Assembly (NCBI RefSeq): GCF_038396635.1
Contig: NZ_CP121687.1
Coordinates: 930,001 to 994,000, forward strand
Source of the DNA: Defluviitalea saccharophila
Lineage (GTDB): Bacteria > Bacillota > Clostridia > Lachnospirales > Defluviitaleaceae
Reading direction: 5' to 3'
Length of the DNA: 64,000 nucleotides
Part shown: positions 1 to 64,000 of the stretch, one piece after another
How the letters are laid out: each line of letters begins with the position of its first letter
How positions within the stretch are numbered: the stretch's first letter is position 1
Notes under the pieces: model-generated
Databases searched by the model: none
Told to the model about the DNA's origin: nothing
Seen by the model: only the letters and a program-made list of their open reading frames with translations
Program-made: the position numbers and the translations under genes

Positions 1-2841
1 CTTACAAAGTCTAAAGGGCTGTAAGCCAAACATCATAATCTGCCACATATGAATAAATTCAACGGTAGAACCGCTCAGTCTGGCGACAAAGCCTTTCCCA
101 TGAACTTTCTTATCCGGATTGACACTGCTTGCAATAAAAGAAGAATTCTCTAAGACACTTCTTCCGTAAACTTTTGGATCTAAAAAAGCTACACAAGCAG
201 ATTGAAAATCTTCTATAAAGGAATCGTACAGTCCACTTTTTAAAATTTCTAAAAGATATTTATATTCCATATGAAGCCATATGGACTCATTTTCCAGCCA
301 TCCCGGAGTAAAGGCTCTTGTTCTCCCGATTTCAAAAGAAGTATCCATAAGGGACTCATTGACTTTATACATGGTTAATTGGTCATCATATAAATTGCTT
401 TTTTTGATATAGGCATACACAGCTTTTTTATCTTCTATAGGCAGGGGCAGCTTTAGATATTTTACAGCACCCTCTAAAAACATGGGCATATTTTTAAGAG
501 TAAACTTTAAGGGTATTACCCTGCCTTCTTTAAATTCATACTCATCCATCTCATAATAAAAATAGGTTGGGCAAGGATTCTTGCTGAATACTTTTGCTCT
601 TTCAATACTATTTTTCAGAAATTCTATCCACTTATTTAGATGTTTTAGGCATTCTGCCGCTGATAATGCTTCTTCCCTTCCTTCTATGCCAAATAAAATT
701 TGTTCTCGGTAGGCTTCCTTCGCCTCGTTCATTTCATCCCATAGCTGCAGATGATTGTGGGACTCTTCAAACCGCTTAAGAGCCAATTCAATATTATTCA
801 TAAAAATCTTTACTTCTACAGGAAAAGTGATGGAACGGTTAAATTCTCCCACAGCATTTTGCATAAAAAGCAGCATACGAAGCAGCTCATAAGTTTCAGT
901 CATGGAAGAGCCCAAAATTCCCGGAAGCCCATTTAAGGCATCATACCACCCCGGTTTGCCCCCCTCCATTTCTATTCCTAAGCCATAAGGGTCCAATGAT
1001 GCAAATTTATTGACTGCTAAAATCATTAATTTTGTCATCAATGCGCTATAATAAATTTGCCCTTTTCCATAAGCTGTTCGTACTTTATCATGGGTCACAT
1101 CCTTTTTGATTACTTCATCCAAAAAGGTATATTGTCTTACTCCCTTTTCCGTTACTTGATACCGTTGGCTTCTGGGAAGAACTGCAGCCTTGGACTCGTG
1201 ATAGGTATAGCTTATATCGTCAAATAGTAAATGCTCTTTATCTTCCGGATATACCGAAAGGTAAGCTTCAATTAAATCCAGATTATATACCCAGTGATCC
1301 GTCCAGTAGCCTTCTCCAAAGGTTACATTGTCCTGCTCTTCTGAAAAGGAAATGATTTTTTCTAAGAATTCTTTAACATGCACCAATAATTCAATATCAT
1401 TCCTCTCAATAAATTTTATAATCCCTCCAGGAGTATAAGGGCTATTTAATTGATGAATAAGTTTTTCATAATCCCTGCTTGCCACCAAAGGTTCGATCTC
1501 TTTATTCTTAATCTTTGGCAATTGATAGGTTTTCATATTAATAATAAGGGGATTAAAGCCATCTAATTGAATCAAGTTATAAAACATTTTTATATTGATG
1601 TCTTTGACATAGGGGGTAAATAAAACATCGCAGCGTCTGTTTTGATTGATGTCTCTATAATTGCCGTTTCCTTGGGAATAATATTCCGGCTCCATGCAGA
1701 AATAATTATAGTCTCGCTCCAAATCCCCATGCTTTCTGGAATATATATAAAAGATCTTATCTTCTCCTAGTTGAATGGGGAAGCCTCCCCGAAGGACATT
1801 GTCAATATAGGTCTGGCGGCAATAAGCATCAAAAATCGGATTGGCAGTTTCCGTACCAATCACACTGCCTAAATCCTCTGTAAGCTTATAAGATGTTTCT
1901 CTCTTGTTTATAAAATAGCTTTTATCTAATTTTTGATTTAAAAACTTATATAATAAGGACTTATTTTCACACTGCCCGATAATGCTATATAAGGTTATAC
2001 TTTTTCCAGCTTCTAAAATAGCTTCTCTTCCAAAAAAACTGCAGGGCACTTGATTGCTGGTTGCCTGCTCCATTTCAAATAATTCTCTTAAAGGATACTT
2101 TTCAAATCCATAAGCCCTACGCATACTTGTGTCATAGGAAAATATTGCTGTAGGGTCTACAATACAGGGAAGTGTATTCCCGTCTTCTCCTATTGTAAAA
2201 TAAAAATTGCCCCCTTCTATCGGATGTACAACTGCTGTGTCACCGGTACTAAAACGCACTCTAAAATAAGGAACATCGTCTTTTATGTCTTCTACCTGCA
2301 TCCAGGCTTTGATCGTCTGGCCCATCATTTTCATCTGTTCCAGGTCTACACCATAGGGAAGAATAGCCGGCATACCGTCTAATAACTCTATCTTTTTAGA
2401 AACCGTATCTTCATTGGTAACAGTCAGTACACGGACCAATGCCCCTACACTTTCCTCAGGTAAGGTATAATAGAGAACATTGGTCTGCAGTTTTAACGCT
2501 TTGTTTCTTTCCTGTATCTCTAATTCATTGCTTCCTATATACATGCAATGCTCTGTTTCAGGATTTTGAAAGGGTTCATAAATTTTTCCATCCAGCTTTA
2601 TAAAGGTGCGAAATCCTAAAATACTTGTTAATTGATAAGACTGGTGGGCAGGATAGAATTCCATTATGGAATGATCCTTATCACGGATGCCAAAACTGGC
2701 TATTGCCTGCCCACGATTGACGTAAAAGCACCAGACAGGAATTCCCATTTCACCGCTTATTCCCGGTAAAAAGCTTGCAAAAGGAGATTGTTTCATATAG
2801 TTCTTGATTATAAATCTATTTCTGGAATCAAAGGGTTTCAT
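1..2841 (-). CDS. GH94-like glycoside phosphorylase, divergent, C-terminus cut by window edge
   Basis: The frame is open from ATG at 2841 to the left edge, giving 947 residues without a stop, so the C-terminus lies outside the window. The fold family is that of cellobiose and laminaribiose phosphorylases (an N-terminal beta-sandwich, then an alpha6/alpha6 barrel), judged from overall resemblance. The usual catalytic motif W-N-D appears here as GWYDALN (W632, Y633, D634), so the acid Asp is kept. The usual phosphate/sugar motif W-R-D appears as WTDHW (513-517), so the Arg is missing. It lies 21 bases after the MalG-type permease and is the last gene seen in the sugar operon. It could be a phosphorylase of a related GH family or a hydrolase-like variant; the substrate is unknown. 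Confidence 0.75.
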   Translation of the reverse strand, partial: MKPFDSRNRFIIKNYMKQSPFASFLPGISGEMGIPVWCFYVNRGQAIASFGIRDKDHSIMEFYPAHQSYQLTSILGFRTFIKLDGKIYEPFQNPETEHCMYIGSNELEIQERNKALKLQTNVLYYTLPEESVGALVRVLTVTNEDTVSKKIELLDGMPAILPYGVDLEQMKMMGQTIKAWMQVEDIKDDVPYFRVRFSTGDTAVVHPIEGGNFYFTIGEDGNTLPCIVDPTAIFSYDTSMRRAYGFEKYPLRELFEMEQATSNQVPCSFFGREAILEAGKSITLYSIIGQCENKSLLYKFLNQKLDKSYFINKRETSYKLTEDLGSVIGTETANPIFDAYCRQTYIDNVLRGGFPIQLGEDKIFYIYSRKHGDLERDYNYFCMEPEYYSQGNGNYRDINQNRRCDVLFTPYVKDINIKMFYNLIQLDGFNPLIINMKTYQLPKIKNKEIEPLVASRDYEKLIHQLNSPYTPGGIIKFIERNDIELLVHVKEFLEKIISFSEEQDNVTFGEGYWTDHWVYNLDLIEAYLSVYPEDKEHLLFDDISYTYHESKAAVLPRSQRYQVTEKGVRQYTFLDEVIKKDVTHDKVRTAYGKGQIYYSALMTKLMILAVNKFASLDPYGLGIEMEGGKPGWYDALNGLPGILGSSMTETYELLRMLLFMQNAVGEFNRSITFPVEVKIFMNNIELALKRFEESHNHLQLWDEMNEAKEAYREQILFGIEGREEALSAAECLKHLNKWIEFLKNSIERAKVFSKNPCPTYFYYEMDEYEFKEGRVIPLKFTLKNMPMFLEGAVKYLKLPLPIEDKKAVYAYIKKSNLYDDQLTMYKVNESLMDTSFEIGRTRAFTPGWLENESIWLHMEYKYLLEILKSGLYDSFIEDFQSACVAFLDPKVYGRSVLENSSFIASSVNPDKKVHGKGFVARLSGSTVEFIHMWQIMMFGLQPFRLCK

Positions 2842-2862
2842 AAATAATACCTCATTTCAGTT

Positions 2863-3687
2863 TTAACCTTTTATTGCCCCGGCTATTAGGCTCTGCTGCA
2901 CCTGATTACTTAGCAAGAAATAAATAAGAATTGTGGGTAAAGTGGCAATCACCATTCCTGCACCGATTAACCCCCAATTGGTCGTATACTGTCCTGCAAA
3001 GGACATAATCCCAACAGGAAGTGTGCGATAAACATCGCTGTCTACCAAAGTATTGGCAAACATCAACTCGTTCCAGGTTCCTAAAAAGGTAAAGATAGAA
3101 GCTGTAGCCAGGGCAGGCTTAATCATTGGAAGCATAATGGTAACAAAACATCTGAATACTCCACAGCCGTCAATATAAGCAGCTTCTTCCATCTCCCTGG
3201 GAATCCCCTTGTAAAATCCTGTGAGGATCATAACGCTCATGGGAATACCAAAGGCAATATAGGGTATTAATAGTCCGAGATAGCCACCCTTTAAGCCAAG
3301 CTTATCCATGACTTGAAATAATGGAAGCAGGGCTGCTTGAGTGGGTACCATAATCCCTAAAGTAAAGATAGAAAAAACAAGGTCCTTGAGTTTCCATCTC
3401 ATTCTGGCAATAGCATAGGCTGACATAGAAGTAAGGACACCAACAACTAAAACAGTCAATCCGGTATAGATCATGGAATTTATAAAATACCTCAGGATTC
3501 CTCCATCCTTTAGGGCGTTTGTATAGTTTTCCCAAAGCCAAAACTGTGGAAGGCCCAGTACATTATCCCCAAATATTTCGTTATTCGTTTTTAAAGAAAA
3601 AGTAATGAGCCAATATAGTGGAAACAACTGACCAAAGGCAATGATGAGTAAAATTGCAAATAGGACTTTTTTCTTTAACTTTTTCAT
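2863..3687 (-). CDS. Sugar ABC transporter permease, MalG/CUT1 type
   Basis: This 274-residue inner-membrane protein has about six hydrophobic segments. It carries the EAA loop of carbohydrate permeases near residues 165-185 (EMEEAAYIDGCGVFRCF), which docks the ATPase. The start ATG follows GGAGGGGCGGAT. It is the second permease of a CUT1 importer, with the MalF-type partner 11 bases upstream and a phosphorylase-like gene 21 bases downstream. No ATPase gene is in the window, as is common for CUT1 systems that share one MsmK/MalK-type ATPase. The substrate is probably an oligosaccharide, inferred from the neighbouring phosphorylases. Confidence 0.92.
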   Translation of the reverse strand: MKKLKKKVLFAILLIIAFGQLFPLYWLITFSLKTNNEIFGDNVLGLPQFWLWENYTNALKDGGILRYFINSMIYTGLTVLVVGVLTSMSAYAIARMRWKLKDLVFSIFTLGIMVPTQAALLPLFQVMDKLGLKGGYLGLLIPYIAFGIPMSVMILTGFYKGIPREMEEAAYIDGCGVFRCFVTIMLPMIKPALATASIFTFLGTWNELMFANTLVDSDVYRTLPVGIMSFAGQYTTNWGLIGAGMVIATLPTILIYFLLSNQVQQSLIAGAIKG

Positions 3688-3698
3688 ATCCGCCCCTC

Positions 3699-4592
3699 CT
3701 ACACTACTGATGCATTTTCTTCTGCCCGTTTAAACAATTTGCTGATTATGAGGCTAAATAATAAACATTCAACGACAATGAAGAAAGCTTGGGCACTGCC
3801 ATATCCGTAAAGGCTTTTTCTAAACAGATTATTATACATTAAGGTAGCAGGAACCTCACTGGCATGATTTGGTCCTCCCCCGGTCATAACATAGATTAAG
3901 TCAAAAGATCTAAGGGACCCTGTTAAAGAAAACACTAGACAGGTTTTAATGACCGGTGTCAATAATGGAATTGTGATTTTAAAGGTAGTCATTAATTTTG
4001 AAGCTCCGTCAATTTGGGCTGCCTCGTAGTAATCCGGAGAAATTGATTTGATTCCGGCATAGAAAATAAGCATATGGTAACCGATATACTGCCAAACCGC
4101 CGGAACTACCGTTGCCAGAAAAGCCGTCTTTGGTTCGGATAACCATGAATATTCAAAGTCCTTTGGTCCTAAAGCGCGAATAATAATATTTAATAATCCG
4201 TAATCACTTCTAAAAATTCTCATCCACAACTGACCGATTACCATGCTGGAAATAACCACCGGTATGAAATAAACCGTACGGAAAAATTTCTCCCCCTTTA
4301 CTCCCCTGGAAAGAATCAAAGCCAGCACAAAAGATATGGGAAGTTGAATAAAAATTGATGCTCCTGCAAGAATAAAGGAATTTTTTAAAGCGTTTGGAAA
4401 ATAGCGATCCTCTGTAAATAATTTAATATAATTGCCAAGACCCAAAAAATCCATTTTTCCGATACCGTCATAATCGAACAAACTATAAATACCTGTTGTA
4501 ATTAATGGAACAACTACAAAACCTAAGAAAATCAATAAAGTCGGTAAAATAAATACAGCTATATACCGCTTTTTGCCAAGTATTCTATCCAT
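3699..4592 (-). CDS. Sugar ABC transporter permease, MalF/CUT1 type
   Basis: An integral membrane permease of the CUT1 family, with six hydrophobic segments and a C-terminal EAA loop (YYEAAQIDGASKLMTTF). I place the start at the ATG at 4592, where AGGGGG precedes it at good spacing. A longer open frame to 4649 would add 19 residues with no ribosome site and no hydrophobic character of its own. It forms the membrane channel with the MalG-type partner just downstream and follows the solute-binding lipoprotein gene. The order binding protein, MalF, MalG is the standard one. Confidence 0.92.
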   Translation of the reverse strand: MDRILGKKRYIAVFILPTLLIFLGFVVVPLITTGIYSLFDYDGIGKMDFLGLGNYIKLFTEDRYFPNALKNSFILAGASIFIQLPISFVLALILSRGVKGEKFFRTVYFIPVVISSMVIGQLWMRIFRSDYGLLNIIIRALGPKDFEYSWLSEPKTAFLATVVPAVWQYIGYHMLIFYAGIKSISPDYYEAAQIDGASKLMTTFKITIPLLTPVIKTCLVFSLTGSLRSFDLIYVMTGGGPNHASEVPATLMYNNLFRKSLYGYGSAQAFFIVVECLLFSLIISKLFKRAEENASVV

Positions 4593-4704
4593 GCTGTAAC
4601 CCCCTATGATATGTCTCAAAACCCATATTTTAAACATGGGGATTACCACTACTAAAAAGCGATAATCCCCAATAATGACTTAAGCTTAATTCAATTGCTT
4701 TTTA

Positions 4705-6045
4705 CTATTTATTAATCGCTGCGATATGTTCTTCGATGAATGCTTCGGTATCTGCTCCTGCTGCAAATAAGGTTTGAACTTGTTCATTATGAATGGTTGC
4801 TGGTTCGCTGTCTAAAGAAGTATCCCAAGCAAGTACTCCTGTTTCCCCTTCACTTAATAAATCTTTGATTTGTACAAATAATGGATTTAATTTGCTTTCG
4901 TCAAATTCACCAACCCAACCTGAAAAACCTGTACCGGTTTCATAAGCTGCTTTGCCCATTTTTTCATTTATAAATATTGCAAAATCTGCTGCTTCTGCAG
5001 GATATTTCGTTTCTTTATTTACCCAGAAGGATTCTATAAATCCACCGCAGTAATCGGAAGCATTGCCTTTTCCAGAAATCATAGGAATCTTAACGGCTAC
5101 TACACTAGCTGGATCGATCGTTGCTGTAGCATCGGTATAAACCTGGTTAGCAAACCAGCTGCCCATAAGTCTCATAGCAGTTTTTCCTGTGATAAATGCA
5201 CTGTTTGCATCATCATTTCCAACTTCAAGAGGATTCTTACCAAATGCACCTGCATTATAAAGTTCTACTACCTTGTCTGCTGCTTCTTTGTAGCCTTCTG
5301 CTGAGAAAGGAACTTCTCCGTTTAACATGGCGTTAATATTAGCGCCTCCAACTTCTCTTAATGCCAATGCCTGATAAATAAATGCTGCATTCCAACCGTC
5401 TTTTGCCCCTGCAGCCAATGGAGTAACGCCATCTAATGCAGATAATTTTTTACATGCATCTAATAATTCATCATAGGTCGTTGGAATTTTAGCGCCTGCT
5501 TGTTCAAATAAGTCTTTATTGCAGAATAAAGTCATATACCAGGAGAACATAGGAAGAGAATAAGTCTTGCCGTTATATTCGAAAGCTCCTGTGGATCCTG
5601 GAAGAATTTTAGCTTTTATTTCATCTGTTAAATAGTCATCCAGTGGCAATAATTTATCTGCATTCACAAGCTTTCTGGCTGTTCCTGCACCCCAGTAGTA
5701 GAATACATCAATACCGCTTGCTGTTCCTGCAAACTCTGCAGAGATTTTGGTCTTATAAGCTTCGGTGTCTAAGGTTTCCGTATTAATTTTTACATTGGGA
5801 TGAGCTGCTTCATATTCTGCTACTGCTGCTTCATATAGTTTTTTCAGTTCGTTAGTATCGTTGGACCATTGATGCCATACATTTAAAGTAATTTGTTCTC
5901 CTCCAGATTGATCATTGGAGGTTCCTGAACTTGTTTCAGTCTTTGTTTCCGTTGATTCCGTTGTTGTGGTGCTACTTCCGCAGCCAATTAATCCAAATAC
6001 CATCACTGCTGTCAGTAAAAACGCCATGATTCTTTTCAATTTCAT
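4705..6045 (-). CDS. Sugar-binding lipoprotein of CUT1 ABC importer (SBP family 1)
   Basis: This extracellular substrate-binding protein has 446 residues. Residues 1-22 form a lipoprotein signal ending in the lipobox LIGC, followed by a Ser/Thr-rich linker (about 23-50) that tethers it to the membrane. The body resembles MalE/UgpB-like family 1 binding proteins, with the typical start LNVWHQWSN and the central FAGTASGIDVFYYWGAG. AGGGGAGAAGG precedes the ATG. It is the first gene of the importer operon, behind its own promoter (6117-6145) and downstream of an MCP that may read its sugar-bound form. The exact sugar is not evident. Confidence 0.93.
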   Translation of the reverse strand: MKLKRIMAFLLTAVMVFGLIGCGSSTTTTESTETKTETSSGTSNDQSGGEQITLNVWHQWSNDTNELKKLYEAAVAEYEAAHPNVKINTETLDTEAYKTKISAEFAGTASGIDVFYYWGAGTARKLVNADKLLPLDDYLTDEIKAKILPGSTGAFEYNGKTYSLPMFSWYMTLFCNKDLFEQAGAKIPTTYDELLDACKKLSALDGVTPLAAGAKDGWNAAFIYQALALREVGGANINAMLNGEVPFSAEGYKEAADKVVELYNAGAFGKNPLEVGNDDANSAFITGKTAMRLMGSWFANQVYTDATATIDPASVVAVKIPMISGKGNASDYCGGFIESFWVNKETKYPAEAADFAIFINEKMGKAAYETGTGFSGWVGEFDESKLNPLFVQIKDLLSEGETGVLAWDTSLDSEPATIHNEQVQTLFAAGADTEAFIEEHIAAINK

Positions 6046-6116
6046 ATCCTTCTCCCCTTTTTAAATAATATAAATATCACATCTTTCAAACCAAGCATGC
6101 TTCAGTTGTTACTTAA

Positions 6117-6145
6117 AGTATATGATAGGAACGCTTTTCACTCAA
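6117..6145 (-). promoter_or_regulatory. Sigma-A promoter of the sugar ABC operon, with nearby palindrome
   Basis: On the minus strand TTGAGT (6145-6140) and TATACT (6122-6117) are separated by 17 bases, about 70 bases before the binding-protein gene. Just downstream of the start region lies the perfect 10-base palindrome AAGCATGCTT (6093-6102), a candidate operator. YesN/AraC regulators usually bind upstream direct repeats, and I could not fix such a site with confidence. Confidence 0.65.
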
Positions 6146-6207
6146 TTTAATATTTTGAGGTAAAAGGTAACTATTTTTACATATTGAAAAATAATTACAT
6201 TAAAGCT

Positions 6208-6240
6208 AAAAAAAAGCATTTATATCTACTATAAATGCTT
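6208..6240 (-). terminator. Intrinsic terminator after the MCP gene
   Basis: Perfect 11-base arms AAGCATTTATA (6214-6224) and TATAAATGCTT (6230-6240) enclose a 5-base loop. On the minus strand six T follow directly beyond the arm. It lies 17 bases after the MCP stop. The same arms recur at 8390-8416. Confidence 0.85.
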
Positions 6241-6256
6241 TCAGACTGTTGACATA

Positions 6257-8346
6257 CTAAATCTTGAATCGAGATAAAGTACTATTTAAACTTTCCACAA
6301 CTGACATAAGATTGTTTGCCAATACGGATAATCGCTCTGCGGAGCTTGCTTGTTCCTGGCTGGTTGCAGTAATTTCTTCAATGGCTGCCGCACCTTCCTC
6401 TACTATGGCTGCAATATGGACAATAGCCTCCACCGATTGATTTTTCTGTAATTCAATATCATGGATCTTCTTCATTATATCTTCAATCCGCTGAATCATA
6501 TTCTGCATACATTCTGCCATTTTATTAAAAGCATTATTTGTTTCAAAAACAATGGATTTTTGTTCTTCAAATATCTTATCGGATTCTTCAACAACCGATA
6601 CGGCTTGCTTCGTTTTTTCTTGAATATTAGAAATAATTTTGTTAATCATTACTGTAGCATCCTTAGTTCCCATAGCCAGTTTCCGGATTTCATCTGCAAC
6701 AACTGCAAAACCTTTTCCACTTTCTCCAGCCCTGGCCGCCTCTATGGCAGCATTCAATGCAAGAAGATTGGTCTGCTCACTGATTCCTGCTATGACATTA
6801 ACAACATGAATCACTTCTTTTGTTTCTTCACTTAACTCTTGAATTTCTCCATGAATGGTATGGGAAGATTCCAATGCAGTCTTTGTTTTTTCATTAAGAT
6901 GCTCCATCGTACTGGATGCATAATCCCTTGAACTTTCCGTTTCTTCAATAATGTCCCTCACATCTTCTATTTCTTCAATAATACCGTTAATATTTTTAGC
7001 TAAACTCTCCATTAACATATTGGTATGTTCAGTTTTTTTGGCTTGTTTCATAGAGCCTTCTGCCAGCTCATTAATTGCAGTGGAAACCTGTACTGCTGCA
7101 GCTGCTGATCGTTCTGAAGTGTTCTTTATAACGTCCGTATCCTGTTCTACTCTTTTTACTACAGTATCTGTTTCTATAATTAAATTTCTGATGTTTTCTA
7201 TCATCTTATTAAAGCTATTGGATAACTTCCCTATTTCGTTTTTTCCTTGAACAGGACAGCTTACAACGAGATTGCCCTGTTCTACTTTGCTCATTAAAGC
7301 CATAATCATTTTTAATGGATTAGAGATGCTAAAGGAAATCGTCATCCCTACAACAACAGCAACTATAATACATAAAGCTGCTACCAGTACGGTTCCCTGT
7401 TTTACAGCTTCCATGTCTTTCATTAACGCTGAAACAGGTTCTTTGGTTATGATTTTCCAGCCATTCTTAGTCATTGCGTAGCTTATAACATAATTGGAAT
7501 CTGTAAAGTAACCTGATGTATTTTCTCCATATATCTTATCGAGGAAGTCATCTTCTAACACAGTACCTAATTTCTCTTCATCAATACTGGAGACAATCTC
7601 ATTATTTTCATTGATTATAAAAATCTCTCCGCTGCCTAGATTGGCTTTTTCTAGTATTGAACGAATTCCTTTACTATGAATACTAATAACTATACCGCCA
7701 ATAGATTTACCTGTACTCAGATCATCCATTTGTGTAATCAAATATATCTGTTCATAGGAATCGTATAATCCGGTAATCCACAAATTTTTTCCACCAGAAC
7801 TGTTAATAAGCTCTAATAAATGTTGAATCTGTTCATTTTTATTGATGGTTTTTCCTCCAGTTGAGATAGAGACAAACCCTGAACCAAAGCTTTCTCCATT
7901 ATTTTTTATGATATGAGCTGTCTTAATATCATTGTTCGAAATTACTATAGAAACAATATCACTTTCTATTTCTTTAATAATTTTTGCTTTATCAAAGCTG
8001 CTTATCGAATCTAAATCTCTTAAATCTTTCATCAACTTTAAATTGGTTTTAACCAGTGTTTGACTTCTTTCAAACTCTTCTAATTTAGTATCAATATTCA
8101 TGGCAATCTGTTCAACCATTTTCCCAGAATAAGATCCTACTTTGTTTTTAACAGTTTGTTCTGCATTCAAATATGAAAAAGTTCCAACAATGGTTAAAGG
8201 CAAAATGCTTAGAATGATAAAAGTTATAATCAGCTTTTGAGCTATTCCTACATTATTTTTAAGTCTTAGCTTAAAATTAAGAGTTCGTTTTTTTTTAAGA
8301 GTTCTGATATATTTTTTGAACTTAATTTATCAATTTTTTTGTACAT
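6257..8346 (-). CDS. Methyl-accepting chemotaxis protein, reading frame interrupted at an A9 tract
   Basis: A membrane chemoreceptor that signals to CheA/CheW. A strong ribosome site (AGAGGGGG) precedes ATG at 8346, but that frame stops after 26 codons at 8266. The chemoreceptor frame is open from just after an A9 tract (8288-8296) to 6257. A -1 shift, or one more A, joins the two into a normal N-terminus: a charged start, then a membrane helix around [20 protein letters not shown]. After it come a Cache-like outer domain, a second helix ([16 protein letters not shown]), a HAMP domain and the signalling tip [21 protein letters not shown] downstream TTG start at 8203 would delete the first helix. 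The cause could be a base-calling error, phase variation or slippage. It sits between the regulator and the sugar-binding protein. Confidence 0.85.
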
Positions 8347-8389
8347 GGTATCCCCCTCTTAGGAAAGAATATTTATACATCTTAATTTG

Positions 8390-8416
8390 AAGCATTTATA
8401 CTCACTATAAATGCTT
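8390..8416. repeat. Second copy of the 27-base palindrome, between regulator and MCP genes
   Basis: Arms AAGCATTTATA and TATAAATGCTT enclose a 5-base loop (CTCAC), with the same arms as the terminator at 6214-6240. The outer base of one arm is part of the regulator stop codon. No T-run follows on the minus strand, so termination here should be weak; it may be a partial terminator, processing site or operator. Confidence 0.7.
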
Positions 8417-10005
8417 TATAACTCTTTTGGCTTTCTATACTCTTTAATAGTTACCCCTACATGTTTTTTAAAACAGATACTAAAGTAGTGGGGATCTTTT
8501 ATGCCTACTCGCTCTGCTATCTCATATACCTTTAAATCCGTTGTGTTGAGGAGACGAATGCTTTCTTCCATTCTCTTTTTCGTAATATAACTAATGAGGG
8601 ATTCCTTCATTTCTTGCTTAAAGACACGGCTTAGATAAGAATCACTGGTATATATTTTAGAAGCTACAAATGCTAAACTTAACTGAGGGTCATACAGATA
8701 CTGGTTAATCACTTCAAGAGCCTGCTCAATCACTTGATTTCCTTTCTTCGGTCGAGTTTTTTTATGAAAATCCATGATGGCCTGCAAAGAATTGATAATA
8801 ACTTCTTTCATATGTTCAATGGAGTCAATACTGTCAATCAACTCGGAAAAATTCTTTAAGCTCTCCAAATTCGTCAGAGTTTTCCCTAGTTTATGGAGAG
8901 TTAGTTCTCCTTTCGTTAAAATATATACGGTCATGAATTTTAACCATTGAAGATCCATGTTTCCTGATTCCCAAATACGCTGCATATAAAGTTCTACATA
9001 GTCTTCTACCTTTGATTCCAAACAATTTTGTACGGAAAAAATAAAATCTTCCCAATCCAAGTCCGATAAATCAATATTTTTCTTGTATTTTAAATAATCT
9101 TCATAACGAATGCAGCGATTTTGCCCCAGAATAATTCTGGCATTTAAAGCCTTCTCCGACTCTGTGAAAGCTTTATGAATGCCTTCGAATCCTATATGCA
9201 CATTACTAATCCCTATATTAACCGGCATCAGCAGTAAAGAATTAATTTCACTTTCTAATAGCTCCATGTTTCTTAGAAGCAATTCATAATCCTCATTGGA
9301 GAAATACAAAATTACATTTCCTAAATAATGAACAAAGGAAACGACGGGCTTTAGCTCTATTTCTTCAATCAGAGCAACCACATCTTTGCCCAATTTTAAT
9401 TTCTTTTCTTCGTTTATTTCCTGCCGGTACTCCAAATGTATATTACAGCATATGCTTTGATCTATCAGACTTTGGTATCCGTACATCTTCAGCTTATTGA
9501 TTCCCTCCTGCTCCGATACACGATTTTCTACCAAACGCTGCAGGAAGCTTTCTTTCACAATATTCATATTCCGATTTAAAGATTCTTTTAATTGATTGAC
9601 TGCCCTTCTTTCTTCCTCGGATTTAAGAATCTCTTCTTTTAATTTGGTAATTGTACTCTCCAAATTTTCAATATCTATGGGCTTTAACAAAAAGTCCTCT
9701 ACCCCAAGCTTAACCGCTTGCCTTGCATATTCGAAGTCACGATAGCCCGTGATAATGACAAACTTTATGTTTCTATCTTTAAATTCTTCTAAAGCCTTAG
9801 CAACAAATTGAAGACCATTCATATTGGGCATATTGATATCCGTTAATACGATATCCGGGGGACATATTCTCATACTCTCCAAAGCTTCTTGTCCTGAACC
9901 CGCTTCACAGATAATCTCGAACCCATTATTTTCCCAGTCATATCCTTTTCTAATCAATACTCTTTCTAATTTTTCATCATCCAATATAAGCACTTTAATT
10001 CCCAC
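8416..10005 (-). CDS. Response regulator, YesN type (REC plus AraC DNA-binding domain)
   Basis: This cytoplasmic transcription regulator has 529 residues. Residues 1-120 are a receiver domain with the acidic pair in ILDDEK and the phospho-acceptor in DIVLTDINMPNMNG. A central linker region follows. The last 100 residues carry two helix-turn-helix motifs of the AraC family (SLAFVASKIYTSDSYLSRVFKQ and VYEIAERVGIKDPHYFSICFKK). The start is GTG at 10005 behind AAGGAG. It overlaps the end of the sensor kinase gene by 11 bases, so the two are one pair. It most likely switches on the adjacent sugar importer and phosphorylase genes. Confidence 0.93.
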   Translation of the reverse strand: MGIKVLILDDEKLERVLIRKGYDWENNGFEIICEAGSGQEALESMRICPPDIVLTDINMPNMNGLQFVAKALEEFKDRNIKFVIITGYRDFEYARQAVKLGVEDFLLKPIDIENLESTITKLKEEILKSEEERRAVNQLKESLNRNMNIVKESFLQRLVENRVSEQEGINKLKMYGYQSLIDQSICCNIHLEYRQEINEEKKLKLGKDVVALIEEIELKPVVSFVHYLGNVILYFSNEDYELLLRNMELLESEINSLLLMPVNIGISNVHIGFEGIHKAFTESEKALNARIILGQNRCIRYEDYLKYKKNIDLSDLDWEDFIFSVQNCLESKVEDYVELYMQRIWESGNMDLQWLKFMTVYILTKGELTLHKLGKTLTNLESLKNFSELIDSIDSIEHMKEVIINSLQAIMDFHKKTRPKKGNQVIEQALEVINQYLYDPQLSLAFVASKIYTSDSYLSRVFKQEMKESLISYITKKRMEESIRLLNTTDLKVYEIAERVGIKDPHYFSICFKKHVGVTIKEYRKPKEL

Positions 10006-11782
10006 AATATTCGTCTCCTTTTATTACCTTTAGTCTTATTGTTATTTCTGTGCCCGAACCGATTTCGCTGGTAACGGTAACTGGAGATTCTATATTATAG
10101 TATAATGAAATCCTTTGTATTAAGCTGTAAAGACCAAATCCGGATTTGTTTGTTCTGGTTTTTCCCTCTAATACTTCCTTAATTCGTTCTTCATTCATGC
10201 CCATACCGTCATCAGAAATAATAAAAATCATTTCATCCTCGTCAAGGTATCCTTTTAGATGAATATTTCCTTCCCCTTCCCGTTCTTTAATGCCATGGTA
10301 CACTGCATTTTCTACGACAGGCTGAAGAATTAATTTAAGCATGGGCAGGGGCAACATTCTGTCTTCAATATCGTAATGGATTTTTATACGATTATCGTAG
10401 CGAATATTTAATATGGTGATATAATTTTTAATACAGGCTATTTCATCCGCTACGGTTACAACATCTTTCCCACTGTTTAAACTGTTGCGATAAAAATTGC
10501 CTAAAGCTTGAATCAGCTTAAAACAATTTTTATTATCATTCAGTAAGGCAAGGGCTGACGCCGCATCTAAGGTATTATAAAGAAAATGGGGATTAATTTG
10601 AGCATGGATAATATCCAGCTCATTTTTCATAATAATTTTCTCTTCCTGCTTAATTTTTTCAATTAATTCCTGCAAAGAATAAATCATATGATTAAAAACC
10701 TGCTTTAAAGATATAATTTCATTCTCGTACCCCTCTTCAATGGGCATAGGAACAAATTCACCGCTCTCTACCATCTGCATATGTCTTTGAACCTTGGTAA
10801 GCGGAGAGAAAATAAGTCTTGTCAAGACAATCACGCAAGCAATGATAATAATTAAATTAAGGGCAACAAATGCTATAAGAATGGATTTGTAGGCATTACT
10901 AAGTTCTTGCTTGCTGTTCATATTTAGAATACCTACTAAACTCCAGTCCTGAATACCTAAATCTCTTTGTACCAGCATGGCATCCGTCCCTAGAAATTTG
11001 ACAGACTGATAACTGGGACTTGAAGTGATTTTTCCTTTTAGAAGCTCTCCTATTTCATCCTTATTTTCCGAGGGTGGTATAATATAATTCCCTCGAGCAT
11101 CTACAATGCAGAAAGTAGAATGATCGTTTTCAGTAACTTCATCAAAATATTTTTGAAAAACAGATTCATCAATTACTAACAATAACGTTGCTAAATATTT
11201 GTAATCGTTTTTATCTGCTATCTCTCTAACATAGGTAATATAATTAAGGGTCGGTCTGCTGGGGTACTGAATAATGTTTTCGCTTTTATGAATAAAAAAA
11301 CCGTCTCCCTTTGACTTTAACATCTGATGATACCATTCAGTATTACGAAAGGATTTGGTATGTACGGCAATGGGACCAACTTTGTAGGATTTGTAATAGT
11401 TGTCGTAGGAGTCAATCAGTATGACACTTGAAATATATTTTCCTGATAAAATCATGTTTAATAAGCTATTTTGAATCGTTAATAAAGTTGACGGAGCAAT
11501 ACTTTGATGATTAACAGATGCCAGGGCTTGCTGAATATCCTTATCAAAATAAATCATGTTGGAGGACTGTGTAATATTATCAAAAATTACGTCCAGGTTA
11601 CCCTTTAAGGCATTAATGGTCTGCAACCCCGCTTCTCCGACTTCTCTCTCCGTATTTTCTTTAAAGATAGCATAAATAGTGGAAATCCCGATAATAAAGG
11701 ACAGCACTAAAAGCGTAATATAAATGACGATAATTTTAGTTCTGATTTTTAAGCATTTAATGTAATTGATTATTTTATCCAA
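9995..11782 (-). CDS. Sensor histidine kinase, YesM/LytS type
   Basis: A membrane kinase partner of the YesN regulator. It has an N-terminal helix (KIIVIYITLLVLSFIIGIS), an extracellular Cache-like sensor of about 250 residues, a second helix (SILIAFVALNLIIIIACVIVL), a HAMP domain, the His_kinase motif INPHFLYNTLD with the phosphorylated His, and a C-terminal ATPase domain (QPVVENAVYHGI, DDGMGM, GFGLYS). I place the start at TTG 11782 behind GGTGAT; an open frame to TTG 11824 has no clear ribosome site, and no ATG fits. It follows the cupin gene by some 65 bases. Such kinases usually sense a sugar or a sugar-loaded binding protein. Confidence 0.9.
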   Translation of the reverse strand: MDKIINYIKCLKIRTKIIVIYITLLVLSFIIGISTIYAIFKENTEREVGEAGLQTINALKGNLDVIFDNITQSSNMIYFDKDIQQALASVNHQSIAPSTLLTIQNSLLNMILSGKYISSVILIDSYDNYYKSYKVGPIAVHTKSFRNTEWYHQMLKSKGDGFFIHKSENIIQYPSRPTLNYITYVREIADKNDYKYLATLLLVIDESVFQKYFDEVTENDHSTFCIVDARGNYIIPPSENKDEIGELLKGKITSSPSYQSVKFLGTDAMLVQRDLGIQDWSLVGILNMNSKQELSNAYKSILIAFVALNLIIIIACVIVLTRLIFSPLTKVQRHMQMVESGEFVPMPIEEGYENEIISLKQVFNHMIYSLQELIEKIKQEEKIIMKNELDIIHAQINPHFLYNTLDAASALALLNDNKNCFKLIQALGNFYRNSLNSGKDVVTVADEIACIKNYITILNIRYDNRIKIHYDIEDRMLPLPMLKLILQPVVENAVYHGIKEREGEGNIHLKGYLDEDEMIFIISDDGMGMNEERIKEVLEGKTRTNKSGFGLYSLIQRISLYYNIESPVTVTSEIGSGTEITIRLKVIKGDEYCGN

Positions 11783-11848
11783 GGATATCACCACTATTTC
11801 ATAAGAATACTGTATTTGTTTCAAATAAATGTCTCTAATTTTAGTATA

Positions 11849-12250
11849 CTATAAATTTTGAAGCATTTTCAGTATTTTCTTTTCCTGATCAGTTAATTTT
11901 ATAATTGGAGAATTTGCATCATTGGTTAGTCTATTCTCTACAATCAAAACGCTGGTATTTTTAGAAAGGGTGTGGGTGTGCCAAACACCTTTTTTAACAG
12001 TATAGATTTTTAAAGGCTCCATATGCCAGGCTTTGATTTCTCCTATCTTCTCTCCATCTCCTCCGGTAAAAAGAGTGCAGTCCCCTTCCAGTAATACAAA
12101 GACTTCATCGGTCTCCGTATGCTTTTGCATGGTTGCGATATGATCAATTTCTAATTCTTCACAGTATCTTAGAATCGCTACTCGCCACTCCATGTAATCT
12201 ACCATGGGTTTATAGCCTTCCCCTTTAAATTCACTCATTTCTATGTCCAT
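11849..12250 (-). CDS. Small single-domain cupin protein
   Basis: A 133-residue protein with one cupin beta-barrel. Motif 1 is seen as KHTETDEVFVLLEG (about 43-56) and motif 2 as GVWHTHTLSKNTSVLIVEN, with His residues able to bind a metal. GGAGGGGG precedes the ATG. It begins 13 bases after the GH94 phosphorylase stop and precedes the sensor kinase, so it is part of the sugar locus. A role in sugar isomerisation or epimerisation, or in sensing, is possible; the sequence alone does not say which. Confidence 0.85.
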   Translation of the reverse strand: MDIEMSEFKGEGYKPMVDYMEWRVAILRYCEELEIDHIATMQKHTETDEVFVLLEGDCTLFTGGDGEKIGEIKAWHMEPLKIYTVKKGVWHTHTLSKNTSVLIVENRLTNDANSPIIKLTDQEKKILKMLQNL

Positions 12251-12263
12251 ATATTCCCCCTCC

Positions 12264-14957
12264 TTACTTCCCCAAGGTTACTATAATTTTATAGTTCTTA
12301 TTCTTTGGCAAACTTTCTATCACTTTTCGTTTGATGATAAAACTATCTTCAATGAAATCCTCTCCTAAATTGCCTTCTATCTTGATCACCCGATACTCCC
12401 CATAATCCAGGCCTTCTTCGTTAACATATTCAACATAAAAATGTCGCTCAGCGAAATCAAAGGAAATACCCGCTCTATGTTTTTCATTAAATTGGCTTTT
12501 TAACAGTCTAGGCTTGAAAGTTAAGTCTCCCATTTTACCAACTATTCCAAAGACTTGATGGATAAGGGTCAGCATCAGCCAGCTGGCTGCACCGGTTAGA
12601 TAATGATACATACCTCTGCCTTTTCCATCGAAATACTCTGGGATACCAGGATAAATTCGACTTTTCTCAAAGTCCATGCTGTGGGAATACAGAGCATCTA
12701 TAACCTTAAACCCTTCCTTTACAAATCCCCGCGAATAAAGGGCATAGGCATACATCACTGCCATATGACAAAAGACTGCACCATTTTCTTTATGGCCATA
12801 GGCAAAACCAAACATTCTTCCAAGGTTTAAATTGACTTCTCGAAAATCCGTGTTGAGGCGGTACCCTCCAATTTCCCTGGCATACAAATATTGATCTACA
12901 GCTTTTGTAATGGCTTTAACCTGTTCATCCGTTGCAGTCCCGGACATAATTGTAAACACTTGACTGGGAAGCATCATGCGAACACCTAAAGGGTGAACAC
13001 CTTCCACTCGCTGTCCCAAATTATCATAGTATCCATTAAACCAAAAGGCATCTTTACCGTCGCTAATCCATTCTGTGTTTCTTATATGTTCTTTTATAAA
13101 CTGTCCCATGCCTTTTAAAGTTTTAACTAAAGCCTTTGCAGGTATGGATATCGTATCTCCCGATATCTTATGTTTTGTTGACAGGCAGTATTCCATAAGG
13201 ATGGATTGTTTTTTCTTACAATCTCCATAAGCATCTTCATTGCCTATTAAAACTTCCATTTCTTTTGCCAGTTCTATCGTAGCAAATCCTTTGTTCTTTA
13301 AAACTTCTATCAAATCGGCTAGTGTTTCCAGATTGCTGCCGTATAATGCGGTAAAGGTAACACTCTCTCCTTTATCCCTTGCCATGTCAAGGGCATCGTT
13401 CCAATCCGCTCCCCGAAGTCTAATATGGTTATGTTCTCCCACATCGTAGAAGGCAGTTAAATGCTGCATCAGTAAATGTTCCAGTATACTACCCAAATAG
13501 GGCTTATTATCTTTAGTTAAGCAAAGCTTCCCCTGTTCTTCTTCCCAGAGACTATCTTTTTGCTCCCCTCGTACCCCTTGCATATCCTTAAAGTAAGGAA
13601 CTTTTTCTAATAAAAATTCTATATCTCCGCTCTGCTGTATGTATAAATGGGTGGTTATAAGAGGCCATACCCCATGATCCATCCAAACTCTTGTAATATT
13701 ATTGCGGTCGGCAATGAACTCCCCTCGATTCTTGCCGATAATGGTGGCATTGGTCCCATCCATTCTTACCCCCTGGAAATTTTCTTTAAGCAAGGTTCTA
13801 ACTTCTCCAGGATCCATCAATAATAGTGCCAAACAATCCTGCCATAAATCTCTCCAACCTCTGCCCCCTTTTCCGTAGTCATGGTGGGGCAAGAAGGAAC
13901 ATCCGTAGATTCTGCGTAAAATCGGCTGAAGGGTCACCCAATGCATCCAATGATTGAATTTCTCATCCCCAGTTTTGAATCTTACATTTAACTGGTCTTT
14001 CCAGTATGCTTTCATTTCTTCAAATGCCTTATTATAGGCCTCTTCTGATAAATATTTTTCTCCGTACAGAATAAAATCTTCCTTAGAATTTCCATATCCT
14101 AAGGCAATAATATATACTTTGGATTCCCCGGGCTGTAGTACTACTTCCTCAAAGCAAAGACCTCCAAAGGCTTCGTAGCCGTTGATTTTATCTCCCGACT
14201 TCATTGGTTTCAAACTATCGTCCTGTAATGCTCTCGGATTTTCAAAACTGCCTCCTTCTCCTATAAAAGCATCCACAGTAGGATAGAATTTTGAAGGCAA
14301 TACATTGCCATTGCCACCTAGTACTCCATAAACGATTTCATTGATTTTATGACCTTTTTCATCAAAGGTTAAGGTTGGATTGACTATAATGCCCCTATCT
14401 AAAACCTCGATACGATGAAGTAGGGAAGTTACATGTCGATGATCACGAATATTATCCGCTGAGCGGCAATAAAGGGGAATTGCTGCTACGGGCTCCAAGG
14501 TGATGGCTTCAAGTCCTATATTCGTAAGCTCCACCTTCATCAGCTCAACTTTGTCATGGCTTGTTGGTACAAATGAAGTAATGACTCCCTTTAAGCCAAA
14601 TGCTTTGGATATTCGAGTTACTTTATGCCATAGAAATCCTGCTTCCAATTGGGTTTCTTCTTTATCTTTGGAGAATTTTTTTGCCTGCTGCCAGGCAGAT
14701 TTACCTGTTACCGACCAAATAGATGTATGATTGATTTTGCACCAAAAATTACGACTGCTTTTATTATTATGCAAATCCTCGCTGCTAACGGGCGACAACA
14801 AAAACGTATTCTGACTTGTCTTACTGTCTCCGGAAAGTTCCGGAGTAATGCTGCTCATAACCCCTGCCATATTTGCCAGAGGAAAATACAGACAGCTGAT
14901 TTGGTCCGGCTGATTCAGTAGAAAGCTTCCTTCTTCGGTAAAACAATATTTTTGCAT
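12264..14957 (-). CDS. GH94 glycoside phosphorylase (cellobiose/laminaribiose phosphorylase-like)
   Basis: This cytoplasmic enzyme has 897 residues, normal length for the family. It cleaves a beta-glucoside with phosphate to give alpha-glucose 1-phosphate and a shortened sugar. The barrel carries GRGWRDLWQD (R369, D370, the phosphate/substrate pair of GH94) and RGADWNDALD (W519, D521, matching the catalytic Trp and acid Asp known from chitobiose phosphorylase). The overall pattern looks closer to laminaribiose-type enzymes than to classical cellobiose phosphorylase, but specificity cannot be fixed by eye. The start ATG follows AGGAGA. It is the first gene of the locus, with the cupin 13 bases on. 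Confidence 0.9.
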   Translation of the reverse strand: MQKYCFTEEGSFLLNQPDQISCLYFPLANMAGVMSSITPELSGDSKTSQNTFLLSPVSSEDLHNNKSSRNFWCKINHTSIWSVTGKSAWQQAKKFSKDKEETQLEAGFLWHKVTRISKAFGLKGVITSFVPTSHDKVELMKVELTNIGLEAITLEPVAAIPLYCRSADNIRDHRHVTSLLHRIEVLDRGIIVNPTLTFDEKGHKINEIVYGVLGGNGNVLPSKFYPTVDAFIGEGGSFENPRALQDDSLKPMKSGDKINGYEAFGGLCFEEVVLQPGESKVYIIALGYGNSKEDFILYGEKYLSEEAYNKAFEEMKAYWKDQLNVRFKTGDEKFNHWMHWVTLQPILRRIYGCSFLPHHDYGKGGRGWRDLWQDCLALLLMDPGEVRTLLKENFQGVRMDGTNATIIGKNRGEFIADRNNITRVWMDHGVWPLITTHLYIQQSGDIEFLLEKVPYFKDMQGVRGEQKDSLWEEEQGKLCLTKDNKPYLGSILEHLLMQHLTAFYDVGEHNHIRLRGADWNDALDMARDKGESVTFTALYGSNLETLADLIEVLKNKGFATIELAKEMEVLIGNEDAYGDCKKKQSILMEYCLSTKHKISGDTISIPAKALVKTLKGMGQFIKEHIRNTEWISDGKDAFWFNGYYDNLGQRVEGVHPLGVRMMLPSQVFTIMSGTATDEQVKAITKAVDQYLYAREIGGYRLNTDFREVNLNLGRMFGFAYGHKENGAVFCHMAVMYAYALYSRGFVKEGFKVIDALYSHSMDFEKSRIYPGIPEYFDGKGRGMYHYLTGAASWLMLTLIHQVFGIVGKMGDLTFKPRLLKSQFNEKHRAGISFDFAERHFYVEYVNEEGLDYGEYRVIKIEGNLGEDFIEDSFIIKRKVIESLPKNKNYKIIVTLGK

Positions 14958-14962
14958 AATAA

Positions 14963-15008
14963 AATCTCCTATCCTGATATTTTACTGCATTATATCAAAT
15001 AGGAGATT
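14963..15008 (-). promoter_or_regulatory. Probable promoter and inverted repeat before the GH94 gene
   Basis: On the minus strand a TATAAT box (14994-14989) lies about 32 bases before the ATG, with only a weak upstream hexamer (TTCTAC). The 10-base arms AATCTCCTAT and ATAGGAGATT (14999-15008 and 14963-14972 in the plus numbering) flank it, and one arm contains the ribosome site AGGAGA. This could be an operator. It could be a hairpin hiding the ribosome site only if transcription starts further upstream. Confidence 0.45.
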
Positions 15009-15082
15009 CTTGTAGAACTTAATATTTTTCCTATAAAGGTCAGATTTTTTACTTCTTTTAAGTTAAAAAATTCATTAAAAGA

Positions 15083-15922
15083 TTAACTGGCATTGGCTGC
15101 TTTTATTCTGTCAGAGGGTATGTATTGTTCATCATATAATACTTTAGCACAGTTTTTTGCTATAAGTTCTTTTTTAATTGTTTTTCCTGTTTTTTTGTCC
15201 ACTATTAGTCTATATATTTCATTGTTTCGATAATATCCATCTTCCTTTTTTTCATAATAGCTATTTTCTTCTCTGATATGATAAGCATAATCAATTGGTT
15301 TATTGCTTCTTAATTCTCCACAAAGATATTCATCGGTCGTATATACGATCAATTGAAATTCCTGTTGTGTATTGTTTATGAATTGATAGTCAAGATAGTT
15401 ATACATTATAGATGTTCCCGTTCCAAATGGTATTTGCCTGCCGTAATCCGGAAACATATCAATCTGATTATGATGATGATGCTCAATAATAGTCATTGGA
15501 CTGTGCAGGATCATCCAGTGAATGAGATTTGAAAACTGGCACATGCCACCCCCTATACCCTTGTCCACCTTTCCCGATTTAATCACCAGCCCCTCTTTGT
15601 ATCCTTTAGCTTCTGTACACTCTCCGACCAATTTCCAAAAAGAAAAAACTTCCTGAGGCTTGATGATAATGCCATTGATTTTAGGAGCAGCCAGACTTAA
15701 ATTAACAGCTTTATTGTCCTGCAGTCTCATATCTACATTACCTAATTTTCTTCTTATTAACGAATTATGTTTGTAGATCGTCACAGGAAGTTTTTCTTGA
15801 TTATAGGTATCAGCATATTTTTTCTTATGGATATGCCACTCCATTCTTCTGATCATTATATTTTTTGTTACAGATATTTTGTACGTTAAAGGACTGATCT
15901 CACAAAACAGCCTTCTAGCCAT
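15083..15922 (-). CDS. VanW family protein
   Basis: This 279-residue protein has the VanW core: INGIIIKPQEVFSFWKLVGE, then the glycine-rich GKVDKGIGGGMCQFSNLIHWM, then the His-rich HSPMTIIEHHHHNQ. The family is named from glycopeptide-resistance clusters, but its biochemical role is unknown. CCAAGGAGGAG gives a strong ribosome site before ATG 15922. There is no obvious signal peptide. The adjacent two-component genes resemble VanR/VanS in type, but no vanHAX ligase or dipeptidase genes are nearby, so glycopeptide resistance is not supported. Confidence 0.88.
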   Translation of the reverse strand: MARRLFCEISPLTYKISVTKNIMIRRMEWHIHKKKYADTYNQEKLPVTIYKHNSLIRRKLGNVDMRLQDNKAVNLSLAAPKINGIIIKPQEVFSFWKLVGECTEAKGYKEGLVIKSGKVDKGIGGGMCQFSNLIHWMILHSPMTIIEHHHHNQIDMFPDYGRQIPFGTGTSIMYNYLDYQFINNTQQEFQLIVYTTDEYLCGELRSNKPIDYAYHIREENSYYEKKEDGYYRNNEIYRLIVDKKTGKTIKKELIAKNCAKVLYDEQYIPSDRIKAANAS

Positions 15923-16101
15923 AAAACTCCTCCTTGGTAAAATCTAGCTTCATAGTAAATGCTATTGCCTTCTTCTTTAATTTTATCATACTAGTATTAA
16001 AGTACTATTAAATAATTATTACATAATAATATTAATTATCCTATCCTTTTGTAATTCTTCTGAAAATTATTATAACTAAATATGAGTGTTAAGTATAAAC
16101 T

Positions 16102-16142
16102 AAAAGGACTGGATCCGGTTAAAACCGAATTCAGTCCTTTTA
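16102..16142. terminator. Bidirectional intrinsic terminator
   Basis: Nineteen-base arms starting AAAAGGACTG, with only two mismatches and a two-base loop, are flanked by A and T runs. The hairpin ends transcription of the kinase gene (minus strand). The stretch 15923-16101 otherwise holds only AT-rich leader sequence of the VanW gene. Confidence 0.85.
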
Positions 16143-16145
16143 ATT

Positions 16146-18224
16146 TTACTCATTATATTTAGGCATATAAATCATTGCCTTAAATAAATCTCCGTCTACT
16201 TGTATGTTAAATCTTCCTTTTTGAATATCGATCAGGCTTTTTGCAATGGATAAACCTAATCCGCTGCCTTGGCTGCTTCTGGATTCGTCCCCTCTTTTAA
16301 AGCGCTCCATTAGTTCATCGGCAGATATATTAAGCTCATAGGCTGAAATATTTTTAAATGTAAGGAGTACTTCATTGCCTAAATCTTCGATATCTATATA
16401 TACCCTCGATCCTTGTAGGGCATATTTGAATATGTTGGACAATAAATTCTCAACGGCTCTCCAAAATAATCGTCCATCAGCTTTTATATATACCGCTTCC
16501 TTGGGGTGATTGATCTTAAAATCCAACTGACTGGCTTCAATTTTATCATTCAGTTCTCCTAACCCCTGAGTGATTAACGAAACAATATTGATTTTCTCTA
16601 AATTTGTTGGAATATTTCCGCTGGAAGCTTTGGCTGCTTCAAACAAATCATCGGTTAAAACCTTCAGCCTTTGAGCCCTTTGATCCAGTACTTCAATATA
16701 TTCTTGTACTTTTGACGGGTCTGTTTCCTTCTTTAATAACCCAACATAGGTGATAATGCCCGTTAAAGGCGTTCTAATATCATGGGACACATTGGTAATG
16801 AGTTCTGTTTTTAATCGTTCACTTTTAAGCTCATTTTCTACAGCATTTTTTAAGCCATCGGTAATACTGTTTATATTGTCTGCAAGACTTTTAAACTCTC
16901 CCTTGCTATCAATCTCTATAGTATGTTGAATATCCCCGTTTTTGATGATTTCTACCCCTTCTTTGATGGCATTAAACTCTTTTATCTTTTTCAATGCAAG
17001 CCAAGCCGCTGCACCTATCGTTACCGGAAATATAAAGATGGTTATTCCCACTAAAATAGGATAGCCAATTACTAATAATACAACTTTTAGTCCAAGGCTT
17101 CCGCTATCGTATACTTTCTTTATAAATTGGCAGATACTATATAAAATTCGAAATACTAAGCTATGCTTTATAAAAGTTCTATTTTTAAAATGCTTGATCA
17201 AGGACAGAACTAATATTAAACCCGCTGTAGCAATAGGTACAGTTATAGGAATGATTGCCATTGGATAATTTCGAATATCCCAACCGTCTAATAGTAAAAA
17301 CCATAACATTATTAGTCCTAAACACAATCCAAAATTGATATCGTTATATAATTTATCCACGACATTTAAATGTACTTCCTGATCCCTAAAGGACCTTCTT
17401 CCAATAATCCATATTAAATACAAAAAGGACACGATTAATCCCAACAAAAATCCTCCCAGCCGATATAAACTATTGGCAGCTATTACTTTATCGGACTTCC
17501 ATTGTTCTATTCTGGGATTTATAAAGTCTTCTGTAAAGGCAATATACATCACGTGGTCATCTATACCTGCCTGATCAATCATTGAAGCAATCCAATAATA
17601 ATATCTGTTATTAAAAATTGCTACTGGATAAACTTCTTGTTCATAATTTTCAAAAATCATATAAGAAGGATGGGATTTAAAATATTCTTTTGATATATTG
17701 GTTGTATTCTTATAAATATTAGTACCATCGCTAATGTAATATAAAATTCCTTTATAATTTTCTATCCGTTTGAGGAGCAAATGATACTGTCTTAGCTCTT
17801 CTTTGATCATTTTTTCCTTTGCCTTAGAGATCTTATCTGCGTATACCTCTTTAAACAAATCATAATTTTCCTCTTCGCTTAAATTAGGATTATAGTCTTT
17901 TGAGTTATTTTGAAAATCATAAAATAATTCCAGTTCTGTATTTCTCATTTCGTCTTCTGAAATACTTCCACCGTTTAAAATATGTTCTTCACTTTTATAT
18001 TGCTCTGTAAGCATTTTTAAATCTCTTAAAATCGTATTGGTTTCTGACATATAGCCGACACTGTGAAAATAACTTTCTTGAAAAGCCATTTTAATGTCAT
18101 TATTTTCTAATAATGCTATATTTAATAAAGATGTAATAACACCCGTAAAACATGTAATCACCATCACAAATGTAATTATTTTCGTTACGATGGAATGACT
18201 ATAATTTCTCCACTTTGTATCCAA
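16146..18224 (-). CDS. Membrane sensor histidine kinase (OmpR/VanS class)
   Basis: A 692-residue sensor kinase. An N-terminal helix (about 12-35) is followed by an outer domain of about 210 residues, then a cluster of further helices (about 250-430), an unusual multi-spanning insert before the HAMP-like region. The kinase core has the H-box NVSHDIRTPLTGI, an N-box (NLLSNIFKYAL) and G-boxes (GSGLGLSIAKSL). The start ATG lies inside the end of the regulator gene (26-base overlap), so it is translated with its partner. The stimulus is unknown; the cell envelope is a reasonable guess given the VanW neighbour. Confidence 0.9.
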   Translation of the reverse strand: MDTKWRNYSHSIVTKIITFVMVITCFTGVITSLLNIALLENNDIKMAFQESYFHSVGYMSETNTILRDLKMLTEQYKSEEHILNGGSISEDEMRNTELELFYDFQNNSKDYNPNLSEEENYDLFKEVYADKISKAKEKMIKEELRQYHLLLKRIENYKGILYYISDGTNIYKNTTNISKEYFKSHPSYMIFENYEQEVYPVAIFNNRYYYWIASMIDQAGIDDHVMYIAFTEDFINPRIEQWKSDKVIAANSLYRLGGFLLGLIVSFLYLIWIIGRRSFRDQEVHLNVVDKLYNDINFGLCLGLIMLWFLLLDGWDIRNYPMAIIPITVPIATAGLILVLSLIKHFKNRTFIKHSLVFRILYSICQFIKKVYDSGSLGLKVVLLVIGYPILVGITIFIFPVTIGAAAWLALKKIKEFNAIKEGVEIIKNGDIQHTIEIDSKGEFKSLADNINSITDGLKNAVENELKSERLKTELITNVSHDIRTPLTGIITYVGLLKKETDPSKVQEYIEVLDQRAQRLKVLTDDLFEAAKASSGNIPTNLEKINIVSLITQGLGELNDKIEASQLDFKINHPKEAVYIKADGRLFWRAVENLLSNIFKYALQGSRVYIDIEDLGNEVLLTFKNISAYELNISADELMERFKRGDESRSSQGSGLGLSIAKSLIDIQKGRFNIQVDGDLFKAMIYMPKYNE

Positions 18225-18885
18225 TTCCCCACACCACCTTCAAATATTTTGGCTCTTTCGGATTGATTTCTATTTTTTCTCTTATTTTTCTTATATGCAC
18301 TGCTACCGTATTTTCTGGGTTAAAGGCCGGTTCATTCCATGCCTTTTCATAGATTTCCTCTATGGAAAACACCCTCCCTGCATTGGCAGTTAAAAGCTTT
18401 AATATTTTATACTGCACCGGAGTAAGACGAATTTCCTCTCCATCTACAGTTACGGTTTTGCTTTCGTCATCGACTACCAATCCCCCAGTTTTATATACAT
18501 TGGTCTTGGTTTCAAGGCTTCCCAGGGTTGTATATCTTCTAAGCTGAGACTTTACCCTGGCAATAAGTTCTAAAGGATTAAAAGGTTTTGTGACATAATC
18601 ATCCGCTCCCATATTTAATCCCAGAATTTTATCCGTATCCTCAGATTTTGCAGAAAGCATAATAAGAGGGATGTTGTTTTCCTCTCTAATTTTCATAGTC
18701 GCTCGTATGCCATCCATCTTGGGCATCATAATATCCATAATAATCAGATGGATTTGATTTTCTCGGACTATTTCTATAGCTTCTATTCCATTATAGGCTT
18801 TGAAGATTTTATACCCTTCATTTTCTAAATAAATCGCTATTCCATCTACAATTGCCTGATCATCATCACAAATCAAAATATTCAA
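18199..18885 (-). CDS. Response regulator, OmpR/PhoB family
   Basis: Receiver domain (ILICDDDQ, phospho-acceptor in IIMDIMMPKMDG, KPFNPLELIARV) followed by a winged-helix DNA-binding domain (LTPVQYKILKLLTANAGRVFSIEEIYEKAW, NTVAVHIRKIREKI). Length is normal at about 228 residues. Of the possible starts I prefer TTG at 18885, eight bases after AGGAG, because it gives the usual MNILICDDD beginning; GTG 18888 or 18894 are alternatives. It heads the two-gene operon with the VanS-like kinase. Confidence 0.92.
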   Translation of the reverse strand: MNILICDDDQAIVDGIAIYLENEGYKIFKAYNGIEAIEIVRENQIHLIIMDIMMPKMDGIRATMKIREENNIPLIMLSAKSEDTDKILGLNMGADDYVTKPFNPLELIARVKSQLRRYTTLGSLETKTNVYKTGGLVVDDESKTVTVDGEEIRLTPVQYKILKLLTANAGRVFSIEEIYEKAWNEPAFNPENTVAVHIRKIREKIEINPKEPKYLKVVWGIGYKVEKL

Positions 18886-18916
18886 CACAATCACTCCTGC
18901 ATATGTATTTCTTCAT

Positions 18917-18945
18917 ATTATATCACCCCTTCAATTTCATCTAAA
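18917..18945 (-). promoter_or_regulatory. Promoter of the two-component operon
   Basis: On the minus strand TTTAGA (18945-18940) and TATAAT (18922-18917) lie 17 bases apart, about 30 bases before the regulator start. The -10 box is perfect and the -35 is weak, which would suit activation. Confidence 0.55.
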
Positions 18946-19081
18946 GGAATAATATCAATTAAATCTTAACAACCCCCGTATACAATTCTTAAGATTTTCT
19001 TAACTCTGATTACAATTAAATGCAGAATTATGATATAACAAAGGAATGATTAAATTATTGGATTCATTCTTCCAATTGATA

Positions 19082-19126
19082 TTGACAATAGCATTTATAT
19101 TGTGTATAATCAATATATACAATATA
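19082..19126 (+). promoter_or_regulatory. Promoter with overlapping GntR/YtrA operator
   Basis: A consensus promoter has TTGACA at 19082-19087, a 17-base spacer and TATAAT at 19105-19110. An inverted repeat covers the -10 box: TATATTGTGTATA (19096-19108), a 5-base spacer, and TATATACAATATA (19114-19126), with 12 of 13 positions paired. This position fits self-repression by the GntR regulator encoded right after it. Confidence 0.8.
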
Positions 19127-19141
19127 ACAGCGGTGATGAAA

Positions 19142-19516
19142 ATGAATATAATAATAAGTAACTCAAGCAATCAACCTATTTATGAACAAATTGTTTCTCA
19201 GATAAAAGCACTGATTATTTCCGGAGAACTCAATGAAGGAGATGCTCTTCCATCTATGAGACTTTTGGCTAAAGAACTTAGAATCAGTGTAATTACTACA
19301 AAACGAGCCTATGAAGAACTGGAAAAAGAAGGCTTTATTGTTTCTGTGACGGGGAAAGGAAGCTTTGTAGCCAGCAAAAACCTGGAATTCATCAAAGAGC
19401 AACAACTCAAAGAAATCGAAAATCATATGCAGAAAATTATTCATTTGGCTGGTCTCTATGGAATCAGTTTGGATGAATTAATTGAAATGCTGACACTGAT
19501 GTATAAAGGAGAATAG
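19142..19516 (+). CDS. GntR family regulator, YtrA subfamily
   Basis: A short regulator of about 124 residues. The winged helix-turn-helix (QPIYEQIVSQIKALIISGEL to SMRLLAKELRISVITTKRAYEELEKEGFI) is followed by a short C-terminal helical tail only, as in YtrA. I choose the ATG at 19142, where GGTGATG precedes it. An open frame reaching back to 19046 runs through the promoter and cannot be the real start. The gene sits directly before an ABC ATPase and permease, the usual YtrA-type arrangement for envelope-stress or antibiotic-responsive exporters. Confidence 0.9.
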   Translation: MNIIISNSSNQPIYEQIVSQIKALIISGELNEGDALPSMRLLAKELRISVITTKRAYEELEKEGFIVSVTGKGSFVASKNLEFIKEQQLKEIENHMQKIIHLAGLYGISLDELIEMLTLMYKGE

Positions 19517-19519
19517 GGT

Positions 19520-20368
19520 ATGGAATATGCACTAACATTGGAAAATGTAACAAAAGAATATAAAGATTTTAAATTGGATCACATTAATATTTATTTACCA
19601 AAAGGCTGCATCATGGGATTTATAGGAGAAAACGGAGCCGGCAAAAGCACTACCATCAAACTGATTATGGATTTAGTAAACCGTGATGAGGGAAAAATCA
19701 CAATATTGGGGAAAGATAATAAGAAAGAATTAAATTCCATCAAAGAAAACATAGGCGTTGTCATGGATGAACTCTGCTTTCCGGAAAACTTAAATATTAA
19801 AGAAATTAATACAGTGATGAAAAAAGTATATAAAACCTGGAATGAGGATAAATTCTATCATTTTATTCAGAGATTTTCTCTCTCCAAAGATAAATCCATA
19901 AAAGAATACTCAAGAGGCATGAAAATGAAACTTTCCATAGCCGTTGCTCTATCCCATGATTCTAAAATACTTATATTAGACGAAGCGACCAGCGGACTGG
20001 ACCCCATTGTTAGAGAAGAGATTTTAGACATATTTTTAGAATTTATCCAGGATGAATCCAATTCTATCTTTGTCTCCTCCCATATCATTAGCGATTTAGA
20101 AAAAATTTGCGATTATATAACCTTTATTCATAAAGGTAAAATTGTATTTTCAGAGTCCAAGGATGATTTATTAGATAAGTATGGAATATTAAAATGTACC
20201 GAAGAGGAATTTCCAAATATCAATTCTAGCGCCGTTAAGGGCGTAAGGAAAAATAAATTTGGGATGGAAGCCTTGGTTTTAAAAGATGAGATAGAAGGAA
20301 ATTATGTAATAGACAAGGCGGATATTGAAGATATCATGATATTTTATATAAAGGAGCAGATGATATGA
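19520..20368 (+). CDS. ABC transporter ATPase of GntR-linked exporter
   Basis: An ABC ATPase of 282 residues with Walker A GENGAGKST (about 38-46), the signature YSRGMKMKL, Walker B ILILDEATSGLDP, and the switch His in FVSSHIISDLEKICD. The class is the multidrug/bacteriocin-export type (CcmA-like). It starts four bases after the regulator stop behind AAAGGAG, and its end overlaps the permease start by four bases. The complex probably exports or displaces an antimicrobial or envelope compound. Confidence 0.93.
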   Translation: MEYALTLENVTKEYKDFKLDHINIYLPKGCIMGFIGENGAGKSTTIKLIMDLVNRDEGKITILGKDNKKELNSIKENIGVVMDELCFPENLNIKEINTVMKKVYKTWNEDKFYHFIQRFSLSKDKSIKEYSRGMKMKLSIAVALSHDSKILILDEATSGLDPIVREEILDIFLEFIQDESNSIFVSSHIISDLEKICDYITFIHKGKIVFSESKDDLLDKYGILKCTEEEFPNINSSAVKGVRKNKFGMEALVLKDEIEGNYVIDKADIEDIMIFYIKEQMI

Positions 20369-20976
20369 TAGGACTGATATTAAAGGATATTTATAATTTA
20401 AAGAAGCAGTCAAAGATCTATCTTATACTGCTAGTCTTTTACTTTTTCATGGGCATGGCCAATAGAAGTATTTCTATGTTTGGTACGATGCTGTCTGTCC
20501 TTGCAGCCATGCTTCCTGTAACTGCAATGGCTTATGATGAAAAAAACAATTGGGAGCGATATGCCCTTACAATGCCCTTATCCAGAAAAGATATGGTGCT
20601 CAGCAGATATATATTAGGTCTACTATTTGCCTTTATTGCTTTCATTATATCCATGGCATCAAGTGTATTCCTCAGCAATGAATCATTTGTGGAAAGTGTT
20701 GCAGTGAATGTGGGCACTTTATGTTTTGTACTGCTGCTCATGGCTATTATTTTTCCGATACTTTTTAAATTTGGAATCGAAAAAGGCCGAATATTAATGA
20801 TACTTATATTATTTGCACCATCAATGATTATACTATTTCTATCAAATTACGGAATACAATTACCTGATGAGGAAACCATAAAGCCATTTTTATACTATTC
20901 ACCTATCGCTGTTATCATTATTTTTATATTGTCGCTTTTTCTTTCAATCTCCATATACAATAAGAAAGAATTTTAG
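20365..20976 (+). CDS. ABC-2 type membrane permease
   Basis: A 203-residue membrane protein with about six hydrophobic segments. Its beginning (MIGLILKDIYNLKKQSKIYL) and the following MTAMAYDEKNNWERYALTMPLSRKDMVLSRY-like block are typical of small ABC-2 permeases (PF13346-like). ATGA overlap couples it to the ATPase gene. It is the channel part of the YtrA-type exporter. A terminator follows directly. Confidence 0.88.
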   Translation: MIGLILKDIYNLKKQSKIYLILLVFYFFMGMANRSISMFGTMLSVLAAMLPVTAMAYDEKNNWERYALTMPLSRKDMVLSRYILGLLFAFIAFIISMASSVFLSNESFVESVAVNVGTLCFVLLLMAIIFPILFKFGIEKGRILMILILFAPSMIILFLSNYGIQLPDEETIKPFLYYSPIAVIIIFILSLFLSISIYNKKEF

Positions 20977-20981
20977 TTGCA

Positions 20982-21013
20982 AAATAACCGGGTAAGATCC
21001 CGGTTATTTTTAT
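20982..21013 (+). terminator. Intrinsic terminator of the GntR-ABC operon
   Basis: Perfect arms AAATAACCGGG (20982-20992) and CCCGGTTATTT (20999-21009), a 6-base loop, then a T-rich tail. It lies six bases after the permease stop and can also end the converging MFS gene. Confidence 0.88.
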
Positions 21014-21043
21014 AGTAATTTTTAATTTATTGAATGTTTTTCT

Positions 21044-22273
21044 TTAATGGATTGGATCAGGTTTTTTCGTGTTTTTCTGTGAGTATTGATATAAAATGCC
21101 GACTAAAGCTAAGAGGATTCCGGATATAATCAGAATGGACTCAACCGATACTATATCCGCCAATGGTCCAAAGAATAAGATAGCCACCGGCATTGCACTG
21201 ACTGAAATAATCTGCACGATGGAAAAGACTCTCCCCATCATAGTCGGCTGGGTGTTTTCCTGAATAAATACTGTTTCTGCCGTAGCAATGATAGGCATAA
21301 AGAATCCGCCAATGCCCATGATTAATAAATATAATATAAAATTCTCTGCCATTCCTAACAAGGCGAAGGTTACACCGAAAGCCACAAGGCATAGGGCAAT
21401 GGTACGAATCTTATCTTTAAACTCCCCATGCATTGAAACATACACACCGCCTATCATAGAACCCACTGTCCAAACAATCTCATTGGCAGTTAGTCTCCAC
21501 ACATCGCTGCCAAAGCTTCTTTCAATCATAAGTGGTGTGAGTACTGCTGCCGGAGTGATTAAAAAGAAAGAAAAGACATAACAAATGATAATCCCTTTTA
21601 ATAACGGATTAGAAAAAGTATAATGAATACCTTCCTTAAGTTCGGTTAATACAGAGGTAAAAGCATCCGTTCTTTGAATTTTTTCTACTTGAATAAAACA
21701 AAGAATCAAAATGGCTAAAGCCGCTGTAACCAGATCAATCATAAAAGTCCAGGCGATATCCATGGAGCCAAGTACCAAACCACCTACTGCAGGAGCCAGC
21801 AGCATCAATAAAGAATTTAGCGCCTGATTGATTCCCTGCACCTTCGTAAGTTTGTCCTGAGCTACAAGCTGAGGAAAAATAGCATTAACCGCAGGAGCCT
21901 GAATACCGCCACCAATTGAGCGAACTACCGATACCGCCAGCAGCAGTTCCATTCGTCGAAAGCCCATCCAAAAAGCAATGGCAAGTCCAAGGGTAAACAA
22001 AGCTATAAAAGCATCTGAGAGCATGATTAAATATTTTCGGTTATACCGATCTGCCCAAACACCACCCCATAAGGATATCACCACTTGAGGAAGCATGGAG
22101 CAAATGGTGGATAACATCAGCCATATCCCTGAAGAAGTTTCCAGAGTGATATACCAAATAATAGCAAAGGCAACAACAGATGAGCCAAACAAAGATATAT
22201 TTTGGCTTATTAAGAATAAAACAATTCTTTTGTCAAACAACGTAGTACCTTGTTGACTATCGTTTTTACGCAT
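21044..22273 (-). CDS. MFS exporter, macrolide-efflux-like
   Basis: A major facilitator of about 409 residues with twelve hydrophobic segments and the loop 2-3 motif GGVWADRYNRK; the overall pattern resembles MefA-type drug exporters. I choose ATG 22273 behind AAAGGA. The frame stays open to a GTG at 22333, but that start lies in the loop of a terminator-like hairpin. The gene has a long leader with a possible five-codon leader peptide and a terminator, typical of ribosome-targeting antibiotic resistance genes controlled by attenuation. The drug is unknown. Confidence 0.87.
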   Translation of the reverse strand: MRKNDSQQGTTLFDKRIVLFLISQNISLFGSSVVAFAIIWYITLETSSGIWLMLSTICSMLPQVVISLWGGVWADRYNRKYLIMLSDAFIALFTLGLAIAFWMGFRRMELLLAVSVVRSIGGGIQAPAVNAIFPQLVAQDKLTKVQGINQALNSLLMLLAPAVGGLVLGSMDIAWTFMIDLVTAALAILILCFIQVEKIQRTDAFTSVLTELKEGIHYTFSNPLLKGIIICYVFSFFLITPAAVLTPLMIERSFGSDVWRLTANEIVWTVGSMIGGVYVSMHGEFKDKIRTIALCLVAFGVTFALLGMAENFILYLLIMGIGGFFMPIIATAETVFIQENTQPTMMGRVFSIVQIISVSAMPVAILFFGPLADIVSVESILIISGILLALVGILYQYSQKNTKKPDPIH

Positions 22274-22317
22274 AATATAGGTTATCCTTTCAAAGTAAGT
22301 TAATAAAACAGATACAA

Positions 22318-22436
22318 AAAACGACAGTAGCACAACCCCCTGTCGTTTTATAATAGAAATTTATATACTAAAAAGCCAGCAAGAAAGTGTCTTATCCAAA
22401 ATGCTATTCAATTAAAAATGGTCACATTTATTCCTT
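22318..22436 (-). promoter_or_regulatory. Candidate leader-peptide attenuator before the MFS gene
   Basis: On the minus strand AAGGAA (22436-22431) is followed after five bases by GTG ACC ATT TTT AAT TGA (22425-22408), a possible peptide MTIFN. Further on, AAAACGACAG (22349-22340) and CTGTCGTTTT (22327-22318) form a 10-base-pair hairpin ending in six T. The hairpin lies before the main ATG at 22273, so it would stop transcription of the exporter unless it is disrupted. Confidence 0.5.
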
Positions 22437-22521
22437 GTAATATATATAAATGGAATCATACAAGTTATAGTTGTTTTCATTCCAGAAAAAACATACTATT
22501 ATAAAAAATAATTCTGTGAAA

Positions 22522-22576
22522 TGAACTGACCCCCATAAATTAGAACTAAAAGTCTAAATTATAGGGGGTCACATCA
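22522..22576. repeat. Facing inverted repeats, possible IS3-type remnant
   Basis: The segment starts TG and ends CA. TGACCCCCATAAATTAGA (22527-22544) faces TCTAAATTATAGGGGGTCA (22553-22571) across eight bases. The ends resemble those of IS3/IS150-group elements, but no transposase remains. It may now serve as terminator for the gene ending at 22606. Confidence 0.45.
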
Positions 22577-22605
22577 TAACCAACAACACTTTTTCCTCGT
22601 TTTAT

Positions 22606-23094
22606 TTACCTATTTTGGATAGCTTCAACAATTCTATCAGTTTGTTTACTAACATTTGTATCGTCCATTCTATTGCCAATCAACTGGTTAAGTTTTTCTT
22701 CAACAAGATCTGCTTTAGCTTTTTCAAAAATTAAGAAAGCAATGGTCTTATTAGATCCAGCCGTTGTTTTTATCGTAAGGACGGTCTCAAGTGCAGTAAT
22801 CACAGTGTTTGCACCTAAGACAAGCATAATTAAAGCAGCCAAAAAAGAGTCAGATAACATTGATAAACCAATAATGACAACAACTGCACCGATTATGAGC
22901 CTTTTAAGTTTAACTTGAAAATTAGACTCAACAACTGACAACTGATTAATCGGAACAGATTCTTTTTTAGCCCCAAGAGGAATTAATCCAAGAATAGTGT
23001 TAGGCATCTTAAATTTAACAAAATTCTGCTCAAGAGAAATTTCACCCTTAAGATAAAAGGTTAAAAGTGATGTTATGTACTGAATGGTCTGCAT
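22606..23094 (-). CDS. Small membrane protein, function unknown
   Basis: This 162-residue protein is not recognised. It has a hydrophilic beta-rich start (about 1-55, including a FYLKGEISLEQNFVKFKMP stretch like the lipid-facing domains of bacterial PH-type proteins) and two close hydrophobic segments (KRLIIGAVVVIIGLSML and FLAALIMLVLGANTVITAL). A cytoplasmic tail follows, predicted helical (KAKADLVEEKLNQLIGNR). GGAGGAGGGAAGAG precedes the ATG. It stands alone between an IS-like remnant and an MCP gene, with no context for function. Confidence 0.7.
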   Translation of the reverse strand: MQTIQYITSLLTFYLKGEISLEQNFVKFKMPNTILGLIPLGAKKESVPINQLSVVESNFQVKLKRLIIGAVVVIIGLSMLSDSFLAALIMLVLGANTVITALETVLTIKTTAGSNKTIAFLIFEKAKADLVEEKLNQLIGNRMDDTNVSKQTDRIVEAIQNR

Positions 23095-23284
23095 CTCTTC
23101 CCTCCTCCTAAATATTTTCTTGTTTATTTTAGCAAAAAATTACATGTTAATCAAGCATTTCTATTAATTATATTTTTATTTTTATAAGAGAAAGGATTAT
23201 AAAAAAGTATTTATTTTACAAAAATGTTTTTATTACTTCCTATTCACAATTACCCAAATCACATCAATTATAGAATGCTAATTT

Positions 23285-25288
23285 CTATCCATTAAAGTGA
23301 TTATTTTTTTCAATATGAAATACTGATACTAAATCTTGTAATTGTTCTGCACACGTAAACAAATTCTCAGAACTTAATGCAACTTCTTGACTTCCTGTGG
23401 ATACTTGTTCTGATAATCGAGCGACATCCTCTACTTTAGATAATACAGAAATAGTCAAATCATTTACATTAATAATAGAGTCTGTAACAGAAGCAACGGA
23501 TTTTTCTTGTTCTTTTGTATAGTCAGCAATTTTTTCAATAGATTTCTTTGTTTCCTGTAATGATGTAAATATATCTTTGAATACTTTTCCTGTTTCTTTA
23601 ATTAAAACCATTCCTTTATCTACTTCTTGTACCCCTTCTTCAGTAGCTGTAATGGTTCTCTCTGAAATCTGCTTTTCTTCTTGGATTAAAGATTCAATAA
23701 CTTTGGTAGCTTCTCTGGATTGATCTGCAAGCTTTCGTATTTCTTCTGCTACAACAGCAAATCCTTTACCGGACTCACCGGCTCTTGCAGCTTCAATGGC
23801 AGCATTGAGTGCAAGTAAATTTGTTTGTTCGGATATGTTATTAATAAGCTTAATTGTTTGTCCAACCTTTAAAGAAGACTCTGTGAGAATAGTAACATTT
23901 TCTTTAATCTCATTCATCACTTTACTAATATTGTCCATCTCTATAATAGTATTTTCAACTTTTTCTTTTCCTATTTCAGATATTTCAAAGGTACTTTCTG
24001 CTTGATCATTTGTATTGACAGCACTTTCTGCTACCGTAATAATGGCTGCATTCATCTCTTCCATTAAGCTCATAATTTCTTCAATAGAATGTGCTGTTGA
24101 ACGCATATCTTCTGTTAATTTTTCCATAGATTCAAACTGTCTCTCCGCTGAATGAGACATTTGTTCAGAAACACTGCTTGTCTGCTTGGAAAGTTCATTA
24201 ACCTCTCCTGAAGTATTTAAAATATGTGAAATAACATTGCTCTGCATATCAACCATTTTATTCAATGATCTAGCTAGTAGTCCTGTTTCATCTTTTTTGG
24301 AAAGATATTTTTCTTTAATTTTAACGCGATAATTTCCTTCTGCAATTTCATTGGTAACAAAAATCATTTCACTAATCGGATTGCTGATCACATTTGAAAA
24401 AAGTATACTAAATACTATTGCAACGATTATTGCAGCAATTATTATTAACAAATATACATTTCTTAAAGCATTAACTTCTTTTAAAATGACTGATTTCTCT
24501 AATTCCAGCCCTAAAATCCATCCAGTGGAAGGAATTTGTTTATAATAAATTAACTTGGTTATGCCTTGATCCTTATACTCTTTAAAACCTGATTCATTAT
24601 TTAATATGTCTTGTGCAACAGCTTGTACTTTTTCATTATCCGATATATTGGTTGCAAGTAATTCAGTATCAGGATGTGCAATATAAGTTCCGTTTCGATC
24701 CAATAAGAATCCGTATCCTTTACCATCAATTAAATCTATCTGATTGACTGTATCCGTTACAGTAGTGAGTAATATATCCCCACCTACAGCTCCTCTAAAA
24801 TTTCCATTCTTATCTTTTAGAGGTATGCAGGGAGTTACAACATATTCCCCCGTAATTGCATCTAAATAAGGATCAGTAAAAAGAAAACGATCTAATTCTT
24901 GTGCCTTGGTATACCATCCTCTTGTTCTGGGATCATAATCACTAGGCGGAACCCAATCCCCTCCATCAATAAACTGTCCATTAGGAAGTCCGACATAGAC
25001 ATCTGTAAAATCACTGTCTATCATATAGGATGCTAAATATTCATCCGAAATATCTTGAGCATTTAATACATTAGTAATATTCTCAGTGATCACTTCAATG
25101 ACTTTTTGTTTTCCATTTAACCAGCCTTCAATTGTCTGTAGATTTTTGTCTAAGGTTACATTCATTAAGTCATGAACACTGTCTTCAATCTTCTTTTTAC
25201 TATTAAAATAACTGAACCCAACTATGATGTTTAGAAAAACTACAATAATAACCAGCATTCCTAACATCAATTTCCATTTAATCTTCAT
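23285..25288 (-). CDS. Methyl-accepting chemotaxis protein with amino-acid-type dCache sensor
   Basis: A 667-residue chemoreceptor: helix 1 (about 7-28), a dCache_1 outer domain (about 35-270), helix 2 ([21 protein letters not shown]), HAMP, and a signalling domain with [21 protein letters not shown]. The distal Cache pocket carries Y118, R123, W125, Y126, Y141 and D171, the spacing known for amino-acid-binding receptors such as PctA. I therefore infer an amino acid or related amine ligand. The start ATG follows GAGGTGGG. It stands as a single gene, intact in contrast to the two other MCPs in the window. Confidence 0.92.
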
Positions 25289-25398
25289 ACTCCCACCTCA
25301 TTAATTTCTTCCCTTCTAAAGGTTGTTTATCTTTCATTTTAGTATAAAAACATAATTAATTCAACACAGGTTTTTGACAGATTTAAAATTTTTATTTA

Positions 25399-25439
25399 TT
25401 GACAGTCCAAATAACATATGTTATCATTAACCTATGTTA
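25399..25439 (+). promoter_or_regulatory. Promoter and PadR-type operator
   Basis: TTGACA (25399-25404), 17 bases, TATCAT (25422-25427). Two near-identical 12-base elements, TAACATATGTTA (25412-25423, a perfect palindrome) and TAACCTATGTTA (25428-25439), flank the -10 box and cover the start point. This suits self-repression by the PadR protein encoded next. Confidence 0.75.
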
Positions 25440-25460
25440 AGGATAAGAGAGGTGCAAATG

Positions 25461-26378
25461 ATGTCAATTAAATATGCAATCCTGGGTATTCTAAGTTGGA
25501 AATCCTCCACAGGATATGAACTAAAAAAGTTTTTTAAAGAATCTTCCATTCTATATTGGTCCGGAAACAATAATCAGATTTACAAGGCCCTGCTTCAAAT
25601 GCAAGAGGAAGGACTTGTAAAAAGCGAAGTGATTCACCAGGAAAGCTCCCCTTCGAAAAAAATATATACAATTACTGAAGAAGGTCTCTCGGAATTAAAA
25701 GAATGGATTCTATCCGCTCCGGAAGCTCCTGAATTTAAGAAACCATTTCTCATTCAACTGGCATGGGCGGATCTCTTAAGTGATGAAGAACTCAACGAAC
25801 TTCTTATAAAATATGAAAATGAAATTAACATGCAGTTAATTATGCAGGAGGAAAACATCAGACGAGGAGTTCTCTCCCCTAATCGAACCCCCAGAGAAAA
25901 CATGATCTGGAATATGATTTCGGAAAATATTCTTTCTTCCTATAGAAATGAGCTTAACTGGGTTCGAGAAGCCCGCAAGAAGCTAGCTAAAAATCAATCA
26001 AGAGAGGATAATAATCAAATGAACTATCAAATTAGAGAAATCGATCACAAAAAATATATCGAAATTTTTTCAAGCTCCCGGCCTTTAAGTACCGAAAATG
26101 ATGCCCTTGATTTAATCGCATTATGCGGTGAACATAATACAAATCTGCTTATGATTCATTATGATGCCTTATCAGAAGACTTTTTCAACCTTAAAACAAA
26201 AGCGGCAGGGAATATGATTCAAAAGTTTGTCAACTATCAAATTAAAGCTGTCGCAGTGATTCCCAGAGAAATTATTCAGAAAGGCAGATTAAAAGAAATG
26301 GCACTGGAAACAAATAAAGGCAATCATTTTAGAATGTATGAAACTAAAGAAGAAGCTGAAAAATGGCTTTTAAATTAA
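25461..26378 (+). CDS. PadR family regulator fused to a DUF4180 domain
   Basis: Residues 1-90 are a PadR winged helix (IKYAILGILSWKSSTGYELKKFF, NQIYKALLQMQEEGLVKSE), followed by the helical Vir_C-like part (to about 180), then a DUF4180 domain (NYQIREIDHKKYIEIFSSS to the end, with LSEDFFNLKTKAAGNMIQKF). DUF4180 normally occurs as a free protein of similar size. I choose ATG 25461 (25458 is possible) after GAGAGGTG; the ATG at 25434 lies within the operator. An internal AGAGAGGATAA before an in-frame ATG at 26019 could still start a free DUF4180 protein. DUF4180 has no known function. Confidence 0.88.
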   Translation: MSIKYAILGILSWKSSTGYELKKFFKESSILYWSGNNNQIYKALLQMQEEGLVKSEVIHQESSPSKKIYTITEEGLSELKEWILSAPEAPEFKKPFLIQLAWADLLSDEELNELLIKYENEINMQLIMQEENIRRGVLSPNRTPRENMIWNMISENILSSYRNELNWVREARKKLAKNQSREDNNQMNYQIREIDHKKYIEIFSSSRPLSTENDALDLIALCGEHNTNLLMIHYDALSEDFFNLKTKAAGNMIQKFVNYQIKAVAVIPREIIQKGRLKEMALETNKGNHFRMYETKEEAEKWLLN

Positions 26379-26412
26379 ATTCTACAAATCAAACAAAGAG
26401 AAAGAATAAGCT

Positions 26413-26447
26413 AAGAGTGACGGCTCTTCAATAGAACCGTCACTCTT
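26413..26447. terminator. Bidirectional terminator between padR fusion and lipoprotein gene
   Basis: Arms AAGAGTGACGG (26413-26423) and CCGTCACTCTT (26437-26447) are perfect, with a 13-base loop that can pair further (CTCTT with TAGAA is partial). It ends the PadR gene and, on the other strand, the lipoprotein gene. Confidence 0.8.
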
Positions 26448-26487
26448 TATCATTTTCACTTTTTATATTTTTACTTTTTATCTATTT

Positions 26488-27987
26488 CTAATAAGAACCT
26501 TCTCCATCTATATCTAAGGTAATGATCACTCTCTCCGCAGTTTTAATCTTGCCTTCAAACCAAAACTTATATCCATTTTTATAATATGTTAAACTGCCTA
26601 TATCGGGGTCTTCTTCTAAGAAACCTTCATATTTAGGTGTTCCCAATACACTTTTTATCTTATCAAAATGATCCCCTATCTTTGCGCCTAATATTTCCTG
26701 AGAGTCTCCAAACAAAATGAAACTGGTCGGCCCCCAGGGACGGAGACCTCCGCCCGTATATAAGACTGTAAAATGATCATACACCAAATAAGCGTCCCCA
26801 TCTCCTTCTGTATGATTGGGTTCTCCAAAGATATCCTGAATTTCGGATTTTGTGATATTAAAGATTTTGTTAATATTTTCTTCTGTAATTTTAAAATGCG
26901 CTCCTTTCTTATCAAACCATTTTTCTCTCATCGAAGCATCGACTCCTTTGATCGTGTCATATGCTTCTATGGCACCTCCTACTTCAAGCCTTGATTCTAT
27001 TCGGTTCCATTTCCCATCTTGCCATTGATAGGTATGTTTAAGAGTAGCAAAATAGGCATCACACCAAATAGAACAAATCGGGTATATTTCTAATGTAATA
27101 CAATCTCCATTACTCTCAACGATCTTAGTACTTTTATGATAAATACTATCTTCAAATGGAGTGCCTGAGTATGATCTTAAATATTCCTGCTGAACATCCT
27201 CAGGAAATAGTATGGAGTAGGTTTTGTTTTCCTCTGGATAATACAATTCCAATCTCCCTGTATATACATTATAAAGCAACGATGGTAAAACCTCATAGCC
27301 AAAACTTATTTCTTTAAGAGAATCATTGCTGTAAAGATAAATATGATTTTTGTTTTCGTATCCTTTTCCCATTCCAGGATCAAAATAAGAATAAATTACA
27401 ATATACTCATCTTTACCAGGTATCTTATTGATTTTTAAATTATTCTTATCCTCTACGGTAATACCCTGGGTTGAACTCAATAATTCTATAATTTTTTCCG
27501 GATTAATTGTTTCTTCTTCATTTCCGGCCGTAGTTCTTAAAGCAGGTTGATTCAAATTGCTTTTATCTATTTCTATAATCTGATCTAAATATTGTATGAT
27601 ATTAAAATCTTTTGGTATTTCATGACATGCAATCTCATTATTTTGTTCCAAAATCACGTATTTTCTACCCTCAGTATCTTTAAAATAAATATAATTCATT
27701 TCTTTTTCAGCATTTGGTCTATAAAAATCCAACTCATATTCCTTCACTTCTTTAAATCCAAAATAAGCCAAATAAAGTTCTGGAGGCAAATCTTTTTTCA
27801 ATTGAGTAATATCTAAATCTTTTGCTTCTTTAAAAGATCTCTCATCAATACGATACACATCATTGTCTTCATCATAAGTACTATAAGCAGCCTCTACTCT
27901 TCGTTCTACTTTGCTGCTGCAAGCTGTTAAAGAAACAATAGCGATTATTAATAGTATAAACATACCTCTGCTGTTTACATATTTCAA
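26488..27987 (-). CDS. Lipoprotein of unknown function
   Basis: A 499-residue protein, probably started at TTG 27987 behind GAGGGGGAAG. The signal sequence ends in the lipobox LTAC (Cys 23), so it is anchored on the outer face of the membrane. The remainder is rich in charged and aromatic residues with repeated short beta-like stretches (for example EYDFYRPNAEKEMNYIYF-type and YSNDSLKEISFGYE). No catalytic motif is visible and I do not recognise the family. The gene stands alone between a PadR gene and helD. Confidence 0.8.
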   Translation of the reverse strand: MKYVNSRGMFILLIIAIVSLTACSSKVERRVEAAYSTYDEDNDVYRIDERSFKEAKDLDITQLKKDLPPELYLAYFGFKEVKEYELDFYRPNAEKEMNYIYFKDTEGRKYVILEQNNEIACHEIPKDFNIIQYLDQIIEIDKSNLNQPALRTTAGNEEETINPEKIIELLSSTQGITVEDKNNLKINKIPGKDEYIVIYSYFDPGMGKGYENKNHIYLYSNDSLKEISFGYEVLPSLLYNVYTGRLELYYPEENKTYSILFPEDVQQEYLRSYSGTPFEDSIYHKSTKIVESNGDCITLEIYPICSIWCDAYFATLKHTYQWQDGKWNRIESRLEVGGAIEAYDTIKGVDASMREKWFDKKGAHFKITEENINKIFNITKSEIQDIFGEPNHTEGDGDAYLVYDHFTVLYTGGGLRPWGPTSFILFGDSQEILGAKIGDHFDKIKSVLGTPKYEGFLEEDPDIGSLTYYKNGYKFWFEGKIKTAERVIITLDIDGEGSY

Positions 27988-28118
27988 TTTTCTTCCCCCT
28001 CAACTTATGCTGCGTTCTAAAAGTTTTTAAAACAAAAGTCCTATTAAAGCATTCGTTAATATTTTATCAGTTTTTACTGCTTTTTCAATGTGAAAATATC
28101 CAAAACTTTAGAAAATAA

Positions 28119-28151
28119 CATAAAAAATACCCGGTTCAATTCCGGGTATTT
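28119..28151 (-). terminator. Intrinsic terminator of helD
   Basis: Arms AAATACCCGG (28125-28134) and CCGGGTATTT (28142-28151) with a 7-base loop. On the minus strand the hairpin is followed by a run of T. It lies 31 bases after the helD stop. Confidence 0.87.
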
Positions 28152-28182
28152 ATACATCCAATATGTTGTGATAAAAAATCTA

Positions 28183-30453
28183 CTATGACAGAAAAACTGT
28201 TTCCATGTCTACTGCTTCTCTTAGCAAAGGAGTAAGTTCTCCTGAATAGTATATACATAAAACATGAAGGGCTCTGGTACAGGCTGTATAAAGCAGCAGC
28301 CGTTCTTCTTCACAGTTGTAATGTTCATCTCCTGCATTGTATATCAAAGCCACATCAAATTCTAAGCCTTTAGCAAGGTAAGACGGTATTACTACGGTAC
28401 CGCTTATATATTCATCATCATCCTTTAATATAGCATGAACATTGGTTTTGTCTTTTAGGAAGTTATATACTTCCTTTGCCTCTTTGACGGTTCTAGTAAT
28501 AATACCGATGGATTTATAACCTTTCTCTTTATATTTTTCAATATCTTCAACAAGTCTTTTGTTAATCTCTTCTTCATCGGAATATCCGATAATGATAGGT
28601 TTATCTCCACTTCTCTCTATCCATTCATGGGTAGCTTCTTTATTAAGCAATCTGCTTGTAAATCTTGCAATCTCCATAGTGGATCTGTAGCTTTTCGTTA
28701 AATCAATCCTGCAGGTATCTTCTTTTGGGAATATATGGGCTATATTCTCATAGTCACCGACATTCATGTAGGGGTTAATGGATTGATTTAAATCTCCCAA
28801 TATCGTCATATTGGCAGATTTAAAAAGCTGATAAAATATCTCATACTGTAATGGAGTGTAATCCTGTGCCTCATCTATAATCACATATTTTATATTCGAG
28901 GTTTCGGGAAGATCTCCCAGTACTCCCTTCAGATATAAAAGAGGTGACTGATCCTCATAATAAAGCACCCCAGCCTGCAAGTTCTCAAGAGTATATTTCT
29001 TGATTTCTTCAAGATTAATTTCTGTAGAATGATTAATTAAGCCCTCTGAGAAAAGCTCGAGTTTTTCAAAAAGATTTTTATAAATCTCTATCAAATCAAA
29101 CTCTGTCATTTGATGAATTGCATCATATACATCCTTCATTTTATTTCTTACAACCGCTGCACTGTGCTTCATATTTTCTGCTTGATTCATTGAGGAATCC
29201 GAATCATTCATCTCTTTTGAAACTTCTTCTACAAGCTCCTTTTCATAGGGTTCTATAAGGTATAGTATTCTATTTTTTATTTTCTGAAGGCGCCTCTTTA
29301 ATGGCAGCTGGGCATAATCTTTATAAAACAACTCTTCAATATCCTTAGAAGGGATGATTATCTTATCTTTGATTATTATATCTGTAAATCTGCTATATTC
29401 TTTTTCCAGATAGGAAACATATCTTTTTAAAATATTTATAAATTCTACAGAAGACTTAAATTTAATATTATTAATTCTTCTCTGATAAGTCTTTTTGTTC
29501 TTAGAATCCAGAATATACTCCATCATCTCGGAATAACTTTCCTTTGTAACGGCATTTCCTAAAGAGGTATGCATATATTCTTTAAATGTAGTCTGAAACA
29601 TATTTTCTTCCCCAAGTTCCGGCAATACATTAGAAATGTAATCGTTAAAAATATCATTTGGAGAAAATATGACGATGTTTTCAGGCTTAATGGTATCTCG
29701 ATGTTTATATAAAAGATAAGCAACTCTATGAAGAGCAACGGAGGTTTTTCCGCTTCCGGCAGGCCCTTGAACAATCAGATTCTTGTATTCCTCATTACGG
29801 ATGACTCTGTTCTGTTCTCTTTGGATCGTCGTTACAATAGTCTTCATTTTACTGTCCGTACTTCTGCCTAAGATATCCTGCAGAATTTCATCGTCTATCT
29901 TCAGACTGCTGTCGAACATATACTCGATTTTACCATTATAAATTTTATAATGTCTTTTTAAAGTCAGTTTCCCATGGATGGTTCCTTCCGGACATTCATA
30001 ACTGGCATCTCCTATTTCACGCTCATAATACATGCTTGAAATCGGTGCTCTCCAATCGTACACAAGAAACTCATAATCCTCCGTTATAAGGTTTGAAATG
30101 CCTATATAACACTTTTCAGCATTTTCCTCCCCATCTTCAACGAAATCCATTCGTCCGAAATAAGGTGATAATAATATCTTCTCATATTTCTCTTCCAGCT
30201 TTTTTGTAAACTCATGGCTGCTTTTTTGTATTTTCATTGTATTGATAAGTTGCATAAAATCTACAAGCTGATCAAGTCCATTGTCTTTGGCAACAGAACC
30301 TATATCCTGCCACATCTCTCTTTGTGTTTCTATGCCATCCTGTTTGATACGTTCTTTTAAAGCACGGTTTTCATCCAACTGTCTTCGTGCCTCTTTAAGA
30401 ACCTTCTCCAGCCATTCTTTTTCAATTCTCCATTCCGCTTCGCTTATATGCAT
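28183..30453 (-). CDS. helD: HelD-type DNA helicase, RNA polymerase recycling factor
   Basis: A superfamily 1 (UvrD/Rep-like) ATPase of about 756 residues. It has a coiled-coil N-terminal arm (about 1-75) of the type that enters the RNA polymerase secondary channel, the family hallmark VYDWRAPISSMYYE, Walker A GPAGSGKTSVALHR, Walker B VIIDEAQDYTPLQYE, GDLNQSINPY, and the C-terminal SYRSTMEIARF and YTACTRALHVL motifs. ATG 30453 is ten bases from AAGGGGAG; a GTG at 30462 is too close to it. HelD frees stalled or inhibited polymerase from DNA. It stands alone. Confidence 0.9.
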   Translation of the reverse strand: MHISEAEWRIEKEWLEKVLKEARRQLDENRALKERIKQDGIETQREMWQDIGSVAKDNGLDQLVDFMQLINTMKIQKSSHEFTKKLEEKYEKILLSPYFGRMDFVEDGEENAEKCYIGISNLITEDYEFLVYDWRAPISSMYYEREIGDASYECPEGTIHGKLTLKRHYKIYNGKIEYMFDSSLKIDDEILQDILGRSTDSKMKTIVTTIQREQNRVIRNEEYKNLIVQGPAGSGKTSVALHRVAYLLYKHRDTIKPENIVIFSPNDIFNDYISNVLPELGEENMFQTTFKEYMHTSLGNAVTKESYSEMMEYILDSKNKKTYQRRINNIKFKSSVEFINILKRYVSYLEKEYSRFTDIIIKDKIIIPSKDIEELFYKDYAQLPLKRRLQKIKNRILYLIEPYEKELVEEVSKEMNDSDSSMNQAENMKHSAAVVRNKMKDVYDAIHQMTEFDLIEIYKNLFEKLELFSEGLINHSTEINLEEIKKYTLENLQAGVLYYEDQSPLLYLKGVLGDLPETSNIKYVIIDEAQDYTPLQYEIFYQLFKSANMTILGDLNQSINPYMNVGDYENIAHIFPKEDTCRIDLTKSYRSTMEIARFTSRLLNKEATHEWIERSGDKPIIIGYSDEEEINKRLVEDIEKYKEKGYKSIGIITRTVKEAKEVYNFLKDKTNVHAILKDDDEYISGTVVIPSYLAKGLEFDVALIYNAGDEHYNCEEERLLLYTACTRALHVLCIYYSGELTPLLREAVDMETVFLS

Positions 30454-30505
30454 GGCATACACACTCCCCTTTATAATTTAAGTAAGATTTTTTGCAAAAA
30501 TCCTA

Positions 30506-30534
30506 TTGACATTGTTTTTCTAAGGGTGTATAAT
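30506..30534 (+). promoter_or_regulatory. Consensus sigma-A promoter in the helD-GNAT gap
   Basis: TTGACA (30506-30511), 17 bases, TATAAT (30529-30534), a full match to consensus on the plus strand. The nearest downstream structure is a terminator at 30615, and no gene lies between them. Confidence 0.75.
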
Positions 30535-30540
30535 TAAATT

Positions 30541-30650
30541 AGGGTAATATATCTACAACTTAGAAAAATCAATATCTTATTTATATTATCATTTCAATGC
30601 GTTTATGTCAATATAAAAGACATTTGTCCTGAAGACAAATGTCTTTTATA
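30541..30650 (+). ncRNA. Possible small RNA of about 110 nt ending in a strong terminator
   Basis: The unit runs from the expected start of the consensus promoter to a hairpin of perfect 14-base arms (AAAAGACATTTGTC, 30615-30628; GACAAATGTCTTTT, 30634-30647) with a T tail. It contains no ORF with a ribosome site; an 11-codon ATG frame near 30598 lacks one. It could instead be an attenuated leader of the GNAT gene at 30748. The product is inferred from promoter plus terminator only. Confidence 0.4.
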
Positions 30651-30747
30651 TTGCATAGGAAATTCCTTTATTTACAACCAAATTGATTTCATTTATACTG
30701 TTTTCAATATATAAACTTAAGATTCTTCGAGAAAGGATTGAATATGC

Positions 30748-31188
30748 ATGGAGTCAAAAAGAATAGCGGATGATCAGGATTTGCAAATAGCATTACAAAT
30801 CAGAAAAGAAGTATTTGTTCATGAGCAAGGAGTTCCTTTAGAAATTGAAATCGATGAGTATGACACCTTAGATGGACAATGTGAGCATGTGCTTGTCTAT
30901 TATAACGATGAACCCGTTGGGACCGGAAGATTCAGAATTATTGACGGCTTAGCCAAGGCAGAAAGAATATGTGTTTTAAAACCTTATCGCAAATTTGGCC
31001 TTGGCAGAAAAGTCCTTGATGCATTAGAAGAAATTGCTATAGAAAAAGGCTTTTCTCAAATCCGATTACATGGGCAAACTCATGTAGAAGGCTTCTATAA
31101 TAAGCTGGGGTATCAAACTCTATCCGATGTATTTTTGGAACATGATATCCCTCATGTTTTAATGATAAAGGATTTAACTGCAAAATAG
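30748..31188 (+). CDS. GNAT family N-acetyltransferase
   Basis: A 146-residue acetyl-CoA-dependent acyltransferase of the ElaA/YjcF-like group. The N-terminal block ALQIRKEVFVHEQGVP is typical of that group, and the acetyl-CoA loop region is seen as RICVLKPYRKFGLGRKVLDALE. The C-terminal QIRLHGQTHVEGFYNKLGYQ is also typical. AAAGGATTG precedes ATG 30748. It stands alone between the possible small RNA and a terminator. The acceptor is unknown. Confidence 0.9.
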   Translation: MESKRIADDQDLQIALQIRKEVFVHEQGVPLEIEIDEYDTLDGQCEHVLVYYNDEPVGTGRFRIIDGLAKAERICVLKPYRKFGLGRKVLDALEEIAIEKGFSQIRLHGQTHVEGFYNKLGYQTLSDVFLEHDIPHVLMIKDLTAK

Positions 31189-31215
31189 GAATATCCATAC
31201 GATATTCCTATTTTT
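31182..31215. terminator. Terminator shared by the GNAT and sdaAA genes
   Basis: Arms AAAATAGGAATATC (31182-31195) and GATATTCCTATTTT (31201-31214) are perfect with a 5-base loop, and the first arm includes the GNAT stop codon. It is flanked by A and T runs, so it can act on both strands. Confidence 0.85.
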
Positions 31216-31251
31216 ATTGCATAAGAAATTCCTTTAAATTTCCTATGCAAT
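31216..31251. repeat. Inverted repeat sharing a 20-base stretch with 30651-30670
   Basis: ATTGCATAAGAAATT and AAATTTCCTATGCAAT face each other at the end of sdaAA. Its left part (31217-31236) matches 30651-30670, before the GNAT gene, at 19 of 20 positions, so similar elements flank that gene. Confidence 0.6.
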
Positions 31252-31258
31252 AATCTTG

Positions 31259-32161
31259 TTAAATATTTTTTTCTGTTCCAATTTTCCCAAGAACCTCTTT
31301 TTGGATTCTTATTCCTGTAGGAGTAGCTGCCAGTCCCCCTTGAGCAGTTTCCCTTAAGGAACAGGGCAATGCTTTTCCTACTTTATACATTGCATCTATC
31401 ACCTCATCAAAAGGAATAATGCTTTTTATGTCTGCAAGTGCCATATCTGCAGAAATTAAAGCATTCGCTGCACCGATGGCGTTGCGTTTCATGCACGGCG
31501 CCTCCACTAAACCGGCAATGGGATCACAGACCATTCCCAATATGTTTTTTATCGCCATAGAAGCTGCATGCAGAGCCTGCTCAGGAGTACCGCCTAACAT
31601 CTCTACAATTCCTGCCGCTGCCATGGCCGCTGCTGAACCTGTTTCCGCCTGACAGCCCCCTTCTGCTCCAGATACTGTGGCATTTTTTGTAATAATGTAT
31701 CCAACCGCTCCGGCGGTAAATAGCCCATGAACCATTTCCTCTTCACTAAGCTCGAACTCTTCTCCAACGGTTACAATAGTTCCAGGCAATATTCCACTCG
31801 CTCCGGCTGTAGGAGCAGCAACAATCAGTCCCATGGACGCATTGACTTCCAAAACTGCCATGGCACTGGCCACAGCTTTATTCACCTGCGTTCCGCAGGC
31901 AGTCTTTTTGGTCTCATATCTATCTTTGAGCTTTTTAGCGTCGCCACCAATTAATCCGCTGACAGATTTCATTTCTTTGGTTAATCCTCTTTCAATGGCA
32001 TCTTTCATAATGCGCAAGCTGTCTCTCATGGTTTCGAAGATTTCATCCCTGGTTTTCCCTGAGATATACACTTCCCGCGCGATCATTACTTCAGATATTT
32101 TTTTATTAGTCCCATTGCACAGCTCAATTAATTCGCTTCCGTTACGGAAATCCTTGTTCAT
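31259..32161 (-). CDS. sdaAA: L-serine ammonia-lyase, iron-sulfur-dependent, alpha subunit
   Basis: This 300-residue catalytic subunit of the oxygen-sensitive serine dehydratase turns L-serine into pyruvate and ammonia. Cluster and active-site blocks are visible: GCQAETGSAAAMAAAGIVEM, GMVCDPIAGLVEAPCMKRN, and AAPTAGASGILPG near the middle. GGAGGACTGG precedes ATG 32161. It follows the beta subunit by 13 bases and so forms one operon with it. The two-subunit form is usual in Firmicutes; E. coli has a fused enzyme. Confidence 0.96.
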   Translation of the reverse strand: MNKDFRNGSELIELCNGTNKKISEVMIAREVYISGKTRDEIFETMRDSLRIMKDAIERGLTKEMKSVSGLIGGDAKKLKDRYETKKTACGTQVNKAVASAMAVLEVNASMGLIVAAPTAGASGILPGTIVTVGEEFELSEEEMVHGLFTAGAVGYIITKNATVSGAEGGCQAETGSAAAMAAAGIVEMLGGTPEQALHAASMAIKNILGMVCDPIAGLVEAPCMKRNAIGAANALISADMALADIKSIIPFDEVIDAMYKVGKALPCSLRETAQGGLAATPTGIRIQKEVLGKIGTEKNI

Positions 32162-32174
32162 TTAACCAGTCCTC

Positions 32175-32852
32175 CTACAAAGCTTCTATCATGTAAACGC
32201 TAATAATTTTATCCTTTAAGCCATGGATTTCATCAACAATCTTTTCAGAAACCACATGATCGGTTTCAATAATCATAAAGGCATCTTCTCCTTTATGCTG
32301 TCTGAACACATTCATGGAGGCAATATTAATATTGTGATGGCTCATAATCTTTGTGACCTCTGCAATAACCCCTGGGCGATCTATATGTCTAATGACTAAA
32401 GTAGGATATTCGGCAGTAAATTCAACATCCAATCCATTAATCTGGATGATTTTTATACTTCCTCCTCCAATGGATGAGCCAATAAGTTCAGAATGTTTTC
32501 CTTCACAATATTCCAAAACGATTTTTACCGTATTAGGATGCACATCCCCTAAATCCGTTTCAACGAAAGCATATTCTATCCCCTGTTGCTTTGCAATCTC
32601 CATGGACCTGCTGATGTTTTCATCATTGGGCTGCAGCCCTAAAACCCCGGCAATCAACGCCCTATCGGTGCCATGTCCTCTGTAAGTAGATGCAAAGGAG
32701 CCATGAAGATAAAAGGTGACTTTTTTTATGGTATCCCGACTAATTTTTCTTGCTACCCTTCCAATCCTTGCAGCGCCTGCTGTATGGGAACTGGAAGGTC
32801 CGATCATTTTAGGACCTATAATATCAAAAACGCTATAAATTTTATTATTCAT
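32175..32852 (-). CDS. sdaAB: L-serine ammonia-lyase, iron-sulfur-dependent, beta subunit
   Basis: A 225-residue subunit with the N-terminal serine dehydratase beta domain (SVFDIIGPKMIGPSSSHTAGAARIG) and a C-terminal ACT domain (about 150-225, PTLVIRHIDRPGVIAEVTKIM), which usually binds serine for control. GTCGGAGGATGG precedes the ATG. It is the first gene of the sdaAB operon, with a likely promoter at 32923-32952. Confidence 0.96.
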   Translation of the reverse strand: MNNKIYSVFDIIGPKMIGPSSSHTAGAARIGRVARKISRDTIKKVTFYLHGSFASTYRGHGTDRALIAGVLGLQPNDENISRSMEIAKQQGIEYAFVETDLGDVHPNTVKIVLEYCEGKHSELIGSSIGGGSIKIIQINGLDVEFTAEYPTLVIRHIDRPGVIAEVTKIMSHHNINIASMNVFRQHKGEDAFMIIETDHVVSEKIVDEIHGLKDKIISVYMIEAL

Positions 32853-32922
32853 TCTCCATCCTCCGACATAAAGAAATGATGAACCAATTAAACTTTTATA
32901 AGAATTCCTCTCACTTATCTGT

Positions 32923-32952
32923 AGTATAGCATTTCTTTATTCTTATTCACAA
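32923..32952 (-). promoter_or_regulatory. Promoter of sdaAB
   Basis: On the minus strand TTGTGA (32952-32947) and TATACT (32928-32923) are 18 bases apart, about 70 bases before sdaAB. No clear operator is seen. The gap 32953-33064 shows nothing else that I can support. Confidence 0.55.
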
Positions 32953-33064
32953 GGACGAACTCCTTTGGATATCTAAATAATTCCTATCAACCATACTATT
33001 TGCAGGAATAGCAAGTTTATCCCCCAATCTTAAAAATCAATAGATGATATTACGCCATCGTAAA

Positions 33065-33091
33065 ATGCCTGTCAATCGAAATTGACAGGCA
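33065..33091. terminator. Terminator of the small surface-protein gene
   Basis: TGCCTGTCAAT and ATTGACAGGCA face each other over a short loop about ten bases after the stop at 33102. The T tail on the minus strand is modest. Confidence 0.78.
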
Positions 33092-33101
33092 CTTTTTCAT
33101 T

Positions 33102-33713
33102 TTAGTTTGTAGTTTTCTTTTTACGTCTTGCGAATAAAATTCCGCCTATTGCAATAACACCAACACCGTAGATTGCTAAAGATTTTACCTGGTTTTCCTT
33201 TGGTGCATTATCTTCATTTGCCATTACCACCTGGGCCTCTAAAACACCGGTATCGGCAGCATTTGTCCCATAAAGCTCACCCATCTCGCCTTCTACCACT
33301 TTAACGAGATCTTTACCTAATATACTGTAAAGATATTGCGCATTTTCTTCACTGTAAGGACTAATACCTATTTCAACATATTCTTCCGTAGGAAGTGTGT
33401 GTGTAACTGCAAAACCTTTTTCTTCAGTATCTTTCATATACTCTCCAAAAAGATACTGATCAATTTCCTTCTGTTTGTTTAAAATCTCTTCACTGATGGT
33501 TGGTTCGTCCACCATATATGAAACTGCTGCATCCGGAGCATCTGCTTCCATTATTTGAATGAATACATCTCCCTCTGCTTCCTCCATTTTTACTTCATCT
33601 GCAGGCAAAGCTTCCAGCATTGGTTCTACACCTTCTCCATTTGCAAAAACCGCTCCTGATGAAACTACTGCAAAACATAATCCTAAAATAAAATTTCTAA
33701 TTAATTTAGTCAT
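33102..33713 (-). CDS. Small exported protein with C-terminal membrane anchor
   Basis: A 203-residue protein. Residues 1-24 are a signal peptide (LGLCFAVVSSGAVFA, cleavage likely after it). The mature part is acidic, and the C-terminus has a helix (SLAIYGVGVIAIGGILFA) followed by RRKKK, the layout of sortase substrates. I see no LPxTG; the bases before the helix give PKENQVKS instead, so simple membrane anchoring is more likely than sortase attachment. The family is not recognised. GGGAGGAATG precedes the ATG. It is a single gene. Confidence 0.78.
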   Translation of the reverse strand: MTKLIRNFILGLCFAVVSSGAVFANGEGVEPMLEALPADEVKMEEAEGDVFIQIMEADAPDAAVSYMVDEPTISEEILNKQKEIDQYLFGEYMKDTEEKGFAVTHTLPTEEYVEIGISPYSEENAQYLYSILGKDLVKVVEGEMGELYGTNAADTGVLEAQVVMANEDNAPKENQVKSLAIYGVGVIAIGGILFARRKKKTTN

Positions 33714-33881
33714 GATTTCATTCCTCCCAGTTATTAGATTAAACTATTATAGAATCCTAAAAATCGATTTTTATTTCCTATTCGATTCATTAGACGCATA
33801 GATTTTTGTTTTCGTTCCATCCATTATAAGGAAATGAATAGAATTTTTATAATTCTGCATGTCCTTTTTATAAATATTTCA

Positions 33882-33910
33882 TTGACAAAATTTATACTCT
33901 GTGCTATTCT
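33882..33910 (+). promoter_or_regulatory. Promoter of the alaA T-box transcript
   Basis: TTGACA (33882-33887), 17 bases, TATTCT (33905-33910). Transcription would start about ten bases before the T-box leader. Confidence 0.7.
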
Positions 33911-33916
33911 ATCTTA

Positions 33917-34185
33917 AATATTAAAAAGGCTATGAAAAGAAGTAGTAAGTATTGATGAGATTTCAGAGAGAAGATGGTTGGTGCGAATCTTTATGTAGTC
34001 AATGCTGAAGCAGTCTTGGAGCTTTGAACCGAACGGCCTGTGTATGGGCTTAGTAGACTTCAACGGATTCCCCCGTTACAGGGACACAGTATAATAGTAC
34101 TGGTAGAGTGCAGATTTATTCTGAATTTAGGTGGTAACACGGATTACATATTCGCCCTAAGCATATTTATGCTTAGGGCGTTTTT
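33917..34185 (+). promoter_or_regulatory. T-box riboswitch, probable alanine specifier, with terminator
   Basis: The leader has the T-box parts in order: a Stem I with AGAGAGAAG (33965-33973) and the GATGGTTGGTG distal loop, a CAACGG/CCGTTA stem III (34071-34078 region), the conserved T-box AGGTGGTAACACGG (34129-34142) whose TGGT bulge pairs with a tRNA ending ACCA, and the terminator CGCCCTAAGCA / TGCTTAGGGCG (34153-34180) with five T. The likely specifier is GCC at 34036-34038 (Ala), which agrees with the alanine aminotransferase downstream; the base after it is not the usual purine, so the codon is an inference. Uncharged tRNA would allow alaA expression. Confidence 0.9.
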
Positions 34186-34330
34186 AATTACATCGGAAAT
34201 TCCACCGCATTTCCGATGTAATTAAAAGCCCTCCGGGCAGAATGCACACTTGCGCATATTGTACTTTATCGGCTTTGCCGACTGCGCTGGCGCTAGAATT
34301 TCGCAAGCGAAACTCTTTCTTATATAAAAA
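34184..34330. repeat. Cluster of short palindromes between T-box and alaA
   Basis: A perfect 17-base inverted repeat (34184-34200 and 34209-34225, arms TTAATTACATCGGAAAT) follows the terminator. After it comes a GC-richer stretch with GCCCTCCGGGC (34228-34238), CGGCTTTGCCG (34270-34280), GCGCTGGCGC (34284-34293) and TTTCGCAAGCGAAA (34299-34312). It looks like a palindromic repeat element rather than part of the T-box. Confidence 0.55.
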
Positions 34331-34346
34331 ATGAGGGGTGATAATT

Positions 34347-35564
34347 ATGAGAATATTTGAGAAATCAAAGAAACTAAATAATGTATGTTATGATATCAGA
34401 GGTCCTGTCATGGACGAAGCAAACAGAATGATTGCTGAGGGAATAGAAATTCTTAAACTGAATATTGGGAATCCTGCACCCTTTGGATTTCAGGCATCCA
34501 ATAAACTACTGGAGAAAATGGCAGAAAACTTAAGTAAGACAGAAGGTTATTCAGATTCTAAAGGGCTTCTTTCTGCACGAGAAGCAATTGTGAAATACTG
34601 CAAAAAGAAAGGAATACCAGGAGTTACAGTGGAGGATGTCTATACGGGTAATGGCGTCAGCGAATTGATCACCATTTCCATGCAAGGACTACTGAATGAT
34701 GGTGATGAAGTACTGGTACCGGCACCGGATTATCCTTTATGGACAGCATCCGTGACCCTCTCCGGTGGAACACCGGTTCATTATATCTGCGACGAAGAAG
34801 CTAACTGGTATCCTGATATTAAGGACATAAAGAGCAAAATAACCGACAAAACAAAAGGAATTGTAATTATTAATCCAAATAATCCAACAGGCTCCTTATA
34901 TCCAAAAGAATTGTTAGAAGATATCGTAGAGATTGCACGCCAAAATGAGTTGATCATCTTCGCAGATGAAATATATGACCGAATGGTTATGGATGGATTA
35001 GAACATGTATCCATTGCATCCCTTGCGGAAGATCTTTTAACTGTAACGTTTAATGGGTTATCAAAATCCCATCTCATAGCAGGCTATCGATGTGGCTGGA
35101 TGTGCCTGTCTGGAGACAAATCCCGTGCCAAAGGATATATTGAGGGAATTAAATTATTGTCTTCTATGCGCCTGTGCTCTAATGTGCCTGCTCAGTCGAT
35201 AATAGAAATAGCTTTAGAATTAGAAGAAGATACAAAGGAACTTCTCCTTCCTGGCGGAAGAATTTATGAGCAAAGAGAATTTATATATAATGCCATCAAT
35301 GATATACCCGGGCTTAGTGCAGTGAAACCCAATGCTGCCTTTTATATATTCCCGAAAATTGATACAGAAAGATTTCATATTGTAGATGACGAACGATTCG
35401 TTCTTGACTTTCTAAAGGATAAAAAGATACTGCTTACCCATGGAGGCGGCTTCCACTGGGAAAACCCAGACCATTTTAGAATTGTTTATTTGCCGGAGAA
35501 ACCTCAACTACAGATGGCTTCCGATGCACTGGCAGATTTTATGTCTTACTATACGCAAAGATAA
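34347..35564 (+). CDS. alaA: Alanine aminotransferase, AlaA type
   Basis: A pyridoxal-phosphate fold type I aminotransferase of 405 residues that converts pyruvate and glutamate to alanine and 2-oxoglutarate. It is very close in layout to E. coli AlaA: SKKLNNVCYDIRGPVMDEANR, LKLNIGNPAPFGF, ADEIYDRM, the cofactor Lys in FNGLSKSHLIAGYR, and a C-terminal PGGRIYEQR. I choose ATG 34347 behind GAGGGG; the frame is open to a GTG at 34338. The T-box leader upstream ties expression to tRNA charging. A terminator follows. Confidence 0.93.
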   Translation: MRIFEKSKKLNNVCYDIRGPVMDEANRMIAEGIEILKLNIGNPAPFGFQASNKLLEKMAENLSKTEGYSDSKGLLSAREAIVKYCKKKGIPGVTVEDVYTGNGVSELITISMQGLLNDGDEVLVPAPDYPLWTASVTLSGGTPVHYICDEEANWYPDIKDIKSKITDKTKGIVIINPNNPTGSLYPKELLEDIVEIARQNELIIFADEIYDRMVMDGLEHVSIASLAEDLLTVTFNGLSKSHLIAGYRCGWMCLSGDKSRAKGYIEGIKLLSSMRLCSNVPAQSIIEIALELEEDTKELLLPGGRIYEQREFIYNAINDIPGLSAVKPNAAFYIFPKIDTERFHIVDDERFVLDFLKDKKILLTHGGGFHWENPDHFRIVYLPEKPQLQMASDALADFMSYYTQR

Positions 35565-35581
35565 TATTATTGGCAAAAATC

Positions 35582-35620
35582 AAGCCGAATTTTATGCACT
35601 CCCTAAAATTCGGCTTTTGA
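35582..35620. terminator. Terminator between alaA and the S41 peptidase gene
   Basis: Arms AAGCCGAATTTTA (35582-35594) and TAAAATTCGGCTT (35604-35616) followed by T. It can serve both converging genes. Confidence 0.88.
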
Positions 35621-35634
35621 TTTTTTGTTTATTG

Positions 35635-37386
35635 CTATTCATTAATGACTTTAATAGCTTTTTCTAATAATTCATCTTTATTCAACTGAACACCTGCAAT
35701 AGTAGTTTTTACCTCTATATCAGGTACTATTCCAACTCTCTGTGTTTCACTGCCATCCGGATAATATATACCAATTCCACTGATGGCCGTTAAAATACCT
35801 CCTGGCAAATAAAAATAAGATACATTTCCATCTGCACCAGCTGTTGTACTGCCAATAACTGTTGCTTCAGGTGCTGTCCTTAAAGCCATTGCAGTAAATT
35901 CAGCATGGCTTTGGGTTTTTTCATTGACTAAAATAATTACTTTTCCTTTGTAGTAATCCTCATTTTTCTTTCCTACGCTTAGAGTCCCTTTTACTGTAAA
36001 ATGGCCTGGGGTTAGCAGACTTCCTACTGTATATTGCACAAACTCTGTATTCTCCGGCAATAAGTACTCTGCAAGACTATATACAATGGATTCAGATGGA
36101 TAACATCTTAAATCGATAATTAAACCCTTTGTATTTTCTACTTCCTTCATTATTTCCGACAACTCTCTGTCTCTTACGGCCTCTGGATAGATATAGGCAA
36201 TATCAGAGTCTATCAATTTATAAAAGACCTTTTGTTTTTGAAGATTTTCATAGTATCTTTTAAGATTTAAAGTTGATGCTGAATAACACGCAACATCAAC
36301 TGATTTAATTTCTTCATTATGTATAAGTTCTATATGAAGCACATAGTCATTCGTTCTTAATAATACCCTCGCAATATTCCTTAATTGTGTTGGATAGTTG
36401 GATGCAGGAATATATTTTAATTTATTGCTGACAATTTCTTCAACAGGTACACCGTTAATTTTTGTAATGATATCCCCAATTTTTAATTTAGACTTTTCAC
36501 CTAACTTTGTATGATAATAATCTGTTACAACTGCCTTATTTTCAACAAATGTTATGATTACTGGAGCATATTTTTCTCCCCAATATCTTTCTAAGGTTTT
36601 ATCATTAGACCAAATATTGGCATGGGTATCATGAATCCTTCCAATCAACTCTAACACCGATAACTTATATTCCAATTCATTGGAAGCATTAATGAACTTG
36701 GGAATAAACTCTTTTAATACCTCCTCCCAATTCTCTTCGATTAAATGCTTATACGGAAAATAGTATTCAATAATATTCCAATAACGAAATAGTGCTAACA
36801 ATCGATATCCCGCATCGGGATATCCCATTAATGAATACGCCTTTTCATTTATAAAATTTGGATTTCCCACTTCATCCACTAAGCTCACATAAAAATTAGA
36901 GTTTTCTCTTTTAGCATTCTGGATATTCAAGAGCCTATTTTCAAGATCATCACTAAATTTATATTCTAAGACGGGTATTGTATTTGGCTCCCCCTCATTT
37001 ATGCTTTCAAAGCTTCCTAAGCTGTCTATCCAAGCACATAAAATTTTATCCCTTTCTTCTGTACTGTCTATATTAATTACCTTAGGCAAAACTCTAAACA
37101 ATTCATAGTCCCAGTTGTATTCACCTTGAGCTACATTAGGATGGTAGTATTTTAAATATCCCCATACTTTTGCCAAGGCAAAAATATTCTCCACATTTTT
37201 TTCATTCATATCGATTGATTTTATTCCTGAGCCCTTATCAAATTCTTTATTATGAGCAATTTTTTCATCCCTATCATAAAACAAAACATTTTCTTGATTT
37301 TCGACCTTTTTTATTTGAGCCGTATTTGTATTAGTACATGCTGCCATAAGTATACAGACCAATAGAATGAATATGATTTTTTTCAT
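35635..37386 (-). CDS. S41 family peptidase lipoprotein (C-terminal processing protease-like)
   Basis: About 583 residues. The signal ends in the lipobox LMAAC (Cys 17), so it is a surface lipoprotein. The C-terminal third holds the S41 domain: KGLIDLRCYPSES, then KVIILVNEKTQSHAEFTAMALR with the likely nucleophile Ser in SHAEF. STTAGADGNVSYFYLPGG follows. A PDZ-like segment precedes it (KLKIGDIITKINGVPVEEI). I choose ATG 37386, nine bases after GGAGAG; a longer frame to 37428 has no ribosome site. The substrate is unknown. It is a single gene. Confidence 0.87.
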   Translation of the reverse strand: MKKIIFILLVCILMAACTNTNTAQIKKVENQENVLFYDRDEKIAHNKEFDKGSGIKSIDMNEKNVENIFALAKVWGYLKYYHPNVAQGEYNWDYELFRVLPKVINIDSTEERDKILCAWIDSLGSFESINEGEPNTIPVLEYKFSDDLENRLLNIQNAKRENSNFYVSLVDEVGNPNFINEKAYSLMGYPDAGYRLLALFRYWNIIEYYFPYKHLIEENWEEVLKEFIPKFINASNELEYKLSVLELIGRIHDTHANIWSNDKTLERYWGEKYAPVIITFVENKAVVTDYYHTKLGEKSKLKIGDIITKINGVPVEEIVSNKLKYIPASNYPTQLRNIARVLLRTNDYVLHIELIHNEEIKSVDVACYSASTLNLKRYYENLQKQKVFYKLIDSDIAYIYPEAVRDRELSEIMKEVENTKGLIIDLRCYPSESIVYSLAEYLLPENTEFVQYTVGSLLTPGHFTVKGTLSVGKKNEDYYKGKVIILVNEKTQSHAEFTAMALRTAPEATVIGSTTAGADGNVSYFYLPGGILTAISGIGIYYPDGSETQRVGIVPDIEVKTTIAGVQLNKDELLEKAIKVINE

Positions 37387-37500
37387 AAGATTTCGCTCTC
37401 CAAATGTAATCTTATTCCGAAGTTCCATATACTAAATGATAACATATATATCAAAAAATTCATATGAATACTCAAAAAGAAATGAATTTTCTATATAGAT

Positions 37501-37534
37501 AAAAAAGACAAGGTATTTTCACCTTGTCTTTTTT
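37501..37534. terminator. Terminator after the YczE-like gene
   Basis: Arms AAAAAAGACAAGGT (37501-37514) and ACCTTGTCTTTTTT (37521-37534) are perfect, and the hairpin is symmetric, so it acts on either strand. Confidence 0.88.
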
Positions 37535-37569
37535 ATCCATATAAATGTGTCCTGTAACTTCTTTAAGTG

Positions 37570-38229
37570 TCATTGATTCTTGGCATTCAAATTCATAAAG
37601 TATTGTCGTGTTGCATTGAGGGTTTCATGTTTTACTGAAGTTGCATCAAACTTCATGATGGCAAACACAATCTGTATGCAAAAACCGATTCCAAACGCCG
37701 CAATCACCGTTCCGATTCCTACAGGTCCTCCTAATAACCATCCGATTAAAACAACAGACCCTTCCAGAATACCGCGGCATAGACCTACCGGAAGTCCCGT
37801 TTTTCGCTGCAGAGCAACCATAAGACTATCCCTTGGCCCTGCCCCAAATCCTGATCCAATATAGAAATAGGAGCCGAAAGAAATAATGAAAAGCCCTGTG
37901 ATCATCATGATGATGCCCATAAATAATCCATTTACTTCAGGAATGAAAGAAAGCATTAATAACAAATCCATAAAAACGCCAATCAATATCATATTTAATA
38001 AGGTCCCTAACCCAAGCTTTTCTCCCAGCCATACTGAACATATACAAATGATTAGACCTACAATAATTGAAACTGTTCCAATCGTAAAACCGATGGTTTT
38101 TCCTACTCCATAATGAAATACTTCCCATGGGGCAAATCCCAGGTTCGCCTTCATAGAAATTACAATGCCTAATGCATATAAGAAAAGGCCTATCAACAAT
38201 TTAATCAATCTTTTTAGAAAATGATGCAC
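37570..38229 (-). CDS. YczE/YitT-like membrane protein
   Basis: A membrane protein of about 219 residues with five to six hydrophobic segments. Family hallmarks are ALGIVISMKANLGFAPWEVFHYG near the start and FYIGSGFGAGPRDSLMVALQRKTGLPVG later. The function of the family is unsettled; transport is assumed. I choose GTG 38229 (MHHFLKRLIK), six bases from AGGGGG, over the TTG at 38265, whose AAGGAG is too near. It stands alone beside the glutaredoxin-like gene. Confidence 0.85.
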   Translation of the reverse strand: MHHFLKRLIKLLIGLFLYALGIVISMKANLGFAPWEVFHYGVGKTIGFTIGTVSIIVGLIICICSVWLGEKLGLGTLLNMILIGVFMDLLLMLSFIPEVNGLFMGIIMMITGLFIISFGSYFYIGSGFGAGPRDSLMVALQRKTGLPVGLCRGILEGSVVLIGWLLGGPVGIGTVIAAFGIGFCIQIVFAIMKFDATSVKHETLNATRQYFMNLNAKNQ

Positions 38230-38300
38230 GCATATCCCCCTAACCCCAAAGGCCTTGATATCCAAGTCTCCTTAGGTTTTAAAATGTTTTCGTAATTTTA

Positions 38301-38618
38301 TCAGCAATTGCCTTTACCGTCAATAGAACATGTGTTTACCCCTGATTCTTCATCGAATACTTTGATATCAATATAATTTTCTATTTCAAAAGTTTTTGTT
38401 CCATCTTCCAGAATAAAAAACGGAATACCTATCTTACCTTTTTCTTTAATTGGAACAAATATTTCTTCGTGATCCCGATATGCTAAGAACTCTTTTAGCA
38501 ACATCGTATTTTTTGTAATATTGCGATAGTCTAATTCTATATTTGAAGCCTTTTCTAACTGCGCCTTGGCTTTTACACAATCCGGACAAATCTCTGCACC
38601 ATACATAATAATTTTCAT
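38301..38618 (-). CDS. Glutaredoxin-like thiol protein
   Basis: A 105-residue thioredoxin-fold protein. The active site is C11-P-D-C14 (GAEICPDCVKAK) and the cis-Pro is in IGIPFFIL. Two further Cys lie at the C-terminus (NTCSIDGKGNC), more than in a plain glutaredoxin. A strong site (AAGGAGGAGAAGG) precedes the ATG. It is divergent from ahpC, so it probably takes part in thiol or peroxide metabolism. The physiological partner is unknown. Confidence 0.85.
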   Translation of the reverse strand: MKIIMYGAEICPDCVKAKAQLEKASNIELDYRNITKNTMLLKEFLAYRDHEEIFVPIKEKGKIGIPFFILEDGTKTFEIENYIDIKVFDEESGVNTCSIDGKGNC

Positions 38619-38747
38619 AATCCTTCTCCTCCTTATTAAATTCTTTGGTTAAATTGAGTTTAATACATAAGTATTATTTGCATTATACCATATTTTAAAT
38701 GAACGATTACTGGTTGAAAATTTTATTAAAAATTTACTAAAATTTTC

Positions 38748-38805
38748 TTGACAAATAAAATTTCTAATATATAATTATAGTTAAGTAATAACTATTATTA
38801 CTTAA
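38748..38805 (+). promoter_or_regulatory. ahpC promoter with a PerR-like dyad
   Basis: TTGACA (38748-38753), 16 bases, TATAAT (38770-38775). A perfect inverted repeat of 11-base arms, TTAAGTAATAA and TTATTACTTAA, separated by CTA, lies at 38781-38805 over the start point. Its inner 15 bases match the PerR consensus TTATAATnATTATAA at 11 of 14 fixed positions. Peroxide control is likely but not proven. Confidence 0.75.
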
Positions 38806-38868
38806 TACTAATTTACATAATTAACTTATAATAATTAAAAAATATAAATTTTTAGGAGGTAATGTATT

Positions 38869-39432
38869 ATGTCATTAATCGGAACTGAAGTAAAACCATT
38901 TAAAGCTCAAGCTTATCACAACGGAAAATTCATTGAAGTGACTGAAGCAGATTTTAAAGGAAAATGGAGTGTAGTTTTCTTTTATCCTGCTGACTTTACT
39001 TTCGTATGTCCTACAGAATTAGAAGACTTGCAAAATAATTATGAAACCTTAAAATCCCTTGGTGTTGAAGTTTACGCTGTTTCAACTGATACTCATTTTA
39101 CTCATAAAGCATGGCATGACAGCTCTGAAACAATTGGCAAAATTACTTATGTGATGATCGGCGATCCTTCCCATACTCTATCCAGAAATTTTGATGTTCT
39201 TATTGAAGCAGACGGGCTTGCAGATCGTGGAACTTTCATCATTGATCCAGACGGCGTTATTCAAGCTGTAGAAATTAACGCAGGCAATATAGGCCGTGAT
39301 GCTACTGTACTTATTAACAAAATTAAAGCAGCTCAATATGTAAGAAATAATCCTGACGAAGTTTGCCCTGCTAAATGGAAAGAAGGATCTGCAACACTTA
39401 AACCAAGTCTTGATTTGGTGGGAAAGATCTAA
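38869..39432 (+). CDS. ahpC: Peroxiredoxin AhpC
   Basis: A 187-residue typical 2-Cys peroxiredoxin that reduces hydrogen peroxide and organic peroxides. The peroxidatic Cys is in [17 protein letters not shown] (about C47) and the resolving Cys is in [10 protein letters not shown] near residue 166. Length is normal. AGGAGG precedes ATG 38869. It is followed by its reductase gene, whose start lies about ten bases beyond its stop. Confidence 0.97.
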
Positions 39433-39442
39433 GAGGCAAAAT

Positions 39443-40972
39443 ATGATATTAGATGCGGATATAAGGGAACAATTAACTCAATATCTTCAATTGATGGAAA
39501 ATGATATAGTGATAAAAGTCAGTGCAGGTCCCGATGAAGTATCAAAAGACATGGTTTCTCTTGTAAATGAGATAGCCACCATCTCTTCCAAGATTAAAAT
39601 TGAGGAAACAAATTTGCCTCGAACACCATCCTTTAGCGTAAATCGATTAGGAGAAGATACAGGAGTCACCTTCGCCGGAATACCTTTAGGTCATGAATTT
39701 ACTTCCTTAGTATTGGCACTGCTACAGGTAAGCGGAAGACCTCCAAAGGTTGAGGAAAAATTAATCTATCAAATTAAAAATCTTAAAGGTGAATACCATT
39801 TTGAAACATATATCAGTTTAAGCTGCCATAATTGCCCCGATGTTGTTCAGTCTCTTAATTTAATGAGTATTTTAAATCCTAATATTACTCATACCATGAT
39901 TGACGGTGCTGCTTTCAAAGAAGAAGTTGAAAGCAAAGACATCCTGGCGGTCCCATCCATATACTTAAATGGAGAGTTTTTCGGCGGCGGTCGAATGACC
40001 TTGGAATCCATTCTTTCTAAGATGGGTACTACAGTTAATATATCAGAGTTAAATAATAAAGACCCCTTTGATATGCTTATCATCGGAGGAGGTCCGGCTG
40101 GAGCAAGTGCAGCTGTTTATGGTGCTCGCAAAGGCATTCGTACAGGTATTGTTGCCGAGCGATTCGGCGGTCAGGTACAGGACACAATGGGTATTGAAAA
40201 TTTCATAAGTGTAAAATACACAGAAGGTCCAAAGTTGGCTGCAAACCTCGAAGAGCACGTTAAAAATTACGATGTCGATATTATGAGTGGACAAAGAGCT
40301 ATTTCTTTAAAAAAGAAAGAGTTTATAGAAGTTGAACTGGAAAACGGTGCTGTTTTAAAAAGCAAAACGGTAATTCTTTCTACAGGTGCTCGTTGGAGAA
40401 ATGTCGGAGTACCTGGGGAAATAGAATTCAAGAACAAAGGTGTTGCCTACTGCCCTCACTGTGACGGCCCCCTATACAAAAATAAAAACGTCGCAGTGAT
40501 TGGCGGAGGAAATTCCGGTATTGAGGCAGCCATTGATCTTGCAGGTATTGTAAATCATGTAACAGTTCTTGAATTTATGCCTGCTTTAAAAGCGGATGCC
40601 GTTTTACAGGAAAGCCTTTACAGCCTCCCCAATGTAACTGTGCTTACAAATGTTCAAACCAAAGAAATTACTGGTACCACTAAAGTGGATGGCATTACTT
40701 ATATTGAACGGGACACAGGTATAGAAAAACATATTGACTTACAAGGTGTCTTTGTTCAGATAGGTCTTGTCCCTAATACGGATTGGCTCGGAGATACCGT
40801 TGAGCGCAATCATTTCGGCGAAATCATCATTGATCGCCACGGTGCTACGAATATTCCCGGAGTTTTCGCCGCAGGCGATTGTACAAATACCCCCTATAAA
40901 CAAATTATAATTGCAATGGGTTCAGGAGCCACTGCAGCTCTAGGAGCCTTTGACTACTTAATACGAAATTAA
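39443..40972 (+). CDS. ahpF: AhpF-type alkyl hydroperoxide reductase / TrxR-like flavoprotein
   Basis: A 509-residue flavoprotein that passes electrons from NAD(P)H to AhpC. The N-terminal two thioredoxin folds carry [10 protein letters not shown] (CxxC) and the FAD part begins [21 protein letters not shown]. The TrxR-type redox pair is in [11 protein letters not shown], followed by the NAD motif [15 protein letters not shown] and the C-terminal [16 protein letters not shown] choose ATG 39443, after AAGAGG; the frame is open to 39410 inside ahpC. The pair is one operon. A terminator follows at 40976. Confidence 0.95.
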
Positions 40973-40975
40973 TCC

Positions 40976-41026
40976 AAAAAAGGAGAATTGCTATACTACT
41001 TTCAGTAGGAAGCAATTCTCCTTTTT
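40976..41026 (+). terminator. Terminator of ahpCF, copy 1 of a repeated hairpin
   Basis: Arms around AAAAAGGAGAATTGCT and AGCAATTCTCCTTTTT with a long AT-rich loop. A nearly identical hairpin ends the next gene at 43184-43234. Confidence 0.87.
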
Positions 41027-41156
41027 ATTGTCAAGAAATGGCACATATGCTATTGACTATTTCATCGTATATATAATAGAATTATATTATCTAAATTTAA
41101 CAATTTTGATATTATTAGTAGCTATGGTACGTACTTTCTGAAGGAGTTGTAGAATA

Positions 41157-43175
41157 GTGACTTTAAAAAATATTTCTATAAAGTATAGTTATATGCTATT
41201 TATAATAATGATGATTGTTCCAATTTTGTTCTTATTGTCCTTCTTCTTCTTTAAATATATGTATAATTGTATACTTAATAACTCACAATTGGTGATCAGT
41301 CAATCTAAGAATACAGTAATTGAAACGATTGAAAGTACCGAAAAAAGTTATGAACTTGTCTCAAGCCATTTCAATCCTATAATGACGGAATGCCTAGAAC
41401 TCTTTAATGAAGAATATGAAAAAAATAAAGAGGATTTATCCAAAATTGATATGAAGGCACTTAAAGAGAGATATCAGAATCTCCTTGATTTATATATTAT
41501 AGATCATAACGGAGTAATCACCCACTCTACTTTTCCATCCGCCCTTGGCATAGATTTTAAAATGTTTCCAGACTTCTACGAAAATTTAACTTCCATTAGA
41601 GAAGGCAATGAAACAGTCATTTCAAAAGTAACTTCTGAGCTGAGAACAAATGAATTAAGAAAATGGGGTTACATGCCAACTAAAGACCATAAATATGTAT
41701 TAGAAGTAGGAATAGCTTCTGATGAATTGGAAAAATATATAGAAAAACTGAACTTCATTGATATAACAAATTCTTTAAAGAAGAACAATCCTTTTATTAA
41801 AGATTTAATCGTGTATGATTTTCATATATTTAAGTTAGGATATGCTGAAGCAGAAAAGGATCTAGAAAAAATTAAAATAATTAATGAAGTCTTCAAAAAC
41901 AAACAAAATTATAAAATAATTAATTCTAATGGTTTTATAGACAAAGAATACATCTATGTCAACACCTTTTCAAACATCTTGGATGATTCACAAAAAGTAA
42001 TAGAAATTACTTATACCTATGATTCGGTTTTAGAAGAACTGAGTAATGTTAGAAAAAATACAATTACTTTTATCTTAATTTATGCTCTTATCAGTTTATT
42101 GGTCGTGTACATTCTAACCTCAAAGTATATTACCAATCCGCTCATAAATTTTACAAATGAAATAAAAAACATTTCAAGCGAAAATCTGCAGATCAACCTG
42201 GAAGTTGAAAGCAATAATGAAATTGGATTATTGAAGAAAAACTTCAATTCCATGTCGGAAAAGCTGCAAAACACATTAATATCAAAAAAATATTTAGAAA
42301 ATGTAATTGATTCCATCGGTGATATACTCATTATCTTGGATAAAGATTTCAATATTTTTAGAATCAACAGATATACTTTAAACGTACTGGGAAAAACTGA
42401 AAATGAATTATTAGGTATGCCGCTTAACATATTATTTGAGGATTCAATTTCTGAATCAGAACTCATCCATAGACTTAAAGATTCTCAAACCATTGAAAAC
42501 ATAGAAAATACATTAACTAAAGCTGATAATACAAAAACTGTTGTTCTGTCATCTTTTTCTGTGATCTATGGGGATGACAATCAGATTTTAGGTTACATAT
42601 GCAATGCCAAAGATATAACAAGTACAAAGCTTGCCTTAAGGAAGTTAGAAGAATCCAATCTTAAACTCATACAAAAAGAAGCTGCATTAAGGAAAAAATA
42701 TGCTAAGGATTGTCTGACTGGAATTTATAACAGAGAATATATTATGAAGGCTTTAACTGAAACTATAGAAAATACACCTGGTGTATATTCTACTTTTTCC
42801 GTTATTATGTTTGATTTAGACTATTTCAAAAATGTAAATGATCAGTATGGTCATCAAGCAGGCGATGATGTCCTTAGAGGGGTAGCAAATATTATCCGTA
42901 ATAATTTAAGAACTACGGATTACGCAGGCAGATATGGCGGAGAGGAATTTATTATCATTCTGCCTGACACTTCTATGCAAGAGGGCTTGAAGATTGCTGA
43001 AAAAATAAGACTAGAAATTAAAAACACAAAATTTTATAATGACTTAATCAATATTACAATCAGCGGCGGAATCATTGAATGGGATCAGGATACGGACAGT
43101 GATATATTTAATAAAGTTGATATGCTTTTATATGATGCAAAGAAAGATGGAAGAGATAATATCAAATCTGCATAA
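41157..43175 (+). CDS. Membrane diguanylate cyclase (Cache-HAMP-PAS-GGDEF)
   Basis: This 672-residue enzyme makes cyclic di-GMP. Helix 1 (about 12-36), a Cache-like outer domain, helix 2 (NTITFILIYALISLLVVYIL), HAMP, a PAS domain (about 375-490), then GGDEF (about 510-670). The active site reads RYGGEEF, intact, and RTTD five residues before it matches the inhibitory I-site RxxD. It is a cyclase by sequence, with no EAL domain. GTG 41157 follows AAGGAG by ten bases. It is a single gene flanked by two matching terminators. Confidence 0.92.
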   Translation: MTLKNISIKYSYMLFIIMMIVPILFLLSFFFFKYMYNCILNNSQLVISQSKNTVIETIESTEKSYELVSSHFNPIMTECLELFNEEYEKNKEDLSKIDMKALKERYQNLLDLYIIDHNGVITHSTFPSALGIDFKMFPDFYENLTSIREGNETVISKVTSELRTNELRKWGYMPTKDHKYVLEVGIASDELEKYIEKLNFIDITNSLKKNNPFIKDLIVYDFHIFKLGYAEAEKDLEKIKIINEVFKNKQNYKIINSNGFIDKEYIYVNTFSNILDDSQKVIEITYTYDSVLEELSNVRKNTITFILIYALISLLVVYILTSKYITNPLINFTNEIKNISSENLQINLEVESNNEIGLLKKNFNSMSEKLQNTLISKKYLENVIDSIGDILIILDKDFNIFRINRYTLNVLGKTENELLGMPLNILFEDSISESELIHRLKDSQTIENIENTLTKADNTKTVVLSSFSVIYGDDNQILGYICNAKDITSTKLALRKLEESNLKLIQKEAALRKKYAKDCLTGIYNREYIMKALTETIENTPGVYSTFSVIMFDLDYFKNVNDQYGHQAGDDVLRGVANIIRNNLRTTDYAGRYGGEEFIIILPDTSMQEGLKIAEKIRLEIKNTKFYNDLINITISGGIIEWDQDTDSDIFNKVDMLLYDAKKDGRDNIKSA

Positions 43176-43183
43176 AAAATGTA

Positions 43184-43234
43184 TAAAAAGGAGAATTGCT
43201 ATATTACTTTCATAGGAAGCAATTCTCCTTTTCT
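43184..43234. terminator. Terminator of the GGDEF gene, copy 2 of a repeated hairpin
   Basis: Same arms as at 40976-41026 (AAAAAGGAGAATTGCT and AGCAATTCTCCTTTT) and nearly the same loop. It also lies just beyond the end of the MCP on the other strand. Confidence 0.87.
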
Positions 43235-43249
43235 TTTGTATGATACGCC

Positions 43250-45321
43250 CTAAACCCTAAACTGATCTATTAAAGATTTTAATTCTTTTGAAATAGCCGC
43301 CAGCTTTTCTCCTGAGTGAGCAATTTCCCCAATTGTAGCGGCCTGCTCCTCCATAGATGCGGATGCCTGCTCAGTGGCAGCGGCATTTTCTTCTGAAATG
43401 CCCGATAAATTTTGAGTCAGTTTTATAATGATATTTTTATTCTCTTTCATCAAATCTGCAGAATAATTTAATTTATTAATGATAATTTTAATAGAATCTA
43501 TTGCCTCAGCAATCCCCTCGAATTTACTTTCCGTTAATTTTACACTACCTGCTTGTTTATCAATAATCTGCTTGGATTGCTGCATAATATTCACTGCATT
43601 TTGTGATTTTATCTTAAGCTCATTGATTACTGTTTTGATGTCATTGGTAAACGTATTGGATTGTTCTGCGAGTTTTCTAATTTCATCTGCTACGATTGCA
43701 AAACCTCTGCCTGCTTCCCCTGCTCTTGCTGCTTCTATAGCTGCATTTAGTGCCAATAGGTTGGTTTGGTCAGCTATGCTTTCAATCATGGCACTGGCAC
43801 TTTCTATTTTCTCAGCACTTTCATTATTGCTCATAACGATCTGATAGATATTGTTGGAAGCAGAATTACTTTCTTCCGTTTTATCAATAAGATCTTTTAA
43901 TATTAAGAATCCTTCTTCTTTCTGTCTTTCAATCTGTTCTGCCGCAGTATTGAGTTCTTTCAAATAATTTGAATCTTCGTCTAATAATTGTCCTAATTCT
44001 TCTACATTATTAGCAGTTGTTTCAGTATCTTGTGCCTGCTCACTCGCTCCTCTTGCTATTTCTTCAATGGCCTTTGCCACTTCCTCGGAGGTGTTGGCTG
44101 CCTGTTGAGAGGTTGCAGTTAATTCTGCCGATGAAACAGCAATTTTCTCGGAGGTATGAACCGTTTCAATAATAAAATCTGCAACATTATCTCTCATAAT
44201 TCTAAGAGATCTTACCATATCCCCTATTTCATCTTTCCTTCTAGAGTATTTTACAGCTGAGAATCCTCATTTGCAGAAAAATCCAAATTTGCGAAGTCCT
44301 TTATTTTATTCGTTACAGCCAGTATGGGTTTGGTCACATTGCCTGAAATATAGTTAAACAATAATACTGTTAATATTAACATAATTAATGAAGAAGCCAT
44401 TACCACAGTTGATATTTTTCTTGCACTGGACTTTAACTCATTCTCGGACATAAGCAATGCCAATATCCAATCGGTTCCTTCAACCTTATATGGATTTACA
44501 ATATATTTTTCCCCATCAATAACAACCTTGAAAGACTCTTGGTTTTCCGTTAAAATTCTGTCAAGTCCTTCTATGCTTACTTCTTCTATTTTCTTAAAAT
44601 TATTTTCAGCATTTTTCCCATCTGCCATAATTACTCCAGAACTATGTACAATCATAGAAAACCCTGTTTTGCCTGTCTTCATTTGACTTAAAATATTTCC
44701 TATAGAAGACTGCTTAACATCATATCCGAATACTCCCAAAACTTTTCCGTTCTTATCTGTAAATGAACGAACATTGCTTGTAACTAAGCTGTTGCTGGCC
44801 GGATCAAAATAGGGTTCCGTTCTGAATATTCTTCCGTTCCCATCTATTGCAGTAGTGTACCATAATTTTTCTTTTGGTACATAGTGAGCTGCCGTTGTTG
44901 TCTCAGGCCATTGTACATAAGAGCCCCACTCGGTACCGAAATAAATATACAATGCATCGGGATGGGTTTCTCCAAACTGCTTAAAAAGCTCATAAATTTG
45001 CTGTTCTAATCCTCCATTTCTTGATGGTGTCATTTGAACAGTCTCTGTCGCATCTACATATTTTGTTATGCTATGATCTGCTTGCATTACCAGTGGATGC
45101 GTTGCCAGTGCATCCAAATTTTGATCTATTTGTTCATAAAAAATAGTAATTGCTTGAGAAACTATCTTCATTTGGTCCATGGAATTGCTGTAATAATCTT
45201 CATAAACCTTTTGATTGATCTGATGAATAATAATGCCACTAATACTTACAAAAGTTAACAAAAGAACTGCTACAGAAGTTAGTAAAATTTCAAATTTAAT
45301 TCGACCAAATTTTTTTTTCAT
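43250..45321 (-). pseudogene. Methyl-accepting chemotaxis protein split by a one-base frameshift
   Basis: The N-terminal part (ATG 45321 after GGGGG; also open to 45381) holds helix 1, a dCache domain, helix 2 and the start of HAMP and ends at TAA 44251-44253. The C-terminal part (43250 to 44254) continues the same protein in the next frame: reading GTA AAA TAC from 44254 gives [16 protein letters not shown], the missing HAMP end, then the signalling domain with [24 protein letters not shown]. One lost base near CAGCTG explains it. It may be a true mutation or a sequence error. The Cache has Lys where the amino-acid-binding motif has Arg, so the ligand may differ from that of the intact MCP at 23285. 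Confidence 0.85.
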
Positions 45322-45510
45322 AATAATATCTGCCCCCACACCAATCAAAATTAATGATGATACCATCAATAGGCCCGGCACCTTTCGACTTATATCTATA
45401 TTTTACCACATTATATTTATAATATAGAAGAGAATATTCTTAATACATTAATATATTAAGAATATAATTAAAATAATATCAATTCATATTAATAATTACT
45501 CATACTTTGT

Positions 45511-46263
45511 CTAAAAATCCTGTCGTTCCAGCCAAGAAGTTAATTTTTTCTCACGATATAAGTTTTTCTCTTCAATTTCTTCATATTTCCCCAAATTGAG
45601 TTCGTCATGGATAGCTCCATCTCCCAGGAATATAACTCTACTTGCCCTGGATGCTACTTTTGCATCATGTGTAACAATAATAATCGTCGTACCTTGATGA
45701 TTGATTTCATTAAGAATATTCATTACTTCTTTTGTAGCACCACTGTTTAGTGCTCCTGTAGGTTCATCCCCAAATAAAATATCTGGCTGATTAATAAGAG
45801 CCCGGCAAATGGCTGCTCGCTGAAGCTGTCCCCCTGAGACCATTTTAATATCATGGTCACCCACACTGTGAATCCCTGTCTTTTCCATTAAAATATTGGC
45901 ATTTTGATTAATCTGCTCTCTCGACAGGATATTGGCCTTAAATCCCGGGAGTACAATATTGTCTCGGATAGATAAATTTTTCAATAAATAAGAGTGCTGA
46001 AAAATAAATCCCATTTGTTTTAATCTTACTTCGCTCATTTGTTTATCACTAAGCTTAGAAATATCCTTACCATAAAGTAGTATATTACCGGAAGTAGGTC
46101 TATCCATTCCGCTTATACAATAAAGTAATGTTGATTTTCCTGAACCGGACTGACCCATAATGGCTATGAATTCTCCCTCTTCCACTCTGAAATTTATATC
46201 CTTTAGCACCGGTGTACCTTCAAAGCTTTTGTATAAATTTTTTACCTCTAATAGTATTTTCAT
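45511..46263 (-). CDS. ABC transporter ATPase, MacB/LolD-like
   Basis: A 250-residue ATPase with Walker A GQSGSGKSTLL, signature VSGGQLQRAAICRAL, Walker B PDILFGDEPTGALN, and the switch His in TTIIIVTHDAKVASRASRV. This is the MacB/LolD/FtsE class that pairs with FtsX-like permeases. GGCAAGGGGGTGC precedes the ATG. It is the last gene of the TetR-controlled operon and pairs with the permease 18 bases upstream. Confidence 0.93.
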   Translation of the reverse strand: MKILLEVKNLYKSFEGTPVLKDINFRVEEGEFIAIMGQSGSGKSTLLYCISGMDRPTSGNILLYGKDISKLSDKQMSEVRLKQMGFIFQHSYLLKNLSIRDNIVLPGFKANILSREQINQNANILMEKTGIHSVGDHDIKMVSGGQLQRAAICRALINQPDILFGDEPTGALNSGATKEVMNILNEINHQGTTIIIVTHDAKVASRASRVIFLGDGAIHDELNLGKYEEIEEKNLYREKKLTSWLERQDF

Positions 46264-46281
46264 GCTGCACCCCCTTGCCTT

Positions 46282-48636
46282 CTATTCTTTAATTATAGAA
46301 ATAATATTATATTTTTTAATCGTTCTAAGACTACTCCAGGATATTTGAAGGATCACCGCCAGTAAAAGCAGTGGGCAGAAAATATATCCGATTACAGGAT
46401 TAGAAATAAGTTCGATCTTATTTATACCAAGCTCAGTAATTCCTAGTACAGCATTAATCATCTTTTCCCCAAGGAAATTGGATATTAGAATCCCCGCCAG
46501 GATGCCTGTTATAGAAACGCATCCTATTTTTATCAGATACTGTTGCATGATATCCTTTTCAGAAAACCCGATAGCTTTTAGAATTGCTATTTCTGATAAA
46601 TCCTTCGCAAGACGCAATTTTAAAAACAATACCGTAATTAGTGCTGCCAAACCTACACCTAGAATAGCAATTGTAAAAATGATACTTCTTAGCTGTTTTA
46701 CAACCCCGCCGAGAGTCTGATTGATGAACTCCTCCATTGGGTCAACCGTTATCCCTGTTCCAAGGATTTTAGACCATTCATCCGCCTTTCTTTCCACCTC
46801 TGTTTTATCTGTAAGATTAACGGAAAATGAGTATTTTCCCGCAGCTGCTCCTAAAAATCCATACTTTGACTTTGCCGTATATCCGCCGCTGGTAACATCC
46901 TGATAGACTCCAGAAATAACAAATTCCAGTTCCTTATCCTCAAAGAAAATTATGATTGTATCACCGACCTCTTTTCCGATTTCATTGGCGTTAAGATAGG
47001 AAATGGCAATTTCTTTTTCTCCTTCAGGAGCTTTCCCCCTAAGATACTGCAGTCCATTTCCCCCGTTATCTCCACAGTCAATATGTAAATTAACAAACTC
47101 TCCTTCGTTGTCTACAGTTTGAACGCGTACTCTTCTATATTCATAGTAGTTTTTGATTGTGTCCTCATTGTCCAAAACCTGTTTTACTTTCTTATATCCG
47201 GTTTCAAGGTTATTCCCATTCTCCACTTCAATGAGTATGTCTTCTAAAGAACTTCCCATATAGGTAATAAATTCAGGGGCCTCGAAGGTATTCATAAGAT
47301 TTACAGGAACCAAAATCATTATCACAGCAATTAACTCTACTACAAATACAATAATCCAGTTATTAAACTTATAGTAAATCTCCCGTACTCCCATCAACCA
47401 GTTAACTGTCATCTTCTTTGATTTATGGAGCCCATCCTTTACAGGACTCTTGCTTTTTTCAAATCCTATTCCTCGAACCAGAGCATCAACCACCGTAAGC
47501 TTTTTGATTTTCTTTAATACCCGTTTGCAATAACAGTTGATAAGAAAAAAAACGAGGAAATCGGCAACCAGTGACAATATCAACCCTAAAGCCGACATCC
47601 TCATTTCTCCAAATGTACTATAAATGTGCTTCAAAAACACACTGCTAATTAGCAGTGCCAGAATATATCCTGCCACAGCACCACCCATCGCTAATATCCT
47701 GTACTTGCTAAGGTAAAGATCTCTAATATCTGCAAAGTTTAATCCAATGGCTTTCATTGTACCGATTTCACCAATGTCTTCCTCTAAAGCAGCCATGAGA
47801 GTAAACTTAATGCAGATTAATGAAACGATGACTATAAGTATGCTTACCAGAAGTAAAACAAATACAGTAACCATATCTGTTAAAGCACTTAGCATAAAGA
47901 TTATTGTATAAGTTACCGCTTGCCCGTTCTGCGGAAGTTCTGCATTTTCATATGCCGTCTGAAAACTCGAAGCTTCCTTTGAATCAATAAGGTACGCTTC
48001 TATCAGATATTCATGTTCTCCAATCAAACCGGAAAGCTCTTCAAACTCTTCATCACTTAACAGTATTCTCGTAGAAGAAGCCATTGGAGAATTCATCTGG
48101 GAATCCAAAATGAATTCTTTAATAACAAACGCCTTTCTAACGTCATTTTCGTTCAAAATAACAAGGTCACCCTGTTCCATGCCATACATTTCCTTTAAAA
48201 GTACAGGGATCCCGATTTCCCCCTTATGAAGAGTTACTTTTTCATGTTTAGAATTCAAAAGTAAATCCTTAACTTCGTTCTGCTTTACCAATCCGATATC
48301 AAGACGGCAATCAGAAAGATTGTACGTCTTCTCCTTTTGAACAACCGTAATGTTGTCACCGTAGACATTAATCATCGTAACAGTCTGCCAGTTAGTCACA
48401 CCTTCATAGTCTGACATAAACTCATCTATTTTTCTTTGATTTATTTCTCCTTTGTGCATCTGAAGAAAATGAGGGGGCTGTGCAATCTTATACAATTGTG
48501 AAATAGATGTAATCGTTTGTACTGCCATAATCACAGACAAAACCGCCAGACTGGATGAAAACCACATGAACATAAATAAGACCATATTAATTACTTTATT
48601 TCTTTTTAAATCATTCTTAACTATTAACCAGTCCAT
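46282..48636 (-). CDS. FtsX-like ABC permease, two-domain type
   Basis: A 784-residue membrane protein with two FtsX units, each with one helix, a large outer domain and three further helices (helices near 20-45, 255-385, 425-450 and 665-780). The motif LIKIGCVSITGILAGILISNFLGE and the repeated AALEEDIGEIGTMKAIGL / LAKDLSEIAILKAIGFSEKDI are typical of the cytoplasmic coupling loop. Its start overlaps the MFS gene by 20 bases. With the ATPase it forms a MacB-like exporter or mechanotransmission complex; the substrate is unknown. Confidence 0.9.
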   Translation of the reverse strand: MDWLIVKNDLKRNKVINMVLFMFMWFSSSLAVLSVIMAVQTITSISQLYKIAQPPHFLQMHKGEINQRKIDEFMSDYEGVTNWQTVTMINVYGDNITVVQKEKTYNLSDCRLDIGLVKQNEVKDLLLNSKHEKVTLHKGEIGIPVLLKEMYGMEQGDLVILNENDVRKAFVIKEFILDSQMNSPMASSTRILLSDEEFEELSGLIGEHEYLIEAYLIDSKEASSFQTAYENAELPQNGQAVTYTIIFMLSALTDMVTVFVLLLVSILIVIVSLICIKFTLMAALEEDIGEIGTMKAIGLNFADIRDLYLSKYRILAMGGAVAGYILALLISSVFLKHIYSTFGEMRMSALGLILSLVADFLVFFLINCYCKRVLKKIKKLTVVDALVRGIGFEKSKSPVKDGLHKSKKMTVNWLMGVREIYYKFNNWIIVFVVELIAVIMILVPVNLMNTFEAPEFITYMGSSLEDILIEVENGNNLETGYKKVKQVLDNEDTIKNYYEYRRVRVQTVDNEGEFVNLHIDCGDNGGNGLQYLRGKAPEGEKEIAISYLNANEIGKEVGDTIIIFFEDKELEFVISGVYQDVTSGGYTAKSKYGFLGAAAGKYSFSVNLTDKTEVERKADEWSKILGTGITVDPMEEFINQTLGGVVKQLRSIIFTIAILGVGLAALITVLFLKLRLAKDLSEIAILKAIGFSEKDIMQQYLIKIGCVSITGILAGILISNFLGEKMINAVLGITELGINKIELISNPVIGYIFCPLLLLAVILQISWSSLRTIKKYNIISIIKE

Positions 48637-49897
48637 TGGTTATCATCTCCATCTCTCTAATGCTTTTTCCTAATCCGAAGATAAGTGCAAATACAACCAT
48701 CAAGATGCCGGTAATGATAAGCATGAATCCAATTCCACGCCCTTCCCCGGTACCAATAATTCTCCCCAGACTTCCTGCAAGAATTCCATTCTCCATGAGC
48801 ATAGGGCCAAAGACATAATCAGCGAGCACACCACAGATTGCATATGCCACAATAAAACCTATCTGTGTAAGAATACTTATCATTCCCCATACTCTCCCCT
48901 GAAACTCGTTTGGTATCTTAATTCTGACCAGCACATCTGCACAGGTATTAATAAAAGGAAGTGCGGTAAAAAATAAAATGCAAAAAAACATAATAAGCCA
49001 TATATTGGTTGTAGTTCCGGTCAGCGCCATAAAAATACCGGCTGCTATTAGGGAAATCACAAGAATTCGGGAATACCCCTTCTTGATATTTAATATACCG
49101 ATAACAATACTTCCAATGAGCATACCAAAAGCACTTACGGACTCCATAATACCAAGTGTTTTAGCATCAGCAATTGCCAAAACCATAGGTGCCATCAGGG
49201 TCTGGATAAAACCCATAAAGAAGCATACTAATGCCATCAGAGCTATTAAACTGCTTACCCCTTTATCTGAGGTAATGCTCTTCATTCCTTCTTTGATTTC
49301 ACTAAAAAAGTTCAAGTTGGATTGATTAGTCTTAACAACTGGGATATTCTTTCGCACGGATGCTATTGTAGAAACAGTAACAAAAAATGTTGCCATATCA
49401 AGGATTAAAATGGTTTTGATATCTGATACAGAAAGAATAAGTCCGGCTATAAAAGGTGATATTAAATACTTGGAATTGGCTGCTATTTGAACCAAACCAC
49501 TTGCTCTTGCATATTCTTCTTCTGAAAGGAGATCCGTAACGGTAGATCTATAGGCAGGTTCCAGTAGTGCTACAAAGACAGAGCTTATGGTAACCCCGAT
49601 GAATACTGGCAAAACTCCCCCTTGACCAGTCTGTATAGAAATAAATATAAAAAGAAGTCCTATTACCGAAAAAGAATCACCAACCATCATCAACAGCCTT
49701 CTGTCATAACGGTCGGCAAGAACACCACCAACAGGACTTAGTAAAATCGTAGGCAGGAATGCCAATAATGCTGCAATAGATACCAAAGTTGCACTTCCGG
49801 AAAGCTGATAAACATAAATTGAAACAGCAAACCCAGTCATACCACTTCCAATACTTGAAATCAGTTCTCCAATCCAAATCGTCATAAAATTCTTCAC
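48617..49897 (-). CDS. MFS exporter, macrolide-efflux-like
   Basis: A 426-residue transporter of twelve hydrophobic segments, with the loop motif GGVLADRYDRRLL. It belongs to the same broad MefA-like group as the exporter at 21044. The start is GTG 49897 behind AGGGGGG. It lies 53 bases after tetR and overlaps the FtsX-type permease gene, so the regulator, this exporter and the ABC pair form one operon. Multidrug efflux under TetR control is the likely role. Confidence 0.88.
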   Translation of the reverse strand: MKNFMTIWIGELISSIGSGMTGFAVSIYVYQLSGSATLVSIAALLAFLPTILLSPVGGVLADRYDRRLLMMVGDSFSVIGLLFIFISIQTGQGGVLPVFIGVTISSVFVALLEPAYRSTVTDLLSEEEYARASGLVQIAANSKYLISPFIAGLILSVSDIKTILILDMATFFVTVSTIASVRKNIPVVKTNQSNLNFFSEIKEGMKSITSDKGVSSLIALMALVCFFMGFIQTLMAPMVLAIADAKTLGIMESVSAFGMLIGSIVIGILNIKKGYSRILVISLIAAGIFMALTGTTTNIWLIMFFCILFFTALPFINTCADVLVRIKIPNEFQGRVWGMISILTQIGFIVAYAICGVLADYVFGPMLMENGILAGSLGRIIGTGEGRGIGFMLIITGILMVVFALIFGLGKSIREMEMITNGLVNS

Positions 49898-49949
49898 AAT
49901 GTCCCCCCTCTTACTTGTCTCTTTTTAGGAATCCTATCTTTTCAATTCA

Positions 49950-50573
49950 TCACTGATTCTGCATGAACAATTTCACAAACGAATCTTCAGGAACTTCCAA
50001 CATTTTCTCAAGAATCGAAATCAATGCTACCATGATCTTCATTTGTGAATCAGCATCCATTTCAAAAATACCTTCATCGGTTAAAGTTAAGGATGCTACC
50101 AAAAAAATCTGCATATACTCCAAAGGATATTTGCAGTTCCAAGCTCCCTTTTCAATTCCTTCTTTAATAATCTTTGTCAAAAGAGGGGCCATGTCTGAAA
50201 CGATTTGGTTCAAAATTTTTTTATGCAATAAAGCATTTTCAGGTTTATGTATGTCCTCTAACATATCACCGTCAATCTGGTTTGTTATTCTCATTGCCAT
50301 AAATGTACGCATCAGTTTTTCTTCTGGGCTAATAGCATCTATGTTAAGGATTTGATGAGCCTTGCTGACTACGATCTCTTTATATCGCGATACAATTCCA
50401 TCCAGAACTTCTTCTTTAGATTTGAAATAATGATAAAAAGTACCCTTTGCAATACCAATCGCATTCAGTATGTCATTAACAGTGCATTTATCATACCCTT
50501 TTATATGAAACAGTCTTTCAGCTGTATCAAGAATTTCCGTTCTTCTTTCATCATATTCTTTGGTTATTCTCAC
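49950..50573 (-). CDS. TetR family regulator of an efflux operon
   Basis: A 207-residue repressor. The N-terminal TetR helix-turn-helix is clear (ILDTAERLFHIKGYDKCTVNDILNAIGIAKGTFYHYFKSKEEVL); the rest is helical ligand-binding and dimer region. GTG 50573 follows AAGGAGA. It is the first gene of the efflux operon, with its own operator at 50594-50612, so it should be self-regulated and sense a drug or metabolite. Confidence 0.93.
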   Translation of the reverse strand: MRITKEYDERRTEILDTAERLFHIKGYDKCTVNDILNAIGIAKGTFYHYFKSKEEVLDGIVSRYKEIVVSKAHQILNIDAISPEEKLMRTFMAMRITNQIDGDMLEDIHKPENALLHKKILNQIVSDMAPLLTKIIKEGIEKGAWNCKYPLEYMQIFLVASLTLTDEGIFEMDADSQMKIMVALISILEKMLEVPEDSFVKLFMQNQ

Positions 50574-50593
50574 AATATCTCTCCTTTTTGTTT

Positions 50594-50646
50594 TAGACTG
50601 ACGGTCGGTCTATTGATAGTATATTATATCTCTTTCTGTATGTCAA
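50594..50646 (-). promoter_or_regulatory. TetR-operon promoter and operator
   Basis: On the minus strand TTGACA (50646-50641), 17 bases, TATACT (50623-50618). Directly after it lies a 19-base palindrome at 50594-50612, TAGACTGAC, centre G, GTCGGTCTA, with eight of nine pairs. It covers the start point, as expected for a TetR repressor site. Confidence 0.85.
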
Positions 50647-50689
50647 TAGCTCTTATAAGCATATTTTAACTAATGCAAAAAACAGGATA

Positions 50690-52339
50690 TCAAAAATTCT
50701 TTTCAGAGAACATACCTCCATCGATGCTATAATGGACTCCTGTTGGCCTTGCTGTTAAGTTGACATTTACCTTATCTTCACTAAATCTAAAAATAGCCAT
50801 TAAGCTTAACGGGTCGCCTAAAGGACCCAGGCACTTTATTACGAAAGAATTTTCATCTATCCAATGCCCTTCAAAACCAACGGTATATGGATCATCTCCT
50901 CCCTGTTCATTAACCGGGAAGAAAGTTCTATCGTATCCGTAATATCTTGGATGGGATTCTGTAACTTTCTGATAATCACCATTGAGTCCCACCACTGCTT
51001 CTGAGTCAAATGTTCTTCCTTTATGATCTATCTGTCTGTACTTAAAAATACAGGTAGAATCTTCAAAAACAAATGAGACAGCATCTATTCCAATATCATT
51101 TTTTTCAAACGTGAATACCTTCCCATTGATTTTTTTAATTAACTCCTCTGAAGGAGAAACATAATCACTTTTGAAATTGGCTAGGTTTTCTATGTTTGCG
51201 TTCAATTTATCCACTGCAGCAGGATTTGGTTTAAGGGCATGATTGGCTTTAACAGCTCTTAATATTTTATTTTTATAAATTTGAAGTGGAGCCCCATGAT
51301 CAATTCCGGTAAACACTACCACCATATCTAACTTTGGATTGACAATAATAGACTGCCCTCCCCAACCCATGGCAGCATAGTAATCGTCACCCAGCCACCA
51401 CCAATAGCCGTATTCACGAGTAGGATCATTAAAATCTGTTGCTCTCACTTGATTTGTTAAGGAATCTTCCACCCACTCTGCAGGAACCAGCTGCTGTCCG
51501 TTCCATACCCCATTATGTAAATATAGGTACCCAAACTTAGCCATATCTCTTGGAGTCAATTCCAGTTCATTTCCCCCAACATAAATACCCAGTGGATCTT
51601 GTACCCACCTGCCAGCCTCGATTCCCATGGGCTCAAATAGATATTTATTGGCAAATTCCAATGTGCTCATACCACTGGTTTTTGTAATAATTGCCGACAT
51701 AATGTGGGTTAATCCTGTACTGTATTCGAAACTTTCTCCCGGATTACAATACAGGGGCAAGTCCAGTTGATATTTTATCCAATCTGAACTTTGTTCCCAG
51801 TTCGAATCCAGTTCAATACTTGGAAGTCCGGCGGTCATTTGAAGAAGATGCCTTATTGTTATTTCCCGTTTTTTAGGATCAATGTCTTTAAAATATTCTG
51901 GTAAAAAATCTGCAACTTTTTGATCTATATCATTTATAAAATTTTCTCTAAGAGCGATTCCTGTTAAAGCAGATAATACACTTTTGCTTACTGATTTTAC
52001 ATTCATCGTTGTATCTTTATCATAAGGGGCACGATAACTTTCAAGGACTAGATATCCATGACGAACAATGAGCAGACTCCGAATCCCTGTAGATTTTTCA
52101 ATATACTGAACGAGATTCGCCAATTCTTTTGAATCCATACCCTGCTCCTCAGGGGTAGAAGTTCTCCACTCATCCTTAGGCCAATAGGCTTCCAGCTCTT
52201 TTGCTGTACTTTCTGTCTGTTGAGCGTCTTTGTTATTATACTTTGTAAATAAATTACTTCCACCATAGATGAATAAAAACAGTACAAAGCCAAAAACAAG
52301 GAACATTTTAGTTGTTGTGCTTTTTCTTTTAAGGTTCAT
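50690..52339 (-). CDS. Membrane-anchored serine hydrolase, beta-lactamase/penicillin-binding-like
   Basis: A 549-residue protein. The N-terminal helix (TKMFLVFGFVLFLFIYGGS) works as an uncleaved anchor or signal. The beta-lactamase class C-type domain (about 60-350) shows SVSKSV (the SxxK nucleophile and Lys) and, later, the YSTG pair. The C-terminal part (about 380-549) is an extra beta-rich domain. AGGAGATGG precedes ATG 52339. Such proteins include esterases and peptidases; nothing links it to beta-lactam resistance. It is a single gene. Confidence 0.85.
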   Translation of the reverse strand: MNLKRKSTTTKMFLVFGFVLFLFIYGGSNLFTKYNNKDAQQTESTAKELEAYWPKDEWRTSTPEEQGMDSKELANLVQYIEKSTGIRSLLIVRHGYLVLESYRAPYDKDTTMNVKSVSKSVLSALTGIALRENFINDIDQKVADFLPEYFKDIDPKKREITIRHLLQMTAGLPSIELDSNWEQSSDWIKYQLDLPLYCNPGESFEYSTGLTHIMSAIITKTSGMSTLEFANKYLFEPMGIEAGRWVQDPLGIYVGGNELELTPRDMAKFGYLYLHNGVWNGQQLVPAEWVEDSLTNQVRATDFNDPTREYGYWWWLGDDYYAAMGWGGQSIIVNPKLDMVVVFTGIDHGAPLQIYKNKILRAVKANHALKPNPAAVDKLNANIENLANFKSDYVSPSEELIKKINGKVFTFEKNDIGIDAVSFVFEDSTCIFKYRQIDHKGRTFDSEAVVGLNGDYQKVTESHPRYYGYDRTFFPVNEQGGDDPYTVGFEGHWIDENSFVIKCLGPLGDPLSLMAIFRFSEDKVNVNLTARPTGVHYSIDGGMFSEKNF

Positions 52340-52488
52340 AAGCCATCTCCTATCACTATAATATTTGACTATTAAAGGTGAATAACTCCTTCGAAGTCCA
52401 GTATATAGTGATTATATAACAAGATATTCGTATGCACAAATGTCATACATTGTAGCAGATGTAGACTGCAATTAATTTTCTGCAATAA

Positions 52489-52534
52489 AATAAGATTATC
52501 ACGGAATTGCTCACAATTTCATGATAATCTTATT
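52489..52534 (-). terminator. Terminator of the ribbon-helix-helix gene
   Basis: Long arms (52489-52509 and 52514-52534), with mismatches, of the type AATAAGATTATCA / TGATAATCTTATT, then T residues on the minus strand. Confidence 0.8.
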
Positions 52535-52555
52535 CTAAAAAAACAAGTCAACTCT

Positions 52556-53113
52556 TTACTTATTATTGAAGTACTTTTTACATAAATGGCTGTAGAGTTT
52601 ATATGTAGTATTCCAGACATGATCCTCCAGCAAATTCATTTTTTCCTCAACCTGCTCAAAAACACTCACATGCTCATCATTATGTTTCTCATTCATTTTT
52701 TCAATATAATGATTCAATGCTGCCTGAGCCTGTTCGGAACTTTCCATAAGTGATTGGGTCTTTGCATCCTTAAAGCGTTTGTCTTCCAGAATCATTTCAA
52801 TAGCGTTCAATTGATGTTCATAGGATAATTTCTTATAATGTCTTAATTCCTTGGTAAGTCTCTTAATATCCTGAGGCAATGATGCAAAAACCAATTCCTC
52901 CATTATGTGATTGCTATGTTTTGCTATAGTATTTACCATCCTAATACATTCTTCTATTTCTTTATCCCTTTTACATACTACGTCCTCAAGAACTGTCCTC
53001 ACTAGCTCAGACGTAGTCATGTTTTGTTTTTTTGCCAAATCTTCTATTTTATTTTTCAAATCCTCTGATATTCGAATAATAAGTCTTTCTGTTTTCTCCT
53101 GTTTCACTTTCAT
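52556..53113 (-). CDS. Ribbon-helix-helix (CopG-like) protein with long C-terminal helical region
   Basis: A protein of about 185 residues. The N-terminal 45 residues are a ribbon-helix-helix motif (TERLIIRISEDLKNKIEDLAKKQNMTTSELVRTVLED), able to bind DNA. The remaining 140 residues are charged and predicted helical, likely coiled (LTKELRHYKKLSYEHQLNAIEMI). Plain CopG repressors are far shorter. I choose ATG 53113 after AAAGGATTG; TTG 53116 is a possible earlier start. No toxin gene is adjacent. The target is unknown. Confidence 0.8.
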   Translation of the reverse strand: MKVKQEKTERLIIRISEDLKNKIEDLAKKQNMTTSELVRTVLEDVVCKRDKEIEECIRMVNTIAKHSNHIMEELVFASLPQDIKRLTKELRHYKKLSYEHQLNAIEMILEDKRFKDAKTQSLMESSEQAQAALNHYIEKMNEKHNDEHVSVFEQVEEKMNLLEDHVWNTTYKLYSHLCKKYFNNK

Positions 53114-53210
53114 CAATCCTTTCTATATTAATTATAGTTGAAAGAAATCCCTATTTCAACGCTGAATCGGACTTCTCTCCTTTTCCGTATTTTCTAAATC
53201 ATTTGTAAAA

Positions 53211-53249
53211 CAAAAGAAGGACTTTCTCAACTGGAAAGTCCTCCTTTTG
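53211..53249. terminator. Terminator of the lactate operon
   Basis: Arms CAAAAGAAGGACTTT and AAAGTCCTCCTTTTG (one bulge) with a 9-base loop, 11 bases after the lctD stop. Confidence 0.83.
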
Positions 53250-53259
53250 CTTTACTCTA

Positions 53260-54660
53260 TCATTGCCATATTTTATGCGGATTTAAAATACTTTTTGGAT
53301 CAAATGCTCTCTTTATACCACTCATGATTCCTACTACTGTAGGATCTATTGCTTCCATTAAATATGGCTTTTTCGCATACCCAATACCATGTTCGCCGGA
53401 TACTTGTCCATTGAGGTCTCTGGCTTTCGCATAAATTTTATCCATTGCAGCCTTCATTCTTCTTTCCCATTCTTCTTCGCTTAAATCATCCTTTAGAATA
53501 TATGCATGCAAGTTTCCATCCCCTGCATGGCCGAAGCTTTTAATTCTGATATTGACTTCTTTATATAAATTATGAATATATTCTACCATTTCATTTACCG
53601 AACTTCTTGGAACGACTACGTCTACCTCATCCATATAAGTTGTGGAGCCTTTAATTGCTTCTAGAAAGGCACCTCTTGCTTTCCAAATGGATTCTTCTCT
53701 TTCAGTGGTGTCTGAAATTAAAATATCAATTGCTCCCTGCTCCAGACAAATCCTGGCTACGCTGTCGTAGGCATTTTCGATTTCTTCTGTGGAATTCCCG
53801 TCAAATTTTAATAACAGATAAGCATCTGCACTGTTATCCGGAAACTTTTTGCCTAAATACTTTTCAGCATCTATAATAACTTCTCTTTGCATAAATTCTA
53901 TGGCTGTCGGTATAGATTTAGACTTAATAATGAGAGGTACAGTACCGATTGCTTTTTCTAAAGATGGAAACGGAATGAGTAAACTGATTGCTTTCTTGGG
54001 CAGAGGAAGAAGCTTTAATATGGCTTTTGTAATGATGCCAAGAGTTCCTTCCGAACCAATCATTAAATCTTTCATGGCATAGCCCGTACTGTTTTTTACG
54101 ACTTTACCGCCAAATTCAACTACTCTGCCATCTGGAAGAACTACTTCAAGTCCGCGAACATAGTCCCTGGTAACACCGTATTTTACAGCTCTCATTCCTC
54201 CGGCATTGGTGCTAATGTTTCCGCCTATAGTAGCAGATTTTTCTCCTGGGTCCGGTGGATAAAACAAATCTCTTTCTTCTACATAAGCTGAAAGTTCCAT
54301 GAGTAAAACGCCCGGTTCTACAGTTACGGTTAAATTGGACTCATCTAATTCAAGAATATGATTCATCAAGGTCGTATCAAGCATAATGCCGTGCTCTATT
54401 GCTACGGAGGAGCCTACAAGACCGGTTCCTGAGCCACGAGGGGTTACTGGAATATTATTTTCGTAAGCATATTTCATAATTTTAGAAACTTCCTCCGTGG
54501 AAGTCACTTTTACAACAACATCAGGATAGCTTACGGTATCTCCTAATTCATCATGACTATAGTCTTCATTAATATCATCGCCATAAAGGATTCTTTCTGA
54601 ATCGTTTATAATAGATTTTAGATAATTTAAATCCTCTTGTCCCAGTCTTTTATAGCTCAT
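53260..54660 (-). CDS. lctD: FAD-linked lactate dehydrogenase, LctD/GlcD type
   Basis: A 466-residue flavoprotein with an FAD-binding domain ([44 protein letters not shown]) and a C-terminal FAD-oxidase domain with [14 protein letters not shown] and [14 protein letters not shown]. It oxidises lactate to pyruvate and passes electrons to the Etf pair. Its start overlaps the EtfA stop. In Acetobacterium woodii the matching LctBCD complex drives lactate oxidation with NAD by confurcation with reduced ferredoxin; by homology that is the expected reaction here. Confidence 0.93.
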
Positions 54661-55853
54661 TATATTACCCCCTTGCCAGCTTTGATTTGATTGATTAAGT
54701 TTGGAATAATTTCGTATAAATCCCCGATCAACCCATAATGTGCCGTTTTAAAAATTGGTGCACTTTCATCCTTATTGATTGCAATGATTTGCTCAGAATT
54801 GTTCATCCCTGCTGTAAATTGAACTGCTCCGGACACACCGCAGGTAATAATAAGTTTTGGTCTAACGGTTCTTCCACTTAATCCAACTTGACGTTTTGCT
54901 TCCATCCAACCAGCTTCTGCCATTGGTCTTGTACAGGCCAGCTGTCCCCCCAGTAAATCTGCTAATTCCTGCAGCATTCCTAAATCTTCTGGTTTCTTAA
55001 TGCCTCTTCCTGCTACCACCAATACATCCGCTGCTTCGATAAATTGTTCTTTTTCCTTAGGAATGATATCCAGAACATCTACTCTGCTGTCTAATTTTTC
55101 AGGTGCAATATCACATTGTATGATTTCTCCGGTTTCATATGGATTTCTTTCAGGAGCATTCATCACCTTATAACGAACGGTTGCCATTTGAGGTCTATTA
55201 TTAGGCGTTATGATTTGTGCCATAATATTTCCGCCAAAGGCAGGACGGATTTGAACCAAATCTGTATTCTCTTTAATATCTAGGATGGTGCAATCCGCTG
55301 TAAGACCTGTTCTTAGTCTTGTCGCAAGTCTCGGTGCCAACTGGCGTCCTATAGGGGTTGCGCCTACTAAAATAACGGTAGGTTTTACAGTGTTCACAAA
55401 ATCTTCAAAGACTGCTGTATAGGGTTCCATTTTAAAACGCTCTAACTTCTCATGATCATATACAAATACTTTGTCTACATTATAATGAAGAAGCTCATGG
55501 CACTGGCTGGAAATATTACTTCCCATCATAATCGCATATACTGGATGATTGATTTTTGCTGCCAGCTCTCTTGCTTTTCCAATTAATTCATAGGTGACCG
55601 GATGAATCACGCCATCAATATGGTCTACATAAACTGCAATACCTTTCCAAAGACTTTTATCTATACTCACTACTTCATCTTCCACATATTCAATGGCACC
55701 TTTAGGGCCTTTTTTGACGCATAGCTTACACATCTTACAGGCTCCGTTAATTTGAAGTTCTCCGTTCTTTTCTTCCAATGCACCAAATGGACAGATGCTA
55801 ATGAGTTCATCGATATTTCCAACCTTATCTTGATTGACTACTAATTTCGCCAT
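54660..55853 (-). CDS. etfA: Electron transfer flavoprotein alpha subunit with N-terminal ferredoxin domain
   Basis: About 397 residues. The first 65 hold a ferredoxin-like domain with ICPFGAL and CKMCKLC, four Cys that can hold one [4Fe-4S] cluster. The rest is EtfA with the C-terminal FAD site ([24 protein letters not shown]). I choose ATG 55853, nine bases from AGGAGG; the open frame to 55874 would start inside the ribosome site. The ferredoxin extension is the mark of LctC of lactate-oxidising anaerobes. It overlaps both neighbours by a few bases. Confidence 0.93.
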
Positions 55854-55866
55854 AGCCTTTTCCCTC

Positions 55867-56655
55867 CTAGACAAATTTTAGCTCTCTTAATTTTTTATAC
55901 AATTGGTCAGTAAGCTCCATAGAACTTCCATTCCAGATTTCCTGATGGGTATTTGCATCCGGTGGAAAGATCCGTTCTACCTGAGTAGGAGAACCATTTA
56001 AGCCGTAATGTTTTTCATCCTTATCTTCCAAATCGTTCAGAGTAATTACTTTAATTTCTCTGTCCTTTGTCGCCTGTTTCTTTATATAAGAGGGAAGTCT
56101 TGGCATAAATATATCTTTGTCTACAGACAATAAACATGGAAATTGGATTTTGACAACCTCTATATCCGTTGTCATATCCATCGCAATAACTAACCCGTCA
56201 TCTTGAACTTCCACGATTCTAGAGACATTAGAGACACTTGGAATGTTTAGGTACTCAGATATTTCTGGTCCCACTTGAGCGGTATCTCCATCGGTGGTTT
56301 GTTTTCCACAGAGAATCAAATCAAAGTTCCCTAGTAATTTAACGCCTTGTGAAATCGTGTAACTGGTTGCTAAAACGTCTGCTCCACCGAATTTTCTGTC
56401 AGAAATCAAAGCCCCATGATCAACCCCCATAGCAAATGCTTCTCTTAAGACTGCTGCAGATTGTGGAGGTCCCATGGTAATTACAGTAATAGTTCCTCCT
56501 GTTTTTTCTCTAATCCTAAGAGCTGTTTCGATGGCATACAAATCATACGGATTCATTTTCGACTCTACGCCATTTCTTTTGAGTACCCCTGTAACTGGAT
56601 CAACTTCTACTTTATTGGTTCCGGGAACTTGTTTTATACATACTAAAATATTCAT
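55867..56655 (-). CDS. etfB: Electron transfer flavoprotein beta subunit
   Basis: This 262-residue EtfB has the typical start MNILVCIKQVPGTNKVEVDPVTG, the loop ICGKQTTDGDTAQVGPEIS and the ITVITMGPPQSAAVLREAFAMG block. It carries the second FAD of the bifurcating Etf. GAAAAGGAAAGGTG precedes the ATG. It is encoded between the permease and EtfA, in the LctB position. I infer lactate oxidation from the operon. Confidence 0.94.
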   Translation of the reverse strand: MNILVCIKQVPGTNKVEVDPVTGVLKRNGVESKMNPYDLYAIETALRIREKTGGTITVITMGPPQSAAVLREAFAMGVDHGALISDRKFGGADVLATSYTISQGVKLLGNFDLILCGKQTTDGDTAQVGPEISEYLNIPSVSNVSRIVEVQDDGLVIAMDMTTDIEVVKIQFPCLLSVDKDIFMPRLPSYIKKQATKDREIKVITLNDLEDKDEKHYGLNGSPTQVERIFPPDANTHQEIWNGSSMELTDQLYKKLRELKFV

Positions 56656-56685
56656 TCTATCACCTTTCCTTTTCGTTAGATTTTA

Positions 56686-58227
56686 TTAAATCAAATACTG
56701 TATTCCTACATAGGTGAATATCCCTACTATGGCAAGGAAAAGAATGTAATATTTTATAACACCTTTTAGAAGTACGCTTTCTTTCCCCTGCAAATTCACT
56801 GCTGCCACTGCTATCGCTATACTTTGTGGCGAAATCATCTTTGCTGTGATTGCTCCCGCCGTATTGGATGCAGCAATCCAGGATTGATTCAAATTAAGCG
56901 CTATCGATGTTTCAAGCTGCAGACCACCAAATAAAACGCTCGCAGAGGTACCGCTGCCTGTTACAAAAGTTCCGATAGAACCAAGAAACGGTGCAAATAA
57001 AGGATAATAGGAACCAGTAAGGGTAACAAACATAATTGCTATAGAACCGATCATTCCGCTGTAGCCCATAAGTTTTGCAGAAGCCATAATCGATATAATC
57101 GTTATAATGGTCTTTGATAATTGAAGCACTGTATCTTTAAAGATGGTTAATATTTTTGAAAAATTAGCTCCTTGGATTTTACCGCCTATAATGGCTGCAA
57201 AAATAATCCACACTCCAGGGGTGGTCAGCCAGGAAAACGTATATGGCGCAGCTCCTTCTCCCGTATATATATTGACTGAAGTCTTTACTCCAGCCAGAAG
57301 CTGATTTAGAGGAGCAATTAAATTAGAAGTTACAATTAAGAATATAAATATTAAAATAAACGGACTCCATGCCAGCAATGCTTCTTTGCTGCTTACTTTG
57401 TTATTCGTTTGCTCTTCTAAGCAGTATTCCGAAGGAATCTCTTTTTTTCCAAAAAATTTGGCTGCCCATATTGTACATGCCATGGAGCACACCGATCCGA
57501 TGACAACCGGCAGTTCAGCGCCAAGATATCTGGCAACCAGATATTCTGGGATTAAAAACGACAGACCTGATATCAGTGTTATAATTCCTATCCCTTTGAA
57601 TGCTTTTTTAGATTTCCCGGTTAAAAACACCAAAATAAAAGGAGTCAAGATAATTAATGGGGCAAGCTGTATAACCGTATTGGTAGATAACTCAAAGACA
57701 TTCAGTCCTGTAATTTTAGCCAGGGTCGTTGTTGGAATTCCGATGGAACCAAAGGCAGTAGGCGTTGCATTTGCAATCAGGCAAACTATCGCAGCAAATA
57801 CAGGATTAAAGCCTAGCCCCCAAAGCATACTGGCCGGAATGGCAACAGCAGTTCCAAAGCCCGCCATACCTTCCATAAATCCTCCAAATCCCCATGCAAT
57901 AATCAAAACCAGAACTCTTTTATCATTTGTAACACTGGCTAACATTTTCTTAATGACTTCCATTTTTCCAGTAGAAACGCATACATTGTAAGTAAATATT
58001 GCAGCAATGATTACAATAATAATTGGCCAAAGTGCTAATGCTGCTCCCTCAAAAATTGCTGTAACACTATCAAGAAATGGCATTTTCCATACAAAAACTG
58101 CAAGGACATATGCTATCCCCAGAGCTATGGCACATGCTTTAAATCCTGGTATCTTCAAGATCGTTAATGCAATAATCAGCCAAATAATCGGTAATAAAGC
58201 CAGTACAAATGCTAATGTCATATTCAT
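56686..58227 (-). CDS. lctP: L-lactate permease, LctP/LldP family
   Basis: A 513-residue membrane protein with about twelve helices and the family blocks GFGGFMEGMAGFGTAVAIPASML, STNTVIQLAPLI and GSGTSASVLFGGLQ. AGAGGGG precedes ATG 58227. It is the first gene of the lactate operon, followed by etfB, etfA and lctD, and has two matching operators in its leader. It imports lactate with a proton. Confidence 0.95.
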   Translation of the reverse strand: MNMTLAFVLALLPIIWLIIALTILKIPGFKACAIALGIAYVLAVFVWKMPFLDSVTAIFEGAALALWPIIIVIIAAIFTYNVCVSTGKMEVIKKMLASVTNDKRVLVLIIAWGFGGFMEGMAGFGTAVAIPASMLWGLGFNPVFAAIVCLIANATPTAFGSIGIPTTTLAKITGLNVFELSTNTVIQLAPLIILTPFILVFLTGKSKKAFKGIGIITLISGLSFLIPEYLVARYLGAELPVVIGSVCSMACTIWAAKFFGKKEIPSEYCLEEQTNNKVSSKEALLAWSPFILIFIFLIVTSNLIAPLNQLLAGVKTSVNIYTGEGAAPYTFSWLTTPGVWIIFAAIIGGKIQGANFSKILTIFKDTVLQLSKTIITIISIMASAKLMGYSGMIGSIAIMFVTLTGSYYPLFAPFLGSIGTFVTGSGTSASVLFGGLQLETSIALNLNQSWIAASNTAGAITAKMISPQSIAIAVAAVNLQGKESVLLKGVIKYYILFLAIVGIFTYVGIQYLI

Positions 58228-58296
58228 CTTTTTGCCCCTCTCATTTTTTAATTCATTTCAGTTTACTCATTACTCATCCCGGGATTTTCAGCAAAC

Positions 58297-58406
58297 TGGT
58301 CCTACCAATTTTTTGTTTAAAAAAATATGGTCCATCAACCTCTAATACTGGTAGGACCAATTTTGTTTTGTAAGATTATTATACTTTTAATTTATTTGAC
58401 AGTCAA
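58297..58406 (-). promoter_or_regulatory. Lactate-operon promoter with two GntR/FadR operators
   Basis: On the minus strand TTGACT (58406-58401), 17 bases, TATAAT (58383-58378). Downstream lie two 11-base dyads, TGGTAGGACCA as read on the plus strand (58349-58359) and TGGTCCTACCA (58297-58307), of the kind bound by LldR/PdhR-type repressors. A partial third site TGGTCCATCA is at 58328-58337. The sites lie inside the leader, so a bound repressor would block elongation or loop. Confidence 0.85.
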
Positions 58407-58439
58407 CAAATGTCACCTTTTTCACAAATCATTTATCCT

Positions 58440-59168
58440 TTATTGGTGATATGTGTGCAATTTTGCCATTATTTCTTCTTTTTCTTTTAATTTTTTGTCT
58501 ACTATGTCAAAATGTTTGTTAATTGCTTGATAAGCCAATACCTTATCTCTTAAAATTAGACTTTGCATCATCTCATTATGGGATTCATAAAGAACTGCCC
58601 TGCTATCTTCTGAACTTAATATTTCTCTTCTTAGATCTGCAATGAATTGATCTATGAGCTCGGAAAGGGCCTGTAATATATCCATAATCAATATATTTTT
58701 AGAGGCAAGCGCAATATTATAGTGAAGCTTTTTGTCCAAAATAACATTGTTCTCTTCTGTTTCATGCTCCAATTGTGAAATGATTTTTTGAAGTTCCATA
58801 ATTTCATCATCCGATATATGATCTATTGCAAGGTTTAATGCCTGTAGCTCCAATCCACGACGAAGCTGACTGATTTGTTGATAATCAATCTGATTCAGCA
58901 GAAACATCATAGAGATGGTTTCTACCAAGTTGCTTTCAAAATTACCTGTTAAATAATTTCCTGCGCCATGCTGACTTGAAATCACACCCATTACATCTAA
59001 TGTACGAATCGCTTCTCGAACAGAATTGCGGCTTACCCCCAGGATTTCGGATAATTCCCTCTCCGCCGGTAATTTTTCTCCTATTTTTAGATTGCCTTGC
59101 CTAATTTGCATTTTGATATAGTCTATTACTTTTGTATAGGATTTCTTAGATGCTTTTTTATCCTCCAT
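58440..59168 (-). CDS. FadR/GntR family regulator of the lactate operon
   Basis: A 242-residue regulator. The winged helix-turn-helix (YIKMQIRQGNLKIGEKLPAERELSEILGVSRNSVREAIRTLDVMGVI) is followed by an FCD domain (about 85-235) that binds small carboxylates. The type and place, just upstream of lctP in the same direction, match LldR/LctR. GGGGAGATACTG precedes the ATG. It probably represses the operon until lactate binds. Confidence 0.93.
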   Translation of the reverse strand: MEDKKASKKSYTKVIDYIKMQIRQGNLKIGEKLPAERELSEILGVSRNSVREAIRTLDVMGVISSQHGAGNYLTGNFESNLVETISMMFLLNQIDYQQISQLRRGLELQALNLAIDHISDDEIMELQKIISQLEHETEENNVILDKKLHYNIALASKNILIMDILQALSELIDQFIADLRREILSSEDSRAVLYESHNEMMQSLILRDKVLAYQAINKHFDIVDKKLKEKEEIMAKLHTYHQ

Positions 59169-59384
59169 CAGTATCTCCCCTATTCCTCTGTTTAGATAAT
59201 ATTTCTTGTAAACAATTATAAACCTGATTATTTATTTTTTAAAAATAAAGCATTCTCTTATATCCTTCTAAACTAATATTACATAATTATATCATAATAG
59301 TGTTGCATTAATATCAATAATCTTATTTCAATCCAAATAGGAAAATTGCATTGAAAAAAAAATAGATAAATTTTCCATAGAATC

Positions 59385-59448
59385 TTGACATATTAAAACA
59401 TATTGAATTATAATTCAGGTAAACATATGAATATATGATCATATGTTT
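59385..59448 (+). promoter_or_regulatory. Promoter and palindrome before the methyltransferase-like gene
   Basis: TTGACA (59385-59390), 18 bases, TATAAT (59409-59414). A palindrome with 10-base arms AAACATATGA (59421-59430) and TCATATGTTT (59439-59448) follows the -10 box, a likely repressor site for an unknown regulator. The rest of the gap 59169-59384 shows only AT-rich sequence and the FadR leader. Confidence 0.65.
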
Positions 59449-59511
59449 GTTTAAGCAAAGCTATTACTGTATTAAATTTTGATTAGACGTATAAAGGAGG
59501 TAATTATTCCT

Positions 59512-60102
59512 ATGAGCATCCTTCAGATTTCAGCAATAATAATTTTGATTCTATTCTATGGAGCATATCTGACTAAATTAATTGTACAGAAACGTAAAGG
59601 CATACAAACGACTCAATTAGGTATTGGCAGTAAAAGCAAAAAGACACTATTGGTTGAGAAGCTGTTGAAATTTACTTCTTTTGTGATTGTACCAATAGAG
59701 TTAATAAGCATCCTGTTAGATACAAACAGCTTTCTGTCCGAAAAAGTTAGAATAAGTGGCATAGTTTTGGCTGCTGTTGGATCTTTAGTTTTTATTATTG
59801 CTATGGTAACTATGAGGGACAGCTGGAGAGCAGGAATTCCTGCCGAAGACAATACCCAAATGGTGACATCAGGAATTTATAGGATTAGCAGAAATCCTGC
59901 ATTTCTCGGATTTGACCTTACATATATAGGATATTATTTAGCCTTTGACAATCTCCCACTGCTATTGATTTCCCTATTCGCTGTGACTTTGATGCATCTG
60001 CAGATTTTAGAAGAAGAAAAATATCTAGCGAATAGGTTTGGTACAAAGTATTTAGAATATAAAAAGAATGTTGGAAGGTATTTAAAAATAGTCCCATTCT
60101 AA
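59512..60102 (+). CDS. Isoprenylcysteine carboxyl methyltransferase-like membrane protein
   Basis: About 196 residues with four to five hydrophobic segments. The C-terminal half has the ICMT/PEMT-type pattern TSGIYRISRNPAFLGFDLTYIGYYLAF and EEEKYLANRFGTKYLEYKKNVGRY, the region that binds S-adenosylmethionine. In bacteria the substrate of these proteins is mostly unknown. I choose ATG 59512, about ten bases from AAGGAGG; the frame is open to 59479. It stands alone, ended by a hairpin at 60163. Confidence 0.85.
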   Translation: MSILQISAIIILILFYGAYLTKLIVQKRKGIQTTQLGIGSKSKKTLLVEKLLKFTSFVIVPIELISILLDTNSFLSEKVRISGIVLAAVGSLVFIIAMVTMRDSWRAGIPAEDNTQMVTSGIYRISRNPAFLGFDLTYIGYYLAFDNLPLLLISLFAVTLMHLQILEEEKYLANRFGTKYLEYKKNVGRYLKIVPF

Positions 60103-60162
60103 GTTTCCCCGATAAAATTTACATTGGTAGTCTAATAAATCAAACTAGAATTTGCATAAACC

Positions 60163-60201
60163 AAAAAAACTCTTGTCAATAAATTTGGCAAGAGGTTTTT
60201 T
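60163..60201. terminator. Terminator between the methyltransferase-like gene and fecE-like gene
   Basis: Arms AAAAAACTCTTG and CAAGAGGTTTTTT (one bulge) facing over a 13-base loop. It can end either converging gene. Confidence 0.8.
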
Positions 60202-60231
60202 ATCCCTTTTTCATTAATGTACAAGTCAAAA

Positions 60232-61059
60232 CTAAACCGCTACTTCCTGATTGGTATTTAATCTGACATGATGTCTGCCCTTTGGTACGATAAACGGTGA
60301 GCCTGAAACAGGATCTTTTATAACGGAGCAGTCAAGATTAAAGACCTTTTTAATTAACTCTTCTGTTATAATTTCAGAAGGCGCTCCCTGAGCAATCAGC
60401 TTCCCTTTATGAAGGGCAAAGATATGATCCGCATAACGGGCTGAAAGATTGATATCATGAAGCACCATAACGATGGTGGTGCCTCTTTTTCGATTTAAGT
60501 CTGTTAATAAATCAAGAATTTCAACTTGATAAGTGATATCCAGATAAGTAGTTGGCTCATCTAAAAGAAGAATATCCGTTTGTTGAGCAAGGGCCATGGC
60601 AATCCACACCCTTTGTCGCTGTCCTCCGGATAATTCGTCCACACAACGGTTAGCCAAGTCTGTAATCCCCATTATTTCCAAAGCTTCTTCCACAGCTTCA
60701 TAATCTTTCGTACTCAGTCCTTTCAAAAAAGACTGATACGGAAATCTTCCTCTCGCAACCAAATCTGCCACGGTAATGCCTTCTGGTACAATCGGAGATT
60801 GGGGTAAAAGTCCCAAAATTTGTGCCAGTTGCTTAGGCGGTATTTCACTGATTTTTTTCCCGTCAAGAAGCAGTTCTCCTGAGTTTGGTTTAATAAGCCT
60901 GGCAAGAGTCTTAAGCAAAGTGGATTTTCCACAGGCATTGGCGCCAATAATAACGCTAATTTTATTGTCTGGAATCGTGATGTCAATGCCATCTATTATA
61001 ATTTTTTTATCATATCCAGCGACGATATGACTCGCTTTTAGGGATTGTAATTTCTTCAT
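60232..61059 (-). CDS. Iron-siderophore ABC transporter ATPase (FecE/FepC type)
   Basis: A 275-residue ATPase with Walker A GANACGKSTLLKTLA, signature ELSGGQRQRVWIAMALA, Walker B DILLLDEPTTYLDI and the switch His in TTIVMVLHDINLSARYAD, all typical of FepC/FhuC. AGGAGGGTC precedes the ATG. It overlaps the FecD-type permease by four bases and ends the import operon. Confidence 0.95.
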   Translation of the reverse strand: MKKLQSLKASHIVAGYDKKIIIDGIDITIPDNKISVIIGANACGKSTLLKTLARLIKPNSGELLLDGKKISEIPPKQLAQILGLLPQSPIVPEGITVADLVARGRFPYQSFLKGLSTKDYEAVEEALEIMGITDLANRCVDELSGGQRQRVWIAMALAQQTDILLLDEPTTYLDITYQVEILDLLTDLNRKRGTTIVMVLHDINLSARYADHIFALHKGKLIAQGAPSEIITEELIKKVFNLDCSVIKDPVSGSPFIVPKGRHHVRLNTNQEVAV

Positions 61060-62090
61060 GCTGACCCTCCTGTTTGATTCATACGAATCAGTAGTATAAT
61101 TAAATAAGGTGCCCCTAAAATTCCGGTAATGACTCCCACTGGAAATCGCGTATTAAAGGCAAGCTGACCAATAAGGTCAGCACCTAGTACTAAAACAGCA
61201 CCTACAAGTCCTGCCGGAAATTCGTTGGGAGTACCCATACCCACAAGCTTCGATGCAATCGGTCCGGCTAAAAAAGCTACAAAGGAAATAGGTCCTGTAA
61301 CTGCAGTGGCACAAGCTATTAAAACCACAGAACTAAGAATCAATAAAAGTCGTACCAAGTCCGTTCTCACCCCAAGGGTTATAGCAGATTGCTCCCCTAG
61401 TCCTAAGATTCTAAGATGTCTTCCCAACAAAATGATGATGAGTCCAAAGGGGATTACAACAAAGAAAAGTTTAGGAATACTCATCATCTGAATTCCATTA
61501 AGACTTCCGCTAAGCCATCTGTAAGCAGCAGGTACGTCATGCTGTGGCGCCCTGAGTAGTAAAAAAGATATTACGGCATTAAGCATTGCCTGTATGCCTA
61601 TCCCAATGAGTATTAATTTCCCTCCTGAGAATTTACCGATCTTTGAAAGCATGTAAATCAATGCAGCAACGAAAAGCCCTAAAATCACAGCAACAACGGA
61701 AACAATAGCTCCACTCATTTTCAACAAAAGTATACAAATCATTGCTCCTGCGCTGGAACCGACCGTTACTCCTATGATATCGGGACTCGCTAAAGGATTT
61801 CGTAAGATTGTTTGAAACGTACTGCCTGCCATCCCAAAGGCTATCCCAACAAGAAGTCCGGATAACATTCTAGGCAAGCGTAAAGTCCCTATGGCAAAAG
61901 AAGCCCCCTGAATCTGTTCTCCCATCAGGACTTTTATGACCACAGAGATTGGATATATGGTATTCCCCAATAAAAGCAAAGAAATACTAAGGGCTAAAGT
62001 AAGCACCCCTAAAAAAAGGGTGACGATAATCCAACGCTTCTGCCTCCGTCGATATCCTGCTTTAATATTGCTAAGATTATTTCGAATCAT
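61056..62090 (-). CDS. Iron-siderophore ABC permease, FecCD family (second)
   Basis: A 344-residue protein with about nine to ten helices. The family blocks GTLRLPRMLSGLLVGIAFGMAGSTFQTILRNPLASPDIIGVTVG and GPISFVAFLAGPIASKLVG are clear. It overlaps both neighbours by a few bases. It forms a heterodimer with the next permease, which is encoded upstream. Confidence 0.95.
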   Translation of the reverse strand: MIRNNLSNIKAGYRRRQKRWIIVTLFLGVLTLALSISLLLLGNTIYPISVVIKVLMGEQIQGASFAIGTLRLPRMLSGLLVGIAFGMAGSTFQTILRNPLASPDIIGVTVGSSAGAMICILLLKMSGAIVSVVAVILGLFVAALIYMLSKIGKFSGGKLILIGIGIQAMLNAVISFLLLRAPQHDVPAAYRWLSGSLNGIQMMSIPKLFFVVIPFGLIIILLGRHLRILGLGEQSAITLGVRTDLVRLLLILSSVVLIACATAVTGPISFVAFLAGPIASKLVGMGTPNEFPAGLVGAVLVLGADLIGQLAFNTRFPVGVITGILGAPYLIILLIRMNQTGGSA

Positions 62091-63085
62091 AATGCTCGCC
62101 CCTTTGCTCTCATCGCAATAATAATAAGTATGGGAGCCCCTATAAAAGCTGTTACAATGCCTGCTTCCAATTCCCCTGGACTGCCAATCAATCTTCCCAT
62201 AACATCAGAAAGGGTTAAAAGAATTGCTCCTCCCAAAGCTGACATAGGGACAATCCATCGCAAATTAGGTCCACAGATAAGGCGCATGGTATGCGGAACC
62301 ATAAGCCCTACAAATCCAATCGGTCCCGCAAGAGCTGTAGTCGCACCACAAAGAAGAACTCCGGCCAATGCCCCTATAAGTCTTACGACTCCAACCCGAA
62401 CGCCTAAACCAGTTGCAATGTCATCTCCCATTGCAAGCGCATCCAAAGCAGGAGTAGCTATTAAGCCTAAAATTAAGCCAATAACAAGAAAGGGAAGTAT
62501 GGAGAATATTCCCTCCCATGTCGCCCCACTGATGCTTCCAACTTGCCAGAAGCGAACAGCATTCATAACTTGTTCTCTGGGCATAATGATGGCACTCACC
62601 AATGAGGATAGAGCCGCACTGGTGGCCGCACCAGCTAAAGCGAGTTTAATGGGTGTTGCTCCACCAGGCCCCATGGACCCTATCCCATAGACAAATACTG
62701 CTGTTATTGCAGCACCAATTAAAGCAAGAAATATATACTCCTCTGGAGAACTAATGCCTAAGAATGCAATACCCCCCACAACAAACAATGTAGCTCCGGT
62801 ATTGACTCCTAAGATACTTGGATCTGCTATTGGATTACGGGTAATAGCCTGCATCAATGCACCGGATACCCCTAGGGCACTTCCGGCTATGATGCCAAAA
62901 ACAGTTCTTGGAATCCGTTCATGAACCACTATCTCATTAATGGTTGTCATTCGGGAGTGTATCAAAGTGTTCAATACTTCATTAAAGTTAATAAATCGTG
63001 CACCAAATGCCAAGGACGCCAAAACACACAATGACAAGCTCATTAGACTGATCATGATTAGTAGGAGTTTTTTAGAGGGCTTCAT
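62087..63085 (-). CDS. Iron-siderophore ABC permease, FecCD family (first)
   Basis: A 332-residue membrane protein with the FecCD pattern: ERIPRTVFGIIAGSALGVSGALMQAITRNPIADPSILGVNTGA near the start and GPIGFVGLMVPHTMRLICGPN near the end. It overlaps the binding-protein gene upstream by four bases. It pairs with the second permease. The ferric chelate is unknown. Confidence 0.95.
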   Translation of the reverse strand: MKPSKKLLLIMISLMSLSLCVLASLAFGARFINFNEVLNTLIHSRMTTINEIVVHERIPRTVFGIIAGSALGVSGALMQAITRNPIADPSILGVNTGATLFVVGGIAFLGISSPEEYIFLALIGAAITAVFVYGIGSMGPGGATPIKLALAGAATSAALSSLVSAIIMPREQVMNAVRFWQVGSISGATWEGIFSILPFLVIGLILGLIATPALDALAMGDDIATGLGVRVGVVRLIGALAGVLLCGATTALAGPIGFVGLMVPHTMRLICGPNLRWIVPMSALGGAILLTLSDVMGRLIGSPGELEAGIVTAFIGAPILIIIAMRAKGRAL

Positions 63086-64000
63086 TCTACTTTATCAGCT
63101 GCCTCTCCAATGATAGTAAGATATTCATCAATTGTAGCCGGAATGGAAAGCGCACTTGGTGTAGCAGATGCTGCTAAAGGTGTACCATCTTCAATTAATG
63201 CAACTGAACCTCTCTTAATGGCTGGAAGGCTTCCAAGCAAAGGATCTGCCTGAAGTGCTTTTAATAATTCATCATTGCCGTAGGCTATAATCACTTCAAC
63301 GTCTTGAAGTAAATCCACATTTTCTGAACTTAATTCCAAATAAAAGCTATTGGTGTCCTGAGCTAATTTTGCAATACTGTCCGGTAATTCCATCCCTAAA
63401 TCTAAAAGATAAGCTGCACGGGGATCATTGGGATGATATATGTAGAACTTTCCTAAATCTGATGGCGTAAAAGCAAAGAAAGCTGCTTTTTTACCTTTTA
63501 TGCCTGGATGTCCACTAACTTTTTCTTCTATCAAAGCTTCTAATTCCTCAACTAAGGCTTCCCCTTCAGATTGCATGCCCATGCCAGTTGCATTAACAGT
63601 AATTTGTTCACGCCAATAGGTTTGCCATGGAAATTCTGGATACGCCACGACAGGAGCGATTTGACTCAATAAATCGTATTCTTCCTGGGTGATTCCTGAA
63701 TAAGCGGCAAGTATAACGTCAGGTTGAACATCACTAATTGCTTCGTAATTCAAACCATCTGTATCATTAAAAATAATAGGTTCTTCCTCTCCCAATTCTT
63801 TAAATTTAGCTAACGTCCAAGGCAAAAGACCGCTGCCATCAAGTACTCCGTAATTGGCCTGGGAAACGCCAACAGGAACAACCCCTAATGCCAAAGGCAG
63901 GTCTTGATTTCCCCAAGCAATAGCAGCAACCCGTTCTGGTTTGCTTTCTATAATCGTTTCTCCAAAGGCGTGTTGAATCACTATTGGATAGTCACCAGTA
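63082..64000 (-). CDS. Iron-siderophore-binding protein, N-terminus cut by window edge
   Basis: A class III periplasmic-type binding protein. The frame is open through the right edge: upstream codons read TGDYPIVIQHAFGETIIESKPERVAA, the usual beginning of the mature part, so the signal peptide lies outside the window and the GTG at 63981 is not the real start. The C-terminal lobe shows AFTPSDLGKFYIYHPNDPRAAYLL. In Gram-positive cells it would be a lipoprotein. It precedes both permeases and the ATPase. Confidence 0.93.
   Translation of the reverse strand, partial: TGDYPIVIQHAFGETIIESKPERVAAIAWGNQDLPLALGVVPVGVSQANYGVLDGSGLLPWTLAKFKELGEEEPIIFNDTDGLNYEAISDVQPDVILAAYSGITQEEYDLLSQIAPVVAYPEFPWQTYWREQITVNATGMGMQSEGEALVEELEALIEEKVSGHPGIKGKKAAFFAFTPSDLGKFYIYHPNDPRAAYLLDLGMELPDSIAKLAQDTNSFYLELSSENVDLLQDVEVIIAYGNDELLKALQADPLLGSLPAIKRGSVALIEDGTPLAASATPSALSIPATIDEYLTIIGEAADKVE

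Follow-up and report, generated by a model that had tools for sequence, protein, structure and literature searches.

The gene at the low end of the window, as we call the whole stretch of 64,000 nucleotides analysed here (C1:930001-994000 of a host genome that forms one contig of 3,014,560 bases), almost certainly encodes a full-length, ordinary GH161-type beta-1,3-glucan phosphorylase. The activity is assigned by homology, and this degree of confidence applies to the family, the predicted mechanism and the role in the surrounding gene run taken together. The open reading frame singled out at window 1-2841 (minus strand) in an earlier note on this DNA is real; it is a single open frame that has 947 codons within the window and continues past its low end. 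The full gene was completed from the host genome (L005:2728-5841, minus strand) and encodes 1037 amino acids, with an ATG start, one stop codon, at the end, and a frame intact over 1037 codons. The window lacks the final 273 bases of the gene, which encode the 90 C-terminal residues and the stop codon. A near-identical copy (99.6% protein identity) is present in a public metagenome-assembled genome (MAG) labelled Candidatus Epulonipiscium sp. (L006), which is a second genome of the same species and whose contig begins inside the chemoreceptor gene.

The GH161 gene is the last of nine genes that are read on the minus strand from window 14957 to 1, with a GH94 gene as the first:

1..2841, minus strand: predicted GH161 beta-1,3-glucan phosphorylase, first 947 codons (9qqk 1164 bits; structural Z 45.7/43.8)
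2863..3687, minus strand: ABC sugar permease, MalG/GlcU-like (BPD_transp_1; best NCBIfam matches all below cut-offs)
3699..4649, minus strand: ABC sugar permease, UgpA/MalF-like (BPD_transp_1; best NCBIfam matches all below cut-offs)
4705..6045, minus strand: sugar ABC transporter substrate-binding protein (SBP_bac_1 126.8 bits)
6257..8203, minus strand: methyl-accepting chemotaxis receptor, N-terminus apparently split between frames (MCPsignal 121.6, HAMP 38.9 bits)
8416..10005, minus strand: AraC-type response regulator (Response_reg 78 bits, HTH_18 63.1 bits)
9995..11824, minus strand: sensor histidine kinase with dCache, HAMP, His_kinase and HATPase domains (HAMP 23.1 bits, below the cut-off of 25)
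11849..12250, minus strand: small cupin-like protein (below Pfam and NCBIfam cut-offs)
12264..14957, minus strand: GH94 laminaribiose phosphorylase (6ggy 1013 bits over 8-897; PF17167 113.3 bits, cut-off 27)

Spacing in the run is -11 to 55 bases, with 211 and 212 bases on the two sides of the chemoreceptor gene. The GH94 partner thus stands at the opposite end of the run from GH161 and does not adjoin it, and the importer consists of a binding protein and two permeases with no ATPase gene in the run. The chemoreceptor frame (window 6257-8350, minus strand) starts within an apparent first membrane helix, with a plausible N-terminus further upstream in a different frame, which points to either a disrupted gene or an error in sequencing.

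Among sequences of solved structures, phmmer matched the protein to the GH161 chain 9qqk/9sr2 (1164.4 bits, residues 8-1034) and to 9h8v (1163.5 bits), which was deposited as 'cellobiose phosphorylase' and, as aligned here, closely resembles 9qqk in sequence; both match the query over nearly its whole length. A profile (A1) was built from 19 GH161 proteins of the fetched loci, the query and its near-identical copy included; it is a shallow alignment that contains L006, L010 and L012 and does not represent 19 independent species. Searched with this profile, 9qqk scored 1509 bits, GH149 6hq6 119 bits and the laminaribiose phosphorylase 6ggy 25.6 bits. The earlier note had proposed a neighbouring or unclassified family and had named GH94, GH149 and GH161 models, together with a structure prediction of the full protein, as checks; the neighbouring family can now be given as GH161, and the suggestion of an unclassified one falls away. 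The characterised GH161 members named in PMC8140972 are the Thermosipho africanus and Paenibacillus polymyxa enzymes. A literature search on GH161 found no paper on the solved GH161 structures among the records listed.

An AlphaFold model built from A1 (pLDDT 80.3, pTM 0.84) had its best matches in the GH161 structures 9gy9 (Z 45.7, rmsd 2.8, 996 aligned residues, 47% identity) and 9qqk (Z 43.8, rmsd 3.1, 978 aligned residues, 48% identity), with TM-scores of 0.91-0.92 to GH161 structures. The Z-scores fell to 32.8 for GH149 6hq8 and 27.1 for the laminaribiose phosphorylase 6gh3, and Foldseek gave the same family order of GH161, GH149 and laminaribiose phosphorylase. Model pLDDT is below 50 at residues 49-66, 196-206, 370-385, 392-394, 630-632, 840-852 and 901-920, several of these stretches lying at or beside active-site positions.

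The likeness to known enzymes is graded in the same way. GH161 entries (9gy9, 9qqk/9sr2, 9h8v) match over the full length, and 9qqk and 9h8v have the motifs GYW(S/T)DHW and PGWYDALNG in common with the query. GH149 Pro_7066 (6hq6/6hq8) has a related fold at 20% identity, with R-D, W-x-D and GYWxDH motifs, but carries W-N-D where the query has W-Y-D and, according to PMC6771811, two extra domains. GH94 laminaribiose phosphorylases (6ggy, 6gh3) have a related fold and aligned motifs, and a relative is encoded in the gene run, but identity is 14%; these enzymes act on a disaccharide, whereas the GH161 enzyme PapP of Paenibacillus polymyxa acts on longer chains (PMC6484121). The query is likened to PapP by family and by the description in that paper. 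What is new here is one more GH161 sequence, with nothing defining that differs from the GH161 entries compared.

Active-site positions were located with two profile alignments, A1 against the GH149 structure 6hq6 and, by hhalign, A1 against a profile of 11 laminaribiose phosphorylases (A2; probability 99.5%, E 2e-22). The string GWYDALN is present in the GH161 frame at residues 631-637 (632-636 had been given earlier). In the second alignment WYDALN is opposite WNDALD, and in the first PGWYDALNG of the A1 consensus is opposite PEWNDANNA, so that D634, the putative catalytic Asp of this W-x-D loop, falls opposite the Asp of W-N-D in both laminaribiose phosphorylases and GH149. The earlier pairing of WYD with W-N-D is thus borne out, as is the retention of the acid Asp, which occurs in 19 of 19 GH161 sequences. 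In PMC6771811, R-D and W-N-D motifs are named in Pro_7066 and the Asp of W-N-D is the predicted catalytic residue. W-Y-D at 632-634 corresponds to W-N-D, whose middle residue is variable; because position 633 varies among the 19 sequences (Y in 12, N in 4, C in 3), W-Y-D is common in GH161, and the identical WYD is carried by 9qqk.

This variable residue would fit a weaker form of the earlier suggestion, in which an enzyme of GH161 fold has moved in specificity towards a different linkage or a different substrate length. Specificity is unreadable from sequence alone, and PapP also takes beta-linked disaccharides with other linkages as acceptors (PMC6484121). Such drift is nevertheless very improbable, given that W-Y-D is found as in 9qqk, whose entry title describes a complex with a beta-1,3 glucooligosaccharide, and that a laminaribiose phosphorylase is encoded in the same run.

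The W-R-D motif had been read in the earlier note as altered to WTDHW (513-517), with loss of the Arg expected to contact phosphate or sugar. This argument fails because WTDHW was paired with W-R-D. In the hhalign alignment GNYRDINQN lies opposite RGWRDLWQD, making Y395-R396-D397 the counterpart of W-R-D, and YWTDHW (512-517) lies opposite VWMDHG; in the GH149 alignment GNFRD is opposite GNWRD and GYWSDH opposite GYWGDH. YWxDH is, as judged from these alignments, a motif in its own right, which GH149 6hq6 has in full and GH94 laminaribiose phosphorylase retains in part, and the predicted donor-site Arg is present as Y/F-R-D. Residues R396, D397, W513, D515, H516, W517, D634, E850 and H857 are each found in 19 of 19 aligned GH161 sequences, with variation at positions 395 (F 15, Y 4) and 514 (T 7, S 6, V 5, I 1). 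E850 is opposite E724 and H857 opposite H731 of laminaribiose phosphorylase; the alignment with 6hq6 ends short of H857, which may be the phosphate-recognising histidine. According to PMC6484121, which supports placing GH161 in clan GH-Q, conservation across GH94, GH149 and GH161 extends to the catalytic Asp, to residues of the donor site and to a histidine that recognises phosphate. A stretch around 373-377 (ERD) was also considered as the R-D motif and rejected; at position 377 the 19 sequences have D (15) or E (4), and both alignments put the motif at 395-397.

It is therefore extremely unlikely that the enzyme is catalytically impaired through loss of the Arg contacting phosphate or sugar, since R396-D397 pairs with the R-D of both GH94 and GH149 enzymes and occurs in all 19 sequences, and the frame is intact over its 1037 codons. 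An altered or dead active site was dropped after the two profile alignments and the column counts; GH161 is a characterised family in which the differences noticed earlier are normal. It is equally hard to credit a divergent GH94 or GH149 member or an unclassified family, for which a score of 89.7 bits with NF058639, the GH149 model of NCBIfam, and the distant profile match to laminaribiose phosphorylases might speak, given that this score is far below the cut-off of 1150, that a Pfam scan of the protein, GH94 models included, returned no family at E<=1, and that 9qqk gained more than ten times the bits of 6hq6 in the A1 search; membership in GH94 or GH149 was dropped on these scores. The four PF17167 matches of the genome are located in two genes other than the GH161 gene.

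The GH161 enzyme has a likely role in stepwise phosphorolysis of beta-1,3-gluco-oligosaccharides, by analogy with PapP, which is active on these substrates (PMC6484121). The oligosaccharides would be bound by the substrate-binding protein and imported through the two permeases, energized by an ATPase encoded elsewhere. In the cytoplasm, the predicted location, the inverting enzyme would shorten the chains by one glucose per turn and release alpha-glucose-1-phosphate, with D634 as general acid and R396/D397, E850 and H857 holding the donor glucose and phosphate, roles that are carried over from other members. With an acceptor of at least two sugars, as expected from PapP, GH161 would stop at the disaccharide, and the GH94 enzyme would split laminaribiose to glucose-1-phosphate and glucose. 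Further use of glucose-1-phosphate could involve the phosphoglucomutase/phosphomannomutase-type genes, which are present in the genome (three matches to PGM_PMM_I, PF02878).

GH161 genes beside ABC transporter genes, and GH94-GH161 tandems in some species, are described in PMC6484121, and ABC transporter and GH94 neighbours are found here as well. The ATPase gene is absent from most such loci according to the same paper, which puts forward the idea of a shared ATPase; PF17912, a MalK-type ATPase domain, has a single match in the host genome, at C1:1532040 and remote from the gene run, which fits this idea. The outcome is a correction of a motif misreading and otherwise one more GH161 enzyme and one more run of GH161, GH94 and importer genes in the described pattern. 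Hydrolysis by beta-glucosidase is a possible alternative route, given four GH3-type matches elsewhere in the genome. About 2 kb separate the one remaining GH94-family gene of the genome from a GH3 gene (G000:C1:2407879-2411834), and the two may form a second beta-glucoside locus.

Of the 17 GH161 loci counted, 11 had a laminaribiose phosphorylase gene in their fetched flanks (the window's own, L007, L008, L011, L012, L014, L032, L033, L034, L035 and L037). The other six (L009, L031, L036, L038, L039 and L040) had none in the fetched flanks, which differ in length among loci, so that a more distant one is possible there. The 17 include L012, whose gene reaches the contig end and may lack the last few residues, L011, L039 and L040, with short flanks, and both L036 and L040, which come from one genome; left out were L006, L010 (on a contig of 6.4 kb), L013 and L029 (whose genes are truncated where the contig stops) and L041 (which has remnants only). 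In G250 (L032), where the fetched stretch stops within the GH94 gene, the same genes occur in the same order minus the chemoreceptor; in G162 (L035) the same genes, again minus the chemoreceptor, occur in a different order. GH161 is uncommon. It was matched in nine of 391 genomes drawn from the class, the host included, and in four of the eight genomes searched from the family: two genomes of the species, the host being one of them, a genome from a different genus and a same-genus genome that holds remnants only.

Chemoreceptor genes beside GH161 occur also at L009:7731-9845 and L014:13882-16047, with 25-29% identity to that of the window; such genes are numerous, and adjacency at these two loci may be due to chance.

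The same-genus genome (G001, L041) keeps the gene run apart from the chemoreceptor, including the importer, the two-component pair and a laminaribiose phosphorylase that is 87% identical. Only 342 bases separate its response regulator and binding protein, and the receptor is therefore absent there. Its GH161 survives only as pieces, all inside a stretch of about 780 bases (L041:11417-12195), that match residues 292-449, 748-854 and 1002-1037, which suggests loss of the oligosaccharide step.

No GH16 match was found in the host genome by a search that gave a match in six of 14 control genomes; searches for GH81 and GH64 found none either and were uninformative, as 0 of the 14 controls matched either family. 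It may be speculated, with considerable doubt, that the gene run serves scavenging by a bacterium with no GH16 laminarinase match, in which beta-1,3-gluco-oligosaccharides released by other organisms would be sensed by the two-component pair and the chemoreceptor and imported. Since the same-genus species keeps the laminaribiose branch and the importer with GH161 remnants, the substrate might then be shared between species by chain length.

The importer block of the second genome of the species (binding protein and both permeases, L006:431-3776) has 96.6% DNA identity to G001 L041:8042-11406, and the G001 block is about 83% identical to window 2855-6201. The L006 GH161 gene differs from that of the window at 11 of 3114 bases and the next gene at 1 of 1194. 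Either exchange between species or a chimeric MAG would account for the L006 importer block.
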